From contig NZ_JBCFYD010000002.1 in assembly GCF_038594945.1 (NCBI RefSeq), positions 744,001 through 808,000 of the forward strand: DNA of 64,000 nt, given 5' to 3'. The notes beneath the pieces were generated by a model, which was given only the letters and a program-made list of their open reading frames with translations, was not told the DNA's origin and ran no database searches. Position 1 is the first letter of the stretch. Each line of letters opens with the position of its first letter. Positions 1-64,000 of the stretch are shown piece by piece. The position numbers and the translations under genes are program-made. The DNA comes from Fodinibius sp. Rm-B-1B1-1. Lineage in GTDB: Bacteria; Bacteroidota; Rhodothermia; Balneolales; Balneolaceae.

Positions 1-546
1 ATTTCTACTGCCCAAGATTCAGTTTCATTAGTTATTAATCGTGATGGAGAGCTGTTGGACTTTACCATTCAGCCGGATTCTCAAAACCGATTAGGAATTT
101 ATGCCCCCTCAGAAGAAGTATTTGAAGTTGAACAATTTAATTATGGTCTCTTAGCATCGCTGGATGTTGGCGTTGATCGGACGAATGAAACGGTTACGGG
201 TATAATTGGGGGCTTTAGTAAAATGTTTTCCGGTGATATATCGGTTCGTGATAATTTAGGCGGACCTGTAGCCATTGCCAATGTAACCAAAGAAGCTACG
301 GATGCAGGAGGAGCTGTTGGATTTTGGAGAATTACGGCCTTCTTAAGTATTACTTTGGCGATTATGAATATTTTACCAATTCCTGTTTTAGATGGAGGGC
401 ATCTTATGTTCTTGATTTATGAGGGGATTACCCGCCGTGAGCCTTCTCCTAAAGTTCGGATGGCACTGCAGCAAATTGGCTTTTTGCTTATCATTGCACT
501 CTTTATTTTTGTTACCTTTAATGACATTCTACGACAGTTCGGCTAA
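1..546 (+). CDS. rseP: RseP-type site-2 protease, C-terminal part (5' end outside window)
   Basis: The reading frame is open from base 1, so this is the C-terminal ~181 residues of a longer protein. It starts with the end of a PDZ domain and ends in membrane helices. The motif NILPIPVLDGGHL, about 60 residues from the end, is the second metal-binding motif (N-x2-P-x-P-x-LDGGH) of M50 site-2 proteases, whose Asp completes the zinc site. The first motif, HExxH, must lie upstream of the window. Such proteases cleave anti-sigma factors and leftover signal peptides inside the inner membrane. The stop lies 14 bp before psd, so the two genes are probably co-transcribed. Confidence 0.88.
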   Translation: MSTAQDSVSLVINRDGELLDFTIQPDSQNRLGIYAPSEEVFEVEQFNYGLLASLDVGVDRTNETVTGIIGGFSKMFSGDISVRDNLGGPVAIANVTKEATDAGGAVGFWRITAFLSITLAIMNILPIPVLDGGHLMFLIYEGITRREPSPKVRMALQQIGFLLIIALFIFVTFNDILRQFG

Positions 547-560
547 TTAAATATATACCT

Positions 561-1217
561 ATGTTTGCACGCGACGGATATGCTACAATATTCGTAACTA
601 TCATTTTTGCACTTATTGTAAGTGGATTAACAAAATATTTTGTGGGACCCCATTGGTCATCATATGTACTTTATGGTGCCATGGTTTTGCTTGTGGCATT
701 TATACTCTACTTTTTTCGTGATCCTGATAGAGAAATTACAAAGGGCGATAATTACATATTATCTCCGGCTGATGGAAAGGTCGTTCAAATAAAAGAGGTA
801 GAAGAAGAACGATATATAAATGGGCCTGCCACGCAGATAAGTATTTTTCTATCTCCACTAAATGTACACGTAAATCGTATACCTATAAGTGGTACGTTGG
901 AATATCTGGAATATGAACCCGGCATATTCTTGGCGGCCTATGATCATCGGGCCTCAGAGCTCAACGAGCGTGCTGATTTTGGTGTAAAACATCCTTCAGA
1001 GACAAAAATATTTTTTAGACAAATCACCGGTCTTTTAGCTCGACGTATTGTATATCATATTGAGAAAGGAGATCAGCTGGAAGCCGGAAAACGGTTTGGG
1101 ATGATGAAGTTCGGTTCCAGAATGGATATACTTGTTCCGCCAGAAGTTGAAATTAATGTATCCGAAGGGGAAAAAGCTGTGGCTGGAAAAACAATTTTAG
1201 CGACTATTAACGCATAA
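561..1217 (+). CDS. psd: Phosphatidylserine decarboxylase proenzyme, short type
   Basis: A 218-residue protein with two N-terminal membrane segments (about 7-28 and 34-52), the RDPDR signature just after them, and the C-terminal processing site FGS in KFGSRMDIL (Gly185-Ser186). Self-cleavage there produces the pyruvoyl group that decarboxylates phosphatidylserine to phosphatidylethanolamine at the inner membrane. The length fits the short (about 215 aa) bacterial class rather than the 320 aa E. coli type. pssA, which makes its substrate, starts 2 bp after the stop, so the two form a PE-synthesis operon. Confidence 0.93.
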   Translation: MFARDGYATIFVTIIFALIVSGLTKYFVGPHWSSYVLYGAMVLLVAFILYFFRDPDREITKGDNYILSPADGKVVQIKEVEEERYINGPATQISIFLSPLNVHVNRIPISGTLEYLEYEPGIFLAAYDHRASELNERADFGVKHPSETKIFFRQITGLLARRIVYHIEKGDQLEAGKRFGMMKFGSRMDILVPPEVEINVSEGEKAVAGKTILATINA

Positions 1218-1219
1218 AG

Positions 1220-2047
1220 ATGAAATACCCAATTCAAAAATGGAAGAAGTTTCGCCGCCGTAGAAAACGCAAAAAAAAGAATAGGGATAACCGTCGACAA
1301 ATTCCACGAACTGTAATCCCCAGCTTTTTTACGCTGATGAATCTCTTTTGTGGATTTCTGGCGATCATTAGTATTGCTGAAGGACGCCTTTTCTTTGGAG
1401 CCTGGCTTATCGTTTTTGCGGGATTATTTGATGCGCTGGATGGATTTATGGCACGCCTTTCCAATGCCACCAGTCAATTTGGTATCGAGCTCGATTCTAT
1501 TAGCGATGTCGTCTCATTTGGTGTAGCCCCGGGTTTTCTGCTGTATTCATTTGGGTTAGAAGAACTTCCTTTTGTTGGGATCATTTTAAGTGCCTTGCCG
1601 CCACTTTGTGGAGCTGTTCGTCTTGCCCGCTATAATGTTGATGTGCAGGAAAGCAGGGAGGATTTCTTTAAAGGGCTGCCCATTCCCGGCCAAGCCATTA
1701 TGATAGCGGCATTTTATTTGACCTTCTATAACCAACTTGAACTCTTCGGAGGTTTCGAATATGGAATCAATACTATATTAATACCCTTAATTGTCTTACT
1801 GTCCTTTTTAATGGTAAGCACTATTCCATTCGACAAGATGCCCAGTTTCGATAAGCAATCAATCCGAAGATATAAAGGGAAGCTGTCACTTTTTATCGTG
1901 TATGGAATACTGATTCTTTTATTTCAGGAGGTAGGGCTAATGATCGTCTTTTCTGTGTTTATTCTGAAAGGCATTTTCTTTGGAGCGTACTTTTTTTGGA
2001 AAGAAGCTTTTGGAGATGACTCTTATTTGGAAGAAGGAGCAAATTAG
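1220..2047 (+). CDS. pssA: CDP-diacylglycerol-serine O-phosphatidyltransferase
   Basis: A 275-residue multi-spanning membrane protein. It carries the complete CDP-alcohol phosphatidyltransferase motif D-x2-DG-x2-AR-x8-G-x3-D-x3-D at residues 71-96 (starts DALDGFMAR, ends GIELDSISD), which binds metal and CDP-diacylglycerol. It joins serine to CDP-diacylglycerol to give phosphatidylserine, the Psd substrate. The first 30 residues are extremely basic (RRRRKRKKK), probably a cytoplasmic membrane-contacting tail. The start is the ATG 2 bp after psd. This is the membrane (type II) family, not the E. coli PLD-like PssA. Confidence 0.93.
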   Translation: MKYPIQKWKKFRRRRKRKKKNRDNRRQIPRTVIPSFFTLMNLFCGFLAIISIAEGRLFFGAWLIVFAGLFDALDGFMARLSNATSQFGIELDSISDVVSFGVAPGFLLYSFGLEELPFVGIILSALPPLCGAVRLARYNVDVQESREDFFKGLPIPGQAIMIAAFYLTFYNQLELFGGFEYGINTILIPLIVLLSFLMVSTIPFDKMPSFDKQSIRRYKGKLSLFIVYGILILLFQEVGLMIVFSVFILKGIFFGAYFFWKEAFGDDSYLEEGAN

Positions 2048-2061
2048 GATTAAACTAATCA

Positions 2062-2082
2062 TGGTTGATGTTTAATCAACCA
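2062..2082. other. 8-bp inverted repeat downstream of pssA
   Basis: TGGTTGAT and ATCAACCA form a perfect 8-bp stem around a 5-nt loop, 14 bp after the pssA stop and 10 bp before the putative trp -33 element. No run of T follows it, so it is not a convincing intrinsic terminator. Its position just upstream of the trp promoter makes an operator possible. Either reading is inference. Confidence 0.4.
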
Positions 2083-2092
2083 AATAAACTTG

Positions 2093-2123
2093 TTGATTTT
2101 CGCCTTGTCGGATACTATCTTCA
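2093..2123 (+). promoter_or_regulatory. Candidate trp operon promoter
   Basis: TTG at 2093-2095, a 20-bp spacer and TATCTTCA at 2116-2123 have the same geometry as the rpsO promoter of this window and fit the Bacteroidota consensus TTG-N19-21-TAnnTTTG. A sigma70-style reading (TTGTTG, 17 bp, TACTAT) overlaps it. Only 7 nt separate the box from the leader-peptide ATG at 2131, so the mRNA would begin at or next to that ATG. Confidence 0.5.
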
Positions 2124-2130
2124 CTCCGTT

Positions 2131-2208
2131 ATGAAAAAATCAGCTCATAAAAATATCAATTGGTGCTGGCCTGTGAAGCAACATACACAGGCAGTGGCAT
2201 TTTTATAA
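2131..2208 (+). CDS. trpL: trp operon leader peptide (25 aa, Trp-Cys-Trp)
   Basis: ATG to TAA gives a 25-residue peptide, MKKSAHKNINWCWPVKQHTQ followed by AVAFL, with Trp at positions 11 and 13. The Trp codons (2161-2163 and 2167-2169) sit at the base of a hairpin whose alternative partner forms the terminator described below, and trpE follows. This is the layout of a ribosome-stalling leader: when charged tRNA-Trp is scarce the ribosome stops at the WCW codons and prevents the first hairpin. No Shine-Dalgarno sequence is visible, consistent with near-leaderless translation. The peptide itself probably has no function after synthesis. Confidence 0.85.
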   Translation: MKKSAHKNINWCWPVKQHTQAVAFL

Positions 2209-2270
2209 GCTGAATTGATCCAAAGAATTATTGAGAGCCCACTGCAGGAAACTGGAGTGGGCTTTTTTGT
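2169..2270 (+). promoter_or_regulatory. trp transcription attenuator (hairpins 1:2, 2:3, 3:4)
   Basis: Hairpin 1:2 pairs GCCTGTG (2169-2175) with CACAGGC (2186-2192), 7 bp, beginning at the second Trp codon. Antiterminator 2:3 pairs GCAGTGG (2191-2197) with CCACTGC (2239-2245), 7 bp. Terminator 3:4 pairs AGCCCACT (2236-2243) with AGTGGGCT (2256-2263). Hairpins 1:2 and 2:3 share bases, as do 2:3 and 3:4, so they exclude each other exactly as in the E. coli trp attenuator. Expected behaviour: high Trp-tRNA, terminate; low Trp-tRNA, read through into trpE. Confidence 0.88.
2236..2270 (+). terminator. Attenuator terminator upstream of trpE
   Basis: A perfect 8-bp GC-rich stem (2236-2243 with 2256-2263) with an inner CAG-GAAA-CTG stem-loop, followed directly by six T (2263-2268). 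This is a standard intrinsic terminator, placed 66 bp before the trpE start. Its function depends on the alternative pairing in the attenuator entry. Confidence 0.88.
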
Positions 2271-2295
2271 TTTAAAATAGTTATTGAAGATATAA

Positions 2296-2322
2296 TGTCA
2301 TCCTGAACTTGTTTCAGGATCT
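2296..2322. repeat. 27-bp palindromic intergenic repeat, copy 1
   Basis: The core is ATCCTGAA-CTTGT-TTCAGGAT, an 8-bp perfect stem with a 5-nt loop, flanked by TGTC on the left. All 27 bases recur identically at 8367-8393 before trpB. Diverged copies are at 3953-4023 (two copies, inverted) and 37657-37685. It lies between the trp attenuator and trpE and is probably a REP-like mobile palindrome. Confidence 0.75.
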
Positions 2323-2335
2323 TAAACGACGGTAA

Positions 2336-3805
2336 ATGGATTTAGAAGACTTTAAAAAATTAACAAAGAATTATACGGCAGTACCGGTGTATCGTCGGCT
2401 CATGGCCGATGTTTTAACTCCGGTTTCATTGTTTCTGTCACTCCGAAAAGAAGCTCGTTATCCTTTTTTGCTGGAATCAGTGGAAGGGGGAGAACAGGTG
2501 GCCCGGTATTCTTTTCTGGGTCGTAATCCATATCAAGTGCTACAATATGATGGAGAAGCAGTAACGCTGGAATCAGAAGGAAGGACACAGAATCTTGAAG
2601 AATCTTATTTCGATGCACTGAAACGGTTGACGACGCAGCACAGTGAGCCTGAAATTCCCAATTTGCCGCGGTTGACGGGTGGAGCTGTTGGGTTTTCTTC
2701 TTATGATACCGTTCGGGAAGTGGAGCAACTGGAGGATGCTCCGGAAGATGATCTTAATATCCCGGAGGCTATTTGGGCGTTTTATGATGAAGTGTATGCC
2801 TTTGATCATGTGAAACAGCAGGTAATCATCATCAAAACAGTGTTTACGGATAACAATTCCTCACCTGCAAAGCTTTTTGATGAGGCTCAGCAACGATTGG
2901 ACGACATGGAAGAGTTGGTATATCGGCCGGAACGATCGACTGATTCATTTTCTATTGAGCCGGATAAGTTGTCCAGCAATATTGACCAGCCTGAGTTTGA
3001 GGCAATGGTCCAAAAAGCAAAGGAGTATATTTACGAGGGTGATATTTTCCAGGTGGTCTTATCGCAGCGATTTGAAACAGATTTCAGCGGAGATCGTTTT
3101 ATGTTATACCGTGCCTTGCGGATGGTTAATCCGTCGCCGTATTTATTTTTTCTTGATTTCGATGATTTTGGGCTCGTTGGTTCGTCTCCGGAAGTGTTGG
3201 TACGTGCTCAGGATGAAACGGCACAATTACTACCCATTGCGGGGACTCGTCCCCGTGGGGAAACTCCGGAAGAGGATTTGGAGCTGGAAGAGGATCTTAA
3301 AAATGATCCCAAGGAGATTGCTGAGCACGTGATGCTGGTTGATTTGGGTCGTAATGATTTGTCGCGTGTCTGTAAGCCAGCCACAGTTAAGCCTGTTCGC
3401 GAGCAGGTGATTGAACGGTATTCGCATGTAATGCACATCGTCTCGGACGTAAAAGGAAAACTGGCTGAGGATAAAACAGCAGTAGATGCACTCAAATATT
3501 GTTTTCCGGCAGGAACGGTCAGCGGGGCGCCTAAAATTCGTGCCATGGAAATTATTGATGAGTTGGAACCAACCAAGCGTGGTCCATATGCAGGGGCTGT
3601 TGGCTACTTCGATTTTTCTGGCAATATGGATACCTGCATTGTGATTCGCACGATGCTTGTCACGGATTCAAAAGTGTATATTCAGGCTGGGGCCGGCATT
3701 GTGGCCGACAGTGATCCAGAAAAAGAATATGTAGAAACACAAAACAAGGCCGGTGCGCTGGTTGAAGCACTTAGCGTAGCGCTGTCGATAACGGATGATA
3801 ATTGA
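2336..3805 (+). CDS. trpE: Anthranilate synthase component I
   Basis: A 489-residue protein that makes anthranilate from chorismate using ammonia supplied by TrpG. The N-terminal domain carries LLES (residues 45-48), the conserved tryptophan feedback-binding motif of TrpE, which argues against a PabB assignment. The C-terminal chorismate-binding domain is clear: IAGTRPRGETPEEDLELEED, then LVDLGRNDL, FPAGTVSGAPKIRAMEIIDE and GAGIVADSDPEKEY. The start is the ATG 14 bp after the palindromic repeat and 66 bp after the attenuator. It is the first structural gene of the operon, so it should be controlled both by attenuation and by allosteric inhibition. Confidence 0.96.
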   Translation: MDLEDFKKLTKNYTAVPVYRRLMADVLTPVSLFLSLRKEARYPFLLESVEGGEQVARYSFLGRNPYQVLQYDGEAVTLESEGRTQNLEESYFDALKRLTTQHSEPEIPNLPRLTGGAVGFSSYDTVREVEQLEDAPEDDLNIPEAIWAFYDEVYAFDHVKQQVIIIKTVFTDNNSSPAKLFDEAQQRLDDMEELVYRPERSTDSFSIEPDKLSSNIDQPEFEAMVQKAKEYIYEGDIFQVVLSQRFETDFSGDRFMLYRALRMVNPSPYLFFLDFDDFGLVGSSPEVLVRAQDETAQLLPIAGTRPRGETPEEDLELEEDLKNDPKEIAEHVMLVDLGRNDLSRVCKPATVKPVREQVIERYSHVMHIVSDVKGKLAEDKTAVDALKYCFPAGTVSGAPKIRAMEIIDELEPTKRGPYAGAVGYFDFSGNMDTCIVIRTMLVTDSKVYIQAGAGIVADSDPEKEYVETQNKAGALVEALSVALSITDDN

Positions 3806-3832
3806 ATACAAAAAATATTGATGTTTTAAGTT

Positions 3833-3920
3833 CAATCCTCCTGACCTCCTTTTCCAAGGAGAAACTCTAAGGATTAACGTTTTGAAATCCCTTTTGGAGA
3901 AGAGGGATTTAGGGAGATTG
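3833..3920. repeat. Long imperfect inverted repeat between trpE and trpS
   Basis: The left arm CAATCCTCCTGACCTCC and following bases, ending near CCAAGGAGA, is mirrored by a right arm reading TCCCTTTTGGAGAAGAGGG and then AGGGAGATTG. The reverse complement of the right arm begins CAATCTCCCTAAATCCC. The arms are about 30 bases with several mismatches around a loop of about 25. It resembles the CTCC-rich palindromic intergenic repeats common in Bacteroidota genomes. No coding function. Confidence 0.6.
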
Positions 3921-3952
3921 ATTATATAGATAAGAGTAAAGAAAAAAGGCAG

Positions 3953-4023
3953 TGTCATGCTGAACTTATTTTAGTACATCAAAGAATAAAGTTGATAGAT
4001 CCTGAAATGAATTCAAGATGACA
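3953..4023. repeat. Two facing copies of the CATCCTGA palindromic repeat
   Basis: A diverged forward copy (TGTCATGCTGAACTTATTTT, 3953-3972) faces an inverted copy (3996-4023) whose reverse complement begins TGTCATCTTGAATTCATTTC and ends AGGATCTA. Together they could fold into one long hairpin, like the paired REP arrangement called BIME in enterobacteria. The element is 46 bp before trpS. Confidence 0.65.
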
Positions 4024-4069
4024 CGGAATCTTAAATTGATTAATAATTGAATTAGAACAACTTGAACCA

Positions 4070-5059
4070 ATGAAAACAATATTATCAGGCATACAATCGT
4101 CAGGAAAACTTCATCTGGGTAACTATTTTGGAGCTTTGCGTCAGCATATCCAGATGCAGGAGGAAGGCGACGCTTTTTACTTTATAGCGAACTACCACTC
4201 ATTAACTTCTATTAACGACGGTGAAGAAATTTACCAGAATACTATTGATGTAGCGCTCGATTACCTGGCACTGGGGTTAGATCCCAATAAAGCCACGTTT
4301 TTTGCCCAGAGTGATGTGCCCCAACACGCGGAATTAGCTTGGATTTTAGGCACGTTTTGTCCTGTAAGTTTGATGGAGAAGGGCGTGGCGTATAAGGATA
4401 AAGTTGCCCAGGGATTGAATCCCAATATAGGGTTGTTTACTTATCCGATTTTGCAGGCCGCTGATATCCTGATGTATAATGCCGATTTGGTTCCCGTAGG
4501 GCAGGATCAGAAACAGAATATTGAAATTTGTCGCGATTTAGCTGGCAAATTTAATCATAATTATGGGGATGAATACCTAAAGTTACCTGAACCACATATT
4601 TTGGAATCGGTGGCGGTTGTGCCTGGGGTCGACGGACAGAAGATGAGCAAGTCCTATGGAAATACTATTGGCATTTTTGATGAAGGGAAAGAGTTGAAGA
4701 AGAAGGTAATGTCAATCCAGACCGATTCTACACCGTTGGATGAACCTAAAGATCCGGAAAGTTGTAATGTATTTGCATTGATTAAACTTTTTGCGGATGA
4801 AGAGAAGAAGAATGAGATCGCCGAGAAGTATCGGGCGGGTGGATACGGTTATGGGCATGCAAAGAATGAGTTATTGGGTATGATTGAAGAGTATTTTGCG
4901 GAAGCCAGAGAACGGCGAAAAGAGCTGTCGCAGGACTTGGATACTGTTCGTGACATCCTTAGAGAAGGAGGGAAGAAAGCCCGCGAACGTGCCGAGGAAG
5001 TGATGGAGCCGGTACGTGAGGCCACTGGCTTATTTAAAACATATGATTTTACGAGTTAA
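4070..5059 (+). CDS. trpS: Tryptophanyl-tRNA synthetase
   Basis: A 329-residue class Ic synthetase that attaches Trp to tRNA-Trp. The HIGH-type motif is HLGN (residues 15-18), the KMSKS motif is intact (191-195), and GQD in PVGQDQKQNIE is the usual ATP/Trp-site segment. The length equals the common bacterial TrpRS. It lies inside the trp operon between trpE and trpG, separated by repeat-filled gaps of 264 and 106 bp. Its product sets the level of charged tRNA-Trp, the signal read by the upstream attenuator. No other trpS is visible in the window. Confidence 0.96.
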   Translation: MKTILSGIQSSGKLHLGNYFGALRQHIQMQEEGDAFYFIANYHSLTSINDGEEIYQNTIDVALDYLALGLDPNKATFFAQSDVPQHAELAWILGTFCPVSLMEKGVAYKDKVAQGLNPNIGLFTYPILQAADILMYNADLVPVGQDQKQNIEICRDLAGKFNHNYGDEYLKLPEPHILESVAVVPGVDGQKMSKSYGNTIGIFDEGKELKKKVMSIQTDSTPLDEPKDPESCNVFALIKLFADEEKKNEIAEKYRAGGYGYGHAKNELLGMIEEYFAEARERRKELSQDLDTVRDILREGGKKARERAEEVMEPVREATGLFKTYDFTS

Positions 5060-5068
5060 CTATTATAA

Positions 5069-5149
5069 CACAAAGAATCACAGAGTATCTCAAAGATTTA
5101 CAAGGAGACCCTTTGTGAATCTTCGTGTTTTCTTTGCGTAACTCTGTGC
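5069..5149. repeat. CACAGAG/CTCTGTG inverted repeat between trpS and trpG
   Basis: CACAAAG (5069-5075) and CACAGAG (5079-5085) are complementary to CTTTGTG (5111-5117) and CTCTGTG (5142-5148) respectively. CTTCGTG and CTTTGCG are further near-copies of the unit. The element fills the 106-bp gap and belongs to the CTCTGTG-type intergenic palindromes seen in many bacterial genomes. It looks unrelated to the CATCCTGA family. Confidence 0.55.
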
Positions 5150-5165
5150 AACAATTGAATTAGCC

Positions 5166-5747
5166 ATGATTTTAATAATCGACAATTACGATTCTTTTAC
5201 TTATAACTTGGTACATATTGTTGCGGAGTTTACTGATGACTATAAAGTAGTCCGCAATGATGAGCTCACGGTGGATGAGGTGAAGGAATTAGGTCCCGAT
5301 AAAATACTTATATCGCCAGGTCCAGGCCGTCCCGTTGACGCCGGCATTACTGAGCCGGTCATTAAAGAGTTGGGGGCCTACACACCTATTTTAGGCGTAT
5401 GCCTTGGTCATCAGGCCATCGGTGAAGTATTTGGTGGAAAAATAATTCATGCCCCAAAATTGATGCATGGAAAAACATCTCTGATTAAACACGATGGGAA
5501 ATCAGTATTTCAAAACATCCCCGATGATTTTATTGCTACGCGATATCATTCGTTGATTTTGGATCCTGACCACATACCTAATGAATTAGAGGTTTCTGCG
5601 CGCAGTGATGACAATGTGATTATGGGATTACGGCATCGTAAATATCCCCTTGAAGGTATTCAATTTCATCCCGAAAGTATTCTCACAAAAGAGGGACCAA
5701 ATCTTGTAAAAAATTGGCTTGAATTGGAATACAAAATAGCTGAATAG
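5166..5747 (+). CDS. trpG: Anthranilate synthase component II, glutamine amidotransferase
   Basis: A 193-residue class I glutamine amidotransferase. The nucleophile is Cys79 in GVCLGHQAIG, and the catalytic His168 and Glu170 lie in GIQFHPESI. The oxyanion-strand motif ISPGPGRP is at 49-56. It hydrolyses glutamine and channels ammonia to TrpE. The size is that of a stand-alone TrpG, not a TrpG-TrpD fusion. It might also serve PabB elsewhere in the genome, as in Bacillus, but its place in the operon makes the Trp role primary. Confidence 0.95.
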   Translation: MILIIDNYDSFTYNLVHIVAEFTDDYKVVRNDELTVDEVKELGPDKILISPGPGRPVDAGITEPVIKELGAYTPILGVCLGHQAIGEVFGGKIIHAPKLMHGKTSLIKHDGKSVFQNIPDDFIATRYHSLILDPDHIPNELEVSARSDDNVIMGLRHRKYPLEGIQFHPESILTKEGPNLVKNWLELEYKIAE

Positions 5748-5787
5748 TGTAAAACTGTACTTAAGGTAAAATTTATAAATATTTGTA

Positions 5788-6828
5788 ATGCATAAGGTTA
5801 TAGAATTTAGTTCAATATTAGATAAGTTAGTTCGTCGGGAAGACCTCAATGGAAATGAGGCGGAAAGTGCACTGCAGAGAATCATTAGTGGAGAAGTGCC
5901 CAACGAGCAAGTTGCTGCTTTTCTTACGGCTATGCGAACGAAAGGTGAAACCACAGCAGAACTTACTGCGTTTGTTCGTGTGATGCGTGATGCTGCCGTA
6001 AAACCAGAAGTTGATGTGGATGGAGCTGTCGACCTCTGTGGTACCGGGGGAGATAGCTCGGGAACGTTCAATATTTCAACGGCTTCAATGTTTGTGGTAG
6101 CCGGTGCAGAGGTGCCCGTTCTTAAGCACGGCAACCGAAGTGTATCCAGTAAGAGTGGTAGTGCTGATGTTCTGGAAGAGTTAGGGGCAGTGATAGATCT
6201 AGATAAAAGACAGGTAGAGCGGGTTTTTGAAGAAGCGGGACTTGTTTTCATGTTTGCACCTAATTTTCATCCGGCTATGAAGCACGTAATGCCGGCTCGA
6301 CGTACGATGGGCATTCGAACCTTTTTTAATATCCTTGGACCGTTGTTAAATCCAGCCGGGGTGAAGCGTCAGATGATTGGTGCTTACAGCAGGGCTGTGG
6401 CCAGAGAAATTGCTCATATCCTTGCGAATTTAGATACAGAGTTTGCTTACACGGTAAATGCTCATGATGGGTTGGATGAGGTGAGTCTGGCTGCTCAATC
6501 GGAGATATATGAGCTTAATCACAACATGGTGAAGGAATCGACAACTTTCGATCCCAGGTCGTTGGATTTTGAATGGACAGATTTAGAATCACTACAGGGG
6601 GGAGATGCTAAATACAATGCGAATATTATTCGTTCTATTCTGGATAATAACTCCACGCAAGCCCAGCGGGATGTCATTTTGTTAAATGCTACGTTCGGTA
6701 TTCATGCCTCGGGCAAAGTTGACCATTTGACTGAAGCACGCAAGTTGGCGGTAGAAAGCCTGAAATCTGGCAAAGCGAAAGAAGCGCTGAACAAGTATGT
6801 TGAAGCTTCAAATGATATTGCAAAATAA
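5788..6828 (+). CDS. trpD: Anthranilate phosphoribosyltransferase
   Basis: A 346-residue protein that transfers phosphoribose from PRPP to anthranilate. It shows the PRPP-binding DLCGTGGDSSGTFNIST motif, then KHGNRSVSSKSGSADVLEELG and the anthranilate-site region around HPAMKHVMPARRTMG. The N-terminal helical domain is complete. The ATG is 40 bp after trpG and the stop is 9 bp before trpC, with AGGA ahead of the trpC ATG, so tight coupling to trpC is likely. Confidence 0.95.
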   Translation: MHKVIEFSSILDKLVRREDLNGNEAESALQRIISGEVPNEQVAAFLTAMRTKGETTAELTAFVRVMRDAAVKPEVDVDGAVDLCGTGGDSSGTFNISTASMFVVAGAEVPVLKHGNRSVSSKSGSADVLEELGAVIDLDKRQVERVFEEAGLVFMFAPNFHPAMKHVMPARRTMGIRTFFNILGPLLNPAGVKRQMIGAYSRAVAREIAHILANLDTEFAYTVNAHDGLDEVSLAAQSEIYELNHNMVKESTTFDPRSLDFEWTDLESLQGGDAKYNANIIRSILDNNSTQAQRDVILLNATFGIHASGKVDHLTEARKLAVESLKSGKAKEALNKYVEASNDIAK

Positions 6829-6837
6829 GGAAGTACG

Positions 6838-7653
6838 ATGCCAAATATTTTAGATGAAATAGTTGAACAGACAAAAATTGATCTTAAAAAGCGAAAGCGT
6901 AAAGTGAGCTTTAAAGATCTGGAAGATATGGAGCTGTTTGAGCAGACTCCACGAGATTTTTCCGAAGCATTGCAGCTTGATAGTGATGTAGCTGTAATAG
7001 CAGAAATTAAAAAAGCTTCTCCTTCGAAAGGATTGATTCGTCCTGATTTTGATCCCCGGAAAATAGCAGGGCAATACGAAGAAGGCGGTGCTTCAGCTAT
7101 TTCGGTATTGACGGATGAGCCGGCATTCAAAGGGAGTCTTGATTATTTAGAAATAGCCTCTAAAGAAGTTTCTATTCCCTTGTTGCGCAAGGATTTTATT
7201 GTTGATCCTTACCAGGTAAAAGAGGCTAAGGCATATGGTGCCGATGCGGTGTTGTTGATTGCTACAATTACGGAGGGGAGTCAGCTTAATGAACTATTGC
7301 ACGCAACAAAGGAGTTTGGTTTGCAGGCGCTTGTGGAATGTTATTCGGAAGAGGATATTGAATACATTACCTTTGAACATATTGATATTCTGGGGGTAAA
7401 TAATCGGGATTTACGATCATTCGAAGTTGATTTGCACCGTGGTATTGAGTTGTTGCATAAAGCTCCTGAAGATACGGTGCTTGTTTCCGAAAGTGGGCTG
7501 AGTAGCTCCGATGATTTGAAGCTGCTTTTTGATGAAGGAATTCATGCAGCCCTGATCGGGGAGCACTTCATGTGCCAGTCTGATCCTGGTAAAGCAGTTA
7601 AGAATATGAAAATGGAATTACAGAAATTAATTAAAGAAGAAATAGCTGAATAA
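6838..7653 (+). CDS. trpC: Indole-3-glycerol-phosphate synthase
   Basis: A 271-residue TIM-barrel enzyme that closes the indole ring with decarboxylation. Visible motifs are AEIKKASPSKGLI (catalytic Lys and substrate phosphate loop), LLRKDFIVDPYQV (second catalytic Lys), GVNNRDLRSFEVDL and VSESGLSSSDD. The stop abuts the next start directly (TAA-ATG), so trpC and trpF are separate but translationally adjacent genes rather than the fused E. coli TrpCF. Confidence 0.96.
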   Translation: MPNILDEIVEQTKIDLKKRKRKVSFKDLEDMELFEQTPRDFSEALQLDSDVAVIAEIKKASPSKGLIRPDFDPRKIAGQYEEGGASAISVLTDEPAFKGSLDYLEIASKEVSIPLLRKDFIVDPYQVKEAKAYGADAVLLIATITEGSQLNELLHATKEFGLQALVECYSEEDIEYITFEHIDILGVNNRDLRSFEVDLHRGIELLHKAPEDTVLVSESGLSSSDDLKLLFDEGIHAALIGEHFMCQSDPGKAVKNMKMELQKLIKEEIAE

Positions 7654-8328
7654 ATGTTTGCAGATCCGGAAGAACGTACCAAAGTAAAAATTTGTGGAAT
7701 TACTTCGCTGGAAGATGCCCGATTTGTATCGGGAGCCTTAGCGCATTATATGGGATTTGTCTTTTATGAAGATAGTCCCCGTTATGTAACCCCGGCTAAG
7801 GCGGGAGCAATGATTAACTGGCTACATGGACCGGATTGTGTAGGTGTTTTCGTAAATCAGCCTCTTGATGATGTGAATATGATTGCTCGTCAGACGGGCA
7901 TAGACTTTGTACAGCTGCATGGTGATGAAAATCCTGATTACTGTTCGCTGGTGGAGAAGCCAGTAATTAAAGCTATCCACGTTGAGGAGGAAGACACTGC
8001 CTCAGATCTGAACAAGCGAATCGAACCGTTCCTGAATCATGTTGAATACTTGCTTTTTGATACGAAAGTAGATGGGAAATGGGGCGGTACCGGACAATCT
8101 TTTGATTGGTCTATGTTAGATAAAGTGGCACAGGGTGTACCATATTTTCTGGCGGGTGGACTAAATGTTGATAATATCCGGCAGGCCTGTAGGCAAGTAC
8201 ATCCGTATGCAGTGGATATTTCCAGTGGGTTGGAGTCATATCCTGGAGTAAAAGATTTCGATAAGGTGGATGCGTTTATGGAAGAGATGCGCGATATCTG
8301 GGAAAAGCAAGAGGTTGGTGATTTGTAG
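7654..8328 (+). CDS. trpF: Phosphoribosylanthranilate isomerase
   Basis: A 224-residue TIM-barrel isomerase (Amadori rearrangement of PRA to CdRP). VKICGITSLEDA near the N-terminus holds the catalytic Cys. FDTKVDGKWGGTGQSFDW holds the catalytic Asp and phosphate loop, and LAGGLN with AVDISSGLESYPGVKD completes the phosphate site. It starts with no gap after trpC. A copy of the 27-bp repeat separates it from trpB. Confidence 0.95.
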   Translation: MFADPEERTKVKICGITSLEDARFVSGALAHYMGFVFYEDSPRYVTPAKAGAMINWLHGPDCVGVFVNQPLDDVNMIARQTGIDFVQLHGDENPDYCSLVEKPVIKAIHVEEEDTASDLNKRIEPFLNHVEYLLFDTKVDGKWGGTGQSFDWSMLDKVAQGVPYFLAGGLNVDNIRQACRQVHPYAVDISSGLESYPGVKDFDKVDAFMEEMRDIWEKQEVGDL

Positions 8329-8366
8329 TAATGAGTATTTAGTGAGATTAGAAATTTAACACCAAG

Positions 8367-8393
8367 TGTCATCCTGAACTTGTTTCAGGATCT
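8367..8393. repeat. 27-bp palindromic intergenic repeat, copy 2
   Basis: All 27 bases are identical to 2296-2322, including the 8-bp stem ATCCTGAA/TTCAGGAT. It lies 18 bp before trpB. Perfect identity of two copies about 6 kb apart in one operon suggests recent spread or gene conversion. Confidence 0.75.
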
Positions 8394-8411
8394 ATTAGAC
8401 AAAATTTGATT

Positions 8412-9599
8412 ATGAAATACGATTTACCGACAAAGGAAGGATATTACGGCGAATTTGGGGGCAAATTTGTCCCGGAGATTTTAATTCCCGTTTTAGAAGA
8501 GCTGGAAGAAGCCTATGAGCAAGCTTGGAATGACGTGAGTTTCCAGAAGGAGTATCGCCAGCTGCTCAATGAATATGTGGGACGTCCTACAAAGCTTACG
8601 TACGCTAATCGGCTTACCGATCATTATGGAAAGGCCAAGATTTACCTTAAGCGTGAGGATTTGTGCCATACTGGAGCGCACAAGATAAATAACGCTATTG
8701 GACAGATTTTGCTGGCCCAGCGTATGGGTAAGAATCGCATTATTGCAGAGACAGGGGCCGGACAGCATGGGGTAGCCACGGCAACAGCTTGTGCAAAGTT
8801 TGGCGTTGATTGTATTGTGTATATGGGCGCTGAAGATATGGAGCGCCAGAAGCTGAACGTTGAACGCATGCGTTTGTTGGGTACGGAAGTACGTCCCGTT
8901 ACCAGTGGCTCACAAACTTTGAAGGATGCTACCAACGAAGCAATTCGCGATTGGGTGACCAATGTTGAGGATACCTTTTATATTATCGGTTCGGTTGTGG
9001 GGCCGCATCCCTATCCCAAGATGGTGCGTAATTTTCATCGTGTGATAGGTGATGAAACACGTAGTCAGTTAGCCGAAGCCGAGGGACGAGAAATTCCCGA
9101 TTATTTGTTGGCTTGTGTGGGGGGCGGTTCCAACGCCATTGGGATTTTCTATCCTTTTATTGAAGATGAGTCGGTACAAATGTATGGACTCGAAGCCGCT
9201 GGATTAGGTGCTAATACTGATCAAACAGCAGCAACGCTTACCATAGGTCAACCCGGTGTGCTGCATGGATCTATGAGCTATTTACTACATAATTCCGAGG
9301 GGCAAATCCAGCTGGCACACTCTATCTCTGCCGGACTTGATTATCCGGGCATTGGTCCCGAGCACTCGTATCTTCATAAAACAAAGCGAGTGAACTACAA
9401 AGCAATTACCGATGGTCAAGCGATGGAAGGAGTGAAGCTTCTTTCCGAAACCGAAGGCATTATTCCTGCACTCGAAACGGCTCATGCAGTTGCGTATTTA
9501 GATGAGCTGATGCCCAAAACATCGAAAGATGAGATTGTTGTGCTTAATTGCTCCGGTCGCGGAGACAAAGATATGACCACTATTTCAAAAAATCTTTAG
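8412..9599 (+). CDS. trpB: Tryptophan synthase beta chain
   Basis: A 395-residue PLP enzyme that condenses indole with serine. PLP-binding Lys91 is in [13 protein letters not shown], the phosphate loop is GGGSNAIG, and the N-terminal [13 protein letters not shown] is the standard TrpB1 start. An in-frame TTG 6 bp upstream exists, but the ATG at 8412 gives the usual N-terminus. It is the TrpB1 type, which partners TrpA. A 103-bp repeat-bearing gap separates it from trpA. Confidence 0.96.
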
Positions 9600-9622
9600 A
9601 ACATCGATAACGTGATTATTGT

Positions 9623-9669
9623 GGATGACTACTGATATAATGTTAAATCTGCGAAAATCAGTAGAATCC
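9623..9669. repeat. Palindromic repeat between trpB and trpA
   Basis: CTACTGAT (9629-9636) pairs perfectly with ATCAGTAG (9657-9664), extended outward by GGAT/ATCC across small bulges. The loop reads AATGTTAAATCTGCGAAA. The sequence resembles the AATCTGCGAAAATC-type intergenic repeats found in related phyla. It is a third or fourth repeat type within this operon. Confidence 0.5.
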
Positions 9670-9702
9670 ATATAATTCGCGTTCTATTAAATCAAGGACT
9701 CA

Positions 9703-10515
9703 ATGATTCAGACAGAAAATAGAGTAACGCAACTTTTTGAACGTCATGATGGCTCCGAAAAGATCATGAGCCTGTTTTTAACGGCTGGCTATCCTGATCT
9801 TGAAGCAACAGTTGATCTTATTTTAGGCTTCGAAGAAAATGGAGTAGATATGGTCGAGTTGGGGATGCCGTTTAGCGATCCATTGGCGGATGGACCAACC
9901 ATTCAATACTCCAGCAATGTAGCTATCGAGCAGGGTATTACGATGAAGAAAATCCTGCACATTGTAGAGCAGGTGCGGGAAAAGTCTCAGATTCCCATTA
10001 TTTTGATGGGCTACATTAACCCGGTGTTGCGGTATGGCGCAAAAGCATTTTGTGAAGATGCAGCTGAAGCCGGAGTTGATGGACTGATTATTCCGGATAT
10101 CCCCATAGAAGAATCAGGAATTCTGAAAGAAGAAGCGGCTAACAATGGGTTGCCAATTATTTATCTGGTGGCTCCGAATACGTCTGATAAACGAATGCGC
10201 AAGATTGATGAGGAATCACAGGGTTTTGTATACTGCGTGTCGGTTACGGGCGTTACAGGTGCTCGTGAAGGAGATGAAGTGGCAAAGTCAGTAGAACGCT
10301 TTATTAATCGCGTACAAAAAAATGTGACCCGTAACCCCAAAATGGTTGGGTTTGGCATTAAATCCTATGAAGATGCACAGCGTATAGCAGCAGATATGGA
10401 TGGCTTTATTGTGGGAAGTGCACTTATTGATACCATCCGAAGTCATTACCCTGAGAAGGGATGGAAAGATGAGGTGTTTGCATTTGTTAGAAGGTTGAAG
10501 TATGGTAAAGAGTAA
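9703..10515 (+). CDS. trpA: Tryptophan synthase alpha chain
   Basis: A 270-residue TIM barrel that splits indole-3-glycerol phosphate. Catalytic Glu52 and Asp63 are in VELGMPFSDPLADGPTIQ, and phosphate-binding motifs are VSVTGVTGAR and GFGIKSYED. It partners TrpB, which receives indole through the intersubunit tunnel. It is the last trp gene; a lipoprotein gene starts 23 bp later and may share the transcript. Confidence 0.96.
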   Translation: MIQTENRVTQLFERHDGSEKIMSLFLTAGYPDLEATVDLILGFEENGVDMVELGMPFSDPLADGPTIQYSSNVAIEQGITMKKILHIVEQVREKSQIPIILMGYINPVLRYGAKAFCEDAAEAGVDGLIIPDIPIEESGILKEEAANNGLPIIYLVAPNTSDKRMRKIDEESQGFVYCVSVTGVTGAREGDEVAKSVERFINRVQKNVTRNPKMVGFGIKSYEDAQRIAADMDGFIVGSALIDTIRSHYPEKGWKDEVFAFVRRLKYGKE

Positions 10516-10538
10516 TATTTAATATCATTATTGAGGCT

Positions 10539-11654
10539 ATGAAATCAGTATTTAAAATATCTGTATTTATCCTGCTAATAGGCGTTTGGGTTGGTTGTGA
10601 GGGCGATTATCGTCAAGAAGCCCGGGGAAGCTTTGGAGAAGTGGTGGTGTTGATGGACTCTACGCAGTTTGAGAGTGAAACAGCGGAAGCTCTTCGGGAA
10701 ACATTTGGTGGGTGGATTCAAACGATACCCGGAAAACCCCCGCGTTTTGACCTTCGATTCCAGGATTTTACGACTAATGAACAGTTGGAGCATTATAAAC
10801 GATATCGAAATCTTATTGTCGCTGCTCCAATAAATGACAGTACTAATACAGGGGAACTGGTACGTGCGCTCCTTAATGATGAAATTGAACAGCAAGTTCG
10901 GGAGGGTGAAGCGTTTGCCTTTCCGTTGAAGGATCACTGGTACCGCAATCAGTGGGTTATGCTTTTATCGGGACAATCCGATTCCACATTAGCTCAGCAA
11001 ATACGAAATTCCGAAGAAACGCTGACGGATAATTTAATTAACAAGGAGTTGAACCGCTATACCGAAGAAATCTATGATCGAGGTGAACAGGTGGCCTTGG
11101 CGGATAGTATTTGGCAGGAAGAGGGTTGGAAAATTCGTATTCAGCATGACTGGATTAAAAATATTGATACAACGTACTCAGAAAATGGAGAAGAACAGCA
11201 TTTTATGACGATGCGTCGTCCGCTGCCTGAAAACGACCGTTGGTTTTGGATGTGGTGGAAAAAAGTAGATGATGCAAGCCAGATTGACGAGGATTGGATT
11301 AATGCTAAAAGAGATTCGTTAACCAAGCAGTGGATCCGGGGATCGCGCGACAGTTCTTATGTTACTACAGCTCATAATCGTCCCCATGAAACCGAACAGT
11401 TTATGTTTAATGATAAGCTTGCTTTTGAAACGTTAGGCATTTGGACGATGACCAATGATGCGATGGCTGGTCCATTTGTAAATTTCACGGTGTATGATGA
11501 TAAAACGAATCGTCTTTTTATGCTTGAATTTGCTCAGTTCGCACCTAAATATGATAAACGTCGTTTTGTACGACAATTCCGATCGATGCTTCGCACTTTT
11601 GAGACTGATTCTACATGGCAGACTCCGGTAGGTGAAATGGCAGCAGAAGAATAA
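10539..11654 (+). CDS. DUF4837-like lipoprotein
   Basis: A 371-residue protein with a short signal peptide ending in a lipobox (WVGC, Cys at about 20), so it is a predicted lipoprotein. The mature part opens with a G-x-x-GEVVVLMD stretch typical of DUF4837, a Bacteroidota family of unknown function; this is assigned from memory and is moderately certain. It is rich in Trp and charged residues (DRWFWMWWKK). It lies 23 bp after trpA and 33 bp before a methyltransferase, so it may be the tail of the trp transcript without a tryptophan role. Confidence 0.65.
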   Translation: MKSVFKISVFILLIGVWVGCEGDYRQEARGSFGEVVVLMDSTQFESETAEALRETFGGWIQTIPGKPPRFDLRFQDFTTNEQLEHYKRYRNLIVAAPINDSTNTGELVRALLNDEIEQQVREGEAFAFPLKDHWYRNQWVMLLSGQSDSTLAQQIRNSEETLTDNLINKELNRYTEEIYDRGEQVALADSIWQEEGWKIRIQHDWIKNIDTTYSENGEEQHFMTMRRPLPENDRWFWMWWKKVDDASQIDEDWINAKRDSLTKQWIRGSRDSSYVTTAHNRPHETEQFMFNDKLAFETLGIWTMTNDAMAGPFVNFTVYDDKTNRLFMLEFAQFAPKYDKRRFVRQFRSMLRTFETDSTWQTPVGEMAAEE

Positions 11655-11687
11655 TTTGAATAAAGTTTTGTTACAGAAGTTTTTTTG

Positions 11688-12503
11688 ATGAGTGAACAGG
11701 ATATTGTTGAGTGGAGTAGTATCAAAGAACATATTGCTCAATCTTTTGGTCAAGATACATTGTTTTATGATGAACATGCTGAAGTTCAGCGCGAAGTAGC
11801 GGATCGTCTTATTGCTTCGTTACAACCGTGGAGAGATATCATTCCATCAGGTCCTATCGCAGAGTTGGGAGTGGGTACTGGGTTTGTAACTGAGGGCATT
11901 GCGGAATTGTATCCGGATAGAAAAATTGAGGCCTATGACTTATCGCTGGAAATGATTGATTTCTGTAAGGATACCTTTTCTGGCAATGAAAACCTATCAT
12001 TTTCGGTCTCAGATGTCGAGGAGGTGCCCGAATTTGAGGATCCCCATTATGCTATGACGGTGAGTGGATTTGCTGCACATTGGTTTAAAGATCCAGCGCA
12101 AACGTTGGCAAAGTGGTTGGAGATTATTAAACCAGGCGGATTGCTGTTGGCCTCTTTCCCTGGAAATGAAAGTTTTCCCCAGTGGAAAAAGCATTGTCAG
12201 GAATTAGGGTTGCCATTTACGGGTAACGAGTTGCCTGATGTGGAGGAGATGGTCATTAAAATGTCGGTAGGACCGGCCCAGGTGGATTATTACGAGGATA
12301 CCATTACCCAGACGTATGAAAGCGCGGACGATTTTTTTGAGGAACTCAAACAATTGGGGATGGGGACCCAGATAAAGGGTCGACACCTAACCTCGGATGA
12401 GCGACAACTCTTAGTGGATCACTGGGATAATTCGACGGAAGGTGATATAACCGTTAACTACCATGTCGTGTTTTTAGCGGTAAAACGGGATTTTGACTCC
12501 TAA
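11688..12503 (+). CDS. BioC-like SAM-dependent methyltransferase
   Basis: A 271-residue class I methyltransferase. SAM motif I is AELGVGTGFVTEG, motif II is around EAYDLSLEMID, and a post-motif is LLASFPG. The N-terminus, IAQSFGQDTLFYDEHAEVQ, resembles BioC, the malonyl-ACP methyltransferase that starts biotin synthesis. No other biotin gene is nearby, so the substrate is uncertain. The ATG at 11688 is preferred to the in-frame TTG 3 bp earlier. The stop (TAA) directly abuts the stop of convergent galE. Confidence 0.6.
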   Translation: MSEQDIVEWSSIKEHIAQSFGQDTLFYDEHAEVQREVADRLIASLQPWRDIIPSGPIAELGVGTGFVTEGIAELYPDRKIEAYDLSLEMIDFCKDTFSGNENLSFSVSDVEEVPEFEDPHYAMTVSGFAAHWFKDPAQTLAKWLEIIKPGGLLLASFPGNESFPQWKKHCQELGLPFTGNELPDVEEMVIKMSVGPAQVDYYEDTITQTYESADDFFEELKQLGMGTQIKGRHLTSDERQLLVDHWDNSTEGDITVNYHVVFLAVKRDFDS

Positions 12504-13511
12504 TTAATATCCCTCCGGATTTTTCGATTGCCAGTTCCAGGAATCGCGACACATATCTTCGAGATCAAATTCGGCTTTCCAGCCTAATTCGTTTTCAGCT
12601 TTCGAAGGATCGGCGAAGTTAATAGCGATATCGCCAGCCCGACGATCTGTGATTTCGTAAGGGATGTCTCTGCCGGATGCCTTTTCAAATGCTTTTACAA
12701 CATCGAGGACGCTGTAGCCCGTGCCCGTCCCCAGATTATAGGTAACCACACCGGGATTTTCTTCGAGCTTTTTCAATGCACTCAGATGCCCTTTGGCCAA
12801 ATCCACAACGTGAATATAATCTCTGACTCCGGTTCCGTCTGGGGTGGGATAATCATCCCCGAAAACTGAAAGCTTTTCTAATTTACCTACGGCTACTTGC
12901 GTAATGTAGGGCATTAGGTTGTTAGGAATGTCGTTGGGATCTTCGCCAATTTTACCGCTGGGATGGGCTCCTACAGGATTAAAGTAGCGGAGCAGGCTCA
13001 CATTCCAGGAGTCATCAGCCGTGTTGAGATCGCGCAAAATTTCTTCAATAAACAGTTTGGTACGTCCGTATGGATTGGTGGCAGAAACGGGAAAGTGTTC
13101 TTTGACCGGAACCTCATCGGGGTCGCCATATACGGTGGAAGAAGAGCTGAATACGATGTTTTTGACGCCGTGCTTCTGCATTACTTCACAGAGATAAATA
13201 GTGCCGGTTATGTTATTGTGATAGTACATCAGAGGCTTTTCAACCGATTCCCCAACGGCTTTATAACCGGCAAAATGGATCACTGAATCAACATCATGTT
13301 TGCTAAAAATTTCATCTAACCCATCTTTGTTAATAAGATCTGTCTTATAAAAAGTGAGCGACTTATTTGTTATTTCTTCAACACGATTTAAGGCCTCCTT
13401 TTTGCTATTGCTAAGGTTGTCAACAACGATAACCTCTTGGTCATCTTCCAGTAATTCTACAACCGTATGGCTGCCGATAAATCCGGCTCCGCCCGTAACT
13501 AAAATGCTCAC
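12504..13511 (-). CDS. galE: UDP-glucose 4-epimerase
   Basis: A 335-residue extended SDR. NAD-binding [12 protein letters not shown] (5-16), a Ser cluster at 122-125 and catalytic Tyr148/Lys152 in NPYGRTK are all present, followed by [12 protein letters not shown], a GalE signature. It interconverts UDP-glucose and UDP-galactose for cell-surface glycans or galactose use. It is the last gene of a minus-strand stretch; its stop meets the opposite stop in the six bases TAATTA. A TATCTT box lies upstream at 13541-13548. Confidence 0.95.
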
Positions 13512-13540
13512 TATGCTAAATGTTTGATGAAAATTCGTTT

Positions 13541-13548
13541 ATAAGATA
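13541..13548 (-). promoter_or_regulatory. Candidate promoter box upstream of galE
   Basis: On the minus strand the sequence ATTTGTATCTTAT contains TATCTTAT, close to the Bacteroidota -7 element TAnnTTTG, 29 nt before the galE ATG. The same TTTGTATCTT core recurs before three other genes in the window. No clear -33 TTG is seen at the expected distance. Confidence 0.4.
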
Positions 13549-13560
13549 CAAATGCTGATA

Positions 13561-13914
13561 TTAATTTTGATTATCAGCAAGCTTTGTTAATTCCTCTTTG
13601 ATGGTTGAGCAAATTCCCTCCATTTTGTCAACGGAGGCTTCCAGCTGACCTTCTTCAGCGTTATTATTCAATAATGTCTTGGCGTGTTCATATTCATCTA
13701 CTACTTCATCTGCACCCATCATTTGAGCACCAGGCTTAATTTTGTGACCGGCTTTACGGAGTTCTTCCATATTACGACCAAGCAGATGAAGGCGATAATT
13801 TTCAATAAATTCATTAAATGAGGTAACCCCGGCTTCGCAAAATTCGATAACGTATTGTGAATCATCGAAAAGCATCTCTGTTATCTTCTTGGGGTTAATA
13901 AATTGGTAGTTCAT
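13561..13914 (-). CDS. Hpt-domain phosphotransfer protein (orphan)
   Basis: A 117-residue all-helical protein. HKIKPGAQMMGADEV fits the histidine phosphotransfer motif H-x-[LIV]-K-x-x-A/G-x-x-x-G, with His57 as the expected phosphoacceptor. It would relay phosphate between a hybrid histidine kinase and a response regulator in the cytoplasm. No kinase or regulator gene is adjacent, so the partners are unknown. It lies 49 bp upstream of galE on the same strand. Confidence 0.65.
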   Translation of the reverse strand: MNYQFINPKKITEMLFDDSQYVIEFCEAGVTSFNEFIENYRLHLLGRNMEELRKAGHKIKPGAQMMGADEVVDEYEHAKTLLNNNAEEGQLEASVDKMEGICSTIKEELTKLADNQN

Positions 13915-14039
13915 GATATTTGTAAGACTTATATGATTTTTTTACCAGGTTCTGCAAGTATGTTCTGTAGAATTTTATCAAAGGTCATAAAACGAATGGG
14001 AATAAACGGAAATATGATGAGATTCTCATATTCTGTTTT

Positions 14040-14408
14040 TTATTCGTTTTGCGGTTCAGTAACGCCGTGGGGGGTTGGTTTGCCATCAACCATGTGAACA
14101 AATACAATTTTATCAATTTTAATAATGGTTTCTTTGGTGAACTTCTGGCGTACTACACAACGAACTGTAATAGAAGTAGTCCCAAATTTGACTGTTTCCA
14201 TGCCAATTTCAATGATGTCTCCAAGTCCCGCCGAGCTTACAAAGTCGATTTCGGACATATATTTAGTCACAATATTTCCCTTGTCGAGTTGACAGGTGAC
14301 AAAAATAGCTGATTCTTCATCTACCCAGCTCAGTACGGATCCCCCGAATAGGGTGCCATGGGCGTTGAGATCTTCTGGCTTAATTAATTTTCGGCTAAAA
14401 AATTGCAT
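14040..14408 (-). CDS. Hotdog-fold acyl-CoA thioesterase (YciA/BACH-like)
   Basis: A 122-residue single hotdog domain. LNAHGTLFGGSVLSWVDEES is the hallmark hot-dog helix segment of the YciA/BACH acyl-CoA hydrolases, with the catalytic Asp/Glu in WVDEE. DFVSSAGLGDIIEIG and the late FVHMVDGKP strand fit the family. It hydrolyses acyl-CoA to free acid plus CoA in the cytoplasm; chain-length preference cannot be read. A TATCTTAA box occurs about 47 nt upstream on the same strand (14455-14462). Confidence 0.85.
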   Translation of the reverse strand: MQFFSRKLIKPEDLNAHGTLFGGSVLSWVDEESAIFVTCQLDKGNIVTKYMSEIDFVSSAGLGDIIEIGMETVKFGTTSITVRCVVRQKFTKETIIKIDKIVFVHMVDGKPTPHGVTEPQNE

Positions 14409-14490
14409 AACAGTACCTGTTGATTTGTAAAAATAGGACGATAACTAAAGTTGATTAAGATAAGGGTATGCAAGCGTTTTATAAATAGTT

Positions 14491-15318
14491 TTAATAGGAA
14501 AAATGATCATTTTCTATCCATTGGATAAGTTCTTGCCAGAGGGTGTTTTTGAACTCTTGTTTTAGAAAATTAAAATGTCCGATATGTTTTTGTCCATAAT
14601 CTTCAGGGGTGCAAATATGCAAAAGTTGTTGGGTTGCGGGATAGTATTCAAGTAGTTTCTTTACCGCTTTGGGTGGACCAAAATAACGATCATCGCTAAA
14701 CCCCAATGCAAACAACGGGAAGCTCAGTTTTCTATATCGTTGTCGATCTTTTTTGGCAATAAAATCCCATAAATAATTTTCAGACTTTCCCCATCGTGCC
14801 CACTGTTTAGCCACGCCTGCGGGAATATTGGTAGAGGAAAGACCCAGTGCCCGGGCAGGGAAGTCATTGCCCCAATTTGCTATAAGCGGGATTATTTGCC
14901 ACACGCACCAAACACCGATGTTTTGAGGGAACGCCCAGAGTTTCCAGAAGCCAGATTGAGAGGCTACAAAAATAGCTTTATCAATTTTAGGAGCATGATT
15001 TGCTAACCCAAGTAGTTGTCCGCCGCAGCTGTGACCCAGATATATCAGTTCATCCGGATGCCAATGACCTAATGACCATTGCAGGGCGGCATCAATATCA
15101 AAGGATCCCCAGTCATCCATTTGAATATCAGAGCCTGAAATGTTTTGGCTTTGAGATTCATAAATGCCGCGATAGTCAAAGGTAAGAACGTTGTAACCAC
15201 TATTAGCCAGAAAGGTGGCCAGTTTGAAGTAGATGTAACGGGGTACGCCGAGGGCCGAGGCTATGACGATCGTTTTGTCAGCGTTTTTATTTTTGGCAAA
15301 AAATATTGTTGCTGACAA
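14491..15318 (-). CDS. Alpha/beta hydrolase (S33-like); start unresolved
   Basis: A 275-residue alpha/beta hydrolase read from TTG at 15318. The nucleophile elbow GHSCGGQLLG gives the catalytic Ser, LTFDYRGIYES is the oxyanion region, and the C-terminal GQKHIGHFNFL carries the likely His. The frame stays open upstream, and its translation (HITITANDGFPL, then SATIFF) matches the normal N-terminus of this family. No ATG, GTG or TTG exists between 15319 and the upstream stop at about 15418. The true start may be a rare ATT/ATC/ATA codon, or the sequence may carry an error. The gene follows the VOC gene closely. Confidence 0.7.
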   Translation of the reverse strand: MSATIFFAKNKNADKTIVIASALGVPRYIYFKLATFLANSGYNVLTFDYRGIYESQSQNISGSDIQMDDWGSFDIDAALQWSLGHWHPDELIYLGHSCGGQLLGLANHAPKIDKAIFVASQSGFWKLWAFPQNIGVWCVWQIIPLIANWGNDFPARALGLSSTNIPAGVAKQWARWGKSENYLWDFIAKKDRQRYRKLSFPLFALGFSDDRYFGPPKAVKKLLEYYPATQQLLHICTPEDYGQKHIGHFNFLKQEFKNTLWQELIQWIENDHFSY

Positions 15319-15410
15319 GGGAAAGCCATCATTAGCTGTAATAGTGATATGTTGTTCGTTAACCGAGGTAATACCCTGAGCTTCTTTAGTTATACCTAAT
15401 AAAGCCTGTG

Positions 15411-15800
15411 TTATTGATCATCAGCTGGCTCCCAAAGCTCAACTTTATTTCCTTCGGGATCGATAATCCAGCCAAAGAGCCCAAATTCGGTATCTTCAAT
15501 TTCACCGGATATTTGGACGTGCTCTGATTTTAGTTGGTTTATTAACGCCCTTAAATCATCCACAATAAAGTTAAACATGAAATCTTTTTCACTCGGTTCG
15601 ATATAATCAGTATCGTTGGGAAAGGGGCTCCAAATAGAATATCCTTTTGATGGGCGCTGATTATCATCTTTCCAGTCGAACGTATAGCCGCCGTAACTTT
15701 CATCAATGGGCAGGCCAAGATGCTTTTTATACCAGGCCGCAAGTTCTGAGGGGTTCTCTGATTTGAAAAAGATACCGCCGATGCCAATAACTTTTTCCAT
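15411..15800 (-). CDS. VOC (glyoxalase/bleomycin-resistance fold) family protein
   Basis: A 129-residue single-chain protein with two beta-alpha-beta-beta-beta repeats. The first begins IGGIFFKSENPSELAAWYKK; the second includes DFMFNFIVDDLRALINQL and ends in GWIIDPEGNKVELWEP, the typical closing strand with its metal-ligand Glu. Such proteins are often small dioxygenases, isomerases or antibiotic-binding proteins; no substrate can be inferred. It is upstream of the alpha/beta hydrolase, whose reading frame begins at its stop. Confidence 0.85.
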   Translation of the reverse strand: MEKVIGIGGIFFKSENPSELAAWYKKHLGLPIDESYGGYTFDWKDDNQRPSKGYSIWSPFPNDTDYIEPSEKDFMFNFIVDDLRALINQLKSEHVQISGEIEDTEFGLFGWIIDPEGNKVELWEPADDQ

Positions 15801-15865
15801 AGTGATGAGTTACATGATGGTTGGAGTGTGTAGTCTTATTCTATGCTAAAATTTGATGTATCTCA

Positions 15866-15897
15866 AATAAAAAAGCCGTCCTATGCTGGACGGCTTT
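15866..15897 (-). terminator. Intrinsic terminator of the outer-membrane protein gene
   Basis: GCCGTCC (15875-15881) pairs with GGACGGC (15888-15894), extended by AAA/TTT to 10 bp, loop TATGCT. Read on the minus strand the stem is followed by TTTTTTATTT. It is 21 bp beyond the stop of the gene at 15919-16404 and isolates it from the VOC gene. Confidence 0.85.
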
Positions 15898-15918
15898 GAG
15901 GAAAAACGTTAGGATTGC

Positions 15919-16404
15919 TTAAAAATAATAGGTACCCATAACAGCGGCTCCTGTACCGAATCGGTCATTCCCATTATCGTTAATCAAGAAGTTGAGTTGT
16001 ACTTCAACACCCAAACTAAAATGTTCACCTAAGAAATATTCACCGCCGCCTGTGGCGCCCAGCAAAAAGTCGGAATCTTCGGCCCCCACTTCAGGAGAAG
16101 TGCGTTGAATAATGCCCCGGGCTCCGAGATACGTAGCGAAGTCCGATCCAACATCCTGATAAAACCGGGGTGCAACTCCTAAATTTATAGAGGTAAAATT
16201 ATTTTGTTGGTGATTAATCCCAAAAACGGGCGCAATAGTGACATTATCATTAAGCCAAATGGGTACTTGCAGATTCGTTTGATTACCCTGTATAGAAGCA
16301 GTTAACCCAAATGTACTTTGTGTAGGTCGGTTTTGGGCAAAAGCTGTTGAAGAGATCAAAAAGATGGCAAAACACAGCGAAAATAGTTTGATAACACTTT
16401 TCAT
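15919..16404 (-). CDS. Small outer-membrane beta-barrel-like protein
   Basis: A 161-residue protein with a clear Sec signal peptide (hydrophobic core about 9-20, cleavage after TAFA before QNRP). The mature part has alternating hydrophobic strands with Gly and aromatic residues and ends in aromatic YF (VMGTYYF), the usual C-terminal signature of BamA-assembled outer-membrane barrels. About eight strands are plausible. No family is recognised. It is flanked by its own terminator and an upstream AT-rich region, so it is probably monocistronic. Confidence 0.65.
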   Translation of the reverse strand: MKSVIKLFSLCFAIFLISSTAFAQNRPTQSTFGLTASIQGNQTNLQVPIWLNDNVTIAPVFGINHQQNNFTSINLGVAPRFYQDVGSDFATYLGARGIIQRTSPEVGAEDSDFLLGATGGGEYFLGEHFSLGVEVQLNFLINDNGNDRFGTGAAVMGTYYF

Positions 16405-16470
16405 AATAATGTCTGTTTTAGTTTAAAATGACGTTATCATTATAGCGCTATGTCGATAAATTGTTCCAGC

Positions 16471-17097
16471 TCAGGAGTTTTGGAGGGCTTGCCTACAGGC
16501 TTCTAAGTCTTTTTGTGCGGGCTCATAATCTGGTTTTATTTCCAGGCACTGCTCGTAATAAGAAATCGCTTCTTCGTATTGTTCTAAATGCTTGAGCATA
16601 AAGCCAATATTATTGTATGCTTCATAAAAGTCAGGATCGAGCTCGATGGCTTTTTTATAACATCGGCCAGCTTCTATGGTATTATCATTTCTCAAATGAT
16701 GATTACCGAGATTGAAATATCCAAGCGGGTCATCGGGATTTATTTCAGTGATATGCTCGAAAAGTTCCCGGGCCTTTTCCTGATCGTCGGCCAGTTCATA
16801 AATATCGGCCAGATTATTTAACGCTGGTACATAGTCTGGTTTTATATCTAATGCATTTAGATAATAATTAACGGCTTTGTCGATGTTTTTTTGTTCGTAA
16901 AAAGTGTTGGCCAAGTTAAAATGGAACTTGAAATTTTTGGGCTCCTCGCTGATAGCTTTTTGATAATATTCCACCGCCTGATTGTATTCTCCCAGCATGT
17001 GGTAGCCAATACCCAGCTCATTTAACAAGTCGGGGTTGTCGGGTGATTCGCTAAGTTCTTTTTTTATGTCAGAAATCTGTTCTTCAATTTTTTTCAT
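16471..17097 (-). CDS. Tetratricopeptide-repeat protein
   Basis: From the ATG at 17097 this is a 208-residue soluble protein made almost entirely of TPR units. At least five are visible, for example EYNQAVEYYQKAISEEPKNF, NIDKAVNYYLNALDIKPDY and QYEEAISYYEQCLEIKPDY. An alternative ATG at 17145 would add 16 residues, but that stretch contains a TATCTTTA promoter box ending 7 nt before 17097, so the shorter start is preferred. There is no signal peptide; a scaffold role in the cytoplasm is likely. It lies downstream of btaB. Confidence 0.8.
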   Translation of the reverse strand: MKKIEEQISDIKKELSESPDNPDLLNELGIGYHMLGEYNQAVEYYQKAISEEPKNFKFHFNLANTFYEQKNIDKAVNYYLNALDIKPDYVPALNNLADIYELADDQEKARELFEHITEINPDDPLGYFNLGNHHLRNDNTIEAGRCYKKAIELDPDFYEAYNNIGFMLKHLEQYEEAISYYEQCLEIKPDYEPAQKDLEACRQALQNS

Positions 17098-17104
17098 AGG
17101 CGGA

Positions 17105-17112
17105 TAAAGATA
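17105..17112 (-). promoter_or_regulatory. Candidate promoter box for the TPR gene (leaderless?)
   Basis: On the minus strand TTTTGTATCTTTA contains TATCTTTA, one base from TATCTTTG. Exactly 7 nt lie between it and the ATG at 17097, the same spacing as in the trp leader. Transcription would then start at or beside the ATG. The -33 position shows only a weak TG. Confidence 0.45.
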
Positions 17113-17154
17113 CAAAATGCAATCCTTGAACTCATCATCAATCAAAGGTAAATG

Positions 17155-17790
17155 TTACACTTTTCTGCCCAGAAATTGATAGTAGGTCCAGAGTCCAAAG
17201 TATGCCGGTTTTGTTTGTGATTTGATGGGACTAAAAGAAGAGCTAAGGTAGGGTAGCGTATCGGCGGAAAACCGGACGTGATTCAGGTGCATCCAGTGCT
17301 TAAATCCTGAAAACGGGGTTGCATTAAAGTCAACAACTGCAATAACACCGTCGCCCGTTAGATTATGGGTAAGCTGATCAATAATTGTTTGGGGATGGGG
17401 CTCCATCATCGTCAGTGAATAGGAAAGTAAGATAAGGTCATAGTTTTCTCTGACTATATTATCAGGACCATATTTATGTTCTTTCAATGAGATATTATGG
17501 ATCTCTGATACATTCTTTTGTGCAACAGCAAGCATATTTGGAGATATATCAATCCCAGTAATTTTTGCTGATGAAAATTGTTGGTGCAGATGTCGCAGCA
17601 TATAACCTGTACCGCAACCAATTTCGAGAATGTTGGAAGGGGCTATCGACTTTGGAATCATATCTACGAGCGAAGCGCGTCCAAATAAAAAGCTCCACCG
17701 GGTATTATCGTAGATATGGGCATGCAGTCGATAGTAGTTTTGCATGCGCTCTTGTTGTGAGAGGCTACCTTTGATATTAAAGATGTTCAT
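17155..17790 (-). CDS. btaB: BtaB-like methyltransferase (betaine lipid N-methylation)
   Basis: A 211-residue class I methyltransferase with motif I LEIGCGTGYMLRHL, motif II ITGIDISPNML and the acidic strand DLILLSYSLTM. BtaB trimethylates diacylglyceryl-homoserine to the betaine lipid DGTS. The ATG at 17790 overlaps the btaA stop (ATGA), so the genes are translationally coupled; this start is preferred over an in-frame ATG at 17886 inside btaA. The assignment rests mainly on the btaA neighbour, since methyltransferase motifs do not reveal the substrate. Confidence 0.75.
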   Translation of the reverse strand: MNIFNIKGSLSQQERMQNYYRLHAHIYDNTRWSFLFGRASLVDMIPKSIAPSNILEIGCGTGYMLRHLHQQFSSAKITGIDISPNMLAVAQKNVSEIHNISLKEHKYGPDNIVRENYDLILLSYSLTMMEPHPQTIIDQLTHNLTGDGVIAVVDFNATPFSGFKHWMHLNHVRFSADTLPYLSSSFSPIKSQTKPAYFGLWTYYQFLGRKV

Positions 17791-18953
17791 TCTACAATAG
17801 CCAGATGTGTCGATTCGTATGTGCCTACGCGATCTTGTTGATGGAGCTTTTGGGTACGTTTGGTTTTGAAAGAGATTTGGTTCCAAACGAAGTTAGGTAA
17901 AAAGTCGAGATTACTACCGGCCGACCGGAATAGAATACGTGCTCCGGACTGGGCATGACTGAGAATTTGCCGCCATTCTTGCGCCAGTTTTTGAGGTTGA
18001 ACATAAGCCATCCAATCCTGATGATCTAACAGTACAAAGTGAGAGTAATTTGTTGATTTGTGGCGAAGAAACTGTAAAAGCGAAGAGGTATGCGTAGTAA
18101 TTTTATTAATACTGTTGCTAAGCTGGTTAAAATTTGATTCCCGCAGATAGTTGGGACAACAGTCGGGCGAATAAGACCCTGTTAGATAAATCCGCCAAAA
18201 ATAGTTATCAGAAATGGGTAGTTGGGTAAATACATGGGTTAATGATTGACGGATAAATTCTTCCATCCCGCGTTGGTATTTTTGCTCGATCATTTTACGC
18301 TGCGTTGCCGGTACGCCCAACATCGACATTGAAGTATGTCGGCGGACGAGCCACTTGGAAAAGGGGGTCCATAGCTGAGGTTCGATTTCATCGAAATAAT
18401 ATGATTGCTCATTTAGTGATTGGGATTGCAGTAACTTTTCGATGGATTCGGAGAGTCCTTTCTGCTTTATACGCCAATTAATAAGTTGAGCTACTTTTCC
18501 TGCTGTGCCACTGAAATAAAATCCACTATTGTTATGCTGGTGTGCAAATTTATGTATATGGGCATCCCAGTATTTTTGGGCAGCAGGTGGTAAATAAGGT
18601 CGAAGGGTTTTAGTGTAGGTTTTCTTAGGATTGTAGGTTTGGCCGTTACCTAAAAAATCCCAAAGCAAAGAATAACTACCGTTTGTATAAAATGCTTTTT
18701 TGAGTTCTAAAAGGGCATTTTGGGCGGGGTTGATATCCACGGCGTCAATCTGTTGAACATCATCCAAAAGATAATCCAACGCGTTACAACCGGCCCCGGT
18801 GAGCATTAGTACTTTGCTATTAGCATTTAGCTCCAGCAGCTGACGGTCAATACGTGGATCTTCCCAGCTTGTATTATACACCAAGTTATTTTGGGTAATA
18901 GCCCTAAAGAGGTGATGCTGTATATTTTTAGAAATTTTTGATAAGAATTCCAT
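17787..18953 (-). CDS. btaA: BtaA/DUF3419 3-amino-3-carboxypropyl transferase
   Basis: A 388-residue DUF3419 protein. NTSWEDPRIDRQLL, then a SAM-binding LMLTGAGCNALDYLL and AVDINPAQNALLELK, are the family hallmarks; LLDHQDWM and RILFRSAGSNLDFLP follow near the C-terminus. BtaA moves the aminocarboxypropyl group of SAM onto diacylglycerol to give diacylglyceryl-homoserine, the first step to the phosphorus-free lipid DGTS. With btaB overlapping downstream, this is a complete two-gene betaine-lipid unit. DUF3419 includes some members of unproven function, so the reaction is inferred from family and context. Confidence 0.82.
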   Translation of the reverse strand: MEFLSKISKNIQHHLFRAITQNNLVYNTSWEDPRIDRQLLELNANSKVLMLTGAGCNALDYLLDDVQQIDAVDINPAQNALLELKKAFYTNGSYSLLWDFLGNGQTYNPKKTYTKTLRPYLPPAAQKYWDAHIHKFAHQHNNSGFYFSGTAGKVAQLINWRIKQKGLSESIEKLLQSQSLNEQSYYFDEIEPQLWTPFSKWLVRRHTSMSMLGVPATQRKMIEQKYQRGMEEFIRQSLTHVFTQLPISDNYFWRIYLTGSYSPDCCPNYLRESNFNQLSNSINKITTHTSSLLQFLRHKSTNYSHFVLLDHQDWMAYVQPQKLAQEWRQILSHAQSGARILFRSAGSNLDFLPNFVWNQISFKTKRTQKLHQQDRVGTYESTHLAIVE

Positions 18954-19045
18954 AACACGAAAATATCGGCTAAATATGTATACGCTGTGAATTTAACGAT
19001 TCCTCAACTTGTTATTTTTTGCACTGCGTTTGGAGATAGAATTTG

Positions 19046-19053
19046 TATCTTTA
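19046..19053 (+). promoter_or_regulatory. Candidate promoter box upstream of the DUF883-like gene
   Basis: ATTTGTATCTTTA contains TATCTTTA, a near match to the TAnnTTTG element, 27 nt before the ATG at 19081. The only TTG trinucleotide upstream is 24 bp away, longer than usual. It lies in the divergent gap with btaA. Confidence 0.4.
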
Positions 19054-19080
19054 TGTAAACTTCAAACAAGCGATCGTATT

Positions 19081-19332
19081 ATGGCTAAGAACAAAGAATC
19101 CCAAAAGCAAAGTGAAGCATCAACAGAAGAGAAAAAGCGTGTTAAAATTAAAGGCTACGAAAAGCTCATAGAACGACTCAAAGAAGAGCGGACTGAGTTC
19201 CAGAACGAATTAAATCGAGATTATAAAGAAGCACGTCGTTATGTGAGATCGCATCCCGAAGAAGGTATGCTATTCGCTTTTGTAGGTGGGGTGGCTTTGG
19301 GATATGTACTTGGGAAGTTAGGTCGAAAATAG
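19081..19332 (+). CDS. DUF883/ElaB-like small membrane protein
   Basis: From the ATG at 19081 this is an 83-residue protein: a highly charged helical N-terminus (KKRVKIKGYEKLIERLKEER), then YVRSHPEEGMLFAFVGGVALGYVLGKL with one C-terminal Gly-rich membrane helix and a short basic tail. This resembles ElaB/YqjD/DUF883 proteins, C-tail-anchored inner-membrane proteins linked to stationary phase in E. coli. An in-frame ATG at 19009 would add 24 residues overlapping the candidate promoter and is less likely. prfB follows 39 bp later. Confidence 0.6.
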   Translation: MAKNKESQKQSEASTEEKKRVKIKGYEKLIERLKEERTEFQNELNRDYKEARRYVRSHPEEGMLFAFVGGVALGYVLGKLGRK

Positions 19333-19371
19333 GATTTGTAATAACAATTTTGAACAAAAAATTATAGAGCT

Positions 19372-20515
19372 GTGGATACGACAACGATTAATACCGATCA
19401 TATAAATGAATTATTTGAGCGCGTGGATGCGCTCAGGGGGTATCTTTGACTATGAGCAGCGAAAAGTAAATATCATAGAGCTGCAGGAGCAGACCCAGAA
19501 CCCGAACTTTTGGGACGACCCCGATGAAGCGCGTCGCATTATGAAAAAGTTGGACCATGAAAAGAACATGGTGAAGCGGTGGGATTGGCTTGACGAGCTC
19601 CGAGATAGTATCAAGGTATACCAGGAATTTTTAGAAGAAGGTGAAGAAGTCGGTGATGAATTGAAGCAGGAGATTGAGAAGCTTGAGAAGGGCGTAGAAG
19701 ATCTTGAGCTCAAAAATATGCTGCAGGGTGAAGATGATCATCGCGATGCTATTCTTACCTTTAATCCCGGTGCCGGTGGAACGGAAAGCCAGGATTGGGC
19801 CGAAATGTTATATCGGATGTATACCCGTTGGGCAAGTAAACATGATTATGAGGTGTCAGTTATTGAATACCAGGATGGGGATGTTGCAGGCTTAAAAAGT
19901 GCAACAATCCAGGTAGAAGGGGAGTATGCGTACGGATATTTGAAAGCCGAAAGTGGAGTGCACCGACTGGTACGTATTTCACCGTTCGATAGTAACTCCC
20001 GACGTCATACGTCCTTTTGTTCGATGTTTGTATCGCCTGTGGTAGATGATACCATTGAGGTCGATATTGATGAGAGTAAAGTGGAGCTTCAGCGCTTTCG
20101 GGCAAGTGGTGCAGGCGGTCAGCACGTCAATAAAACAGAGACGGCAGTCCGCCTGATCTGGGAAGGTGAGCTTTCTGACGGTACCGAGCAGCGAGTTGTT
20201 TCGGAATGTCAGCAGGAACGGTCTCAGAAGCAGAATCGCGATAAGGCGATGACGTTGCTAAAATCAAAGATATATGAGCTTGAAAAGCAGATTAAAGAGC
20301 GCAATAAGCAAAAGCTGGAGGATTCCAAGAAAGATATTGAGTGGGGATCTCAAATCCGTTCGTACGTTTTTCATCCATATAATATGGTTAAAGATCATCG
20401 GACTGATTATGAAACCTCAAATACCGATGCGGTGATGGATGGTGAGCTCGATGAGTTTATCAATGAGTACCTGCTGTCTATATCAGCAAACAACAATAAT
20501 AATGACGAAGAATAA
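19372..20515 (+). CDS. prfB: Peptide chain release factor 2, +1 programmed frameshift
   Basis: The zero frame starts at GTG 19372 and reads 25 codons, ending in LRGYL before the in-frame UGA at 19447. A +1 shift at CTT-TGA-C joins it to the main frame (DYEQRKVNI onward, from 19448) for 380 residues in total. The stop-recognition motif SPF (in RISPFDSNSRRH) and the GGQ motif (RASGAGGQHVNKTETAV) are intact, so it is RF2, which terminates at UGA and UAA. Frameshifting lets RF2 control its own synthesis. An annotation starting at 19406 would be wrong. coaE begins inside the stop codon (TAATG). Confidence 0.95.
19435..19450 (+). promoter_or_regulatory. prfB programmed +1 frameshift signal
   Basis: AGGGGGTATCTTTGAC contains a Shine-Dalgarno-like AGGGGG, a 3-nt spacer and the slippery CTT followed by UGA and C. 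From memory it is the same as the E. coli prfB site. Slow UGA decoding when RF2 is low lets the peptidyl-tRNA slip by +1. Confidence 0.95.
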
Positions 20516-21111
20516 TGGTTACGGTCGGAGTTACGGGAGGCATTGGTAGCGGGAAATCTACCGTCTGCAGGAGATGGTCTGAGTTAGGTGCTTACGTACT
20601 TAATGCAGATGAGCTGGCCAAGCAGGTGATGGTAACCGATCCGGAAGTAAAAAAGGCATTGATTGATACTTTTGGCGAAGCCTCATTCAACGGGGATGGA
20701 TCTCTCAATACCGAGTACCTTGCCGAACAGGCATTTGAAAAGGGAAGGGTAAAAGCACTAAATGCCATCGTCCACCCTAAAATGCCGGCAGCAGCAGCCC
20801 GGGAAATTAAGAAGGCTGCCGAACAAGGATACGATATTTTTGTCTATGAAGCCGCTCTTTTACTGGAAAATCTGGAACCGGGTTCGTTAGACTATATCGT
20901 ATTGGTTTTGGCTGATGAGGATAAACGAATTAATCGTGTTCAGAAGCGCGATAGTAGTAGTTTTGAGGAGATAAAACAGCGTATTAGTAAGCAGCGCGAC
21001 TTCGAAAAAGCGACTGAAAAAGTCGACCATGTTATCCGTAACAATGGCACACTTGAGGAACTCAAGAAGAAAGCCGAAATTATATATCAAAGTTTTAAAC
21101 GGGATGAATAG
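20515..21111 (+). CDS. coaE: Dephospho-CoA kinase
   Basis: A 198-residue P-loop kinase that makes CoA from dephospho-CoA and ATP. Walker A is GGIGSGKST (8-16), and LNADELAKQV and YEAALLLENL are the conserved substrate segments. RVQKRDSSSFEEIKQRISKQ is the lid region with the catalytic Arg residues. The ATG shares its A with the prfB stop (TAATG), so it is translated by coupling to RF2. The length is typical. Confidence 0.95.
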   Translation: MVTVGVTGGIGSGKSTVCRRWSELGAYVLNADELAKQVMVTDPEVKKALIDTFGEASFNGDGSLNTEYLAEQAFEKGRVKALNAIVHPKMPAAAAREIKKAAEQGYDIFVYEAALLLENLEPGSLDYIVLVLADEDKRINRVQKRDSSSFEEIKQRISKQRDFEKATEKVDHVIRNNGTLEELKKKAEIIYQSFKRDE

Positions 21112-21153
21112 AAATATTAATTTCACATATCGGATTTTTTACAGAGGGAAGCT

Positions 21154-22185
21154 ATGGTAGATCGCAAAACAAATCGCGTAATTACGCTGGAAGAGTATAT
21201 TATCCAGGGACAAAATAAATTTCCCGGTGCAACAGGAGAGCTTTCCCAGTTACTTCGGGATATTGGGTTGGCCGCAAAAATTATTTCAAGAGAAGTCAAC
21301 AAGGCTGGGATAACAAATATATTGGGTGAAGATGGTACTACTAATGTGCATGGTGAATCGGTTAAGAAGCTGGATTTATTTGCCGACAAGCAGCTTATTT
21401 CTGCTCTAAGCCGATCAGAGATTACGTGCATGGTTATATCTGAAGAAAATGACGGTATTGTTGAGCTTGATAATGAGGGGGGGAAATATATTGTGTATTT
21501 GGACCCACTGGATGGATCTTCAAATATTGATGTTAATGTTTCCATCGGGAGTATTTTTTCTATTTACATGCGTGAAAATCCCGATTCTGAACAGCTTAGT
21601 GAAGAGGATGCTCTGCAGGCTGGGACCAAACAGGTTGCTGCCGGATATGTGCTGTATGGATCCAGTACACTGCTGGCTTACACGACGGGTTTAGGTGTAT
21701 CGGTGTTTACATTGGACCCCAGTATTGGAGAGTTTATACTTTCGGATGATGATGTAAGGATTCCCGATCACGGAACAATATACAGCGTAAATGAGGGAAG
21801 TTATCATTCTTGGGAAGAAGGACTTAAACAGTATGTAAAGTATTGCCAGGTTGAAGATCCCGAAACTAACAGGCCATACAAGGCGCGTTATATCGGATCC
21901 ATGGTGGCTGATGTGCATCGAACATTAATTACTGGTGGCATTTTTATTTATCCCAATAGCAGTCAATACCCTAATGGTAAATTGCGTTTGATGTATGAAT
22001 GTAATCCGCTAAGTTTCGTGATTGAGCAGGCTGGCGGCATGGCAATTGATGGTAAAGGACGCATCTTAGAGATTACTCCCGAATCCATCCATCAACGTAC
22101 GCCCATTTTTATTGGGTCAAAAGGAAATGTACTTAAAGTGAAACAGTTTTTAGCTGAACATCGAAACGAAACAGTGAATGCTTAA
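21154..22185 (+). CDS. fbp: Class I fructose-1,6-bisphosphatase
   Basis: A 343-residue metal-dependent phosphatase of gluconeogenesis. The signature YLDPLDGSSNIDVNVSIGSIF gives the metal ligands (DPxDGS). SEENDG, RYIGSMVADVHRTL and KLRLMYECNPLSFVIEQAGG are the remaining conserved class I blocks. It releases phosphate from fructose-1,6-bisphosphate in the cytoplasm. Its stop codon overlaps that of the convergent DUF192 gene (TTAA shared). Confidence 0.96.
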   Translation: MVDRKTNRVITLEEYIIQGQNKFPGATGELSQLLRDIGLAAKIISREVNKAGITNILGEDGTTNVHGESVKKLDLFADKQLISALSRSEITCMVISEENDGIVELDNEGGKYIVYLDPLDGSSNIDVNVSIGSIFSIYMRENPDSEQLSEEDALQAGTKQVAAGYVLYGSSTLLAYTTGLGVSVFTLDPSIGEFILSDDDVRIPDHGTIYSVNEGSYHSWEEGLKQYVKYCQVEDPETNRPYKARYIGSMVADVHRTLITGGIFIYPNSSQYPNGKLRLMYECNPLSFVIEQAGGMAIDGKGRILEITPESIHQRTPIFIGSKGNVLKVKQFLAEHRNETVNA

Positions 22186-22661
22186 AAATTGACTTTCATG
22201 CCTTCTTGGATATCGTGTGAGATACAAAATCCACCATTGGTTTCGATGACGTATTTTGCGGGTTGTCCGGATTCGAAGTTCTTTTCAGAATAGGGTTGGG
22301 CGCTGTGATGTATGCGAACGATTTCGTAGTTGTTGTTAACGAAGATAATATCCAGCGAAAGGGGAGTGTTGGCCATCCAGAAACTACGGGGTTGATTCTC
22401 TTCAAAGATGAAAAGCATTCCCTTGTCGGAAGGCATATCTCGAACATCCATTAGGCCTTGGCTACGTTCTTTATCATCATCAGCAATAGCTGCTTCAATG
22501 GCGGTCAGGGAATCTCCATCAGCGGTATGAAAAGTAACGGATCGTTCATACGATAATGTGCGTCCATTATTCTGCTGTTGCTTTGATTTCTCTTCTTGCG
22601 AACAGTTTATTAATAGAAATGCTGTAAAAAGAACTACGAATAGATTTAAAAATTTAGTCAT
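22182..22661 (-). CDS. DUF192 lipoprotein
   Basis: A 159-residue predicted lipoprotein with signal peptide MTKFLNLFVVLFTAFLLINC and a Cys at the lipobox (LINC). The mature DUF192 domain shows ERSQGLMDVRDMPSDKGMLF and FWMANTPLSLDIIFVN, the standard family blocks, ending with VIETNGGFC. The function of the family is unknown. The ATG at 22661 is chosen over a TTG 6 bp upstream because it starts the signal peptide cleanly. The gene is convergent with fbp and overlaps its stop. Confidence 0.85.
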   Translation of the reverse strand: MTKFLNLFVVLFTAFLLINCSQEEKSKQQQNNGRTLSYERSVTFHTADGDSLTAIEAAIADDDKERSQGLMDVRDMPSDKGMLFIFEENQPRSFWMANTPLSLDIIFVNNNYEIVRIHHSAQPYSEKNFESGQPAKYVIETNGGFCISHDIQEGMKVNF

Positions 22662-22755
22662 GATCAAGAAAATTATAAGATAATTTTGTGTTCAAGTATA
22701 GCAAAGTTGGATTAACTGTAATAAACAAATTTACTGTTTCTTTTATTACATCGGG

Positions 22756-22854
22756 ATGAGCGTCCAAAAGACTTTGGTAATCAGTTGTTTTTTAGAGGTA
22801 TTAACGATATCTTCAATTGCTTAAAAGTGAGCGCCGAGAGGTCCTCACTTTTTT
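22756..22854 (+). promoter_or_regulatory. Leader hairpin and possible leader ORF before rimP-nusA-infB
   Basis: AAAAGTGAG (22823-22831) pairs with CTCACTTTT (22844-22852) and is followed by more T, an intrinsic terminator only 24 bp before rimP. On the plus strand no gene precedes it for 570 bp, so it probably acts on a transcript that starts in this gap. A 22-codon ORF (22756-22824, MSVQKTLVISCFLEVLTISS then IA) ends inside the 5' edge of the stem. Whether that ORF is translated is unknown. Confidence 0.55.
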
Positions 22855-22877
22855 TTGTATCAAAAATTTAGAAAAAC

Positions 22878-23339
22878 GTGCCGAACGAAGTAATAAATAA
22901 AATTTCTGAGCTCGCAGAGTCAGTATTAACAACAACTGATTTCTTCTTAGTTGATGTTGAGATTAAAGGTGGCGACACACCCGAGATTTGGGTATCTGTC
23001 GATGCCGAAGATCGCGGCGTAAATATGGATGAATGTGCCGAAATTAGCAATGAGCTCGGTTTTTTAATGGATGCGCATGATGTGTTTTCAGGTCGTTACC
23101 GGATTAATGTTTCATCGCCTGGATTGGATAGACCGTTGGTAGATCGCCGCCAATATCCGAAAAATGTAGGTCGAAAGGCAAAGTTTAAGTTTGAGACTGA
23201 TGGTGAATATACCACAGTAGAAGGCACTTTGGCAGAGGTTAAAGATGACCATATTATTATTGAAAAAGATGAAGAATCACCTCTGAAAGTGTTATTTAAC
23301 GACCTCGTCGAGACAAAAATAATTCCTTCATTTAAATAA
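22878..23339 (+). CDS. rimP: Ribosome maturation factor RimP
   Basis: A 153-residue protein needed for 30S subunit maturation, starting at GTG 22878. The RimP blocks are clear: DVEIKGGDTPEIWVSVD, GVNMDECAEISNELGFLMD and YRINVSSPGLDRPL. A C-terminal SH3-like domain follows. It is the first gene of the rimP-nusA-infB-rbfA-truB-ribF series and stands 24 bp after a terminator-like hairpin. Confidence 0.92.
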   Translation: MPNEVINKISELAESVLTTTDFFLVDVEIKGGDTPEIWVSVDAEDRGVNMDECAEISNELGFLMDAHDVFSGRYRINVSSPGLDRPLVDRRQYPKNVGRKAKFKFETDGEYTTVEGTLAEVKDDHIIIEKDEESPLKVLFNDLVETKIIPSFK

Positions 23340-23363
23340 TATTAAGCAGACAGGAGCTAACTG

Positions 23364-24617
23364 ATGTCAAACGATATTTCAAAACAGATTATTCAATCTT
23401 TCGCCGAGATTGCTAAAGATAAAGACATTAACAAGGATTTGTTGCTATCGATTCTTGAAGATGTTTTTCGAACCATGATTCGGAAAAAGTATGGTTCTGA
23501 TGATGCCTTTGAAGTTATTTTGAATGCTGATCGTGGTGAAGTACAGATTCTCCATATTCGGGAGGTTGTACCTGAAGAAGAGCTTACAGATGAAGTACAG
23601 GAGATTACGCTCGAAGATGCCCAAGAGCAAGATCCGGATCTGGAACTTTATGATGAGTTTGCGCAAGAGTTGGATATTCGTGATTTCGGCCGACGTGCGG
23701 TTATGATGGCGCGTCAGCAGTTGGCTCAGCGTATTCGCGAAATTGAAAAGGATAATGTGTTTGAGGAGTATTCTGATCGAGTGGGCGAAATTGTGTTGGG
23801 TGATGTTTATCAAATCCGTAATCACGAGATGCTGGTAAATCACAACGGGGTTGAGCTGATTCTGCCCAAAGATGAACAGATTTATAAAGATCGTTATCGC
23901 AAAGGGGATACCATCCGCGCGGTTGTTAAAGAAGTGAAACGTTATCATGGGAATCCATCGGTAATTATTTCGCGTACTTCTCCGTTGTTTTTGGAGCGGT
24001 TGTTTGAAAACGAAATCCCCGAAGTGTTTGATGGTATTATTGACTTGGTTCGAATTGCCCGAGAACCTGGTGATCGATCAAAAGTGGCGGTAATTTCGCA
24101 CGATGAGCGTGTAGATCCTGTTGGGGCATGTGTAGGTATGAAAGGTGTACGTATTCATGCCATTGTGCGGGAGCTGCAAAACGAAAATATTGATGTCATC
24201 AATTATACCGATGATAAGCACGAATTTATTAAACGAGCATTACAGCCAGCTAAGGTTCTAAGTGTTGAGCTAAGCGAAGATGGAGGTCATGCAAAAGTAC
24301 TTGTGCCTGCGGATGAGGTGTCCAAAGCCATTGGTAAAGGGGGCGTAAATATTCGGTTGGCCTCGAAGCTTGCTGACTGTGAGATTGATGTCTATCGCGA
24401 AGTTGAAGAAGAGGACGACATTGATCTGGGAGAATTTGAGATTGATTTTGGTCCCGAAGTTATTGAGTTGCTCCACGATATTGGCTGTGATACCGCTCGA
24501 CAGGTGCTTGATTTGGATGAGGAGGAGATTGTACGACGTACTGATGGTCAAATCACTGAAGATCAAGCAGAACGCATCATCGATATCATTGCTTATGAGT
24601 TTGAAGATGAAGAATAA
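23364..24617 (+). CDS. nusA: Transcription termination/antitermination protein NusA
   Basis: A 417-residue protein: an N-terminal RNA-polymerase-binding domain (1-125), an S1 domain (around GEIVLGDVYQIRNHEMLVNH), then two KH domains (SRTSPLFLERLFENEIPEV; VGACVGMKGVRIHAIVREL; SKAIGKGGVNIRLASKL). It modulates pausing, termination and rRNA antitermination. It ends with one short helix-hairpin segment and an acidic tail, so it lacks the two long acidic repeats of E. coli NusA, which is normal outside Gammaproteobacteria. AGGAG precedes the ATG. infB follows after 97 bp. Confidence 0.95.
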   Translation: MSNDISKQIIQSFAEIAKDKDINKDLLLSILEDVFRTMIRKKYGSDDAFEVILNADRGEVQILHIREVVPEEELTDEVQEITLEDAQEQDPDLELYDEFAQELDIRDFGRRAVMMARQQLAQRIREIEKDNVFEEYSDRVGEIVLGDVYQIRNHEMLVNHNGVELILPKDEQIYKDRYRKGDTIRAVVKEVKRYHGNPSVIISRTSPLFLERLFENEIPEVFDGIIDLVRIAREPGDRSKVAVISHDERVDPVGACVGMKGVRIHAIVRELQNENIDVINYTDDKHEFIKRALQPAKVLSVELSEDGGHAKVLVPADEVSKAIGKGGVNIRLASKLADCEIDVYREVEEEDDIDLGEFEIDFGPEVIELLHDIGCDTARQVLDLDEEEIVRRTDGQITEDQAERIIDIIAYEFEDEE

Positions 24618-24714
24618 CTGAACTTCGATTTCCAAGAATTCTGATTTACCTTATACTAAGGTCTTAAACAGCGTAACAGAAATACCGAACGTACTTTTTC
24701 AGAAATAGATATAT

Positions 24715-27663
24715 ATGTCCAAGAAGACAAGAAGATTATTCAAAGTTGCATCCGAATTTAACGTCTCTACATCCTCAATTGTAGATTCGTTGTCGGACGA
24801 AGGCTTTGATATTGACAATAAGCCAAATTCCAAGATTACGCCCGAAATGTACGAGGCGCTGGAAGGGGTTTATGGTGTTGATAAAGAAAAAAGTAAGCAG
24901 CACGCGAAAGCAAAAGAGGAATACGAGAATCGTCGTAATCAAATACGTGCCAGCCGAAACGAAAGTGTATCTGTAGAGGATTATCTCGAGCCGCTTGAGG
25001 ATGATGATCTTCCGTTAGAACCCGAAGAGGATGAAGATATTGAGGGACTTGAACCTCAAGATGAGGAAGATTCTGAAGAAGTTGAAGAGAAGGACGAAGA
25101 AACTGTTACGCCGGAAGAGGATCAAGGAGATGAAGAACAAGAAGAAATTCAAGAAGCCGATGAGGAACAGCAAGAGGTAGAAGTTGAGGATGATCAGGAA
25201 TCAGAAGAAAAGGTTAAGGCATCTGAGGAAGCTGAGACTACTACTGAAGAAGAGCCTGAAGACAAAGAAGATACTGAAGAAATTGAGGAACCTTCAGATG
25301 ATGAAGAATTGGATGATGAAGAGGAAGATGAGGGTGAAGATGAAACAGATGAGTTAGAAGAGGATGACGAATCTGAAGAAGATGATGAAACAGATGATAC
25401 TTCGGATGAAGAGGAAGATGAGGATTTGGATGAAGATGAATCTGAAGACTCCGAAGAAGAGGACGACGAGGATGAGGAGGAAGAAGAGGATGACGATGAA
25501 AGGGAACAGGGAGTAATTCGTGGACATGCCGGCCGACTGAAAGGAACCAAGGTTGTCGGTAAGGTTAAGATTGATGAGAGTAAGCCCAAACGGCGTAAGA
25601 AAAGAAAGCGTAAAAAAGACCGTCAGCAGGCCGAAGAGGACGGGGAAAACACAAAGTCATCAAAACGAGAGAAAAAGAAAAGTAAGAAGAAGGATAAGAA
25701 AAAGCGCCGGAAACGTCGCGGCAGTCGTGTTGATGAGGAAGATGTAGAACAAAAAATGAAAGAGACACTGCGTAAGATGCAGTCGTCCGAGACGGTTGGT
25801 AGTAAACGACAGAAACGTCGTCGCCAACGTAAAGAAGAGCGTGAGGAAGAAGAACAGCTACAGCAGGAGCTTGAAGAGCTGGAAGAAAATATTATTGAAG
25901 CTACCGAATTTATTACGGTAAGTGATTTGGCTGAGCTGATGGATGTAAAAGCCAATGATGTTATTACTACCTGTATGAATTTGGGTATGATGGTGTCGAT
26001 TAATCAACGGTTGGATGCAAGCACGATTGAGCTTGTAGCTGAAGAGTATAACTATGAGGTTGAGTTTGTTGATGCTGATGATGCCATTGAAGAAATTGAA
26101 CTTGAGGAGGACGATCCGGAAGATCTGGAACCTCGTGCTCCAATTATTACCGTAATGGGTCACGTTGACCATGGTAAAACGTCGCTGTTGGATTACATTC
26201 GAAAGTCCCAAGTTGCTGAAGGTGAGGCTGGTGGAATTACGCAGCACGTAGGTGCTTACGAGGTTACTACTGATGATGGTCGACCCATTACCTTCCTTGA
26301 TACGCCCGGCCACGAAGCTTTTACGGCTATGCGTTCTCGAGGAGCTCAGGCTACCGATATTGTTATTCTTGTTGTTGCTGCTGATGACGCAGTACAGCCG
26401 CAGACTATTGAGGCGATTAACCACGCGAAAGCAGCTGGAGTATCCATTATTGTTGCCATTAACAAAATGGACTTACCTGATGCAAAACCCGATAAAATTA
26501 AACAGCAGCTTGCTGAGCATGATGTTATCGTTGAGGAATACGGTGGTACCAATCAGGTCGCTGAAGTATCGGCTAAGACGGGTAAAGGTATTTCTGACTT
26601 GTTGGAGAAAGTTCTTATTGAAGCGGAATTGATGGAGTTGAAAGCGAACCCGGATCGAAACGCTGATGGTGTTGTCTTGGAAGCTCGTGTTGATAAAGGA
26701 AAGGGTATTGTTTCAAATATTCTTGTGCAAAATGGAACACTCCGAGTGGGGGATGCTTTTGTGGCTGGCCCTTGCTTTGGTCGTGTTCGTGCCATGGAAA
26801 ATGAGCTCGGTGAACGTATTGAAGAGGCCGGCCCATCAACACCGCTGCAGTTAACTGGGTTTGATGATATTCCTAAAGCTGGAGATAAGTTGGTTGCGCT
26901 CGATGATGAGAAAAAAGCCAAGGAAATTGCCAATCAACGACAACAGATTAAGCGAGAACAAGAGCTGCGACAATCCAAGCATATGAGTTTGGATGACCTT
27001 TCTCGACGTCTTGCACTTGGTGAGATTGAGGATCTAAATCTTATTGTTAAGGCTGATGTGGATGGTTCGATTGAAGCACTTTCAGGTGCTCTGCAGAAGC
27101 TGAGTAATGAAGAAGTTTCCGTTAATATTATTCATACCGGTGCCGGAGCTATTACAGAATCTGATGTACTTCTTGCCTCCGCATCCGAAGCAATTATTAT
27201 CGGTTTCCAGGTGCGGCCTACCAGCAATGCTCGTCAGGTTGCTGAGGAAGAGGAAATTGATATCCGGTTGTTTAGTGTTATTTATGATGCGGTTGAAGAG
27301 GTTAAAGATGCGATGGAGGGTATGCTTTCTCCTGAAATTAGTGAGCGTCTTTATGGAAATGCTGAGGTCCGTGAAATCTTTAAGGTGTCAAGTGTAGGAA
27401 CGATTGCCGGTTGTTATGTGACTGATGGTAAGGTCAATCGTAATAACCCAGTTCGGATCGTGCGTGATGGTGTGGTGATCTATGATGGGGAAATTGATGC
27501 TCTTAAGCGTTTTAAGGATGATGTTAAAGAGGTTAAGAGCGGGTACGAATGTGGTATCAGTATTGTAAATTATAATGATATCAAGGTTGGCGACGTTATC
27601 GAAAACTACGAAGTTGTTGAAGAGCGTAGAAGTCTCGAAGACGTTAAAAGTGACGACAGCTAA
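24715..27663 (+). CDS. infB: Translation initiation factor IF-2 with charge-segregated linker
   Basis: A 982-residue GTPase that brings fMet-tRNA to the 30S subunit. An N-terminal IF2_N helix bundle (1-50) is followed by a very acidic linker (about 90-265, nearly all Asp, Glu, Ser) and then a very basic one (about 285-345, [26 protein letters not shown]). A second IF2_N-like segment follows near 395-450. The G domain begins [20 protein letters not shown] (P-loop near residue 482), with DTPGHEAF and NKMD (G3 and G4). The C-terminal fMet-tRNA-binding domain is complete. The linker is longer and more polarised than in most bacteria. Confidence 0.96.
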
Positions 27664-27689
27664 TCCGGTAATATTTAAAATTGCTTAGT

Positions 27690-28070
27690 ATGAGTATTCG
27701 CCCTGAACGTTTAGGATCTGTAATTAAGCGAGATCTTGGCAAGATCATCCAAAAAAAATACCAGCGAAGTGGATCATTTATTACAGTCACAAAAGTTGAT
27801 GTGACTCCCGATTTGCTCATCGCAAAAATATTGCTGAGCGTTTATGCTCCCGGCAAGGATGAAGATGCTATTTTTGCTTATCTGGAAGAACAAAATGCGG
27901 CGATCCGTAAAGAGTTAGCCGATAAAATTCGTCATCAGGTTCGACGAATTCCGGAGCTTCACTTCATCAATGATAAAACGGCAGAGCACGTAGAGAAGAT
28001 GGAGAAACTTTTCCAAAAGATTCGAAAGGAACGTCGGCAACGAGACTCAAATACCGGTGACGAGGAGTAG
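27690..28070 (+). CDS. rbfA: Ribosome-binding factor A
   Basis: A 126-residue single KH-like domain protein for late 30S maturation and cold adaptation. It begins SIRPERLGSVIKRDLGKII, and the late HQVRRIPELHFINDKT is the RbfA signature. The ATG at 27690 is preferred to an in-frame TTG at 27681. It stands 26 bp after infB and 8 bp before truB in the classical nusA-infB-rbfA-truB order. Confidence 0.93.
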   Translation: MSIRPERLGSVIKRDLGKIIQKKYQRSGSFITVTKVDVTPDLLIAKILLSVYAPGKDEDAIFAYLEEQNAAIRKELADKIRHQVRRIPELHFINDKTAEHVEKMEKLFQKIRKERRQRDSNTGDEE

Positions 28071-28078
28071 AACTGCAC

Positions 28079-28840
28079 ATGGCAAAGGCTATTCCGCTTG
28101 AGGAGTTACCGATCTTTTCAAAAAAAAATCTTCCTCATCCCGACATAGATTATAAAAAAGGGGCGGCTTTTCTTATTGATAAGCCCAAGGGATGGAGCAG
28201 CTTTCAAGTTGTTAAGTTTTTACGCAAATGTACTGATATTCGAAAAATAGGTCATGCTGGTACGCTTGATCCTATGGCAACCGGTTTGCTAATTCTCTGC
28301 GTAGGGAAGGGGACGCGTACCGTTTCTGCTTTCCAGGATGCCGACAAAGAATACAAGGCCGAAATTGTTTTTGGATCATCGACTCCCAGTTTAGATGCCG
28401 AGACTATTCCAAATCGGCGTGCCTCTTTTAATCACCTGACACAGAAAAAAATTGAGGAAACATTAGAGGAGCATTTTTCCGGACTAATTGTACAAATTCC
28501 GCCTATGTATTCGGCATTAAAGCATAAAGGACAGCCCCTTTACGAGCTGGCGCGAAAAGGTAAAGAGGTGAAACGAAAGCCCAGGCAGGTAATTATAGAG
28601 CAAACAAAAATATTGGAATGCAACTTTCCTCATCTCGAGTTATATGTTAAGTGCAGTAAGGGAACGTACATTCGTACACTTGCTGATGATTTAGCTATTG
28701 AATTGGAAACGGCCGGACATTTAGTTGGGCTTAAACGTACAGCAATTGGCGATTTTAAGAATTCAGATGCATTGAGGGTTCCAGAGTTAGAAAATATTTT
28801 TTCGATCAATAATTATGCTTCACAAATAGAGACACTTTAA
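28079..28840 (+). CDS. truB: tRNA pseudouridine(55) synthase
   Basis: A 253-residue pseudouridine synthase modifying U55 in the T-loop of tRNAs. Catalytic Asp64 is in GHAGTLDPMATGLLILCVGKGT. IDKPKGWSSFQVV, PPMYSALKHKGQPLYELAR and CSKGTYIRTLADDL are the further TruB blocks. The C-terminal PUA domain is absent or very short, as in other short TruB proteins. It follows rbfA by 8 bp. Confidence 0.95.
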   Translation: MAKAIPLEELPIFSKKNLPHPDIDYKKGAAFLIDKPKGWSSFQVVKFLRKCTDIRKIGHAGTLDPMATGLLILCVGKGTRTVSAFQDADKEYKAEIVFGSSTPSLDAETIPNRRASFNHLTQKKIEETLEEHFSGLIVQIPPMYSALKHKGQPLYELARKGKEVKRKPRQVIIEQTKILECNFPHLELYVKCSKGTYIRTLADDLAIELETAGHLVGLKRTAIGDFKNSDALRVPELENIFSINNYASQIETL

Positions 28841-28867
28841 TAAGTGGTCATTAAAAATTAATGTCTT

Positions 28868-29803
28868 ATGGCTGAACTTGTATTCTTAAAAGATGTTCAA
28901 CGTGAGGAAAATACGGTATTGACAGTTGGTACTTTTGATGGGGTTCATGCAGGTCATCGGGCTATTGTCGATACAGTTGTCGAAAAAGCCAATGAGCGGA
29001 ATGCCCGTAGTGTGCTTGTGACTTTTGATCCACATCCGAGAAATATTATTAATCCGGGTGATGATGGAATAAAACTGTTGACAACCCTTCAAGAACGCTG
29101 CGAAATTCTTGAAGAGCTTGGTATTGACCGGATGATTGTAATTCCTTTTGATCGGGATTTTTCCTTACTAACCTCCGATGAGTTTATTCGTGATATCATC
29201 CACAAGAAAATAGGGGTAAGTGAGTTTGTTATCGGATACGATCATCACTTTGGACGTAACAGAGAAGGGACTATTGAAACGATTGAAAAGCTTGGCCAAG
29301 AGCTTGGTTTCGATTCCTATGTCGTATCCAAACGGGAGGTGGGTACGCAAACGGTAAGTAGTACTGCTATCAGGAATGCAATAAGCGAAAAAGGGAATGT
29401 AGAACAGGCTGCAGAGTTTTTACAGCGTCCATATCGTTTAAATGGCACAGTTGTACATGGTGATAAGCGCGGTAAAGAAATCGGATTTCCTACAGCAAAT
29501 ATTAAACCCGAACATGTTAATAAGATTATCCCCAGAGAGGGGGTGTATGCGGTGAAGCTCCGTACCAATGGTGATTGGTTTGATGGGATGATGAATATTG
29601 GTACACGTCCAACTTTTGATGGCCGAGATCAAACCTTAGAAGTTAACCTGTTTGATTTTGATAGAGAGATCTATGGAAAGGAAGTGCAGATACGGTTTTA
29701 CAGCAGGATCAGGGATGAAAAAAAATTCGATGGAAAAGAAGAGTTGATCGAACAATTAAAACAAGACCAAAATCAAGCGAAGCAAATTTTATCAAGGGAT
29801 TAA
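28868..29803 (+). CDS. ribF: Bifunctional riboflavin kinase / FAD synthetase
   Basis: A 311-residue two-domain enzyme converting riboflavin to FMN and then FAD. The N-terminal adenylyltransferase domain shows TVGTFDGVHAGHRAI (nucleotide-binding) and VSSTAIRNAI. The C-terminal kinase domain shows HGDKRGKEIGFPTANI and NIGTRPTFDG. Both domains look complete. It follows truB by 27 bp and ends just before the rpsO promoter. Confidence 0.95.
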   Translation: MAELVFLKDVQREENTVLTVGTFDGVHAGHRAIVDTVVEKANERNARSVLVTFDPHPRNIINPGDDGIKLLTTLQERCEILEELGIDRMIVIPFDRDFSLLTSDEFIRDIIHKKIGVSEFVIGYDHHFGRNREGTIETIEKLGQELGFDSYVVSKREVGTQTVSSTAIRNAISEKGNVEQAAEFLQRPYRLNGTVVHGDKRGKEIGFPTANIKPEHVNKIIPREGVYAVKLRTNGDWFDGMMNIGTRPTFDGRDQTLEVNLFDFDREIYGKEVQIRFYSRIRDEKKFDGKEELIEQLKQDQNQAKQILSRD

Positions 29804-29807
29804 AATA

Positions 29808-29838
29808 TTGCAAAATACGGCGTGAACGCTTATCTTTG
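29808..29838 (+). promoter_or_regulatory. rpsO promoter, Bacteroidota consensus
   Basis: TTG (29808-29810), a 20-bp spacer, then TATCTTTG (29831-29838), a full match to TTG-N19-21-TAnnTTTG recognised by the primary sigma factor of Bacteroidota. It begins 4 bp after the ribF stop and leaves about 55 nt of 5' leader before rpsO, enough for the usual S15 autoregulatory leader; no specific fold is assigned here. Confidence 0.75.
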
Positions 29839-29898
29839 CTTGCTATTATACAAACATTTACATAGTTGTAGAAAAGACAAAAAGAATTTAATTATCAC

Positions 29899-30168
29899 AT
29901 GGCGATAACAAAAGAGCGAAAAGAAGAACTCGTTGAACAATATGGTGGATCTAAAGAAAATACAGGGTCTACCGAAGCTCAGATAGCAATTTTGACTGAG
30001 CGTATTAATGACCTTACCGATCACATTCAGGAAAACACGCAAGATCACCATTCACGAAGAGGTTTGTTGAAGCTGGTTGGGAAAAGAAGAAAACTTCTCG
30101 ATTATCTTAAAGACAACGATATTGAAACCTATCGTGAGCTTATTGATGATTTAGGAATTCGTAAGTAA
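29899..30168 (+). CDS. rpsO: 30S ribosomal protein S15
   Basis: An 89-residue primary 16S rRNA-binding protein of the 30S platform. [20 protein letters not shown] and [21 protein letters not shown] are the invariant S15 blocks; the length is exactly typical. It has its own promoter and terminator, and pnp is next, the conserved rpsO-pnp order. Confidence 0.97.
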
Positions 30169-30175
30169 TTCTTAA

Positions 30176-30203
30176 AAGGCACGTTTTTTGAGCGTGCCTT
30201 TTT
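30176..30203 (+). terminator. rpsO terminator
   Basis: AAGGCACG (30176-30183) pairs with CGTGCCTT (30193-30200), 8 bp, loop of 9 nt, with a T run to 30203. It is 8 bp beyond the rpsO stop and should separate rpsO from pnp at least in part. Confidence 0.85.
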
Positions 30204-30273
30204 ATATATCTGCATTTGCGCAACATTTCCTTCCTGAAAGTCATTTTTACAAAGTTAATGATTTGATTGCTGA

Positions 30274-30281
30274 TAACTTTG
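30274..30281 (+). promoter_or_regulatory. Candidate pnp promoter box
   Basis: TAACTTTG matches TAnnTTTG exactly, 38 nt before the pnp ATG and downstream of the rpsO terminator. No TTG is present 19-21 bp upstream, so the -33 element is weak or absent. Confidence 0.4.
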
Positions 30282-30319
30282 TAGCTTATTTTAAATTCGA
30301 AAAAGAAGATTAGACAATA

Positions 30320-32440
30320 ATGAAAGAAGATTTTAAAAGTGTAGAATTTGCACCGGGTAAAACGTTATCTATAGAGACAGGACGTATTGCTAAGCAGGCC
30401 GACGGTGCAGTGGTGGTTCGCATGGGCGATACTATGGTATTATGTACTGCAGTAAGTTCAAAAGAACCAAGCGACAAACCATTTTTCCCCTTAACCGTAG
30501 ATTTGCGCGAAAGTTTTTCTGCTGGTGGTAAATTTCCTGGGGGCTTTATTAAGCGTGAAGGTCGTCCAAATGACAAAGAGGTGCTTTCCAGTCGGTTGAT
30601 TGACCGTTGCCTTCGGCCTTTATTTCCGGATGGTTACACAAACGAAACCCAAATAATTTGCTCGGTACTTTCATCCGATGGTGAGCATGATGGTGATGTA
30701 TTGGGTGCTGTAGGAGCATCTGCTGCACTACATATTTCAGATGTTCCATTTGCAGGACCTATTGCAGAAGTTCGCGTGGGACGTATTGAAGGAGAATTTG
30801 TTGTTAATCCTACCATTAGTCAGATGGAAAGCAGTGATATCGATATGATTATTGGTGGAACTGCAGAGAGTGTTTCTATGATGGAAGGTGAAATGGATGA
30901 GATTTCTGAGGAGGAAATGCTTGAGGCTATTAAAGTGGGTCATGAAGCCATCCAAAAGCTGTGTGCATTTCAGGAAGAACTTCGCGAAGAGTTCGGAAAA
31001 GAAAAGCGTGAGCACACGCCTGAACCGGTGGATGAAGATCTTAAAGAAAAAGTTCATGAGCTTGCCGAAGAACGTATTCGTGAGCATGTAAATGTTGGGC
31101 TCGACAAAGAGAAATACAGCGAAGGCCTTCAGGAAATTAAAGACAGTGTTGTTGAAGAGCTGACGGAAACCGAAGAATACGCTGAAGAAGGCGGTACAAT
31201 TAAGGATATCCTCAGCGATATTGAGAAGAAAGAACTTCGCAATATGATTCTTGAGAAAAAGAAACGTATTGACGGACGTTCTCCGGAAGATATCCGCGAT
31301 ATCTGGACGCAGGTTGGATATCTTGCTCGTACACATGGTTCTGCAATCTTTACCCGTGGAGAAACGCAGGCACTTGTTTCTGTTACACTGGGTACCCAAA
31401 AAGATGCCCAGGCTGTTGATACACTACTGACCGAAGAAGACAAGAAGTTTTTCCTCCACTATAACTTCCCAAATTACAGTGTAGGAGAAGCTGGCTTTAT
31501 GCGCGGTCCCGGCCGACGTGAAATTGGTCACGGACATTTGGCCGAGCGTTCGATTAGTAAATTGATGCCATCTTTTGATGAGTTCGGATATGTTATTCGT
31601 GTGATTTCTGATATTACAGAATCAAACGGTTCATCTTCTATGGCGTCTGTTTGTGGTGGTTCAATGGCACTGATGGATGCTGGTGTCCCCCTTAAAAAAC
31701 CTGTTGCCGGAATTGCAATGGGAATGATTGTTGGCGATGATAAGGAAGTGGTCCTTTCTGATATTCGAGGCGAAGAAGACTTTATGGGAGATATGGACTT
31801 CAAAACAGCTGGTAGCCGCGATGGTATTACAGCTTGCCAGATGGATATGAAAGTAAGTGGCATCTCTTTTGAAAAGCTTGAAGAAGCACTTGAACAAGCT
31901 CGAAAGGGAAGACTTCACATTCTTGACAAGATGGCTGAAACCATCTCTGAACCCCGAGAACAGATCTCTGAATATGCTCCCCAATTTGTTAAAATGGAGA
32001 TTGAAGCGGATGATATTGGATCTGTAATTGGACCGGGTGGAAAAGTTATCCAAACCCTTCAGAAAGAAACCAATACCGAGATTTGGGTTGAGGAAGATGA
32101 AGAGCGCGGTAAAGGTAAAATTACTATTAGCGCTGATAGGTTAGATAATGCCGAGGAGGCAAAGAAACGTATCCAGGGCATTGTAGGTCATCTCGAAGAA
32201 GGTGCTACCTATCAAGGTACGGTGAAAGCGATCAAGGATTACGGCGCTTTTGTTGAGATTGTACCTGGAAAAGATGGATTGCTTCACGTCTCAGAAATTA
32301 ACCATTCGCATGTTGACAATGTACGTGATGTACTGTCAGTGGGGGATGAGCTTGAAGTGAAGTTGCTCAAAGTTGAGCATGGTGGAAAACTTCGTCTTTC
32401 ACGAAAGGCATTGATTCCTGAAGATGGAGATAACAACTAA
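30320..32440 (+). CDS. pnp: Polyribonucleotide nucleotidyltransferase (PNPase)
   Basis: A 706-residue 3'-5' phosphorolytic exoribonuclease. The first RNase PH core has FPGGFIKREGRPNDKEVLSSR. A helical linker follows (about 215-310, unusually acidic), then the active second core with RTHGSAIFTRGETQALVSVTLG and DIRGEEDFMGDMDFKTAGSRDGITACQMDMK (catalytic Asp residues, quoted here only as a landmark for the core). The KH domain (IGSVIGPGGKVIQTLQ) and S1 domain (GAFVEIVPGKDGLLHVSEI) close the protein. It degrades mRNA and may join a degradosome. Confidence 0.96.
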   Translation: MKEDFKSVEFAPGKTLSIETGRIAKQADGAVVVRMGDTMVLCTAVSSKEPSDKPFFPLTVDLRESFSAGGKFPGGFIKREGRPNDKEVLSSRLIDRCLRPLFPDGYTNETQIICSVLSSDGEHDGDVLGAVGASAALHISDVPFAGPIAEVRVGRIEGEFVVNPTISQMESSDIDMIIGGTAESVSMMEGEMDEISEEEMLEAIKVGHEAIQKLCAFQEELREEFGKEKREHTPEPVDEDLKEKVHELAEERIREHVNVGLDKEKYSEGLQEIKDSVVEELTETEEYAEEGGTIKDILSDIEKKELRNMILEKKKRIDGRSPEDIRDIWTQVGYLARTHGSAIFTRGETQALVSVTLGTQKDAQAVDTLLTEEDKKFFLHYNFPNYSVGEAGFMRGPGRREIGHGHLAERSISKLMPSFDEFGYVIRVISDITESNGSSSMASVCGGSMALMDAGVPLKKPVAGIAMGMIVGDDKEVVLSDIRGEEDFMGDMDFKTAGSRDGITACQMDMKVSGISFEKLEEALEQARKGRLHILDKMAETISEPREQISEYAPQFVKMEIEADDIGSVIGPGGKVIQTLQKETNTEIWVEEDEERGKGKITISADRLDNAEEAKKRIQGIVGHLEEGATYQGTVKAIKDYGAFVEIVPGKDGLLHVSEINHSHVDNVRDVLSVGDELEVKLLKVEHGGKLRLSRKALIPEDGDNN

Positions 32441-32475
32441 GCTTATCAGATCTTTACAAATAAGTTATATTTTTG

Positions 32476-32505
32476 CGCCATCTCGATTTTCGGGATGGCG
32501 TTTTA
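32476..32505 (+). terminator. pnp terminator
   Basis: CGCCATC (32476-32482) pairs with GATGGCG (32494-32500), 7 bp, loop TCGATTTTCGG, followed by TTTTATTTTA. It is 36 bp after the pnp stop and closes the rimP-to-pnp block. Confidence 0.85.
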
Positions 32506-32545
32506 TTTTAGTTGATAATTCGTAGTGTCAACTACCGTTTTCTCT

Positions 32546-32643
32546 GGTTCCAATGTTCTGCTTCGGAACCTTAGATTGGTTGCGATACGCAGTAAAGCTA
32601 CGGATCGAGAATTGTAAACTATCATGGGATGAGCACGGTGCTC
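32546..32643. repeat. Compound palindromic intergenic element
   Basis: GGTTCC (32546-32551) pairs with GGAACC (32565-32570) around AATGTTCTGCTTC, and GAGCAC (32631-32636) with GTGCTC (32638-32643). The sequence between them, including GATACGCAGTAAAGCTACGG, looks repeat-like and non-coding. It resembles the GGTTCCAA-type intergenic repeats of other bacteria. It fills the gap between pnp and the M16 peptidase gene. Confidence 0.45.
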
Positions 32644-32671
32644 GAACTATTTTATAAAAAGAATTTTATAT

Positions 32672-33931
32672 ATGAGCTCAATACAAAATATGAATGAAAT
32701 TGATTTTGTAAATAAAACAACCTTAGATAACGGACTTAAGATTGTTACTGAGCATGTCGACAGTGTGAAAAGTGTGGCTGTTGGCATCTGGGCGAAGACG
32801 GGAAGCCGTAACGAGACAAATAAGATGGCAGGTGTGACACATTTTCTTGAGCACATGCTTTTTAAGGGAACCGATAGCCGCTCTTCGCTCGATATTGCTA
32901 TGAGTATGGAATCTGTTGGTGGATATCTGAATGCATTTACATCATCAGAATATACATGCTACTACTCACGATGCTTAAATACACAGCTCGAACGGGCGCT
33001 GGATGTCCTTTCGGATATGGTTCTGCATCCATCATTTCCTGAGGATGAGATCGAGAAGGAAAAGAAGGTAGTCATTGAAGAAATGAAGATGTATCGGGAT
33101 AGTCCCAATGATTACCTTTTTGAACAATTTAGCGAACAGGTCTTTAAGGGACATCCATTGGGAAATTCAACGCTTGGTTTTGAAGATACTGTCTCTGCAT
33201 TTGAGCGTCAGGATCTATATGACTATATGGATGATCGATATCAGCCTGGAAACTTATTGGTGTCTGTCGCTGGGAATGTGGATCACGAGAAGGTAGTTAA
33301 GTTGGTAAGCGAATATTTTAGCGAAGTTGAACCGCAAGAAACAGTAGATCAAAATCCATCACTGCCGGATTATGAAGTCAGTGATGTAGAACTGACAAAG
33401 CCTATTGAACAAACGCATCTTATTGCCGGGCGACGTGGCTTGCACTACAATCATAATGATAAGTACCGGTTGTTGCTTTCCAATACAGTGTTAGGGGGTG
33501 GAATGAGCTCTCGGTTGCACCAGAATGTCCGTGAAAAGTACGGGTATTGTTATACGATTACGTCCTTTAATCAGTCTTACAGTGATACCGGTTTGTATGG
33601 TATTTATGTAGGTACAGATAAAGATTATGTTGGGCACGTCAGAGAGCTTATTGAAGCTGAGATCGATAAGCTAAAGCAGGATCCTATCCCTGAGAAAGAG
33701 TTATCTGAGGCGAAGGCCCAGCTTAAAGGCAAGCTGATGCTATCGGTCGAAAGCATGAGTAACCGTATGTCGCGGTTGGCAAAGAGTGAAATCTATTTTG
33801 ATCGCTTTGTTACACTTGATGAGTTGCAAGAAAAGATTGATGCGGTAGAAGCCGATCAGGTCCAGGATTTTGCGCAGGAATTTTTCGATAACGATCAGTT
33901 TTCAGAGGCTTTATTGCTCCCTGAAGCATAG
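32672..33931 (+). CDS. M16 family zinc peptidase
   Basis: A 419-residue M16 protease of the mitochondrial-processing-peptidase-beta type. The inverted zinc motif HFLEH (57-61) is intact, and the distal Glu lies in EKEKKVVIEEMKMYRDSP. The second inactive half contains the family block GGGMSSRLHQNVREKYGYCY. It lacks a signal peptide, so it acts in the cytoplasm or is exported differently. It is often found beside pnp in this and other phyla, as here. It probably degrades peptides; the substrate is unknown. Confidence 0.9.
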   Translation: MSSIQNMNEIDFVNKTTLDNGLKIVTEHVDSVKSVAVGIWAKTGSRNETNKMAGVTHFLEHMLFKGTDSRSSLDIAMSMESVGGYLNAFTSSEYTCYYSRCLNTQLERALDVLSDMVLHPSFPEDEIEKEKKVVIEEMKMYRDSPNDYLFEQFSEQVFKGHPLGNSTLGFEDTVSAFERQDLYDYMDDRYQPGNLLVSVAGNVDHEKVVKLVSEYFSEVEPQETVDQNPSLPDYEVSDVELTKPIEQTHLIAGRRGLHYNHNDKYRLLLSNTVLGGGMSSRLHQNVREKYGYCYTITSFNQSYSDTGLYGIYVGTDKDYVGHVRELIEAEIDKLKQDPIPEKELSEAKAQLKGKLMLSVESMSNRMSRLAKSEIYFDRFVTLDELQEKIDAVEADQVQDFAQEFFDNDQFSEALLLPEA

Positions 33932-34018
33932 GAATTATCGTTTCGAGTCTGATCAGAAATGATTAGTTTCGATGTCAATATTTGATCTAAAAGTATTAAC
34001 AAAATTATTCGTTGAAGC

Positions 34019-35515
34019 ATGGTTTATATCAGCAATTTGTCTGATCACGTTGATGAAGAAGTAACGCTCAAAGGATGGGTATATAATTATCGAAGCAGTG
34101 GGAGCCTCTATTTTGTTGAATTACGCGATGGTTCTGGTATTTGCCAGTGTGTTGTGGCACAAGATGCTGTAAGTGAAGAGGCGTGGGAGCAGACAGAAGC
34201 ACTCCGCCAGGAAACCTCTCTTGAGATAACTGGAAAAGTGGTTGAGGATGAACGAAGTATTGGGGGACATGAGCTACAGGTTACCGACCTAAACATTTAC
34301 CAGGTTGCCGAAGATTACCCCATCACGCCCAAAGAGCACGGCGTTGAATTCCTGATGGAAAACCGTCACCTGTGGTTGCGTAGTCAAAAGCAGTGGGCGG
34401 CTATGCGTGTGCGCAACGAAATTATCTATGCAATACATACCTTTTTCCAAGAGCGCGGTTTTGTACAGATGGATGCGCCTATCTTTACTGGGAATGCGGC
34501 CGAGGGCACGACCAATCTTTTTGAAACCGAATATTTCGAAGATCAGGCATACCTAACGCAATCCGGTCAGTTGTATGGGGAAGCCATGGCCATGGCACAT
34601 GGGTTGATTTATACCTTTGGACCAACTTTCCGTGCCGAAAAAAGTAAAACGCGTCGTCACTTGACCGAGTTTTGGATGATTGAGCCGGAGATGGCTTTTT
34701 ACGACTTGAATATGAATATGGATCTGGCCGAAGATTTTATCTGTTTTATTGTAAAACGAGTATTGGATCGTCGTCCTAAAGAGCTTGAAATATTGGAGCG
34801 CGATACGTCTAAGCTCCGCAAGACCGTGGAAGAGGACTTCCCCCGCATTTCATATACTGAGGCCGTTGAGCAGCTTAAGAGCGACGAGATGGCGGAAATG
34901 TTGGATCAGATGGTAGAAGATCGCAAGCAGGAGGCTGAAGATCTGAAAGAGGAGCGTGAAGAGATTGAGAAGGAGCGTGGACAAGCCAAAAAATGGCGCA
35001 AGGCCCAGATTGATGAACGGGTTATAGAAATTGGTAAACGACTTGATGAGATTGAAGAGGATTTGCGCAATATTCCCGATTGGAGAGAATCCGCCCTTAA
35101 TTTTGAATGGGGAGAAGATTTCGGTGGTAGTGATGAAACGTTGCTGACGATGAAATATGATACTCCAATTTTGGTACATCGTTTTCCCGCAGCTATCAAA
35201 GCATTTTATATGAAGCGTGATCCCGAAGACGAAAAATTGGCGATGGCGGTAGATATGTTAGCTCCCGAGGGATATGGGGAAATTATCGGTGGAAGTGAAC
35301 GTGAAGAGGATTTAGAAACGCTGAAAAAACGTATTGCTGAGCACGGACTTTCTGAAGAGGTATTCCAGTGGTACTTGGATCTCCGTCAATATGGATCGGT
35401 ACCACACTCCGGTTTTGGACTGGGCTTAGAACGAACGGTGGCATGGCTTTGTGGTTTGGATCACGTTCGTGAAACCATTCCTTTCCCCCGTATGATGGGA
35501 CGATTGACACCTTAA
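34019..35515 (+). CDS. asnS: Asparaginyl-tRNA synthetase with a coiled-coil insertion
   Basis: A 498-residue class IIb synthetase. An OB-fold anticodon-binding domain (1-110, [20 protein letters not shown]) precedes the catalytic core: motif 2 [21 protein letters not shown] and motif 3 [13 protein letters not shown]. Asn-type specificity is suggested by the [13 protein letters not shown] segment. Between YTEAVEQL (about 279) and FEWGEDFG (about 362) lie roughly 70 residues of charged heptad-like sequence ([17 protein letters not shown]), where E. coli AsnRS has about ten. It should form an antiparallel coiled coil. The presence of AsnRS implies direct Asn-tRNA charging. Confidence 0.94.
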
Positions 35516-35518
35516 TAA

Positions 35519-35558
35519 CTTTCAGCGATCAGCACTCTTGTTAACTGAATGCTGAAAG
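35519..35558. other. Inverted repeat between asnS and holA
   Basis: CTTTCAGC (35519-35526) pairs perfectly with GCTGAAAG (35551-35558); the loop also contains ATCAGCA and CTGAATGC. No T run follows. It may be a repeat-type palindrome or a weak terminator, 21 bp before holA. Confidence 0.4.
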
Positions 35559-35579
35559 ATAATAATCCACAGCTCTGAA

Positions 35580-36638
35580 ATGGCTAAAAAGACCAGCATA
35601 GAACTCTATTCCGAGATTCTGAATGAGCTTCGTTCAGATAATCGGGAGCCCGTATACTTTTTCTATGGGGAAGAGGAGTTTTTTCTGGATAAGCTGCAGG
35701 AAGTGGTTGAGGGAATAATTCCTGAGGATCAAAAGGATTTTAACTTTGATCTACTTTACGGTCGGGATGTCACACCCGAGAAAGTACTCTCAATTATTCG
35801 CAGTTATCCGATGATGGCTGAACAGCGTATAGTTATTTTGCGAGATTTTAAAGAGCTGAGTGGTTATGGTGCTCAGGCCGAAGGCTACGAGGGTAAGGTC
35901 AATGATCTCATTCCATATTTGGAACAACCTAACCCTACTACGCTGTTTGTCTGTATTGATACCAAGAAGCCATCGGGACGATCTAAAATTGGCAAAGCAT
36001 TTAAGAAGCACGCAGGATTCTACGAATTTGAAGAAGTGCCCGACTACCGCCTACCTGATTGGATTATAAGTTGGGCTAAAAAACACCATAATAAGAAGAT
36101 AGAGCCGCCGGCGGCCCAGATGCTGGCGCAATATGTAGGCAACAGCTTGCAGTTACTGTCCACAGAAATAGATAAAGTGTGCACTTTTGTAGACACTTCT
36201 GATACCATCACAGAGAGCGAAATAAAAGAAATAATCGGTCTTTATCGCGAATATTCGGTGTTTGAGCTAAAAGACGCCCTTTTTGACCGTAATCTTGATG
36301 AGGCCCTGTTCATAGCGGAACAGATGTTGCAACACTCTAAAGCGAACACGGGAGAAATTATTCGTTCCGTGGGGTTCTTTTACAATGTGTTTTCAAACAT
36401 CTGGCAAATACGCCGGTTAGCTGGACAGGGTAATTCCAAAAAACAAGTTCAAAATACCTTAGGTATCAATAACAATTGGTACTTCAACAAGCTTTGGAAA
36501 GATGCTTCAGCTTTTCAACTGGTCGAGATGCCCAGAATTTTTGAAGCACTCTTAGATGCCGACAGAGCATCCAAAGGTTTTACCAAGATGGACCCCTCCA
36601 CGATACTTCTCCTGATGATCAAACGGATCATCGGTTAG
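35580..36638 (+). CDS. holA: DNA polymerase III delta subunit
   Basis: A 352-residue clamp-loader subunit. It begins with EPVYFFYGEEEFFLDKL and carries DLLYGRDVTPEKVLSIIRSYPMMAEQRI in the first domain, both typical of HolA. ELLSTEIDKV-like and HolA C-terminal helices (FYNVFSNIWQIRRLAGQGNS) follow. It opens the sliding clamp during replication. It is followed by an ECF sigma factor gene after 77 bp. Confidence 0.88.
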   Translation: MAKKTSIELYSEILNELRSDNREPVYFFYGEEEFFLDKLQEVVEGIIPEDQKDFNFDLLYGRDVTPEKVLSIIRSYPMMAEQRIVILRDFKELSGYGAQAEGYEGKVNDLIPYLEQPNPTTLFVCIDTKKPSGRSKIGKAFKKHAGFYEFEEVPDYRLPDWIISWAKKHHNKKIEPPAAQMLAQYVGNSLQLLSTEIDKVCTFVDTSDTITESEIKEIIGLYREYSVFELKDALFDRNLDEALFIAEQMLQHSKANTGEIIRSVGFFYNVFSNIWQIRRLAGQGNSKKQVQNTLGINNNWYFNKLWKDASAFQLVEMPRIFEALLDADRASKGFTKMDPSTILLLMIKRIIG

Positions 36639-36715
36639 TACAAATATTATTATTTCTCTTAGCGGAACACTGATGATCCCCGCAATTATTAACTGCAATC
36701 AAAATAGGGGTCATT

Positions 36716-37330
36716 ATGCAAGCTGTTTCAAGAGCCAAATTACATAAAATGTCAGATGAAGATCTGATGGAAAAGTTTCAATCAGGGTACGAAGAAGCTT
36801 TTAACCTGTTGGTGGAGCGTTATCAAGATCGGTTGCACAACTTTTTATATCGTTATACGCATGATCATCAGGATTGTGAGGATCTGGTTCAGGAAACTTT
36901 TTTTCGAGTATTTCGCAGCCGTCATTCTTATGAACGGATTGCCAAATTTTCTACGTGGATGTATACCATTGCCATTAACTTGGCCAAGAGTTTGTATAAA
37001 AAGAAAAAACGTATGACAAAGGTAACCATCCATAAAGATCCAGATGACTCTGAAGATCGTCCTATGAAATTAGAGGATTCGGGAATATTACCTGATGATT
37101 CGCTGCACGAAAAGATGTGTATGGATCAACTTGAAAAGGCGTTAGAAGAGCTTAGTGATGATTTCCGTGAGGTGGTAATTCTTCGTGATATCCAGCAATT
37201 GTCGTATGAAGAAATTTCTGAAATTGCGGATCTGCCGATGGGTACGGTTAAGTCGCGAATTAATCGCGGAAGAGCCCAATTACAGGAATTATTAGAAAGT
37301 TACGTGTATCCCGAAACAATTTCGGCATAG
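36716..37330 (+). CDS. RNA polymerase ECF sigma factor
   Basis: A 204-residue RpoE-like sigma factor. Region 2 (about 25-95) has DLVQETFFRVFRSRHSY and KFSTWMYTIAINLAKSLYKK. Region 4 (about 135-190) has ELSDDFREVVILRDIQQLSY and LPMGTVKSRINRGRAQL, the helix-turn-helix. There is no region 3. A GATCCCC/GGGGTC hairpin with one bulge lies directly ahead of the ATG (36676-36712). A short protein resembling the start of an anti-sigma factor is encoded 63 bp downstream. Confidence 0.9.
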   Translation: MQAVSRAKLHKMSDEDLMEKFQSGYEEAFNLLVERYQDRLHNFLYRYTHDHQDCEDLVQETFFRVFRSRHSYERIAKFSTWMYTIAINLAKSLYKKKKRMTKVTIHKDPDDSEDRPMKLEDSGILPDDSLHEKMCMDQLEKALEELSDDFREVVILRDIQQLSYEEISEIADLPMGTVKSRINRGRAQLQELLESYVYPETISA

Positions 37331-37337
37331 TATAGTT

Positions 37338-37388
37338 AGAGGGTAGTAGATAAGGTACTTGAACTTGTAATATAATCTATTACCCTCT
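37338..37388 (+). other. 14-bp hairpin between the ECF sigma gene and the small downstream gene
   Basis: AGAGGGTAGTAGAT (37338-37351) pairs with ATCTATTACCCTCT (37375-37388) with one G-T wobble and a 23-nt loop. Only three T follow, and the next ATG is 6 nt away. It may be a weak terminator or a stem that hides the start region of the downstream gene. Confidence 0.55.
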
Positions 37389-37393
37389 TTACT

Positions 37394-37606
37394 ATGAAAC
37401 CTACAGCATTTGACAGTGACGGCGTACTCACTGATTTTTTAACGGATTACCTTGATGGTAATTTAAATAGGGCAGAGAAACAGTCTTTCGAAGATTATCT
37501 GTCCCAAAATGAGGATGAACGAGTATTTGCTCGTAAGGCAATGAAAGGGAAAAAAGCCTTAGCTCGTTTTGCAGAAAAACTTAATGTACCCTCAGTGACA
37601 GCGTAG
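37394..37606 (+). CDS. Small protein, possible minimal anti-sigma factor
   Basis: A 70-residue soluble protein. LTDYLDGNLNRAEKQSFEDY resembles the first helices of anti-sigma domains (L-x2-YLDGEL-x2-E-x4-FE-x-HL), but the zinc-binding His and Cys residues are missing and there is no membrane helix. It lies in the usual anti-sigma position, directly after an ECF sigma gene. It could sequester that sigma factor, or be a degraded remnant. No closer family is recognised. Confidence 0.45.
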   Translation: MKPTAFDSDGVLTDFLTDYLDGNLNRAEKQSFEDYLSQNEDERVFARKAMKGKKALARFAEKLNVPSVTA

Positions 37607-37656
37607 CCTCGGAAGGCATTTTTACGAGCTAAAAATGACCCATACGTAAAAGTAAC

Positions 37657-37685
37657 GTGTTATCTTGAACTCACTTTAGGATCCT
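37657..37685. repeat. Degenerate copy of the CATCCTGA palindromic repeat
   Basis: GTGTTATCTTGAACTCACTT followed by TAGGATCCT parallels the 27-bp repeat of the trp operon, with about seven differences. It abuts the 3' end of purC. Confidence 0.5.
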
Positions 37686-37688
37686 TGA

Positions 37689-38654
37689 TCAGTATCGATC
37701 AAAAATTTCCTTAAGCTCCTTGTTAAAGGAATTCATATTGATGGGAGTGGGGGTAAATGTTTGACCTGTAAGCTTTTCGTACAGTTCTGTATAGCGATTG
37801 TATATTTTAATACGAAATTCATTCGGCAGGTCGGGTAAGGTTTGTCCTTCTTTTCCCTGAAAGCCGTGTTCCATCAGCCATTCTCGTAAAAATTCCTTGG
37901 AAAGTTGTTTCTGCGGTTCACCCTTTTCGAGTCGTTCTTCGTATCCATCCGCATAAAAATAGCGCGAAGAATCGGCCGTGTGGACTTCATCAATAAGGGT
38001 AACTTCTCCATTATATAACCCAAACTCATACTTGGTATCCACAAGGATGAGTCCCTGTTTGTTGGCAATTTGCTGTCCACGCTCAAAAACCTTGAACGCT
38101 TTTTCTCTGATTTCCTGCCAGATATCTTCATCAACAATACCTTGATGTAAGATTTCTTTTTCGGAAATATCCTCATCGTGTCCTTCTTCAGCTTTTGTAG
38201 CAGGTGTCAAAATTGGTTCATCAAATTTTTCATTTTCGACCATTCCATCAGGCAGTACCACACCGCAGAGCGTTCGTTTGCCCGATTTATAAACGCGGGC
38301 GGCATGTCCGGTTAGGCAAGCTCTAATGACCACTTCAATGGGAATGGGATCACATTTTTTGGCAATAGTTACGTTGGGATGAGGCACATCAATGATGTGG
38401 GTATCTACAATATCATCTACTTTATCAAAAGCAAAAGCGGCCAACGAATTTAAAACTTGTCCCTTGTAAGGAATAGCCTGCTTCATAATGTGGTCGAAAG
38501 CAGAAATACGATCACTGGCTACAATGCCAAGTTTATCATTCCCAAGTTCATATACATCGCGGACCTTGCCATGGTAAGGAGCGGGATAACCTGAGACATC
38601 GGTTTTGGTAATGCAGTTTTGAAGGGCATTGGAATCGAGTGCTGATGAGTTCAC
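37689..38654 (-). CDS. purC: Phosphoribosylaminoimidazole-succinocarboxamide (SAICAR) synthase
   Basis: A 321-residue enzyme joining aspartate to CAIR in purine synthesis. The N-terminal GKVRDVYELGNDKLGIVASD, then DRISAFDHIM and PIEVVIRACLTG, are the SAICAR synthetase signatures; LVDTKYEFGLYNGEVTLIDE carries the metal and substrate site. The length is that of the long (about 300 aa) class rather than the 237 aa E. coli form. It stands alone on the minus strand, divergent from the phytoene synthase gene. Confidence 0.95.
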   Translation of the reverse strand: MNSSALDSNALQNCITKTDVSGYPAPYHGKVRDVYELGNDKLGIVASDRISAFDHIMKQAIPYKGQVLNSLAAFAFDKVDDIVDTHIIDVPHPNVTIAKKCDPIPIEVVIRACLTGHAARVYKSGKRTLCGVVLPDGMVENEKFDEPILTPATKAEEGHDEDISEKEILHQGIVDEDIWQEIREKAFKVFERGQQIANKQGLILVDTKYEFGLYNGEVTLIDEVHTADSSRYFYADGYEERLEKGEPQKQLSKEFLREWLMEHGFQGKEGQTLPDLPNEFRIKIYNRYTELYEKLTGQTFTPTPINMNSFNKELKEIFDRY

Positions 38655-38812
38655 AAGATGTTGGATTTATTAAAGTGTTTGACTCGGTTGAAAATCATAA
38701 AAACTTATCAAGAATAGAAATGGAATCATTAAATCATTTTAATTTCATGAGTTTATAAAATTCTGCGGGAACTATTTGGTTCGGTATCAGCATTTGGTAC
38801 TATGAAAACGGA

Positions 38813-39799
38813 ATGTACAAGAGCAATATGACAGATCTTTTTCGTATACCATATTCTTTCTTAAAGCCACTTTACCAGCGGACATCTCTGCATCGTTCGG
38901 TAATTGAAGAATTAGATGATGAGCGTTTAAAAAAGGCTTATAGCCAATGCCGTGCGATTACTCGTCATCATGCAAAAACCTTTTATATGGCTACCCGCTT
39001 TTTGCCTAACCACAAGCAACGGGGCATCTTTGCCATCTATAGTCTTTGTCGATATATCGATGATTTGGTTGATGAGGCTGAGGATCTGTTAGAGAGAGAA
39101 GAACTCACAGAGAGTGATATACGACAAAAGCTTGATCAGTTAAAGCAAGAATTGCATGATGCTTATAATGGATGTGATCAGGAAAGTGACATCTTGATTG
39201 CTTTTGCTGATGTGCTCAAGCGTTATCATATCCCCATCGAAATGCCTTTTGAACTTATAGAAGGGGTTTGTATGGATTTATTTAAGAATCGCTATGAAAC
39301 GTTTGATGAACTTTACGATTATTCTTTTAAAGTGGCTTCGATTGTAGGACTGATGACGAGCCAGGTATTTGGGTATGAATCCAAAGAGGCGTTGGGCTAT
39401 GCAGTGGATCTGGGCATTGCGATGCAATTGACAAATATTTTACGTGATGTAGGGGAAGATTTGCGTCGCGATCGAATCTATATACCCAAGGAAGAATTAG
39501 ATCGATTTGAGGTCACCGAACAGCAATTATTTGATTATCAACGTACGGAAAATGTTGTGAATCTATTGCAATATCAGATTAAACGAACACGCCGTTATTA
39601 TGAGAGATCAGAACAGGGCATAAGGTTGTTAAGCAGTGATAGCAGGTTACCGGTATATTTGGCTCGACAGAATTATAGTAGAATACTCGACAAGATTGAA
39701 GAGAATGATTACAATGTATTTACTAAGCGGGCATATCTTAATACCATGGAGAAGTTTTATGTGCTTCCCCAGGCCTACTATCAATTGAAATTGGGATAA
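38813..39799 (+). CDS. Phytoene/squalene synthase family protein
   Basis: A 328-residue all-alpha prenyl synthase. Both Asp-rich motifs are present: YIDDLVDEAED (first) and LTNILRDVGEDLRRDRIYIP (second). AIYSLCRYIDD and the Arg-rich RHHAKTFYMATRFLP support head-to-head condensation of two C15 or C20 prenyl diphosphates. Phytoene synthase (crtB, for carotenoids) is more likely than squalene synthase in this lineage, but no carotenoid or hopanoid gene is adjacent. A second in-frame ATG lies 15 bp downstream; either start is possible. Confidence 0.85.
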   Translation: MYKSNMTDLFRIPYSFLKPLYQRTSLHRSVIEELDDERLKKAYSQCRAITRHHAKTFYMATRFLPNHKQRGIFAIYSLCRYIDDLVDEAEDLLEREELTESDIRQKLDQLKQELHDAYNGCDQESDILIAFADVLKRYHIPIEMPFELIEGVCMDLFKNRYETFDELYDYSFKVASIVGLMTSQVFGYESKEALGYAVDLGIAMQLTNILRDVGEDLRRDRIYIPKEELDRFEVTEQQLFDYQRTENVVNLLQYQIKRTRRYYERSEQGIRLLSSDSRLPVYLARQNYSRILDKIEENDYNVFTKRAYLNTMEKFYVLPQAYYQLKLG

Positions 39800-39903
39800 T
39801 CTTAAGACTTTTTAAGATCAAGGGATCAGCGTTTACACTAATCATTCTGAACTGTTATATTCCATTCAAATTTTTACAGCAGATCTAAATAAAATGGAGA
39901 CGA

Positions 39904-40614
39904 ATGGAAGCGAAAATTGAGAAATGGCGGAGTCCCAGTCTTGGAAAAGAAATGGAGCTTACTGTTTACGGAGAGTCAGGAACTCCAGTGATAGGAATTC
40001 CAACGAGGGGAGCTACTTGTGGTCAATGGGAAGAATTTGGGATGACGAATGCGATCTCATACCAACTTAAAAACGGCTTTAATCAGCTCTTTGTATTACC
40101 ATCCATCGATAATGAAGCTATACTAAATGAAAATGCGTCTCCAGCACAACGATTGATTCGTCAGCAGCAGTATGAGTCATATATTGTTGAGGAAGTGGTG
40201 CCTTTTATTAAAGAGCAAAATCATATTGAATTTATTATTATTGCCGGTATCGATTTTGGAGGATATCAGGCTGTCACAACAGCATTAAAACACCCCGAAC
40301 ATTTTGGAAAAGCAATTGGAATAAGTGGAATATATGACATCAGGCCGTACATGGATGGCTATTATGATGACGATGTATATTACGCTAATCCGATGGATTT
40401 TGTCCCAAACCTGAATAAGAAAACATTACTCAATAAAGTTCAGGATATTGATTTCAGGTTAGTTAGCTTTGATGGGGATAAACGAAAAAATGATGCAGTG
40501 CGTATGGACAATGTAATGCGCATGAAGTTTTTAGATGCTGATCTTGATATATGGTCTGATAATTCTGATGAATGGGATTTATGGCCGCAAATGTTAAAAA
40601 CACACATTATTTAA
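39904..40614 (+). CDS. Esterase-like alpha/beta protein lacking catalytic Ser and His
   Basis: A 236-residue protein with the order of the small esterase family found in many Bacteroidota: an N-terminal hairpin, a core sheet, YESYIVEEVVPFIKE, the elbow region, HPEHFGKAIGISGIYD, and YYDDDVYYANPMDFVPNL. The elbow reads AGIDFGGYQA, so the nucleophile Ser is Asp. The C-terminal block usually written HDW reads DEWDLWPQML, so the His is missing too. It is probably a non-enzymatic family member. It ends 8 bp before accC and is likely co-transcribed with it. Confidence 0.7.
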   Translation: MEAKIEKWRSPSLGKEMELTVYGESGTPVIGIPTRGATCGQWEEFGMTNAISYQLKNGFNQLFVLPSIDNEAILNENASPAQRLIRQQQYESYIVEEVVPFIKEQNHIEFIIIAGIDFGGYQAVTTALKHPEHFGKAIGISGIYDIRPYMDGYYDDDVYYANPMDFVPNLNKKTLLNKVQDIDFRLVSFDGDKRKNDAVRMDNVMRMKFLDADLDIWSDNSDEWDLWPQMLKTHII

Positions 40615-40622
40615 ATTAAGTT

Positions 40623-42134
40623 ATGCCAGAGATTAATAAGATTTTGGTCGCCAATCGTGGCGAAATTGCATTACGTGTAATTCGGACTTGTAAGGAGATG
40701 GGCAAAAAAACGGTTGCGGTGTATTCTACACCGGATGCCGATGCGCCTCATGTATTGCAAGCTGATGAATCGGTACATATTGGTCCAGCCGCTTCATCTG
40801 AAAGTTATCTCGTTATTGACAAGATAATTAAGGTTGCTAAAGAGACCGGTGCTGATGCTATTCACCCGGGGTATGGTTTTTTAAGTGAGAACGGAGATTT
40901 CTCTGAGCGGTGTGAGGAAGAGGGAATTATTTTTATTGGCCCAAAAGCGAAAGCTATTCGTTTAATGGGAGATAAGACCGCTGCTCGTGAAATTATGGGA
41001 AAAGCCAATGTACCGTTCCCACCTGGGACTAAGAAAGAGCTTAAAGATGTTGAAGAAGCCGAGAAAGTAGCGGATGATATTGGATACCCCGTATTAGTAA
41101 AAGCAGCAGCTGGAGGGGGCGGAAAAGGAATGCGCATTGTAGAAAATAAAGACGAGTTTCGATCTGGCATTAAAGCGGCAAAATCGGAGGCGCGCAATGC
41201 CTTTGGGGACGACCGTGTTTATATTGAAAAGTACTTGGTGGAGCCACGCCACGTTGAATTTCAAATTATGGCCGATGAACACGGTAATACGCTGCATATT
41301 TTTGATCGTGAGTGCTCTATTCAGCGGCGCCATCAAAAAGTGATTGAGGAAGCCCCCTGCTCAATATTAACTGATGAGCTACGCCAGGAAATGGCAGAAG
41401 CGGCTATTGCTGCTGCCGAGGCAGTTGATTACATAGGAGCTGGAACCATCGAATTTTTGGTGGATGCGGAGCGTAATTTCTACTTCCTGGAGATGAATAC
41501 CCGCCTGCAGGTTGAGCATCCTGTAACAGAATTAATTACCGGACTTGATTTGGTTGAGCTACAAATTTTAGTGGCAGAAGGCAAAGAGTTGCCTATTAGC
41601 CAAGATGATGTACAGATGAATGGTCATGCTGTTGAGTGCCGTATTTATGCTGAAGATCCACGTGATAACTTTTTGCCCAGTACAGGAACGCTAACGAAGC
41701 ATCGCATTCCGTCTGGAAATGGCATTAGGGTAGATTCTGGAGTAGAAGAGGGGCAAGCGGTAACGATTAATTACGATCCAATGATATCGAAGCTTTGTAC
41801 CTATGGAAATGATCGAGGCCATGCAATTAAACGGATGCTTCGTGCATTGGATGAATATGAGATTGCGGGTTGTCGGACAACAATCCCGTTTTGTAAGTAC
41901 GTACTCAAGCATGAGTCGTTTACATCGGGCAATTATGATACGCACTTTGTTCCCGATCATTTTAGCAAGGAAAAAATTGATGCAGAGATGACCAATGACG
42001 AGAAAGTGAAAGCATTGGCTGCAGCTTTACTCAAGATGGAAGATAGCGGGGAAGAGAATTCCCAAAAGCCAAAAGCGAGAGCTACCAATGGAAGATCTTC
42101 TGACTGGTGGAAGAACCGTAACAAAAAACACTAA
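40623..42134 (+). CDS. accC: Biotin carboxylase subunit of an acyl-CoA carboxylase
   Basis: A 503-residue ATP-grasp enzyme that carboxylates biotin. ILVANRGEIALRVIRTCKEMG opens the protein; the ATP loop KAAAGGGGKGMRIV, FIGPKAKAIRLMGDK, ECSIQRRHQKVIEEAP and MNTRLQVEHPVTE are all intact. A C-terminal extension of about 50 charged residues ends in DWWKNRNKKH, beyond the 449-residue E. coli AccC and like Bacteroidota acyl- or propionyl-CoA carboxylase subunits. No carboxyltransferase or biotin carrier gene is adjacent, so the acceptor (acetyl- or propionyl-CoA) cannot be decided. DUF4260 begins inside its stop codon. Confidence 0.92.
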   Translation: MPEINKILVANRGEIALRVIRTCKEMGKKTVAVYSTPDADAPHVLQADESVHIGPAASSESYLVIDKIIKVAKETGADAIHPGYGFLSENGDFSERCEEEGIIFIGPKAKAIRLMGDKTAAREIMGKANVPFPPGTKKELKDVEEAEKVADDIGYPVLVKAAAGGGGKGMRIVENKDEFRSGIKAAKSEARNAFGDDRVYIEKYLVEPRHVEFQIMADEHGNTLHIFDRECSIQRRHQKVIEEAPCSILTDELRQEMAEAAIAAAEAVDYIGAGTIEFLVDAERNFYFLEMNTRLQVEHPVTELITGLDLVELQILVAEGKELPISQDDVQMNGHAVECRIYAEDPRDNFLPSTGTLTKHRIPSGNGIRVDSGVEEGQAVTINYDPMISKLCTYGNDRGHAIKRMLRALDEYEIAGCRTTIPFCKYVLKHESFTSGNYDTHFVPDHFSKEKIDAEMTNDEKVKALAAALLKMEDSGEENSQKPKARATNGRSSDWWKNRNKKH

Positions 42135-42490
42135 TGAAAAATCTTATTAAGACAGAAGAGCTGGCGATGTTCTTGTTCGCCGGCTTTTTATTTTGGAATA
42201 CTAATTTCGATTGGTGGTGGTTCCCAGCGTTATTATTGGTACCGGATGTTAGTATGATCGGGTATTTGATAGATCCCAAAATTGGAGCCTATCTTTATAA
42301 TTTCGTTCATCACAAAGGGTTGGCATTGCTCGTTTACGGGCTTGGATTTTTCCTCGAATCTCCGGTAATAGAGCTGGCCGGAATTATTTTGTTTGCTCAT
42401 TCCTCAATGGATCGTCTTTTTGGCTATGGATTAAAGTACAATGATTCATTTTATAATACGCATCTGGGTAAAATAGGAAAAGGTGTTTAG
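42134..42490 (+). CDS. DUF4260 small membrane protein
   Basis: A 118-residue protein with three or four membrane segments. LLVPDVSMIGYLIDPKIGAY, YNFVHHKG and the C-terminal SSMDRLFGYGLKYNDSF and THLG are the DUF4260 hallmarks. The His residues and acidic residues suggest a possible metal site, but no function is known. The ATG overlaps the accC stop (TAATG), so translation is coupled. Confidence 0.8.
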   Translation: MKNLIKTEELAMFLFAGFLFWNTNFDWWWFPALLLVPDVSMIGYLIDPKIGAYLYNFVHHKGLALLVYGLGFFLESPVIELAGIILFAHSSMDRLFGYGLKYNDSFYNTHLGKIGKGV

Positions 42491-42599
42491 TGGATTTTGA
42501 TTTGGAAGGGCTTCCTACGTAATGGATTTCTCTTTTTGTTATTATTATTTCAACGTACCTTAAGTGGTCTTAAAAAACGTAATACAATAACATTTTTTT

Positions 42600-43523
42600 G
42601 TGAATACAGATAAAGAACAGCTATTTCGTCAGCTTAAAAAACTTGATACCGAGCAGCGTAATCCCAATAGTATGGAGATCGATGTTGCTGATTCATTAGA
42701 AATTGCACGAATCATCAATCAGGAAGATAAAAAGGTTGCAGATGAAGTAGAAAAGAAGTTACCCCAGGTTGCGAAAGCTATTGATGCTGCCAAGGAAGCC
42801 TTTGATAATGATGGGCGTTTAATTTATATGGGGGCGGGAACCAGTGGAAGATTGGGAATATTGGATGCATCCGAATGTCCGCCTACCTTTGGATCTGATC
42901 CCGAGCAGGTTGTGGGGCTAATAGCTGGTGGAAAAGAAGCCGTGTTCCAAGCCAAGGAGGGGGCCGAAGATTTTGAGGAAAATGGGCAAGATGCGCTGGA
43001 AGAAATAGACGTGGCGCCTAATGACGTTGTTTGCGGCTTGGCGGCAAGTGGACGCACGCCGTATGTAGTTGGGGGATTAAAATTTGCTCGACAGATTGGC
43101 TGCACAACTGTTCTTGTGACAACAGTGCCGGCGCAACAAATTAGTGTTGACGTCGATATTTTGATTGATGTTCCGGTTGGTCCCGAAGTTGTAATGGGTA
43201 GTACGAGAATGAAAAGTGCTACGGCTCAAAAGATGGTGCTTAATATGATTACAACGGGAGCTAATATCCGTCGAGGAAAAGTATATGAAAATGTAATGGT
43301 AGACCTGCAGCTTTCTAACGAAAAGTTGCATGAACGCTCCAAACGTATCATTATGATGTTTACTGATTTAGATTATGAGCAGGCCGACCAACTGTTAGAG
43401 AAATCGGATGGGCACGTTAAAACGGCTTTAGTGATGCATCTTGGAGAAGTATCTAAGAAGAAGGCTGAGGAGCAATTAAAAAAACATAATGGATTTATCA
43501 GAAAAGCCTTGGCGAATATATAA
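42600..43523 (+). CDS. murQ: N-acetylmuramic acid 6-phosphate etherase
   Basis: A 307-residue SIS-domain lyase that splits MurNAc-6-phosphate into GlcNAc-6-phosphate and lactate for peptidoglycan recycling. MGAGTSGRLGILDASECPPT is the MurQ signature with the catalytic Glu; GLAASGRTPYVVGGL and GSTRMKSATAQKMVLNM are further blocks. It starts at GTG 42600, after a T run. No PTS or MurP/AnmK gene is adjacent. Confidence 0.93.
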   Translation: MNTDKEQLFRQLKKLDTEQRNPNSMEIDVADSLEIARIINQEDKKVADEVEKKLPQVAKAIDAAKEAFDNDGRLIYMGAGTSGRLGILDASECPPTFGSDPEQVVGLIAGGKEAVFQAKEGAEDFEENGQDALEEIDVAPNDVVCGLAASGRTPYVVGGLKFARQIGCTTVLVTTVPAQQISVDVDILIDVPVGPEVVMGSTRMKSATAQKMVLNMITTGANIRRGKVYENVMVDLQLSNEKLHERSKRIIMMFTDLDYEQADQLLEKSDGHVKTALVMHLGEVSKKKAEEQLKKHNGFIRKALANI

Positions 43524-43583
43524 GCTCCAAAATTTGAGATCCTTAATTACGAAAGGATTGAGACTCTATTCAAAAAGAGAAAA

Positions 43584-43604
43584 CGTTAGTTGATGACACT
43601 AACG
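43584..43604. other. Small perfect hairpin between murQ and the TonB-like gene
   Basis: CGTTAGT (43584-43590) pairs with ACTAACG (43598-43604) around TGATGAC. No T run follows. The 170-bp gap otherwise holds only an AGGAAGAGG sequence 12 nt before the TTG start of the next gene. Confidence 0.35.
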
Positions 43605-43693
43605 GCCTAACAGATTTTGTATCAGATGAATTAAAACTACATGTTTACTCGTTGATTGAATAAGACTTATACAGGAAGAGGTCCATATCAATT

Positions 43694-44377
43694 TTGGAGA
43701 CTCAAAAGTATTTTAAATCAGACGGCAAACATGAGTATCGGATTCGTATATTATCATCTATTGTGATAGTTGAAATAATTGCTATTCTATTATTTCAATT
43801 TTGGCCGGCCCCCCAAGAATCTGACTCACCACGGCAAATCGATTTTTCTGAAGATGCTATTGCATTGGAAGATATCGTACAAACAGAACAACAAAACAGG
43901 CCACCGTCGCCTCCAAAGCCCCAGGTTCCGATTCCAGAACCGACTGATGAAATTATTGAAGAGGATATCATTGAACTCGACAATTTAAACATTAGTGAAT
44001 ATTCCGATTCACTTTCTGTTGCGGTGGTTGGAAGTGACGGTGATGAGGATGAACCTGTATCAAGCCCACAAGTTCGACCTCAAGTTGTTCATATTGTTGA
44101 ACCTACCGTTCCGGACGCAGCCCAAAAAGCAAATATAAAAGCCGAGATTTGGGTGACCTTGTTAGTTGACACTAATGGGAGGGTAGAAGAGGCTACCATC
44201 AATGAAATTATATTGTACGATCAGCAGTCAGGAGAAAAAAGGACCGTACAGGGCATTAATTATGGACTTACGGAATCGACCATTAATGCTGCACTACAAT
44301 GGCAGTTCCGTCCTGCCCGTAATAATGGTGATCCCGTCAAGGCGTATTCCAGGCAGGTGTTTACATATGGATTTTAA
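43694..44377 (+). CDS. TonB-like energy transducer
   Basis: A 227-residue protein with a single N-terminal membrane helix (about 20-38), a periplasmic Pro/Glu-rich linker (PPSPPKPQVPIPEPTDE) and a C-terminal TonB fold (AEIWVTLLVDTNGRVEEATI, ALQWQFRPARNNGDPVKAYS). Such proteins couple the ExbBD proton motor to outer-membrane receptors. No exbB, exbD or receptor gene is adjacent. The start is TTG 43694, supported by AGGAAGAGG 12 nt upstream; no closer ATG gives the helix. Confidence 0.75.
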   Translation: METQKYFKSDGKHEYRIRILSSIVIVEIIAILLFQFWPAPQESDSPRQIDFSEDAIALEDIVQTEQQNRPPSPPKPQVPIPEPTDEIIEEDIIELDNLNISEYSDSLSVAVVGSDGDEDEPVSSPQVRPQVVHIVEPTVPDAAQKANIKAEIWVTLLVDTNGRVEEATINEIILYDQQSGEKRTVQGINYGLTESTINAALQWQFRPARNNGDPVKAYSRQVFTYGF

Positions 44378-44421
44378 CATTGATATGGGTTTTAAATAAG
44401 CCTATATTTGCGTTCTTCTTT

Positions 44422-44509
44422 GGAGAGGTGGCCGAGCGGTCGAAGGCGCACGCTTGGAAAGCGTGTGTGCGCTTCGCGCGTACCGAGGGTTCGAATCCCT
44501 CCCTCTCCG
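44422..44509 (+). tRNA. tRNA-Ser (anticodon GGA)
   Basis: The acceptor stem GGAGAGG (44422-44428) pairs with CCTCTCC (44502-44508), discriminator G. The anticodon stem CACGC/GCGTG closes loop TTGGAAA with anticodon GGA, which reads UCC/UCU. A long variable arm (GTGCGCTTCGCGCGTAC) is typical of tRNA-Ser. The T arm is GAGGG-TTCGAAT-CCCTC. CCA is not encoded. A terminator follows 14 bp later. Confidence 0.96.
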
Positions 44510-44523
44510 CTCAACTACGCGCA

Positions 44524-44572
44524 AGGCTTCGTTGAACAGGCTCGGTAGGGTTTGCTCGACGAAGCCTTTTTT
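44524..44572 (+). terminator. tRNA-Ser terminator
   Basis: AGGCTTCGT (44524-44532) pairs with ACGAAGCCT (44559-44567), 9 bp, large loop, followed by TTTTTT. It lies just after tRNA-Ser. Confidence 0.85.
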
Positions 44573-44865
44573 ATTTAAAAATGAACTCTTCAATATTTAT
44601 TGACCTTGCAGTGGAATATAACTTTATATCTGAATATGCAGTATTAAAATCATTTTTTGAGTTTTATACATAAAATTTCTTCATTGAGCCCTAATCAAGA
44701 GTGAGATCATCAAAAGAGTGTCATAACTTTAGGTTATTGTTATCGTATTTGGGATACGTCGTTGGTTGAAAGAAATATATCTCACATTCTAAAGTGTGGC
44801 TTGCCTTAATATTTTTAATAAGATGGCGATAATAACTTTTTACCGTTAAACAGAGGGTTAGGAAA
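44573..44865. other. Gene-free AT-rich gap
   Basis: No ORF, RNA or clear repeat was recognised in about 290 bases. It should hold the promoter for the lipoprotein/DUF5723 pair. TAACTTTT (44833-44840) resembles the -7 element but lacks a TTG at the expected distance. Confidence 0.4.
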
Positions 44866-46578
44866 ATGAAAAAACAACTTCCCATTTTTGCAGTATTTTT
44901 ACTTGGAATTTCGATTTGGTCATGTGAACGGCCTAAATCTCCGGACTTTCAGGTTAATCAACAGTTCGAAATTCCATTAACTGTAGATAAAACTTATCAG
45001 TTTTTAGGAGCTGATGACGCCTTGCTCGATACAACTTCTGAGGACTTTGAAAACCTATTTGAAACTTCTGAAGAAGGGTTGGTAAGTGTTGTTAAAGAAC
45101 AAAAATTTAACTTTGGTGATCTGAATAGTGCAATTCCAGAAGTTTATGTGCCATCAATAGAGATTGTTGATTTAACGGTTCCCCCTACTAATGGGGCTTA
45201 TACCGTTACGGCTAATGGGAGTTCGTCTATTGACAATAGCACTTTTGAATTTCAAGATTCCGACCATTTTGTTGGAATGGATGCGGGAGTATTAACCTTA
45301 GCTATAACCAATGGTACAGATGTTTCTATCGACTTGGAAATTGCTTTTCCCGAAGTTCAAACTCCTAACCAATCCTCTTTAGTTATTACCATTGATGATG
45401 TTTCACCTAATGAAAACATTTCGAATTCTTTTAGTTTAGCCGACCATCGGATCTATGCAGGGGAAGATAACGAGATTGATTTTGAAATTACTGTTTCAAC
45501 CAGTAGTTCTTCAGTGCTAGGTGGTGATATTACAACTGAAGTCGGATTTGAAAATTTAGGTATCAGTAGAGCTGAAGGGTATATTTTACCCAAAAATGTA
45601 TTGCTTAATGGAGATGCTACCAGCGACGGTGAGTTGGATATATTTAATGACAATGAAGCGGAAATTACTAATATTGATGGGATAAGTGATATTTCTGAGC
45701 ACATTTCTGATATCACTTTTTCTAATCCCATTTTAGGGACGTTGTACAATTCAAATCTGGGAGTAAATACAACAATTTATGCTGTAATTGCAGGGACTAA
45801 ATCGAATGATGCCCCCGTTTATTTAACGGGAGATGAAGGTTCAGTGAACCACGTAACTGCTTCAGAGATTCCAGATGCACTTACGGTTAATGGGGAGCAG
45901 GCAACCGAAGAGGAGGTGATAAAATTTTCTCTCGATGCAGTAGATAACCCAAGTCCTAATCAGGGAGAAGAAGGATCAAATGAATTTAATGCCGACAATG
46001 CCAATACTCCGACCTTCTTTAGTAATCTTCCTACTTCTATTCGATTTATTGGTGTAGCACGTATCAACGCTGATGAAGACCCAGATAAAACGCATAAAAT
46101 AGTCAATCCAGTTATCTTCGATCCTTCACTTGGGGTAGAAATCCCATTTAGTTTATCAGCAGATAATGCATCCTATAAAGATACCGTAGATGCTGATTTG
46201 GGAGATTTACCCGGTAAAGATGATGACAGTCGTATTAGCGAGGCCTCGGTAAAGGTCAACTATACCAATGGGCTACCCCTTGTACTTGGTCTTGATTTGA
46301 TCATGCTTGACGCTAAAGGTAATGAAGTGCTACGCAAATCTGATATTGCAATAAACGCAGCAACAATTGATGAGAATGGTTTTGCATCTGCTGGGGCGGA
46401 AAGTGATCACCAGATAAGCTTTACTAAGGATGAGCTAAATATTTTAAACGAGACCAGATCTATGGTTTTAGATGTTCGTTTAAGTACCCCCGAGCAGCAG
46501 TCGGTAAGCGTTAAAGAAAGTGACGCAGTGACATTTAGGGTGCAGGTGAAAGCGGGAATAACCTCAACAGTAAATTAA
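44866..46578 (+). CDS. Large predicted lipoprotein, unknown function
   Basis: A 570-residue protein with a signal peptide and lipobox (IWSC, Cys at about 20). The mature part is acidic, low in Cys and Lys, and rich in Asn, Thr, Ser and short beta strands, suggesting stacked beta-sandwich modules exposed at the outer membrane. No known family is recognised. It lies 21 bp before a DUF5723 barrel gene, so the two probably form one surface complex. Confidence 0.7.
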   Translation: MKKQLPIFAVFLLGISIWSCERPKSPDFQVNQQFEIPLTVDKTYQFLGADDALLDTTSEDFENLFETSEEGLVSVVKEQKFNFGDLNSAIPEVYVPSIEIVDLTVPPTNGAYTVTANGSSSIDNSTFEFQDSDHFVGMDAGVLTLAITNGTDVSIDLEIAFPEVQTPNQSSLVITIDDVSPNENISNSFSLADHRIYAGEDNEIDFEITVSTSSSSVLGGDITTEVGFENLGISRAEGYILPKNVLLNGDATSDGELDIFNDNEAEITNIDGISDISEHISDITFSNPILGTLYNSNLGVNTTIYAVIAGTKSNDAPVYLTGDEGSVNHVTASEIPDALTVNGEQATEEEVIKFSLDAVDNPSPNQGEEGSNEFNADNANTPTFFSNLPTSIRFIGVARINADEDPDKTHKIVNPVIFDPSLGVEIPFSLSADNASYKDTVDADLGDLPGKDDDSRISEASVKVNYTNGLPLVLGLDLIMLDAKGNEVLRKSDIAINAATIDENGFASAGAESDHQISFTKDELNILNETRSMVLDVRLSTPEQQSVSVKESDAVTFRVQVKAGITSTVN

Positions 46579-46599
46579 AGGGATTAGGGAGTTATTGTT

Positions 46600-48090
46600 A
46601 TGAATAGGTTCAAACAAATAGTAGCAGGTTTAGGAATAGTTGCTTTAATAGTAGGTTGGGGAATGAAAGCCGCGGCACAATCGGGGCACTATTCTGCAAA
46701 AAGTTTAGGTATGGGAGGCACTGGTACTGCCTTTATCGACAGTTACCATGCAAATTTTATAAATCCGGCAAACTTAATGCTCAATGCTGATACGAAACCG
46801 TCCGTTTCAGTAGGACTCTTGGGCGGAGTTTCGGCGATGGCCGGTGGTCCGTTGATGAACATTTCGGTATATAACCAGCATTTTACTACGGGTAACGTGG
46901 TAGGATCTGAAGCTCTTGATGAGTGGTTTGGAACAGCAATGGGTAATAGTCGTGGTTTTGGGTTAGAGCTTGATATTATACCCATTGCAGGGTCTTGGCG
47001 GGGAGAAAATATGGCTATTAGCTTAGCATTAAGAAATCGTTCACTTTTTAATGGTTCCACCAACAGAGGGTTTTCAGAAGTGCTACTTACTGGAATTAGC
47101 CAAGAGCGTTTTTCTGAACCGCAACCGGTGAACTTCAGCAGTGGTGCTGTGGCATTTAGTGAGCTATCCGTTGGTTTTTCCTACAAGCTATTAGAACTTC
47201 CGAGCCTGTTAGGTATCGGGAAAAATGTTAAGGTTTTTGTTGGTGGAGCCCCTAAATATCTAATCCCGCACTATACTTCGAGTATTGATTTTAACTCAAC
47301 ACTTCAGGTTACTGATAGTGAAATTATTCACGATTTTGCCTATACATTTAACACTATTGGGGAGCTGACCACGCAATTTGAAGATTATTACCAAGCTCGT
47401 CAGGATCCTAATTTTGATGGAGAAATTGGAGATTTTGTTGACCCGGATGGCTCCGGTTTTTCGCAGACAAATGGGGCAGGCTTTGGAGTTGATTTAGGGG
47501 GGACTGTTGAAATGGATCTTGCCGGAGTGCTCCGAGGGGCTTTCTCATGGATTGGGGGAGATAAAAAGTTACAGGTTGGACTTTCGGTTACGGATATTGG
47601 GAGTATTACTTATGATAATAACGCGGGTTCATTTACGGCCGATGAAACGTTCACCTGGGATGGAATTGATTTGAGTGATGGACTGTCGGATAATTTTGCA
47701 GATAGTGTTCAGAAAGAGATTTATCAGAATTATGAACCTTCTGAGGAAAAAGAAATTACCGAGAGTTTACCGACTAAAGTTAATCTTGGAGCCCAGTTAC
47801 AACTTGGAAAGCTCGGTTTCGCTTTTGATGTACAAAAGGGATTATATGAAACTGGGATGAACAGCTCACGTTTAGCATTGGGACTGGGAGCGGAATATAA
47901 ACTTTTCAATGTGATACCTTTAAGAGCAGGGTATAGAACAGGAGGGTTGACTTCTTCAAGTATAACATTTGGAACAGGAATAGAGATACGAAATTTAGAA
48001 TTTACTGTTGCCGGATTAACAGTGCCTAATTCAGAAAATAGGGGATCAGGAATAGGTGGCGCCTGGAGTGGGTTGGTTCTTCGATTCTAA
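46600..48090 (+). CDS. DUF5723-like outer-membrane beta-barrel protein
   Basis: A 496-residue protein with a cleavable signal peptide (cut after KAAAQ region near residue 28). The N-terminus SLGMGGTGTAFIDSYHANFI then NPANL is characteristic of Bacteroidota barrel proteins of the DUF5723/PorV-like type. Alternating strands end in SGLVLRF, an aromatic terminus suited to outer-membrane insertion. It has one calcium-binding-like loop (DPNFDGEIGDFVDPDGSGF). It is paired with the lipoprotein upstream. The exact family is assigned from memory. Confidence 0.65.
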   Translation: MNRFKQIVAGLGIVALIVGWGMKAAAQSGHYSAKSLGMGGTGTAFIDSYHANFINPANLMLNADTKPSVSVGLLGGVSAMAGGPLMNISVYNQHFTTGNVVGSEALDEWFGTAMGNSRGFGLELDIIPIAGSWRGENMAISLALRNRSLFNGSTNRGFSEVLLTGISQERFSEPQPVNFSSGAVAFSELSVGFSYKLLELPSLLGIGKNVKVFVGGAPKYLIPHYTSSIDFNSTLQVTDSEIIHDFAYTFNTIGELTTQFEDYYQARQDPNFDGEIGDFVDPDGSGFSQTNGAGFGVDLGGTVEMDLAGVLRGAFSWIGGDKKLQVGLSVTDIGSITYDNNAGSFTADETFTWDGIDLSDGLSDNFADSVQKEIYQNYEPSEEKEITESLPTKVNLGAQLQLGKLGFAFDVQKGLYETGMNSSRLALGLGAEYKLFNVIPLRAGYRTGGLTSSSITFGTGIEIRNLEFTVAGLTVPNSENRGSGIGGAWSGLVLRF

Positions 48091-48108
48091 TATCGAGGTC
48101 AACTTGCT

Positions 48109-49200
48109 TTAGGCAAACCTATTTATATCTATTTCGGGATACAGTGAAGTGCCGTTGATAAGGTGATCAGCATAGTGTTCAGCAAGAAACTTTCCGAAAA
48201 GCAATCCCTTGGAACCAAGGCCAGAAAATAAATGAAGGTTATTATAGGCCGGATGTTTACCCAAAATGGGTTTGTAATTTGGGGTTGATGTTCGAACGCC
48301 GGCCCATTGGTCAATAATCGTAGATTCTTCTTCCAGTTGAGGAAGCGTCCGCTTCATGCGTTTTCGAAGATAGGCTTCCCCTTGATCATCAGGTTGTACA
48401 TCGGTAAAGTCGTGTTCATAGGTGCTGCCCTGTATAAACGTGTTTTCGTCATCTGATCGAGCAATATATCCAAGGCTGGATATGGAATGGGAAAAGGAGA
48501 GAGGGCTACTTTCTTTTTGAAATTTGGCTACCTGACCTTTGATAAGGTTAACGGGCAACCAATCCCAGAAGGGAGAGGTGGCAATAGTATGGCCGGTAGC
48601 AAAAACTAAGTGGTCGGCTTTAACAGTGATTTCTTCGAGTTCAATAATCCAGCAGTCATCCCCTGATATAGGATAGGGTCTTTCGCCACAAAATATATTG
48701 ATACCCAGATCTTCTAAAAAGTGACCATACGCTTGCATATAAGCTCCAACATCAACAGTGATACCGATGGGTAACCATAACCCACCATTAACACAATTGA
48801 TGCCGGGATGAATCTCTTGTATCTCATTCTTAGTTTTCCATTGGCACCATCCGTCAGGCCAAGTGGTTTCTTCATATTGCTCTTTCATTTTATGAGCCAT
48901 TTTTTCGAGCAAAGCAGGGCGCAACAGCCCATTGTTATGGTAAAAAGGTTGGTCAGAAAATGCCTGGATTTTTTCTAAGTTTGATGCAATGGCCTCATAA
49001 CAATGTTCAGCCTTCCAGGTTTTTTTTGCTCTTCTTCCTGTGGCTGGATTAACGAGTCCCCCCGGAGTTCCAGAAGCCCCGGACCCAATCTCGTTTTGCT
49101 CAATAACGATGGATTCTATGTCATGCTCGTGCAAGGCATCGGCCAGTGAAAGGCCGGCAATGCCACCACCTAAAATGCAGAAATCAGTCTTTAGGGCCAT
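48109..49200 (-). CDS. DAO-family FAD oxidoreductase, MnmC-like
   Basis: A 363-residue FAD enzyme. FCILGGGIAGLSLADALHE is the Rossmann FAD motif and IESIVIEQNEIGSGASGTPG the second block. The C-terminal GVRTSTPNYKPILGKH and LFSGLGSKGLLFGKFLAEH resemble the C-terminal oxidoreductase domain of MnmC, which removes carboxymethyl groups from cmnm5U34 in tRNA. A generic amino-acid oxidase remains possible. It is the last gene of a pncB-pncA-this gene unit; the link to NAD salvage is not obvious. Confidence 0.7.
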   Translation of the reverse strand: MALKTDFCILGGGIAGLSLADALHEHDIESIVIEQNEIGSGASGTPGGLVNPATGRRAKKTWKAEHCYEAIASNLEKIQAFSDQPFYHNNGLLRPALLEKMAHKMKEQYEETTWPDGWCQWKTKNEIQEIHPGINCVNGGLWLPIGITVDVGAYMQAYGHFLEDLGINIFCGERPYPISGDDCWIIELEEITVKADHLVFATGHTIATSPFWDWLPVNLIKGQVAKFQKESSPLSFSHSISSLGYIARSDDENTFIQGSTYEHDFTDVQPDDQGEAYLRKRMKRTLPQLEEESTIIDQWAGVRTSTPNYKPILGKHPAYNNLHLFSGLGSKGLLFGKFLAEHYADHLINGTSLYPEIDINRFA

Positions 49201-49203
49201 TTA

Positions 49204-49818
49204 TCAATCTAAAAGTTCTGATGATGAAACTTTTGTTGCTCCTTGGTCAAGCATTTCTTGCCAGGCTTGATCTACAGATCCTTCTATATCGATACCCTTC
49301 ACAGCATCTTCTACTACATGCAGATCAAAGCCCTCTTTAATGCCGTCAACCACCGACCATTTGACGCAAAAATCGGTTGCCAGGCCAACGGCATATAAGG
49401 TATCAATATCTCGGGCTTTGAGATATCCAGTCAGCCCAGTAGTTGTTTCTCCATCATTTTCATAGAAAGCAGAATAGGAATCAATCTGTTTTCGAAAGCC
49501 CTTACGTACAATAAGTTGCGAATTTTTAGTATTTAAATCGGGATGGAATTGTGCCCCTTCGCTACCTTGTACGCAATGGTCAGGCCAAAGTACTTGCTGG
49601 CCGTACGGCATGTTGATGGTTTCAAAAGGAGCTTGATTATCATGAGTAGATGCAAATGAAGTGTGTTCCTGGGGATGCCAGTCCTGGGTTTGGACGACAA
49701 TATCAAACTGTTCTGAAAGCTGATTAATAATAGGGATAATTTTATCTCCCTTGGGTACTTCAAGAGCGCCACCAGGGCAAAAATCAATTTGAACATCAAC
49801 AATTAACAGTGCTTCCAT
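49204..49818 (-). CDS. pncA: Nicotinamidase
   Basis: A 204-residue cysteine hydrolase turning nicotinamide into nicotinate. The triad is Asp8 (LIVDVQIDFCPGG), Lys106 (LIVRKGF) and Cys151 (VGLATDFCVKWSV); the metal site is Asp46-x-His48 (QDWHP) and His81 (WPDHCVQGS). The next step enzyme, pncB, is 15 bp upstream in the same operon. Typical length. Confidence 0.94.
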   Translation of the reverse strand: MEALLIVDVQIDFCPGGALEVPKGDKIIPIINQLSEQFDIVVQTQDWHPQEHTSFASTHDNQAPFETINMPYGQQVLWPDHCVQGSEGAQFHPDLNTKNSQLIVRKGFRKQIDSYSAFYENDGETTTGLTGYLKARDIDTLYAVGLATDFCVKWSVVDGIKEGFDLHVVEDAVKGIDIEGSVDQAWQEMLDQGATKVSSSELLD

Positions 49819-49833
49819 AATAGGTTACTTCTT

Positions 49834-51264
49834 TTAGGTTTTCATTTTATCCATTAGTTCGTCGCGAAGATCCATCAATTTTTTACTTATGCCCACTTTA
49901 TAAATGTGAGGATTATCAAACCTTTTGTGCTCAGGGCTTAAATGTTGCAATCGATTTTTGGCATAACGAGCACTTTTTTTCGGTGCAGGAATTTCGATTG
50001 TCAGGGTGCCATTATCCATGACTTTATGTAATAATGACTCGGTCTGAAATGTTGTAACGGTAGCATGTTTTGCGGGATAATAAGGATGATAAATTGTTTT
50101 AACTTCTTGTTCTTCTTTTAGTACAATACCATCCCCATAAAAAGTGCCATCATCACCACTATAGCGTATTACTTCTTTAGAACCTGGCAGTGTAATTTTC
50201 TCAATGTTTTCAGATATTTTAAGCTTCGGTTCATTATTAACTGATGATAGTTTATAAACGCCATCCAGGGCGGGACTATCTTGCCCGGTTACCAGGCGTG
50301 TACCAATACCAAAAACGTCAATCGGGGCTTTTTGGCTAATCAAACTCTTAATCAGACGTTCATCAAGTTGGTTAGAAGCCGCTATTTTTACGTATTCCAA
50401 ACCGGCCTCATCAAGTTGCTTGCGAGCTTGGCGTGAAAAGTAGGCCAAGTCACCGCTATCAAGTCGAATCCCTTGAAGACGATGACCGCGCTCTTCGAGC
50501 TCTTTAGCAACAGTAATTGCATTGGGGACGCCGATATTTAACGTGTCATAGGTATCCACCAGTAGGATACAATCATCGGGATAGTATTCTGCGTACTTTC
50601 GAAAGGCCGAAAGTTCATCATCAAAAGATTGTATCCATGAGTGAGCCATCGTCCCGCTGGCGGGGATATCATCCTTAAATGAACTATATACATTCGAAGT
50701 AGCTTCAATGCCCCCAATATAAGCAGCTTTACTGGCCTGAATTCCTCCCAGACCTTGGGCACGTCGCAGCCCAAAATCAAGAACCTTACGATCTCCGGCC
50801 GCATATTTCATTCTTGATGCTTTCGTAGCAATAAGGGATTCAAAATTGAGAATATTTAGCAAGAGAGTTTCCAGCAGTTGGGTTTCAATAATATTTCCTT
50901 CAATGCGTACAATGGGTTCGCGCGGAAAAACAATTTCTCCCTCTTTTGCGGCATAAATCGTTCCCTTGAACTCAAAGTTGCGCAAGTAGGTTAAAAACTC
51001 TTGCCGAAAACCTTGGTTGGCCAAATACGCGATTTCATCATCATGAAAACGGAAATTTTGTAATGTTTTTAACAAATCTGAAAGACCTGCAAAAATAACA
51101 TATCCACCATCAAACGGAATATCACGAAAAAAGTAATCAAAACTTGCCTGTTCATTTTGTCGGCCTGATAAAAAATATCCCTGGGCCATAGTCAGCTCAT
51201 AAAAGTCGGTATACAGGGCAGGACGGTTAAGTAACGTTATTTCCTTAGATGCTATTGAAGCCAT
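49834..51264 (-). CDS. pncB: Nicotinate phosphoribosyltransferase
   Basis: A 476-residue enzyme making nicotinate mononucleotide from nicotinate and PRPP, with ATP as helper. YTDFYELTMAQGYFLSGRQN opens the protein, and DFGLRRAQGLGGIQASKAAY, SGTMAHSWIQSF and IRLDSGDLAYFSRQARK are the family blocks. It is the long class found outside Enterobacteria. It heads the pncB-pncA operon (Preiss-Handler NAD salvage) and is divergent from the Ig-like lipoprotein gene. Confidence 0.94.
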   Translation of the reverse strand: MASIASKEITLLNRPALYTDFYELTMAQGYFLSGRQNEQASFDYFFRDIPFDGGYVIFAGLSDLLKTLQNFRFHDDEIAYLANQGFRQEFLTYLRNFEFKGTIYAAKEGEIVFPREPIVRIEGNIIETQLLETLLLNILNFESLIATKASRMKYAAGDRKVLDFGLRRAQGLGGIQASKAAYIGGIEATSNVYSSFKDDIPASGTMAHSWIQSFDDELSAFRKYAEYYPDDCILLVDTYDTLNIGVPNAITVAKELEERGHRLQGIRLDSGDLAYFSRQARKQLDEAGLEYVKIAASNQLDERLIKSLISQKAPIDVFGIGTRLVTGQDSPALDGVYKLSSVNNEPKLKISENIEKITLPGSKEVIRYSGDDGTFYGDGIVLKEEQEVKTIYHPYYPAKHATVTTFQTESLLHKVMDNGTLTIEIPAPKKSARYAKNRLQHLSPEHKRFDNPHIYKVGISKKLMDLRDELMDKMKT

Positions 51265-51361
51265 AATGTAATAGTAATTTGAAATTACAGACCAACAGAA
51301 GATAAAGAATTGACTATAGAAGCTGTAACATTTTTGATTCTTTGAAAGGGAACAAGATTTG

Positions 51362-51462
51362 TATCTTAAGCTGACATTTGTTGGTGTAAAAACACTTATT
51401 TAAGTTAATGGAGTTTTATCAGCTACAGGTTACTACAATAGGTAATAAAATTTGTATCTTAG
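51362..51462 (+). promoter_or_regulatory. Two TTTGTATCTTA boxes in the pncB/lipoprotein divergent gap
   Basis: ATTTGTATCTTA occurs twice, with TATCTTAA at 51362-51369 and TATCTTAG at 51455-51462. Both resemble the -7 element of this genome and face the plus-strand gene starting at 51499; the second is 36 nt before its start codon. No good -33 TTG is seen at 19-21 bp. They could be tandem promoters. The rest of the 234-bp gap holds nothing else recognised. Confidence 0.4.
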
Positions 51463-51498
51463 CGCGGAATTTTTTTGTGAATTGAATTATGAGTTTAC

Positions 51499-53121
51499 GT
51501 GAAGAATAATAGCAATTTGATTGTAGCTATATTGCTTTTTGTGGGTTTGGTAATATACAGTTGTGCAACACCAACGACTCCCACAGGAGGGCCACCCGAC
51601 GAGAAAGGTCCCAATATTGTAGGTACGAATCCCGAAACGGGGACTACGAATTTTAGCGGACGCAGTATCTCTCTGCATTTTTCTGAATTTGTTGAACGCT
51701 CTTCACTTCGCGAAGCTATTACCGTTGAGCCTGATATAGGTCTTTCCTACGAGATCGATTGGGGGCGTAAGTCGGCAGCTATCGAATTTGATCAGTCTAT
51801 TCCCGATTCAACTACACTCATTGTAACCATTGGCACCGAGCTGACTGACACCCGCAATAATGGGATGTCGTCGCCGCAAAAAGTGGCTGTATCTACCGGT
51901 GATGAAATTGATGATGGAGAAATATCGGGCACGATCTTAAATGCTAAGACCGGACAAGGATCAGAAGGGCATAGAGTGTTGCTATATCGCGAACCATATG
52001 ATATTACCCAAAGGGCTGATTACACGGCATCTACTGATACCTCGGGACAGTTTAAGTTTGCCTACTTACCAGAAGGTAAATTTAAACTTTTTTGGGTTGA
52101 TGATCGCAACAGGAATAAGATTTGGGATACCAAGCAAGAACGCGCTCAGCCATTCAGAAAGGAATTTATAACCCTTGATAAGGGGGATGCCGATACTCTC
52201 GGAACCTTATATGCTACCTCTGTTGATACTACCCAACCAGTGTTACAGGGGGTAGGACTGTTCTCATCCCAGCGTATGCGTATGCGCTTCAGTGAAGATA
52301 TTAGGCTTGCCGATGATGCCAGAATTACCATTACTGATTCGTTAGGAAATGATTACAGCGAAGCTTTTCCATTATACATCCCATCCAGTGAACCGTACAT
52401 TTTATTTGCTCATAGCGAGGACTCCTTACATCCAGAATCCAGTTATAGCCTACAAACAGTAGGGATAACGGATCAATCCGATAATCCTATAGAAGAATAT
52501 TCAGATACTTTTACGGGATCAGCTCAGGAGGATACTACCCAACAACGCATTATTAAGCGAAATACAACAACCGGCTACTATCCATCTGAACCATTTGAAA
52601 TCACCTATGCAAAACCTATCACCGAAAATGTGATTAGCGACTCACTAAAAATTGTTGAAGGGGATACCTTGATTGAAGATTGGTCGGAGATCGAAATTCA
52701 GCAAAATATTTTTCGTATTCAGCCACAGAAACAGTGGAAAGACGGGGTGGAGTATGAAGTTCGTGTTTGGGATCCCCGTATTGATGATTATCGTAAGTTT
52801 GACCCTCAGATTTGGCACGAATCTCAATTTGGAGGGTTAAATATGATGACAGAAGATTCTACGCTCAGTAATGTGCATTTGCGTGTAGAGAATGAAGAGT
52901 CAAACTTTGTACGAGATACGGTTTTTGCAGAACAGGTAGAAATCAATAACTTGCCGCCCTTAAATTATAAGCTCACCATATATCATGATACAAATGAGAA
53001 TGGACGTTGGGATCATGGACAGGTTGAGCCATATGTGAGGCCTGAACCTTATTATATCAGAAAACGGATAACGGTACAGAAAGGTCTTACTGGAGACTTA
53101 ACTATAGAATTTCCTAAATAG
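51499..53121 (+). CDS. Ig-like (Big_5) domain lipoprotein
   Basis: A 540-residue predicted lipoprotein (GTG start; signal peptide ending VIYSC, Cys22). The mature N-terminus TPTTPTGGPPDEKGPNIVGT then NPETGTTNFSGRSISLHFSEF is the bacterial Ig-like Big_5 domain. A carboxypeptidase-regulatory-like fold (about 130-220, SGTILNAKTGQGSEGHRVLL, FAYLPEGKFKLFWVDDRNRN) and further beta modules follow. Such Bacteroidota lipoproteins sit at the cell surface; function unknown. mprF follows 27 bp later. Confidence 0.75.
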   Translation: MKNNSNLIVAILLFVGLVIYSCATPTTPTGGPPDEKGPNIVGTNPETGTTNFSGRSISLHFSEFVERSSLREAITVEPDIGLSYEIDWGRKSAAIEFDQSIPDSTTLIVTIGTELTDTRNNGMSSPQKVAVSTGDEIDDGEISGTILNAKTGQGSEGHRVLLYREPYDITQRADYTASTDTSGQFKFAYLPEGKFKLFWVDDRNRNKIWDTKQERAQPFRKEFITLDKGDADTLGTLYATSVDTTQPVLQGVGLFSSQRMRMRFSEDIRLADDARITITDSLGNDYSEAFPLYIPSSEPYILFAHSEDSLHPESSYSLQTVGITDQSDNPIEEYSDTFTGSAQEDTTQQRIIKRNTTTGYYPSEPFEITYAKPITENVISDSLKIVEGDTLIEDWSEIEIQQNIFRIQPQKQWKDGVEYEVRVWDPRIDDYRKFDPQIWHESQFGGLNMMTEDSTLSNVHLRVENEESNFVRDTVFAEQVEINNLPPLNYKLTIYHDTNENGRWDHGQVEPYVRPEPYYIRKRITVQKGLTGDLTIEFPK

Positions 53122-53148
53122 TAGCATAGAAGCAGGATCTCTATTTTA

Positions 53149-55701
53149 ATGAAGAAAATAATTAAAAAGTTAACTCCTTTTATTAGCATCATCTTTTTTG
53201 CCTTTGCGCTGTGGTTTCTCCACGAAGAACTGCAGCAATACAACATGGCAGAAGTGATGACGCAACTGGCGGATATCCCCAATCACTATATTTTATTTTC
53301 GTTGATACTGTCAGCGCTGAGCTACCTGCTGCTCACCGGTTATGACGCCCTGGCCGTGCGGTATATTGGTGAAAAGTTGGAGCCAGGTAAGATAATTCGT
53401 GCGGGTTTTGTAGGCTACGCTTTTAGCCATAATATCGGTCTGGCTTTGATTACTGGTGGCTCAATTCGGTATCGTATCTATTCTGTATGGGGATTTTCGG
53501 GTCTGCAGGTTACCCAGATCATGGCCTTTAGCTCCTTTACATTATGGATTGGATTTTGTGCTATAGGAGGCTTAGCGCTCATTTTTGCCACTCCGAACTT
53601 GCCAAATGATGTAATGATTCCCTTTGTATCGTTACGCATTTTGGGGGTAATATTGCTGCTGATGGTGATTGCTTATATTTGGGCAAGTTACAAGTTTAAA
53701 AAAGAGATTAATTATAAAAGCTGGTCTTTCGAATTTCCCGATTCTAAATTAGCATTACGGCAGGTAGCGATTGCCTCTGTTGATTGGTTGTTAATGGCAT
53801 CGGTGCTGTATGTATTATTGCCGGATGTGGGAGTCAGTTTTTTTAGTTTTGTAGGAGCTTTTTTACTGGCACAAATTGCGGGATTGTTTAGTCAGGTTCC
53901 CGGTGGGTTAGGTGTTTTTGAATCCATCATGTTGATGTATTTGACGAATTTTATGCCCGGCTCTCAAGTGCTGAGTATTTTGGTGGTATATCGCATTATT
54001 TATTACATATTACCGTTATTGGGGGCACTGGTGGTATTGGGATATCAAGAGTACATTGTAAACCGCCGGAAGATGAAAGTGCTCCAGCGGAAAGCTGCAA
54101 GCTGGGTCCCCCGAGTGGTTCCCCAAGTAATGAGTTTCTCCATATTTGTTGGTGGTACCATTTTACTATTTTCGGGAGCCTTGCCCTCCGATGTGCCCCG
54201 AATGGAGTGGCTTCAGCACTTTATTCCGTTGCCAGTTATTGAAATGTCGCACTTTTTTGCCAGCTTGGTAGGGGCTGCGCTCCTGGTTCTTGCCAGTGGG
54301 CTTCAACGCCGTAGTGATGGGGCTTACCACTTGACTATTGGGCTCCTCGTTTTTGGTATTCTCTTCTCACTGCTCAAGGGAGCGGATTACGAAGAAGCCT
54401 CTATTCTTTCGGTAATGCTGGTGGCTCTTCTTCCATGCCGCGACGAATTTCATCGTAAAGCTTCCCTATTTGATCAGCTATTCTCGGCACGTTGGTTTAC
54501 CCTTATAGTGATGGTATTAGCCAGTGCTATTTGGTTGGGCACTTTTTCGTATGGGCATGTTGAGTACCAAAAGGATCTATGGTGGCAATTTTCTCTGATG
54601 GGCGATGCGCCCCGTTATATGCGTGCAATGGTGGCCGTTTTAGGTTTTTCGTTAATAGCAGGACTTATAAAATTACTGCGTCCCAAACACCAGGAAACGG
54701 TGGAGCCGGGAGAACAGGAGCTAATTATTGCCAAAGAAATTATTCGAAAATCACAGGAAGCTTTATCTAATCTTGTATTGTTAGGGGATAAAGAACTGCT
54801 TATAAGTGAAGACCGAAATTCATTTATTATGTTTGGACGTGAGTCTCAAAACTGGATTGCCCTTGGCGATCCCGTGGGAGACCAAGATGAAGCTGAAGAT
54901 TTAATCTGGGAGTTTTATGACCAATGTACCAGTGAGGGATTCAGTCCCATATTTTACCAGACAGGTGAACAGTATTTAGATCACTATGTAGATTTAGGTC
55001 TCACCCTCTACAAGTTGGGGGAAGAAGCACATATTCCGCTAAAAGATTTTGATCCGCAAGAGACAATAAACTCTAACATATGGTCTGGCCATAAGCAATT
55101 AAAAGAGCGGGGATATACATTTGAAATATTATCCCCCAATGCCTTTGGCAGATATTTGCCTGAACTCCAATCAATTTCAGAAGAAAGTCTTGCAGCACGC
55201 AATAAAAAAGAGCGGGGGTTTTCGGTGGGATATTTTGATGAGGCTTACTTGAGCAACTTTCCTATTGCAGTAGTCAAAAAAGAAGGACAGATGCTGGCTT
55301 TTTCAAATATTTTGACGGGTTCAGAAAAGCATGAATTAACAACGGATTTATTGCGATATCGGCCGGAATCTCCTGTGGGTATTATCGATTTTATGCTTAT
55401 TGAGACGATGCTTTGGGGACATAAGCAGGAATATTCATTCTTCAATTTGGGTATGGCTCCACTGTCGGGGATGGAAGAGCATGATTTTTCTCCGGGATGG
55501 AGTAAGTTGGCTAACTTTGTGTATACGTATGGCGAAAATATTTATGGATTTAAAAAGGTACGTATGTATAAGCGGCAATTTAATCCCGAATGGCACCCCA
55601 AATTTTTAGTTGGACCTGGCGGATGGGCGCTTCCACGGGTATTGTCAAGCCTTACAAATATTGTATCCGGTGGATTTGAAAGCATTATGAGTAAGCGGTA
55701 G
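53149..55701 (+). CDS. mprF: MprF-like phosphatidylglycerol lysyltransferase/flippase
   Basis: An 850-residue membrane protein. The N-terminal half has about 14 predicted helices of the UPF0104/LPG flippase type (SQVPGGLGVFESIMLMYL is a marker). The C-terminal DUF2156 domain (about 530-840) shows SFIMFGRESQNWIALGDPVG, FSVGYFDEAYLSNFPIAVV and FNLGMAPLSGM, the aminoacyl-tRNA-dependent transferase signatures. It adds lysine or alanine to phosphatidylglycerol and flips it outward, reducing surface charge and resisting cationic peptides. The amino acid used cannot be read from sequence. Confidence 0.9.
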   Translation: MKKIIKKLTPFISIIFFAFALWFLHEELQQYNMAEVMTQLADIPNHYILFSLILSALSYLLLTGYDALAVRYIGEKLEPGKIIRAGFVGYAFSHNIGLALITGGSIRYRIYSVWGFSGLQVTQIMAFSSFTLWIGFCAIGGLALIFATPNLPNDVMIPFVSLRILGVILLLMVIAYIWASYKFKKEINYKSWSFEFPDSKLALRQVAIASVDWLLMASVLYVLLPDVGVSFFSFVGAFLLAQIAGLFSQVPGGLGVFESIMLMYLTNFMPGSQVLSILVVYRIIYYILPLLGALVVLGYQEYIVNRRKMKVLQRKAASWVPRVVPQVMSFSIFVGGTILLFSGALPSDVPRMEWLQHFIPLPVIEMSHFFASLVGAALLVLASGLQRRSDGAYHLTIGLLVFGILFSLLKGADYEEASILSVMLVALLPCRDEFHRKASLFDQLFSARWFTLIVMVLASAIWLGTFSYGHVEYQKDLWWQFSLMGDAPRYMRAMVAVLGFSLIAGLIKLLRPKHQETVEPGEQELIIAKEIIRKSQEALSNLVLLGDKELLISEDRNSFIMFGRESQNWIALGDPVGDQDEAEDLIWEFYDQCTSEGFSPIFYQTGEQYLDHYVDLGLTLYKLGEEAHIPLKDFDPQETINSNIWSGHKQLKERGYTFEILSPNAFGRYLPELQSISEESLAARNKKERGFSVGYFDEAYLSNFPIAVVKKEGQMLAFSNILTGSEKHELTTDLLRYRPESPVGIIDFMLIETMLWGHKQEYSFFNLGMAPLSGMEEHDFSPGWSKLANFVYTYGENIYGFKKVRMYKRQFNPEWHPKFLVGPGGWALPRVLSSLTNIVSGGFESIMSKR

Positions 55702-55707
55702 GTCGTT

Positions 55708-55746
55708 TTTGAATGACTTTGAAATAAAAAAAGTCATTCAAATTTC
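55708..55746 (+). terminator. mprF terminator hairpin
   Basis: TTTGAATGACTTT (55708-55720) and AAAGTCATTCAAA (55730-55742) form a perfect 13-bp stem with a 9-nt loop, 7 bp after the mprF stop. It is AT-rich with only a short T run (TTT), so termination may be moderate. It lies 50 bp before icmF. Confidence 0.7.
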
Positions 55747-55794
55747 TTACATTCCCACTCTAACCGAACCACCCGAAATTCAAGCAATATATTT

Positions 55795-58700
55795 ATGTCA
55801 AAAGACACAATGACAGCTGATCAGGAGCCGCAAACTGACGGTAAGGAACATTCGGCCAGTAAAAAAGATAGTCGCCCGGAAGTTTATAATGCAGAGCATA
55901 ATATTCGTTTTGTAACGGCTGCAAGCCTTTTTGACGGACATGATGCCAGCATAAATATTATGCGCCGCATTTTGCAGAGTAGCGGAGCAGAGGTTATTCA
56001 CCTGGGACATAATCGGTCGGTTCAGGAGATTGTTGACTGTGCTATTCAAGAAGATGTGCAGGGAATTGCTGTAAGTTCCTACCAGGGTGGACACATGGAA
56101 TATTTTAAGTATATGGTGGACCTGCTTGAAGAACGAGGGGCATCTCACATCAACGTATTTGGTGGGGGCGGTGGTGTCATTGTAGGTGACGAAATTGAAG
56201 AGCTTCACGAAGCAGGTGTTTGTCGCATTTTTTCTGTGGAGGACGGTAGCGAAATGGGCTTGCAGGGGATGATCAATTATATGCTCGAAAAATGTGATTT
56301 TGACACTGCAGACATCGAAGAAGTAAGTGCTCAGGATATTTTGAAGCGAGATACCAAAGCATTGGCTCGATGTATTTCAGCTTTGGAAAATGAGCACGAA
56401 AACATTATAAAATTTGAAGATGATAAGCTTTTTGATGGGGATGGAAATATAATTCCGGCGCAAAAAAATGGAAAACCTATTCCATTGGTAGGAATTACTG
56501 GTACAGGCGGAGCCGGAAAAAGCTCCCTTACCGACGAACTAATTCGACGTTTCTTGACAGAATTTGAAGATATCAATATTGCAGTCATTTCTATTGATCC
56601 TTCTAAAGTCCGGACCGGTGGAGCACTGCTTGGTGATCGGATCCGTATGAACAGCCTTGATCCAGAACGCGTTTATATGCGGAGTTTGGCAACACGAGCA
56701 AGTAACCGGGCAACAAGTCAGTCGGTGAAAGGTGCTATTGAGATTTGTAAGACGGCCGGATTTGACTTGGTGATTGTTGAAACCAGTGGTATTGGTCAGA
56801 GTGATACGGAAATTGTTAATATCTCTGATATTCCCCTGTATGTGATGACCAGCGAATATGGAGCAGCTACACAGCTCGAAAAGATTAATATGCTTGATTT
56901 AGCGGAGCTGGTGGTGCTCAATAAGTTTGAAAAGAAAGGCTCGCTCGATGCACTGCGCGATGTACGGAAGCAGATGAAACGCAACCGAGGAGCGTGGGAT
57001 TTAGATCCTGAAGCCATGCCTGTGTACCCAACCATTGCCGCGCAGTTTAATGATGAGGGGGTAAACCGGTTGTTCAAAGCGATTGTCGATAAGGTCAATA
57101 GTCACTACGGTATTAATTGGGAAACAAAGCTTTATACCAATGCTGAACCAGCCGAGGATATTCAGGCGCAATCGATTATTCCTGGAAAGCGTCAGCGGTA
57201 TTTGTCTGATATTTCTGATACTATCCGTGATTACCACAGCTGGGTTGAAGAACAGGTTGAGATTGCAAGTAAACTTGAAAATGTAAGCGGTACCATTGAG
57301 CAAGTTGACCGTTGGGATCCGGATGAAAAAGATGAGCTTAAAGTGAAACTTAAATCGATGCGAGAGCACTGGCTCAGCAAGTTGGATTCACACTGTAAAA
57401 ATATTTTAGAAGGCTGGGATGAATTGTACGAAGAGTATCAGCAGGAGTATGTAGAAGTGCAGGTGCGTGATAAAACGTTCAAAAACAAAATGTACCGGAA
57501 GTCGCTAAGTGGGCTGGATATTCCACGGGTGGCCTTACCTAAAACAAATCATAAGGGGGAACAGCTAAAGTTTGCGCTAAAAGAGAATTTGCCTGGCTAT
57601 TATCCCTTTACGGCCGGCGTGTTTGAGTTTAAGCGTGAAGGCGAAGACCCTACGAGAATGTTTGCCGGAGAAGGGACGCCTGAGCGTACAAACAAGCGAT
57701 TTCACTATCTCAGTGAGGGTATGCCGGCTGCGCGACTTTCAACAGCTTTTGATTCGGTAACGTTGTACGGCGAAGATCCGGACCATCGTCCTGATATTTA
57801 TGGAAAGGTTGGAAATTCAGGCGTAAGCATTTGTACGCTGGATGATATGAAGAAATTGTATTCCGGTTTTGAGCTTACATCCCGTAAGACATCCGTATCA
57901 ATGACGATCAATGGACCTGCACCAATGATTCTGGCGATGTTTATGAATACGGCCATTGATCAGGAGGTAGAACGGTATCTGAAAGAAAATGGCAAGTGGG
58001 AAGAAGCGCAGCAGAAAATTAAAGAGTATTTTGAAGAGCGGGGCGTTGAGCAACCACAATATAACAATGAGCTTCCGGCTACTAATGATGGATTTGGACT
58101 TGGTCTGCTCGGCATCTCTGGTGACCAGTTAGTAGATGAGGAAACCTACGAAGAGATCAAAGAAGAAGCACTATCGGTGGTGCGTGGTACGGTGCAGGCA
58201 GATATCCTTAAAGAAGATCAGGCGCAGAATACGTGCATTTTCTCCACTGAATTTGCCCTTAAAATGATGGGAGATATCCAGCAGTATTTTACTGATCACA
58301 AAGTTCGTAATTACTACTCAGTTTCGATCTCTGGGTATCACATTGCCGAAGCAGGAGCAAATCCCATCACCCAAGCCGCTTTTACACTGGCCAATGGGTT
58401 TACCTATGTAGAATATTACTTATCCCGCGGCATGGATATTGATGATTTTGCCCATAACTTATCCTTCTTTTTTAGTAATGGATTGGATCCCGAATATGCG
58501 GTAATTGGCCGCGTAGCGAGACGTATTTGGGCGGTAGCTATGCGCGAAAAGTATGGTGCCAATGAGCGTTCGCAGAAGCTTAAGTATCATATTCAGACAA
58601 GTGGTCGTTCGTTGCACGCACAGGAGATTCAATTCAATGACATTCGTACTACGCTTCAGGCACTGATGGCGATTTACGATAATTGCAATTCGTTGCATAC

Positions 58701-59289
58701 CAATGCTTACGACGAGGCAATTACAACTCCCACTGAAGAGTCGGTGCGACGGGCATTGGCTATTCAGCTGATTATCAATAAAGAAATGGGACCTGCTCAA
58801 AACGAAAATATCAATCAAGGGTCATATTTCATTGAAGAAATGACAGACCTTGTTGAGGAAGCTATTCTCTCTGAATTTGATCGTCTGACAAACCGTGGCG
58901 GAGTGTTAGGTGCCATGGAAAATATGTATCAGCGAGGTAAAATTCAGGATGAGAGTCTGCATTATGAATCAAAAAAACATAGTGGAGAAAAACCTATCAT
59001 TGGGGTTAATACCTTTTTGAATGAGGATGCCGAACAACCCGAAGAAGAGAAAAAGGTTGATCTTATCCGTTCTTCCAAAGAAGAAAAGGAACAGCAAATC
59101 CAAAGTGTAGAAGCCTTCTGGGAGCGTAATGAGAGAGAAGCCGATGAAGCAATTGAACGTCTTAAGGAGGTGGCTCGAAACAATGGTAATATCTTTGAAG
59201 AGCTTATGGAAACGGTGAAAGTCGCTTCTCTTGGAGAGATTTCGAACGCTCTGTATGAGGTTGGCGGACAGTATCGTCGGAATATGTAA
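55795..59289 (+). CDS. icmF: Fused isobutyryl-CoA mutase (IcmF)
   Basis: An 1164-residue three-part fusion. Residues 40-175 are a B12-binding domain ([13 protein letters not shown], with cobalt-ligand His49, and [12 protein letters not shown]). Residues 225-420 are a MeaI-type G-protein chaperone (Walker [10 protein letters not shown] near 236). The rest is the adenosylcobalamin mutase barrel ([30 protein letters not shown]). It interconverts isobutyryl- and butyryl-CoA, with the G domain loading and guarding the cofactor. Related fusions act on pivalyl- or isovaleryl-CoA; substrate residues were not checked. No methylmalonyl-CoA genes are nearby. Confidence 0.92.
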
Positions 59290-59317
59290 TCTATTTTCTA
59301 ATTATACATTAGCTAAA

Positions 59318-60109
59318 ATGAAGCGAGTATTATTAACGGTAATATTACTATTTCTATTTTTCGGAACGACAAAGGCTCAGTTAACTGATTTTAAAGCTCA
59401 GACTTTTACGGATAGCACAGGACAAGAATTGCAGTATCGCATATTGAAACCTGCAGATTATGATAGCTCCAAAAGCTATCCGTTGGTATTATTTCTGCAT
59501 GGGGCTGGTGAGCGAGGGGATGATAATTTTAGTCAGCTTAAGTGGGGTGTGTCTCACTTGGCAGAGCCAAAGATGAGGGAAAAGTATCCCGCCTTTATCG
59601 TTGCACCACAAATGCCTGAGGGAGCGGTTTGGTCTCAGCTTATTACAAGTCGTGATACTACATCGTATACCGCTTCAATGGGTCAAACTCCAACCAAGCC
59701 AATGAGGTTGACGATAGAATTGTTGAAGCAACTCCAGGAAGAGTATCCTGTGGATTCCAATCGTCTTTATGTAACGGGTATTTCGATGGGCGGATTTGGT
59801 ACCTTTGATCTAATTCAGCGTTTTCCTAATAAATTTGCTGCCGCTGTTCCTGTTTGTGGTGGAGGTGATACAACTACTGCATTTATGCTGACGGACATTC
59901 CACTTTGGGTCTTTCATGGAACGAATGATGATGTAGTTCAACCAGAGTTTTCTCGATCGATGATCGAGGCAATACGCATTGCAGGCGGTAGCCCCGGATA
60001 TACTGAATACCCAGATGAAGGGCATGTAGGGGCCTGGGTACAGGCTTATCGAAATCCGCATCTTTATGAATGGATGTTTAGTAAAGAGTTGAACGCGGGT
60101 AACAACTGA
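59318..60109 (+). CDS. Secreted alpha/beta esterase (PHB-depolymerase/CE1-like)
   Basis: A 263-residue secreted hydrolase. The signal peptide is MKRVLLTVILLFLFFGTTKA. YPLVLFLHGAGERGDDNFSQ is the oxyanion region; nucleophile Ser is in TGISMGGFGTFDL, Asp in HGTNDDVV and His in PDEGHVGAW. It fits prolyl-oligopeptidase/CE1-type esterases that act on sugar or ferulate esters. The ATG at 59318 is chosen over an in-frame one at 59231 inside icmF, because it begins the signal peptide. It may cooperate with the downstream sugar-metabolism genes; that is inference. Confidence 0.8.
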   Translation: MKRVLLTVILLFLFFGTTKAQLTDFKAQTFTDSTGQELQYRILKPADYDSSKSYPLVLFLHGAGERGDDNFSQLKWGVSHLAEPKMREKYPAFIVAPQMPEGAVWSQLITSRDTTSYTASMGQTPTKPMRLTIELLKQLQEEYPVDSNRLYVTGISMGGFGTFDLIQRFPNKFAAAVPVCGGGDTTTAFMLTDIPLWVFHGTNDDVVQPEFSRSMIEAIRIAGGSPGYTEYPDEGHVGAWVQAYRNPHLYEWMFSKELNAGNN

Positions 60110-60460
60110 GCCTTATTAATTTAAGTGTATCTCTGTTATTACCGGTTGATACTGCAAAGGGGAGGATTGACTTATTATTTGCTTTGCACTTCACTCATCT
60201 TATCCGGAAAAATATGCCAATTCCTTTTTATTTGTTCGGTTACCTACAGAATATTTTCAAATATAAATGGAGAACCAGTATTGCTCATCGTATGATGCAT
60301 TATAAGTACCTTTGATAGCAGGTTTAGTCACTACTATGTTATTGATTCCAGAGGAGGTAAAGGGAACAAACCATATGAATAAAATGATGAGGTTTTGATC
60401 TTTCTATTTGTATAAGTGAATAATTTCTTATTGTTTAAATCCAAACTAAACGGATCTAAA
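60110..60460. other. Gene-free gap before the sugar cluster
   Basis: About 350 bases with no recognised gene, RNA or repeat. A 33-codon ORF (60214-60315) is present, without ribosome site or similarity to anything known, and is treated as chance. The promoter of the following cluster should be here, but no clear element was identified. Confidence 0.4.
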
Positions 60461-61402
60461 ATGGACAGAAAGAAATTTCTTCAGTTGGGAAGTTTTGCCG
60501 CCGCATCAGTAGGCATACCAGGTATTTTAACAGCAGCAGCCCCACAAGCAAATCCCAAGGATCTCTTTTTTGATATTTCACTTGCACAATGGAGCTTACA
60601 TCGAGCATTGTTTGATGGGAAAATAGATCATTTGGAATTTCCTCAAACGGCAAAAAATGAGTTTGGAATAACAGCTGTGGAATATGTGAACCAGTTTTTT
60701 GCCGATAAAGCGGAAGACAAATCATATCTTGATGAGATGAACAGCCGTTGCGAAGATTTAGGAGTTGACCAAGTGTTAATTATGGTCGATGGAGAGGGTG
60801 ATTTGGCTATTCAGGATGATAAAAAACGAATTGAAGGGGTAGAAAACCACTACAAATGGGTTGAGGCGGCTCAACATCTGGGATGCCATTCGATCCGGGT
60901 AAATCTGTATGGCGATGGAACAGCCGAAGAACAAAAGAGAGCTGCTGTTGATAGCCTGGGACGTTTGGCTGAATTTGCACGGGATTATAATATTAATATT
61001 GCCGTAGAAAATCACGGCGGTTATTCGTCTGACGGTCAGTGGCTTGTAGATGTAATGAAGCAAGTGAACATGGATAATTGTGGAACGCTTCCTGATTTTG
61101 GTAATTTTTGTGTAAAAAGAGAAAATGATGCCCGATGGGATGGAGCATGCATTGAGAAATATGATCGATATCAAGGAGTAAAAGAGCTAATGTCTTTTGC
61201 GAAGGGAGTGAGTGCAAAAAGTTATGCATTTGGTGAAAATGGATTAGAAACAACAATAGATTTTACAAGGATGCTCAACATTATTCATAAAGCTGGATAT
61301 TCCGGATATATAGGTGTGGAATACGAAGGAGATAAGCACAACGAATATGACGGCATTCAGGCAACTAAGGAGTTATTGATAAAGTTGGGACAAGAATTTT
61401 AG
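60461..61402 (+). CDS. Secreted sugar phosphate isomerase/epimerase-like TIM barrel
   Basis: A 313-residue AP-endonuclease-2-type TIM barrel with an N-terminal export signal MDRKKFLQLGSFAAASVGIP, Tat-like but with KK in place of RR. ISLAQWSLHRALFDGKIDHL, VEYVNQFF, SIRVNLYG and IAVENHGGYSSDG are the barrel strands with metal-binding His and Glu. Exported members of this family often accompany Gfo/Idh/MocA and DUF1080 proteins in sugar-oxidising clusters. The ATG at 60461 starts the signal; an upstream GTG at 60416 adds an unlikely tail. Confidence 0.8.
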   Translation: MDRKKFLQLGSFAAASVGIPGILTAAAPQANPKDLFFDISLAQWSLHRALFDGKIDHLEFPQTAKNEFGITAVEYVNQFFADKAEDKSYLDEMNSRCEDLGVDQVLIMVDGEGDLAIQDDKKRIEGVENHYKWVEAAQHLGCHSIRVNLYGDGTAEEQKRAAVDSLGRLAEFARDYNINIAVENHGGYSSDGQWLVDVMKQVNMDNCGTLPDFGNFCVKRENDARWDGACIEKYDRYQGVKELMSFAKGVSAKSYAFGENGLETTIDFTRMLNIIHKAGYSGYIGVEYEGDKHNEYDGIQATKELLIKLGQEF

Positions 61403-61526
61403 CATGAGTGCCATCGGGGATAAACTGTTTGCATAAAATTGAAACTCGAATCAATATTTTTTAAATACTGCCTAATTAAAATTCGAGTCGAGGCAGGAAG
61501 CAATACTCAAGATTATACGCAACAAT

Positions 61527-63017
61527 ATGGGCACAAATGATGATAGCCAAAAGAAGAAGGGGGTATCCAGACAAGAATTTTTAAAAACATCGGGGATTTT
61601 GGCGGCAGGCTTTTCTATTGTACCGAGTTCAGTTGTTGCAGGCCTTGGCAATAAACCACCGAGTGATAAGCTAAATATTGCTGGGATTGGGGTAGGAGGA
61701 ATGGGAAGGGCTAATTTGCACAATATGAACAGCGAAAATATTGTGGCGCTCTGCGATGTTGATTGGGATTATGCTGCTAAAACATTTAAGGATTATCCCG
61801 ATGCACAAAAGTTTGAAGACTACCGCCGCATGTTCGATGAGATGGGCGATGAAATTGATGCGGTAGTAATTGCCACGCCCGACCATACCCATTATGTAAC
61901 AGCTGCTGAAGCTATGAGACGGGGCAAGCATGTATTTCTTCAAAAACCACTAACTCATTCTGTTTATGAATCTCGCAAGCTGACAGAGATAGCCCGGGAA
62001 ACTGGTGTAGTTACACAAATGGGTAATCAGGGTAATTCTGCGGAAGGTATTCGAAAAATTTGTGAATGGATATGGAATGGGGAGATTGGCGAAGTTAAAG
62101 AAGTGCATGCATGGACAAATCGCCCCATTTGGCCGCAGGGATTAGAACAACCATCCGAGACCCCTTCTACACCTCCAACATTAAATTGGGATCTGTTTGT
62201 AGGTCCCGCTCCGTGGCGTCCCTATCATCCTTCATATACGCCCTGGAATTGGAGAGCTTGGTGGGATTATGGAACGGGTGCGCTCGGCGACATGGGATGT
62301 CATATTATTGATCCGGTATTCAAAGCACTGCAGCTGGGACATCCTGATACCATTGAAGGTAGTTCTACGCAACTCAATACCCAAAGTGCTCCGTTATCAG
62401 AGAAGGTGATCTACGAATTTCCCCGCAGACCTAAGAAAGGCAATATTGAGATGCCGCCAGTTAAATTCACTTGGTACGACGGTGGATTGATGCCCGAACG
62501 TCCGGAAAGTATTCCCGAAGGGAAAACGATGGGTGATAGTGGTGGAGGGGCTATGTTTGTTGGTTCTAAAGGAACCCTTATCTGTAGCACGTACGCTCTT
62601 GACCCCTATATTATTGGCCGAGAAGAAAATCCCCCCGAGGCTCCGGAAGTGTTTCGTCGTATTCCTGATGCTATGAATGGTGGCCACGAAATGGATTGGG
62701 TAGAAGCTTGTAAAGAAAATGACCCAGAGAAACCCAGTTCAAATTTTGAGTATGCTGGTCCTTTAAATGAAGTAGTTGTGATGGGAAATCTGGCTGTTCG
62801 GTTGCAAGGTCTGAAGCGAACATTACAATGGGATGGCGAAAATATGGAGATTACTAATATCGCTAAGGATGATGAAATTCGTGTCGTAACCAGCGACCGT
62901 TTTGAGGTTGTTAATGGAGATCCTCGTTTTGATACTTCATATGAGACTATTAATGCCAAAACAGCCGCTGGCCAATATATTAAAAGGTCATATCGTGACG
63001 GCTGGAGCTATAATTAA
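61527..63017 (+). CDS. Gfo/Idh/MocA family oxidoreductase, Tat-exported
   Basis: A 496-residue NAD(P)-linked oxidoreductase with a Tat-like signal (SRQEFLKTSGILAAGFSIVP). The Rossmann motif is AGIGVGGMGRANLH; VVIATPDHTHYVTAAEAM and KHVFLQKPLTHSVYESRKL (catalytic Lys in QKPL) are the family core, and the C-terminal substrate domain includes WRPYHPSYTPWNWRAWWDYG. Exported members may hold their cofactor tightly and work on glycosides in the periplasm. It follows the isomerase by 124 bp. Confidence 0.85.
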   Translation: MGTNDDSQKKKGVSRQEFLKTSGILAAGFSIVPSSVVAGLGNKPPSDKLNIAGIGVGGMGRANLHNMNSENIVALCDVDWDYAAKTFKDYPDAQKFEDYRRMFDEMGDEIDAVVIATPDHTHYVTAAEAMRRGKHVFLQKPLTHSVYESRKLTEIARETGVVTQMGNQGNSAEGIRKICEWIWNGEIGEVKEVHAWTNRPIWPQGLEQPSETPSTPPTLNWDLFVGPAPWRPYHPSYTPWNWRAWWDYGTGALGDMGCHIIDPVFKALQLGHPDTIEGSSTQLNTQSAPLSEKVIYEFPRRPKKGNIEMPPVKFTWYDGGLMPERPESIPEGKTMGDSGGGAMFVGSKGTLICSTYALDPYIIGREENPPEAPEVFRRIPDAMNGGHEMDWVEACKENDPEKPSSNFEYAGPLNEVVVMGNLAVRLQGLKRTLQWDGENMEITNIAKDDEIRVVTSDRFEVVNGDPRFDTSYETINAKTAAGQYIKRSYRDGWSYN

Positions 63018-63055
63018 AAAGTTAATTCGTAATCAATCATTAAAAATTAAATATT

Positions 63056-63844
63056 ATGAAACTGAGTAATACCCTATTAATTATTTTGCTGGGAGCAAGT
63101 TTGTTGATAGCAGGCTGCCAGTCTTCAGAGGAAGATGAATCCCAATCTCAAACCAAGGATGAAGTTGCTGTGAATACGTTAACCGAAGCTGAAAAAGAGG
63201 AAGGCTGGCAATTACTATTCGATGGAGAAGAGCCCAGTAAAAACTGGCGCGGTTACTGCAGTGAGACTTTTCCTGACAGTGGTTGGGTAGTAGAAGATAA
63301 CGCGCTCAAAGTTATGGGCTCGGGACAAGGTGAAGCCGGTGGAAGTGGTGGTGACATTATCACTAAAGAAAAGTATGGCAACTTTGAACTCGAGCTGGAA
63401 TGGAAGGTAGAAGAAGGGGGTAACAGCGGCATTTTTTATCTGGCCGAAGAGCTATGTGATGAAGGTGAACCAATCTGGAAAGCAGCTCCTGAATTTCAGA
63501 TTCTGGATAATGAAAATCATCCCGATGCAGAGCTTGGTGAGGATGGAAATCGTCAGGCCGCGGCTCTCTACGATATGGTTCCTGCAGATCCACAAAATGC
63601 TAATCCGTATGGTGAGTGGAATAAAGCACGCATTTTAGTATACCAGGGGACCGTAGTTCACTTCCAGAACGGGGAAAAAGTACTTGAGTATCATCTTTGG
63701 ACTGATGATTGGGAAGAAATGGTGGCTAACAGTAAATTCAATGACTTTCCCGGTTTTGCTGATGTAGCCAAAGAAGGATACATCGGCCTACAGGATCACG
63801 GAAATGATGTGTGGTTCCGAAATATCAAAATTAGAAAAAGATAG
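63056..63844 (+). CDS. DUF1080 (3-keto-disaccharide hydrolase-like) lipoprotein
   Basis: A 262-residue predicted lipoprotein (lipobox IAGC, Cys about 21) with a DUF1080 jelly-roll domain. GWQLLFDGEEPSKNWRGY, YGNFELELEWKVEEGGNSGI, PEFQILDNENHPDA and YIGLQDHGNDVWFRNIKI are the hallmark blocks. The domain is linked to hydrolysis of 3-keto glycosides. It lies between the Gfo/Idh/MocA gene and the start of a GMC-type oxidoreductase gene, which is the context expected for that chemistry. Confidence 0.82.
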   Translation: MKLSNTLLIILLGASLLIAGCQSSEEDESQSQTKDEVAVNTLTEAEKEEGWQLLFDGEEPSKNWRGYCSETFPDSGWVVEDNALKVMGSGQGEAGGSGGDIITKEKYGNFELELEWKVEEGGNSGIFYLAEELCDEGEPIWKAAPEFQILDNENHPDAELGEDGNRQAAALYDMVPADPQNANPYGEWNKARILVYQGTVVHFQNGEKVLEYHLWTDDWEEMVANSKFNDFPGFADVAKEGYIGLQDHGNDVWFRNIKIRKR

Positions 63845-63863
63845 GTCTGAAGCAGCTTATAGT

Positions 63864-63893
63864 ATGGTCTTCTTCCAGCGGGGAGGAGACCAT
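63864..63893 (+). terminator. Hairpin after the DUF1080 gene
   Basis: ATGGTCTTCTTCC (63864-63876) pairs with GGGAGGAGACCAT (63881-63893), 13 bp with two G-T wobbles, loop AGCG. The following sequence CTTTGGG has only a weak T run, so it may be a partial terminator or an mRNA-stabilising stem within the cluster. Confidence 0.6.
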
Positions 63894-63956
63894 CTTTGGG
63901 CCACCACAATTCAGTAGAAGGTTTTGCCAATTAAAAGTTTAAATAGTTAACGTTTT

Positions 63957-64000
63957 ATGCAGATTATAGAAAGCGCAGAAGAATACGATGTATGTATCGT
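63957..64000 (+). CDS. Start of a FAD (GMC-type) oxidoreductase, cut by window end
   Basis: ATG followed by QIIESAEEYDVCIV gives 15 residues and runs off the window. EYDVCIV is the strand that leads into the FAD-binding GSGAGG motif of GMC oxidoreductases, and that enzyme type commonly follows DUF1080 genes. The identification is provisional because the motif itself is beyond the edge. Confidence 0.5.
   Translation, partial: MQIIESAEEYDVCI

Follow-up and report, generated by a model that had tools for sequence, protein, structure and literature searches.

A probable ribosome-mediated attenuator upstream of the trp operon of Fodinibius sp. Rm-B-1B1-1 and its recurrence across Balneolales

How is the trp operon of Fodinibius sp. 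Rm-B-1B1-1 controlled? In the 64,000-nucleotide stretch of its genome analysed here (the window), an earlier note had described a complete trp attenuator upstream of trpE. The Escherichia coli trp attenuator combines neighbouring Trp codons with 1:2, 2:3 and 3:4 hairpins, and the window resembles this commonly described anatomy in its neighbouring Trp codons, its three hairpins and the order of the parts. It differs in that its leader is longer, with the stop codon past strand 2, in that trpS lies inside the operon and in that no Shine-Dalgarno-like site is seen by eye. Attenuation has reportedly been treated across bacteria by Lopatovskaya (2010). In the accessible text of their paper, Naville and Gautheret state that, apart from ermC, leader peptides had been known in Proteobacteria and Actinobacteria alone, and they extend the list to Firmicutes (PMC2965389). 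Judged from its sequence, the Fodinibius locus is very likely a ribosome-mediated transcription attenuator of the trp operon. The evidence consists of sequence, conservation, geometry, partial covariation and operon content; from it we infer leader translation, ribosome stalling, the start site, read-through, a single operon transcript and control of trpS.

The elements described in the earlier note are present on the plus strand. The leader peptide reading frame, MKKSAHKNINWCWPVKQHTQAVAFL (2131–2208), contains the claimed 25 sense codons between its ATG at 2131 and a TAA at 2206–2208, and its two Trp codons (2161–2163 and 2167–2169) enclose a Cys codon, forming a putative Trp-Cys-Trp sensor (TGG TGC TGG, 2161–2169). 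Hairpin 1:2 is a 7-bp stem between strand 1 (GCCTGTG, 2169–2175) and strand 2 (CACAGGC, 2186–2192); it was said to start at the second Trp codon, and the first base of the stem is the last base of that codon (2169). The 7-bp antiterminator 2:3 was also found as described, with GCAGTGG of strand 2 (2191–2197) facing CCACTGC of strand 3 (2239–2245). The terminator hairpin 3:4 (2236–2263) pairs 2236–2247 with 2252–2263 through 11 strict pairs flanking one G.G mismatch, closes on a GAAA loop and runs into the six T read at 2263–2268. Strict helix energies are -11.2 (1:2), -9.3 (2:3) and -21.2 kcal/mol (3:4). The terminator as folded reaches -24.2 kcal/mol (z -5.87), as good in 0 of 200 shuffles, and the entire leader (z -6.05) folds better than all 200 of its shuffles. 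The region without strand 4 (2155–2245) folds in an ordinary way (z 0.13; equalled or bettered by 103 of 200 shuffles), which leaves the terminator as the source of the excess stability. Taken singly, the 1:2 hairpin of the window is matched by 0.5% of shuffles (0.005) and its 2:3 helix by 16 of 100, and the case for 2:3 as the putative antiterminator rests on comparison.

The claim that the base overlaps force exclusive folding holds for one pair of hairpins and fails for the other. Strand 3 of 2:3 lies wholly within 3:4, which makes these two mutually exclusive, but the strict 1:2 and 2:3 helices overlap at G2191 and C2192 only, and the 1:2 stem can coexist with a 5-bp remnant of 2:3. The lowest-energy form of 1:2 is longer than the strict stem, the bases of the Trp codons themselves pairing with strand 2. 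At the middle sensor position the window species has TGC (Cys), and all 11 other members of the genus that were read have TGG; the leader of the sister species L004 is MKKSAHKNINWWWPVKQHTQAVAFL. In folding, the C of TGC pairs with strand 2 and lengthens 1:2, giving -16.0 instead of -13.1 kcal/mol. A sequencing error is possible at this codon; if the reading is true, the WCW of the window species against the WWW of its genus is a natural variant of the sensor codons.

Folding was computed for the states that a translating ribosome would impose. The free RNA adopts 1:2 and 3:4, a ribosome at the stop codon leaves 3:4, and masking strand 1 while strand 4 is absent yields 2:3 (-15.0). Masking strand 1 does not stop 3:4 from winning over 2:3 at equilibrium, and antitermination therefore has to be kinetic: the predicted hairpin prevails in each of the three ribosome states only when 2:3 is allowed to form ahead of strand 4. 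In the proposed mechanism, RNA polymerase would start a short way 5′ of the leader ATG, by a few bases, and a ribosome would load almost at the 5′ end. When charged tRNA-Trp is scarce, the ribosome would stall on Trp-Cys-Trp and cover strand 1, strand 2 would pair with strand 3 while strand 4 had yet to be transcribed, no terminator would form and trpE-trpS-trpG-D-C-F-B-A would be transcribed. When charged tRNA-Trp is plentiful, the ribosome would reach the stop codon at 2206 and cover strand 2, allowing 3:4 to form and transcription to end. An untranslated leader would fold 1:2 and likewise terminate.

The position of the putative promoter suggests that this RNA has almost no 5′ leader of its own. 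A -33-type TTG element (2093–2095, plus strand) is found 20 nt before a -7-type box, TATCTTCA (2116–2123, plus strand), recognized by its TAnnTTTG-like sequence pattern. According to the accessible text on Flavobacterium psychrophilum, the TAnnTTTG box of that bacterium lies at -12 to -5 (PMC9723704); if this spacing is valid here, the predicted +1 falls near 2128, three bases 5′ of the ATG. The leader transcript is thus predicted to be nearly leaderless, with a 5′ UTR of about 3 nt, and the functional unit probably begins at the promoter (2093). The arrangement recurs among 104 leader-bearing Balneolales loci. A TTG-N20-TAnnTT-like promoter 3–8 nt before an in-frame start codon (97 ATG, 3 GTG and 1 TTG) was detected in 101 of the 104 by a lenient test that picks the fitting start codon and is not independent of start assignment; shuffled upstream sequences pass in 30.4 of 104 on average (maximum 37, 20 rounds). 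The TTG-to-box spacing is exactly 20 nt in 100 of the 101 passing leaders, and 20 nt again in 99 of 104 when the box alone is searched freely. In 96 of 101, 9 or 10 codons precede the first Trp codon, placing it at codon 10 or 11. A palindrome just upstream of the promoter, TGGTTGATGTTTAATCAACCA (2062–2082), is picked out as terminator-like when read on the minus strand; it may terminate the upstream gene or be a regulator-binding site.

Conservation was assessed in the order Balneolales, where 128 genomes were searched, 120 had a trpE match and the upstream DNA was read at 114 loci (at least 288 nt each, median about 1 kb); G235, G250, G266, G280, G281 and G282 were left out as partial or ending at contig ends. 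The assignment of the locus to a Balneolota genome was borne out, since the nearest named trpE relatives are Balneolaceae, including Rhodohalobacter halophilus (72% identity) and Gracilimonas amylolytica (71%), and leader, terminator and spacing are conserved over nearly the whole order. The 19 Balneolales-like loci from the search for relatives are the same sequences as 19 of the 114 and contribute names, not extra evidence. An ATG reading frame with W.?W within 450 nt before trpE was found in 101 of 114 loci, or 101 of 105 when the genus g113 is set aside, against 86 of 2280 dinucleotide shuffles (3.8%) and 1 of 114 reverse strands. WWW occurs in 88 of 114 loci, against 1 of 2280 shuffles (0.04%) and 0 of 114 reverse strands. 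Admitting GTG and TTG starts raises the leader-bearing loci to 104, with the motifs WWW (88), WW (9), WWWW (3), WCW (2, the window and L134), WRW (1) and WMW (1, L195, probably a chance match). The ten loci with no Trp leader are nine of genus g113 and L176.

Attenuation predicts a rigid distance from sensor to terminator and a free one from terminator to gene, and this is what is seen. In 100 of 104 loci the terminator starts 50–78 nt past the first Trp codon (median 71, interquartile range 69–73), the other four having no terminator within the expected range, and the terminator-to-trpE distance runs from 10 to 221 nt. Outside its Trp codons the peptide varies among genera, and its length ranges from 13 to 27 residues. 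If the attenuator reading is true, trp operons across Balneolales rely almost invariably on classic ribosome-mediated attenuation, and the 104 leader-bearing loci form a clean comparative case for attenuation on a probably nearly leaderless RNA.

Base pairing in relatives was examined sequence by sequence and by alignment. The per-sequence stem test covered 99 of the 104 loci with a leader, namely those whose terminator was in range, with identical sequences counted once; removal of near-identical sequences left 83, of which 57 belong to family f1 (Balneolaceae) and form alignment A1, and 26 are others. A genus alignment (A2), in which three rows have guessed coordinates and L113 and L121 are without strand 4, served for inspection by eye only. 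In A1, 3:4 is paired in 95.7% of cells, with 67 doubly changed cells against a shuffle mean of 20.9, and 2:3 in 86.6%, with 15 doubly changed cells against 5.2 (16 when the helix is slid by -1). The covariation scores of 0.326 for 3:4 (slid maximum 0.080) and 0.147 for 2:3 (slid maximum 0.084) were reached by 0 of 500 shuffles, a control that related sequences can beat without structure. Two stricter measures, which count pairs or types of pair, do not rise above shuffles, being reached by 275 and 209 of 500 for 2:3 and by 254 and 83 of 500 for 3:4. Taken one sequence at a time, 62 of 99 loci have a 2:3 helix that no more than 5 of 100 shuffles can equal, the window not among them. For 1:2 the comparative support is weak: 69% of the A1 cells are paired, and its score of 0.119 is exceeded by two slid versions (0.131 and 0.130). 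The per-sequence test of 1:2 used 73 of the 99 loci, 26 being dropped as the motif was absent; 21 of the 73 beat 95% of shuffles (median 0.185), while strand 2 pairs with at least 3 bases upstream in 72 of 73 and, by another measure, with at least 4 in 90 of 99. The conservation in relatives that had been set in advance as the test of the attenuator was thus found for the Trp codons, 2:3 and 3:4 and was equivocal for 1:2.

The genes behind the terminator fit a tryptophan operon, all on the plus strand and each over its NCBIfam cut-off. They are trpE, anthranilate synthase component I (2336–3805; TIGR00564, 570.3 bits, cut-off 517.7), trpS, tryptophan--tRNA ligase (4070–5059; TIGR00233, 301.2 bits, cut-off 176.75), trpG (5166–5747; TIGR00566), trpD (5788–6828; TIGR01245), trpC (6838–7653; NF001377), trpF (7654–8328; NF002298), trpB (8406–9599; TIGR00263, scanned from 8412) and trpA (9703–10515; TIGR00262), in the order trpE-trpS-trpG-D-C-F-B-A. 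The trpS copy is the single strong match and the one clear trpS in its genome (97.72% complete); another, weak match (39% identity over residues 120–219, E 1.2e-6) is probably a related synthetase. Across Balneolales, trpE is followed by trpS before any other trp-type gene in 110 of the 111 loci with readable downstream DNA, at a median gap of 56 nt (largest 463 nt, in L149); L193 departs from this with trpG in that place, and three further loci end too early to be read. Within the roughly 1.2 kb read, trpS was found in 15 of 19 loci from other orders of the class, mostly 480–720 nt away and close by in two (66 and 88 nt), and was not seen after trpE in 60 loci from other classes of the phylum. 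Since trpS lies within the operon, low charging of tRNA-Trp would raise the charging enzyme and close a loop; if so, the gene for an essential tRNA synthetase answers to the very charging state that it sets. The E. coli pheST and Streptomyces trpRS1 synthetase genes are under leaders that sense their own charged tRNA; the window differs in that its only clear trpS shares an operon with biosynthetic genes. An identical 22-nt sequence, TCCTGAACTTGTTTCAGGATCT, an imperfect palindrome with 0.01 such repeats expected, occurs between attenuator and trpE (2301–2322) and between trpF and trpB (8372–8393), and by eye a similar stretch lies before trpS near 3950–4020.

Other explanations of the same elements were weighed. 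The hairpin at 2236–2263 might merely be the 3′ terminator of pssA, which ends at 2047 on the plus strand, with Trp codons nearby by coincidence. In the window this gene does precede the leader in the same orientation, but in the 0.3–1.5 kb read per family-f1 locus it was found in only 10 of 84, so that the attenuator goes with trpE; leader and terminator are present in most family-f1 loci with no detected pssA, at a near-constant distance from the Trp codons. With WWW reading frames in just one of the 2280 shuffles, this coincidence was rejected and is hardly credible. An intrinsic terminator in a 5′ UTR would also fit another sensor, acting on terminator or promoter: TRAP, a T-box, TrpR or a riboswitch. 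TRAP (PF02081) was detected in 0 of 126 Balneolales genomes while the positive control, Bacillus subtilis, was detected, and neither a T-box nor another regulatory RNA in the window reaches its Rfam gathering score. Seven of the 126 genomes do have TrpR-family matches at E <= 0.001, but just one match exceeds the cut-off, in another genome and close upstream of hisG. With no match to TRAP or a T-box and no over-cut-off TrpR in the genome of the window, these sensors were rejected, and we regard control by another sensor as very improbable. The one TrpR-family protein over the cut-off among the 126 genomes (G255:C5:174022-174267, E 3.9e-23) is encoded about 155 nt before a hisG domain on the same contig and, by its place, may regulate his rather than trp.

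Instead, a working leader might act mainly in trans, through its small terminated RNA or its peptide, a role reported for trpL of Sinorhizobium meliloti. Termination would yield a short, leaderless or almost leaderless RNA, like rnTrpL in the accessible part of its description (PMC7298713), where the RNA starts at the ATG of a leader encoding 14 amino acids; that system belongs to another phylum, and its start is reported there but only predicted in the window. What is kept in Balneolales is geometry and base pairing, whereas the peptide varies outside its Trp codons, and a trans output as the main function appears very improbable. For the attenuator acting in cis, the accessible main text on F. 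psychrophilum offers background, with ‘strong clues’ that operons for amino-acid biosynthesis are preceded by leader-peptide attenuators and with 5.5% of the examined mRNAs leaderless; that species is also of the Bacteroidota but of another class, and the term ‘trp’ is absent from that text (PMC9723704).

The novelty of a trp attenuator in this lineage is less than the earlier note implied. Rfam already holds RF01692 (Bacteroid-trp), titled as a tryptophan peptide leader RNA of Bacteroidetes, thus from the same broad phylum; the accessible main text of its source paper is, beyond an entry in Table 1, silent on tryptophan (PMC2864571). RF01692 matches L266, a comparison locus of the same phylum with a WWW leader before trpE, at 76.2 bits (cut-off 49). 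Under stricter filters, with which weak matches are lost, its cut-off was reached in 0 of 126 Balneolales genomes; three sub-threshold matches scored 30.3 and 30.1 bits on trpE leaders and 28.7 elsewhere. The window gives 18.5 bits with RF00513 (Trp_leader, cut-off 41), and filing the element under RF01692 or RF00513 was rejected on score. In other classes of the phylum, where 60 loci were read from 121 genomes with a trpE match, trpE has a WW or WxW leader in front of it in 40: 20 of 22 in L216–L237, which appear to be mostly Ignavibacteria, 0 of 18 in L238–L255 and 20 of 20 in L256–L275, which by the RF01692 match in L266 seem to be Bacteroidia. In the rest of the class, apparently Rhodothermia, Trp leaders in 14 of 19 loci look genuine on our own reading. 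The start-codon geometry of the promoter is shared by 13 of 17 candidate leaders from other orders of the class (control mean 1.9) and by 20 of 20 in L216–L237 (control 6.5); the Bacteroidia-like loci L256–L275, among them L266 with its RF01692 match, differ from Balneolales in being, at 7 of 20, not above the shuffled mean of 7.45. The mechanism is therefore known by prediction in the broader phylum, and what is added is the Balneolales case, supported across the order, the start-codon geometry and the linkage to trpS. No description of trp attenuation in Balneolota was found among the literature matches listed, in which subscription journals are thinly covered.

A broader reading is that Balneolales use a compact, fixed-distance attenuator on an almost leaderless RNA to govern the sole TrpRS gene of the cell along with Trp synthesis, perhaps beside leaders for other amino acids, including a Rho-type one for His. 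We advance this tentatively, with belief a little short of even; if it is true, tRNA-Trp charging sets both the tryptophan supply and its own charging capacity. In the genome of the window, the hisG locus L279 carries a His-rich leader reading frame, MQKQSLHISFHSHLHHGGWHRQ (reverse complement, 1175–1243). Such frames precede hisG in 17 of the 30 Balneolaceae loci read (L279 and part of L287–L310) from 55 genomes with hisG. The leader-to-hisG spacers of 16 loci (L311 left out) together contain 305 C and 87 G, and only one of the 16 has a hairpin that reaches -8 or better and is followed by a T-run; these leaders possibly act by Rho-dependent attenuation. At L280 (TPP-enzyme/ilvB-type; reverse complement, 1168–1400), also in the genome of the window, a 55-codon reading frame of mostly Ile, Leu and Val codons lies just before the ilv-type gene and is followed by a long hairpin seen by eye, GCCAGAGGTTAGAA with TTCTGACCTCTGGC, without a T-run; it is possibly a branched-chain leader acting on translation. 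In the same genome, neither a Phe-rich leader at pheA (L282) nor any leader in front of the second TPP enzyme (L281) was flagged; the two thrA-type loci (L283 and L284) seem to stop short of the start of their gene.

The nine g113 loci without a Trp leader (L155, L156, L160–L163, L165, which has the L044 sequence, L168 and L169) are from small-genome Balneolaceae. An Rfam search upstream of trpE gave no match at E 0.5 in L155, L161 and L162, and a pattern search of the genus gave few matches, in several genomes about as many as in the reversed control. All nine keep a terminator, ACCCACTTTTT with AAAAAGTGGGT and a T-run (with variants), about 100 nt before trpE, and share a conserved upstream element with CTCYAAAG. 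Outside these groups, a WWW leader, MELTIGKSDVRYYWWWYSYGRVMSTA, precedes trpE in L078, on a contig labelled Deltaproteobacteria.
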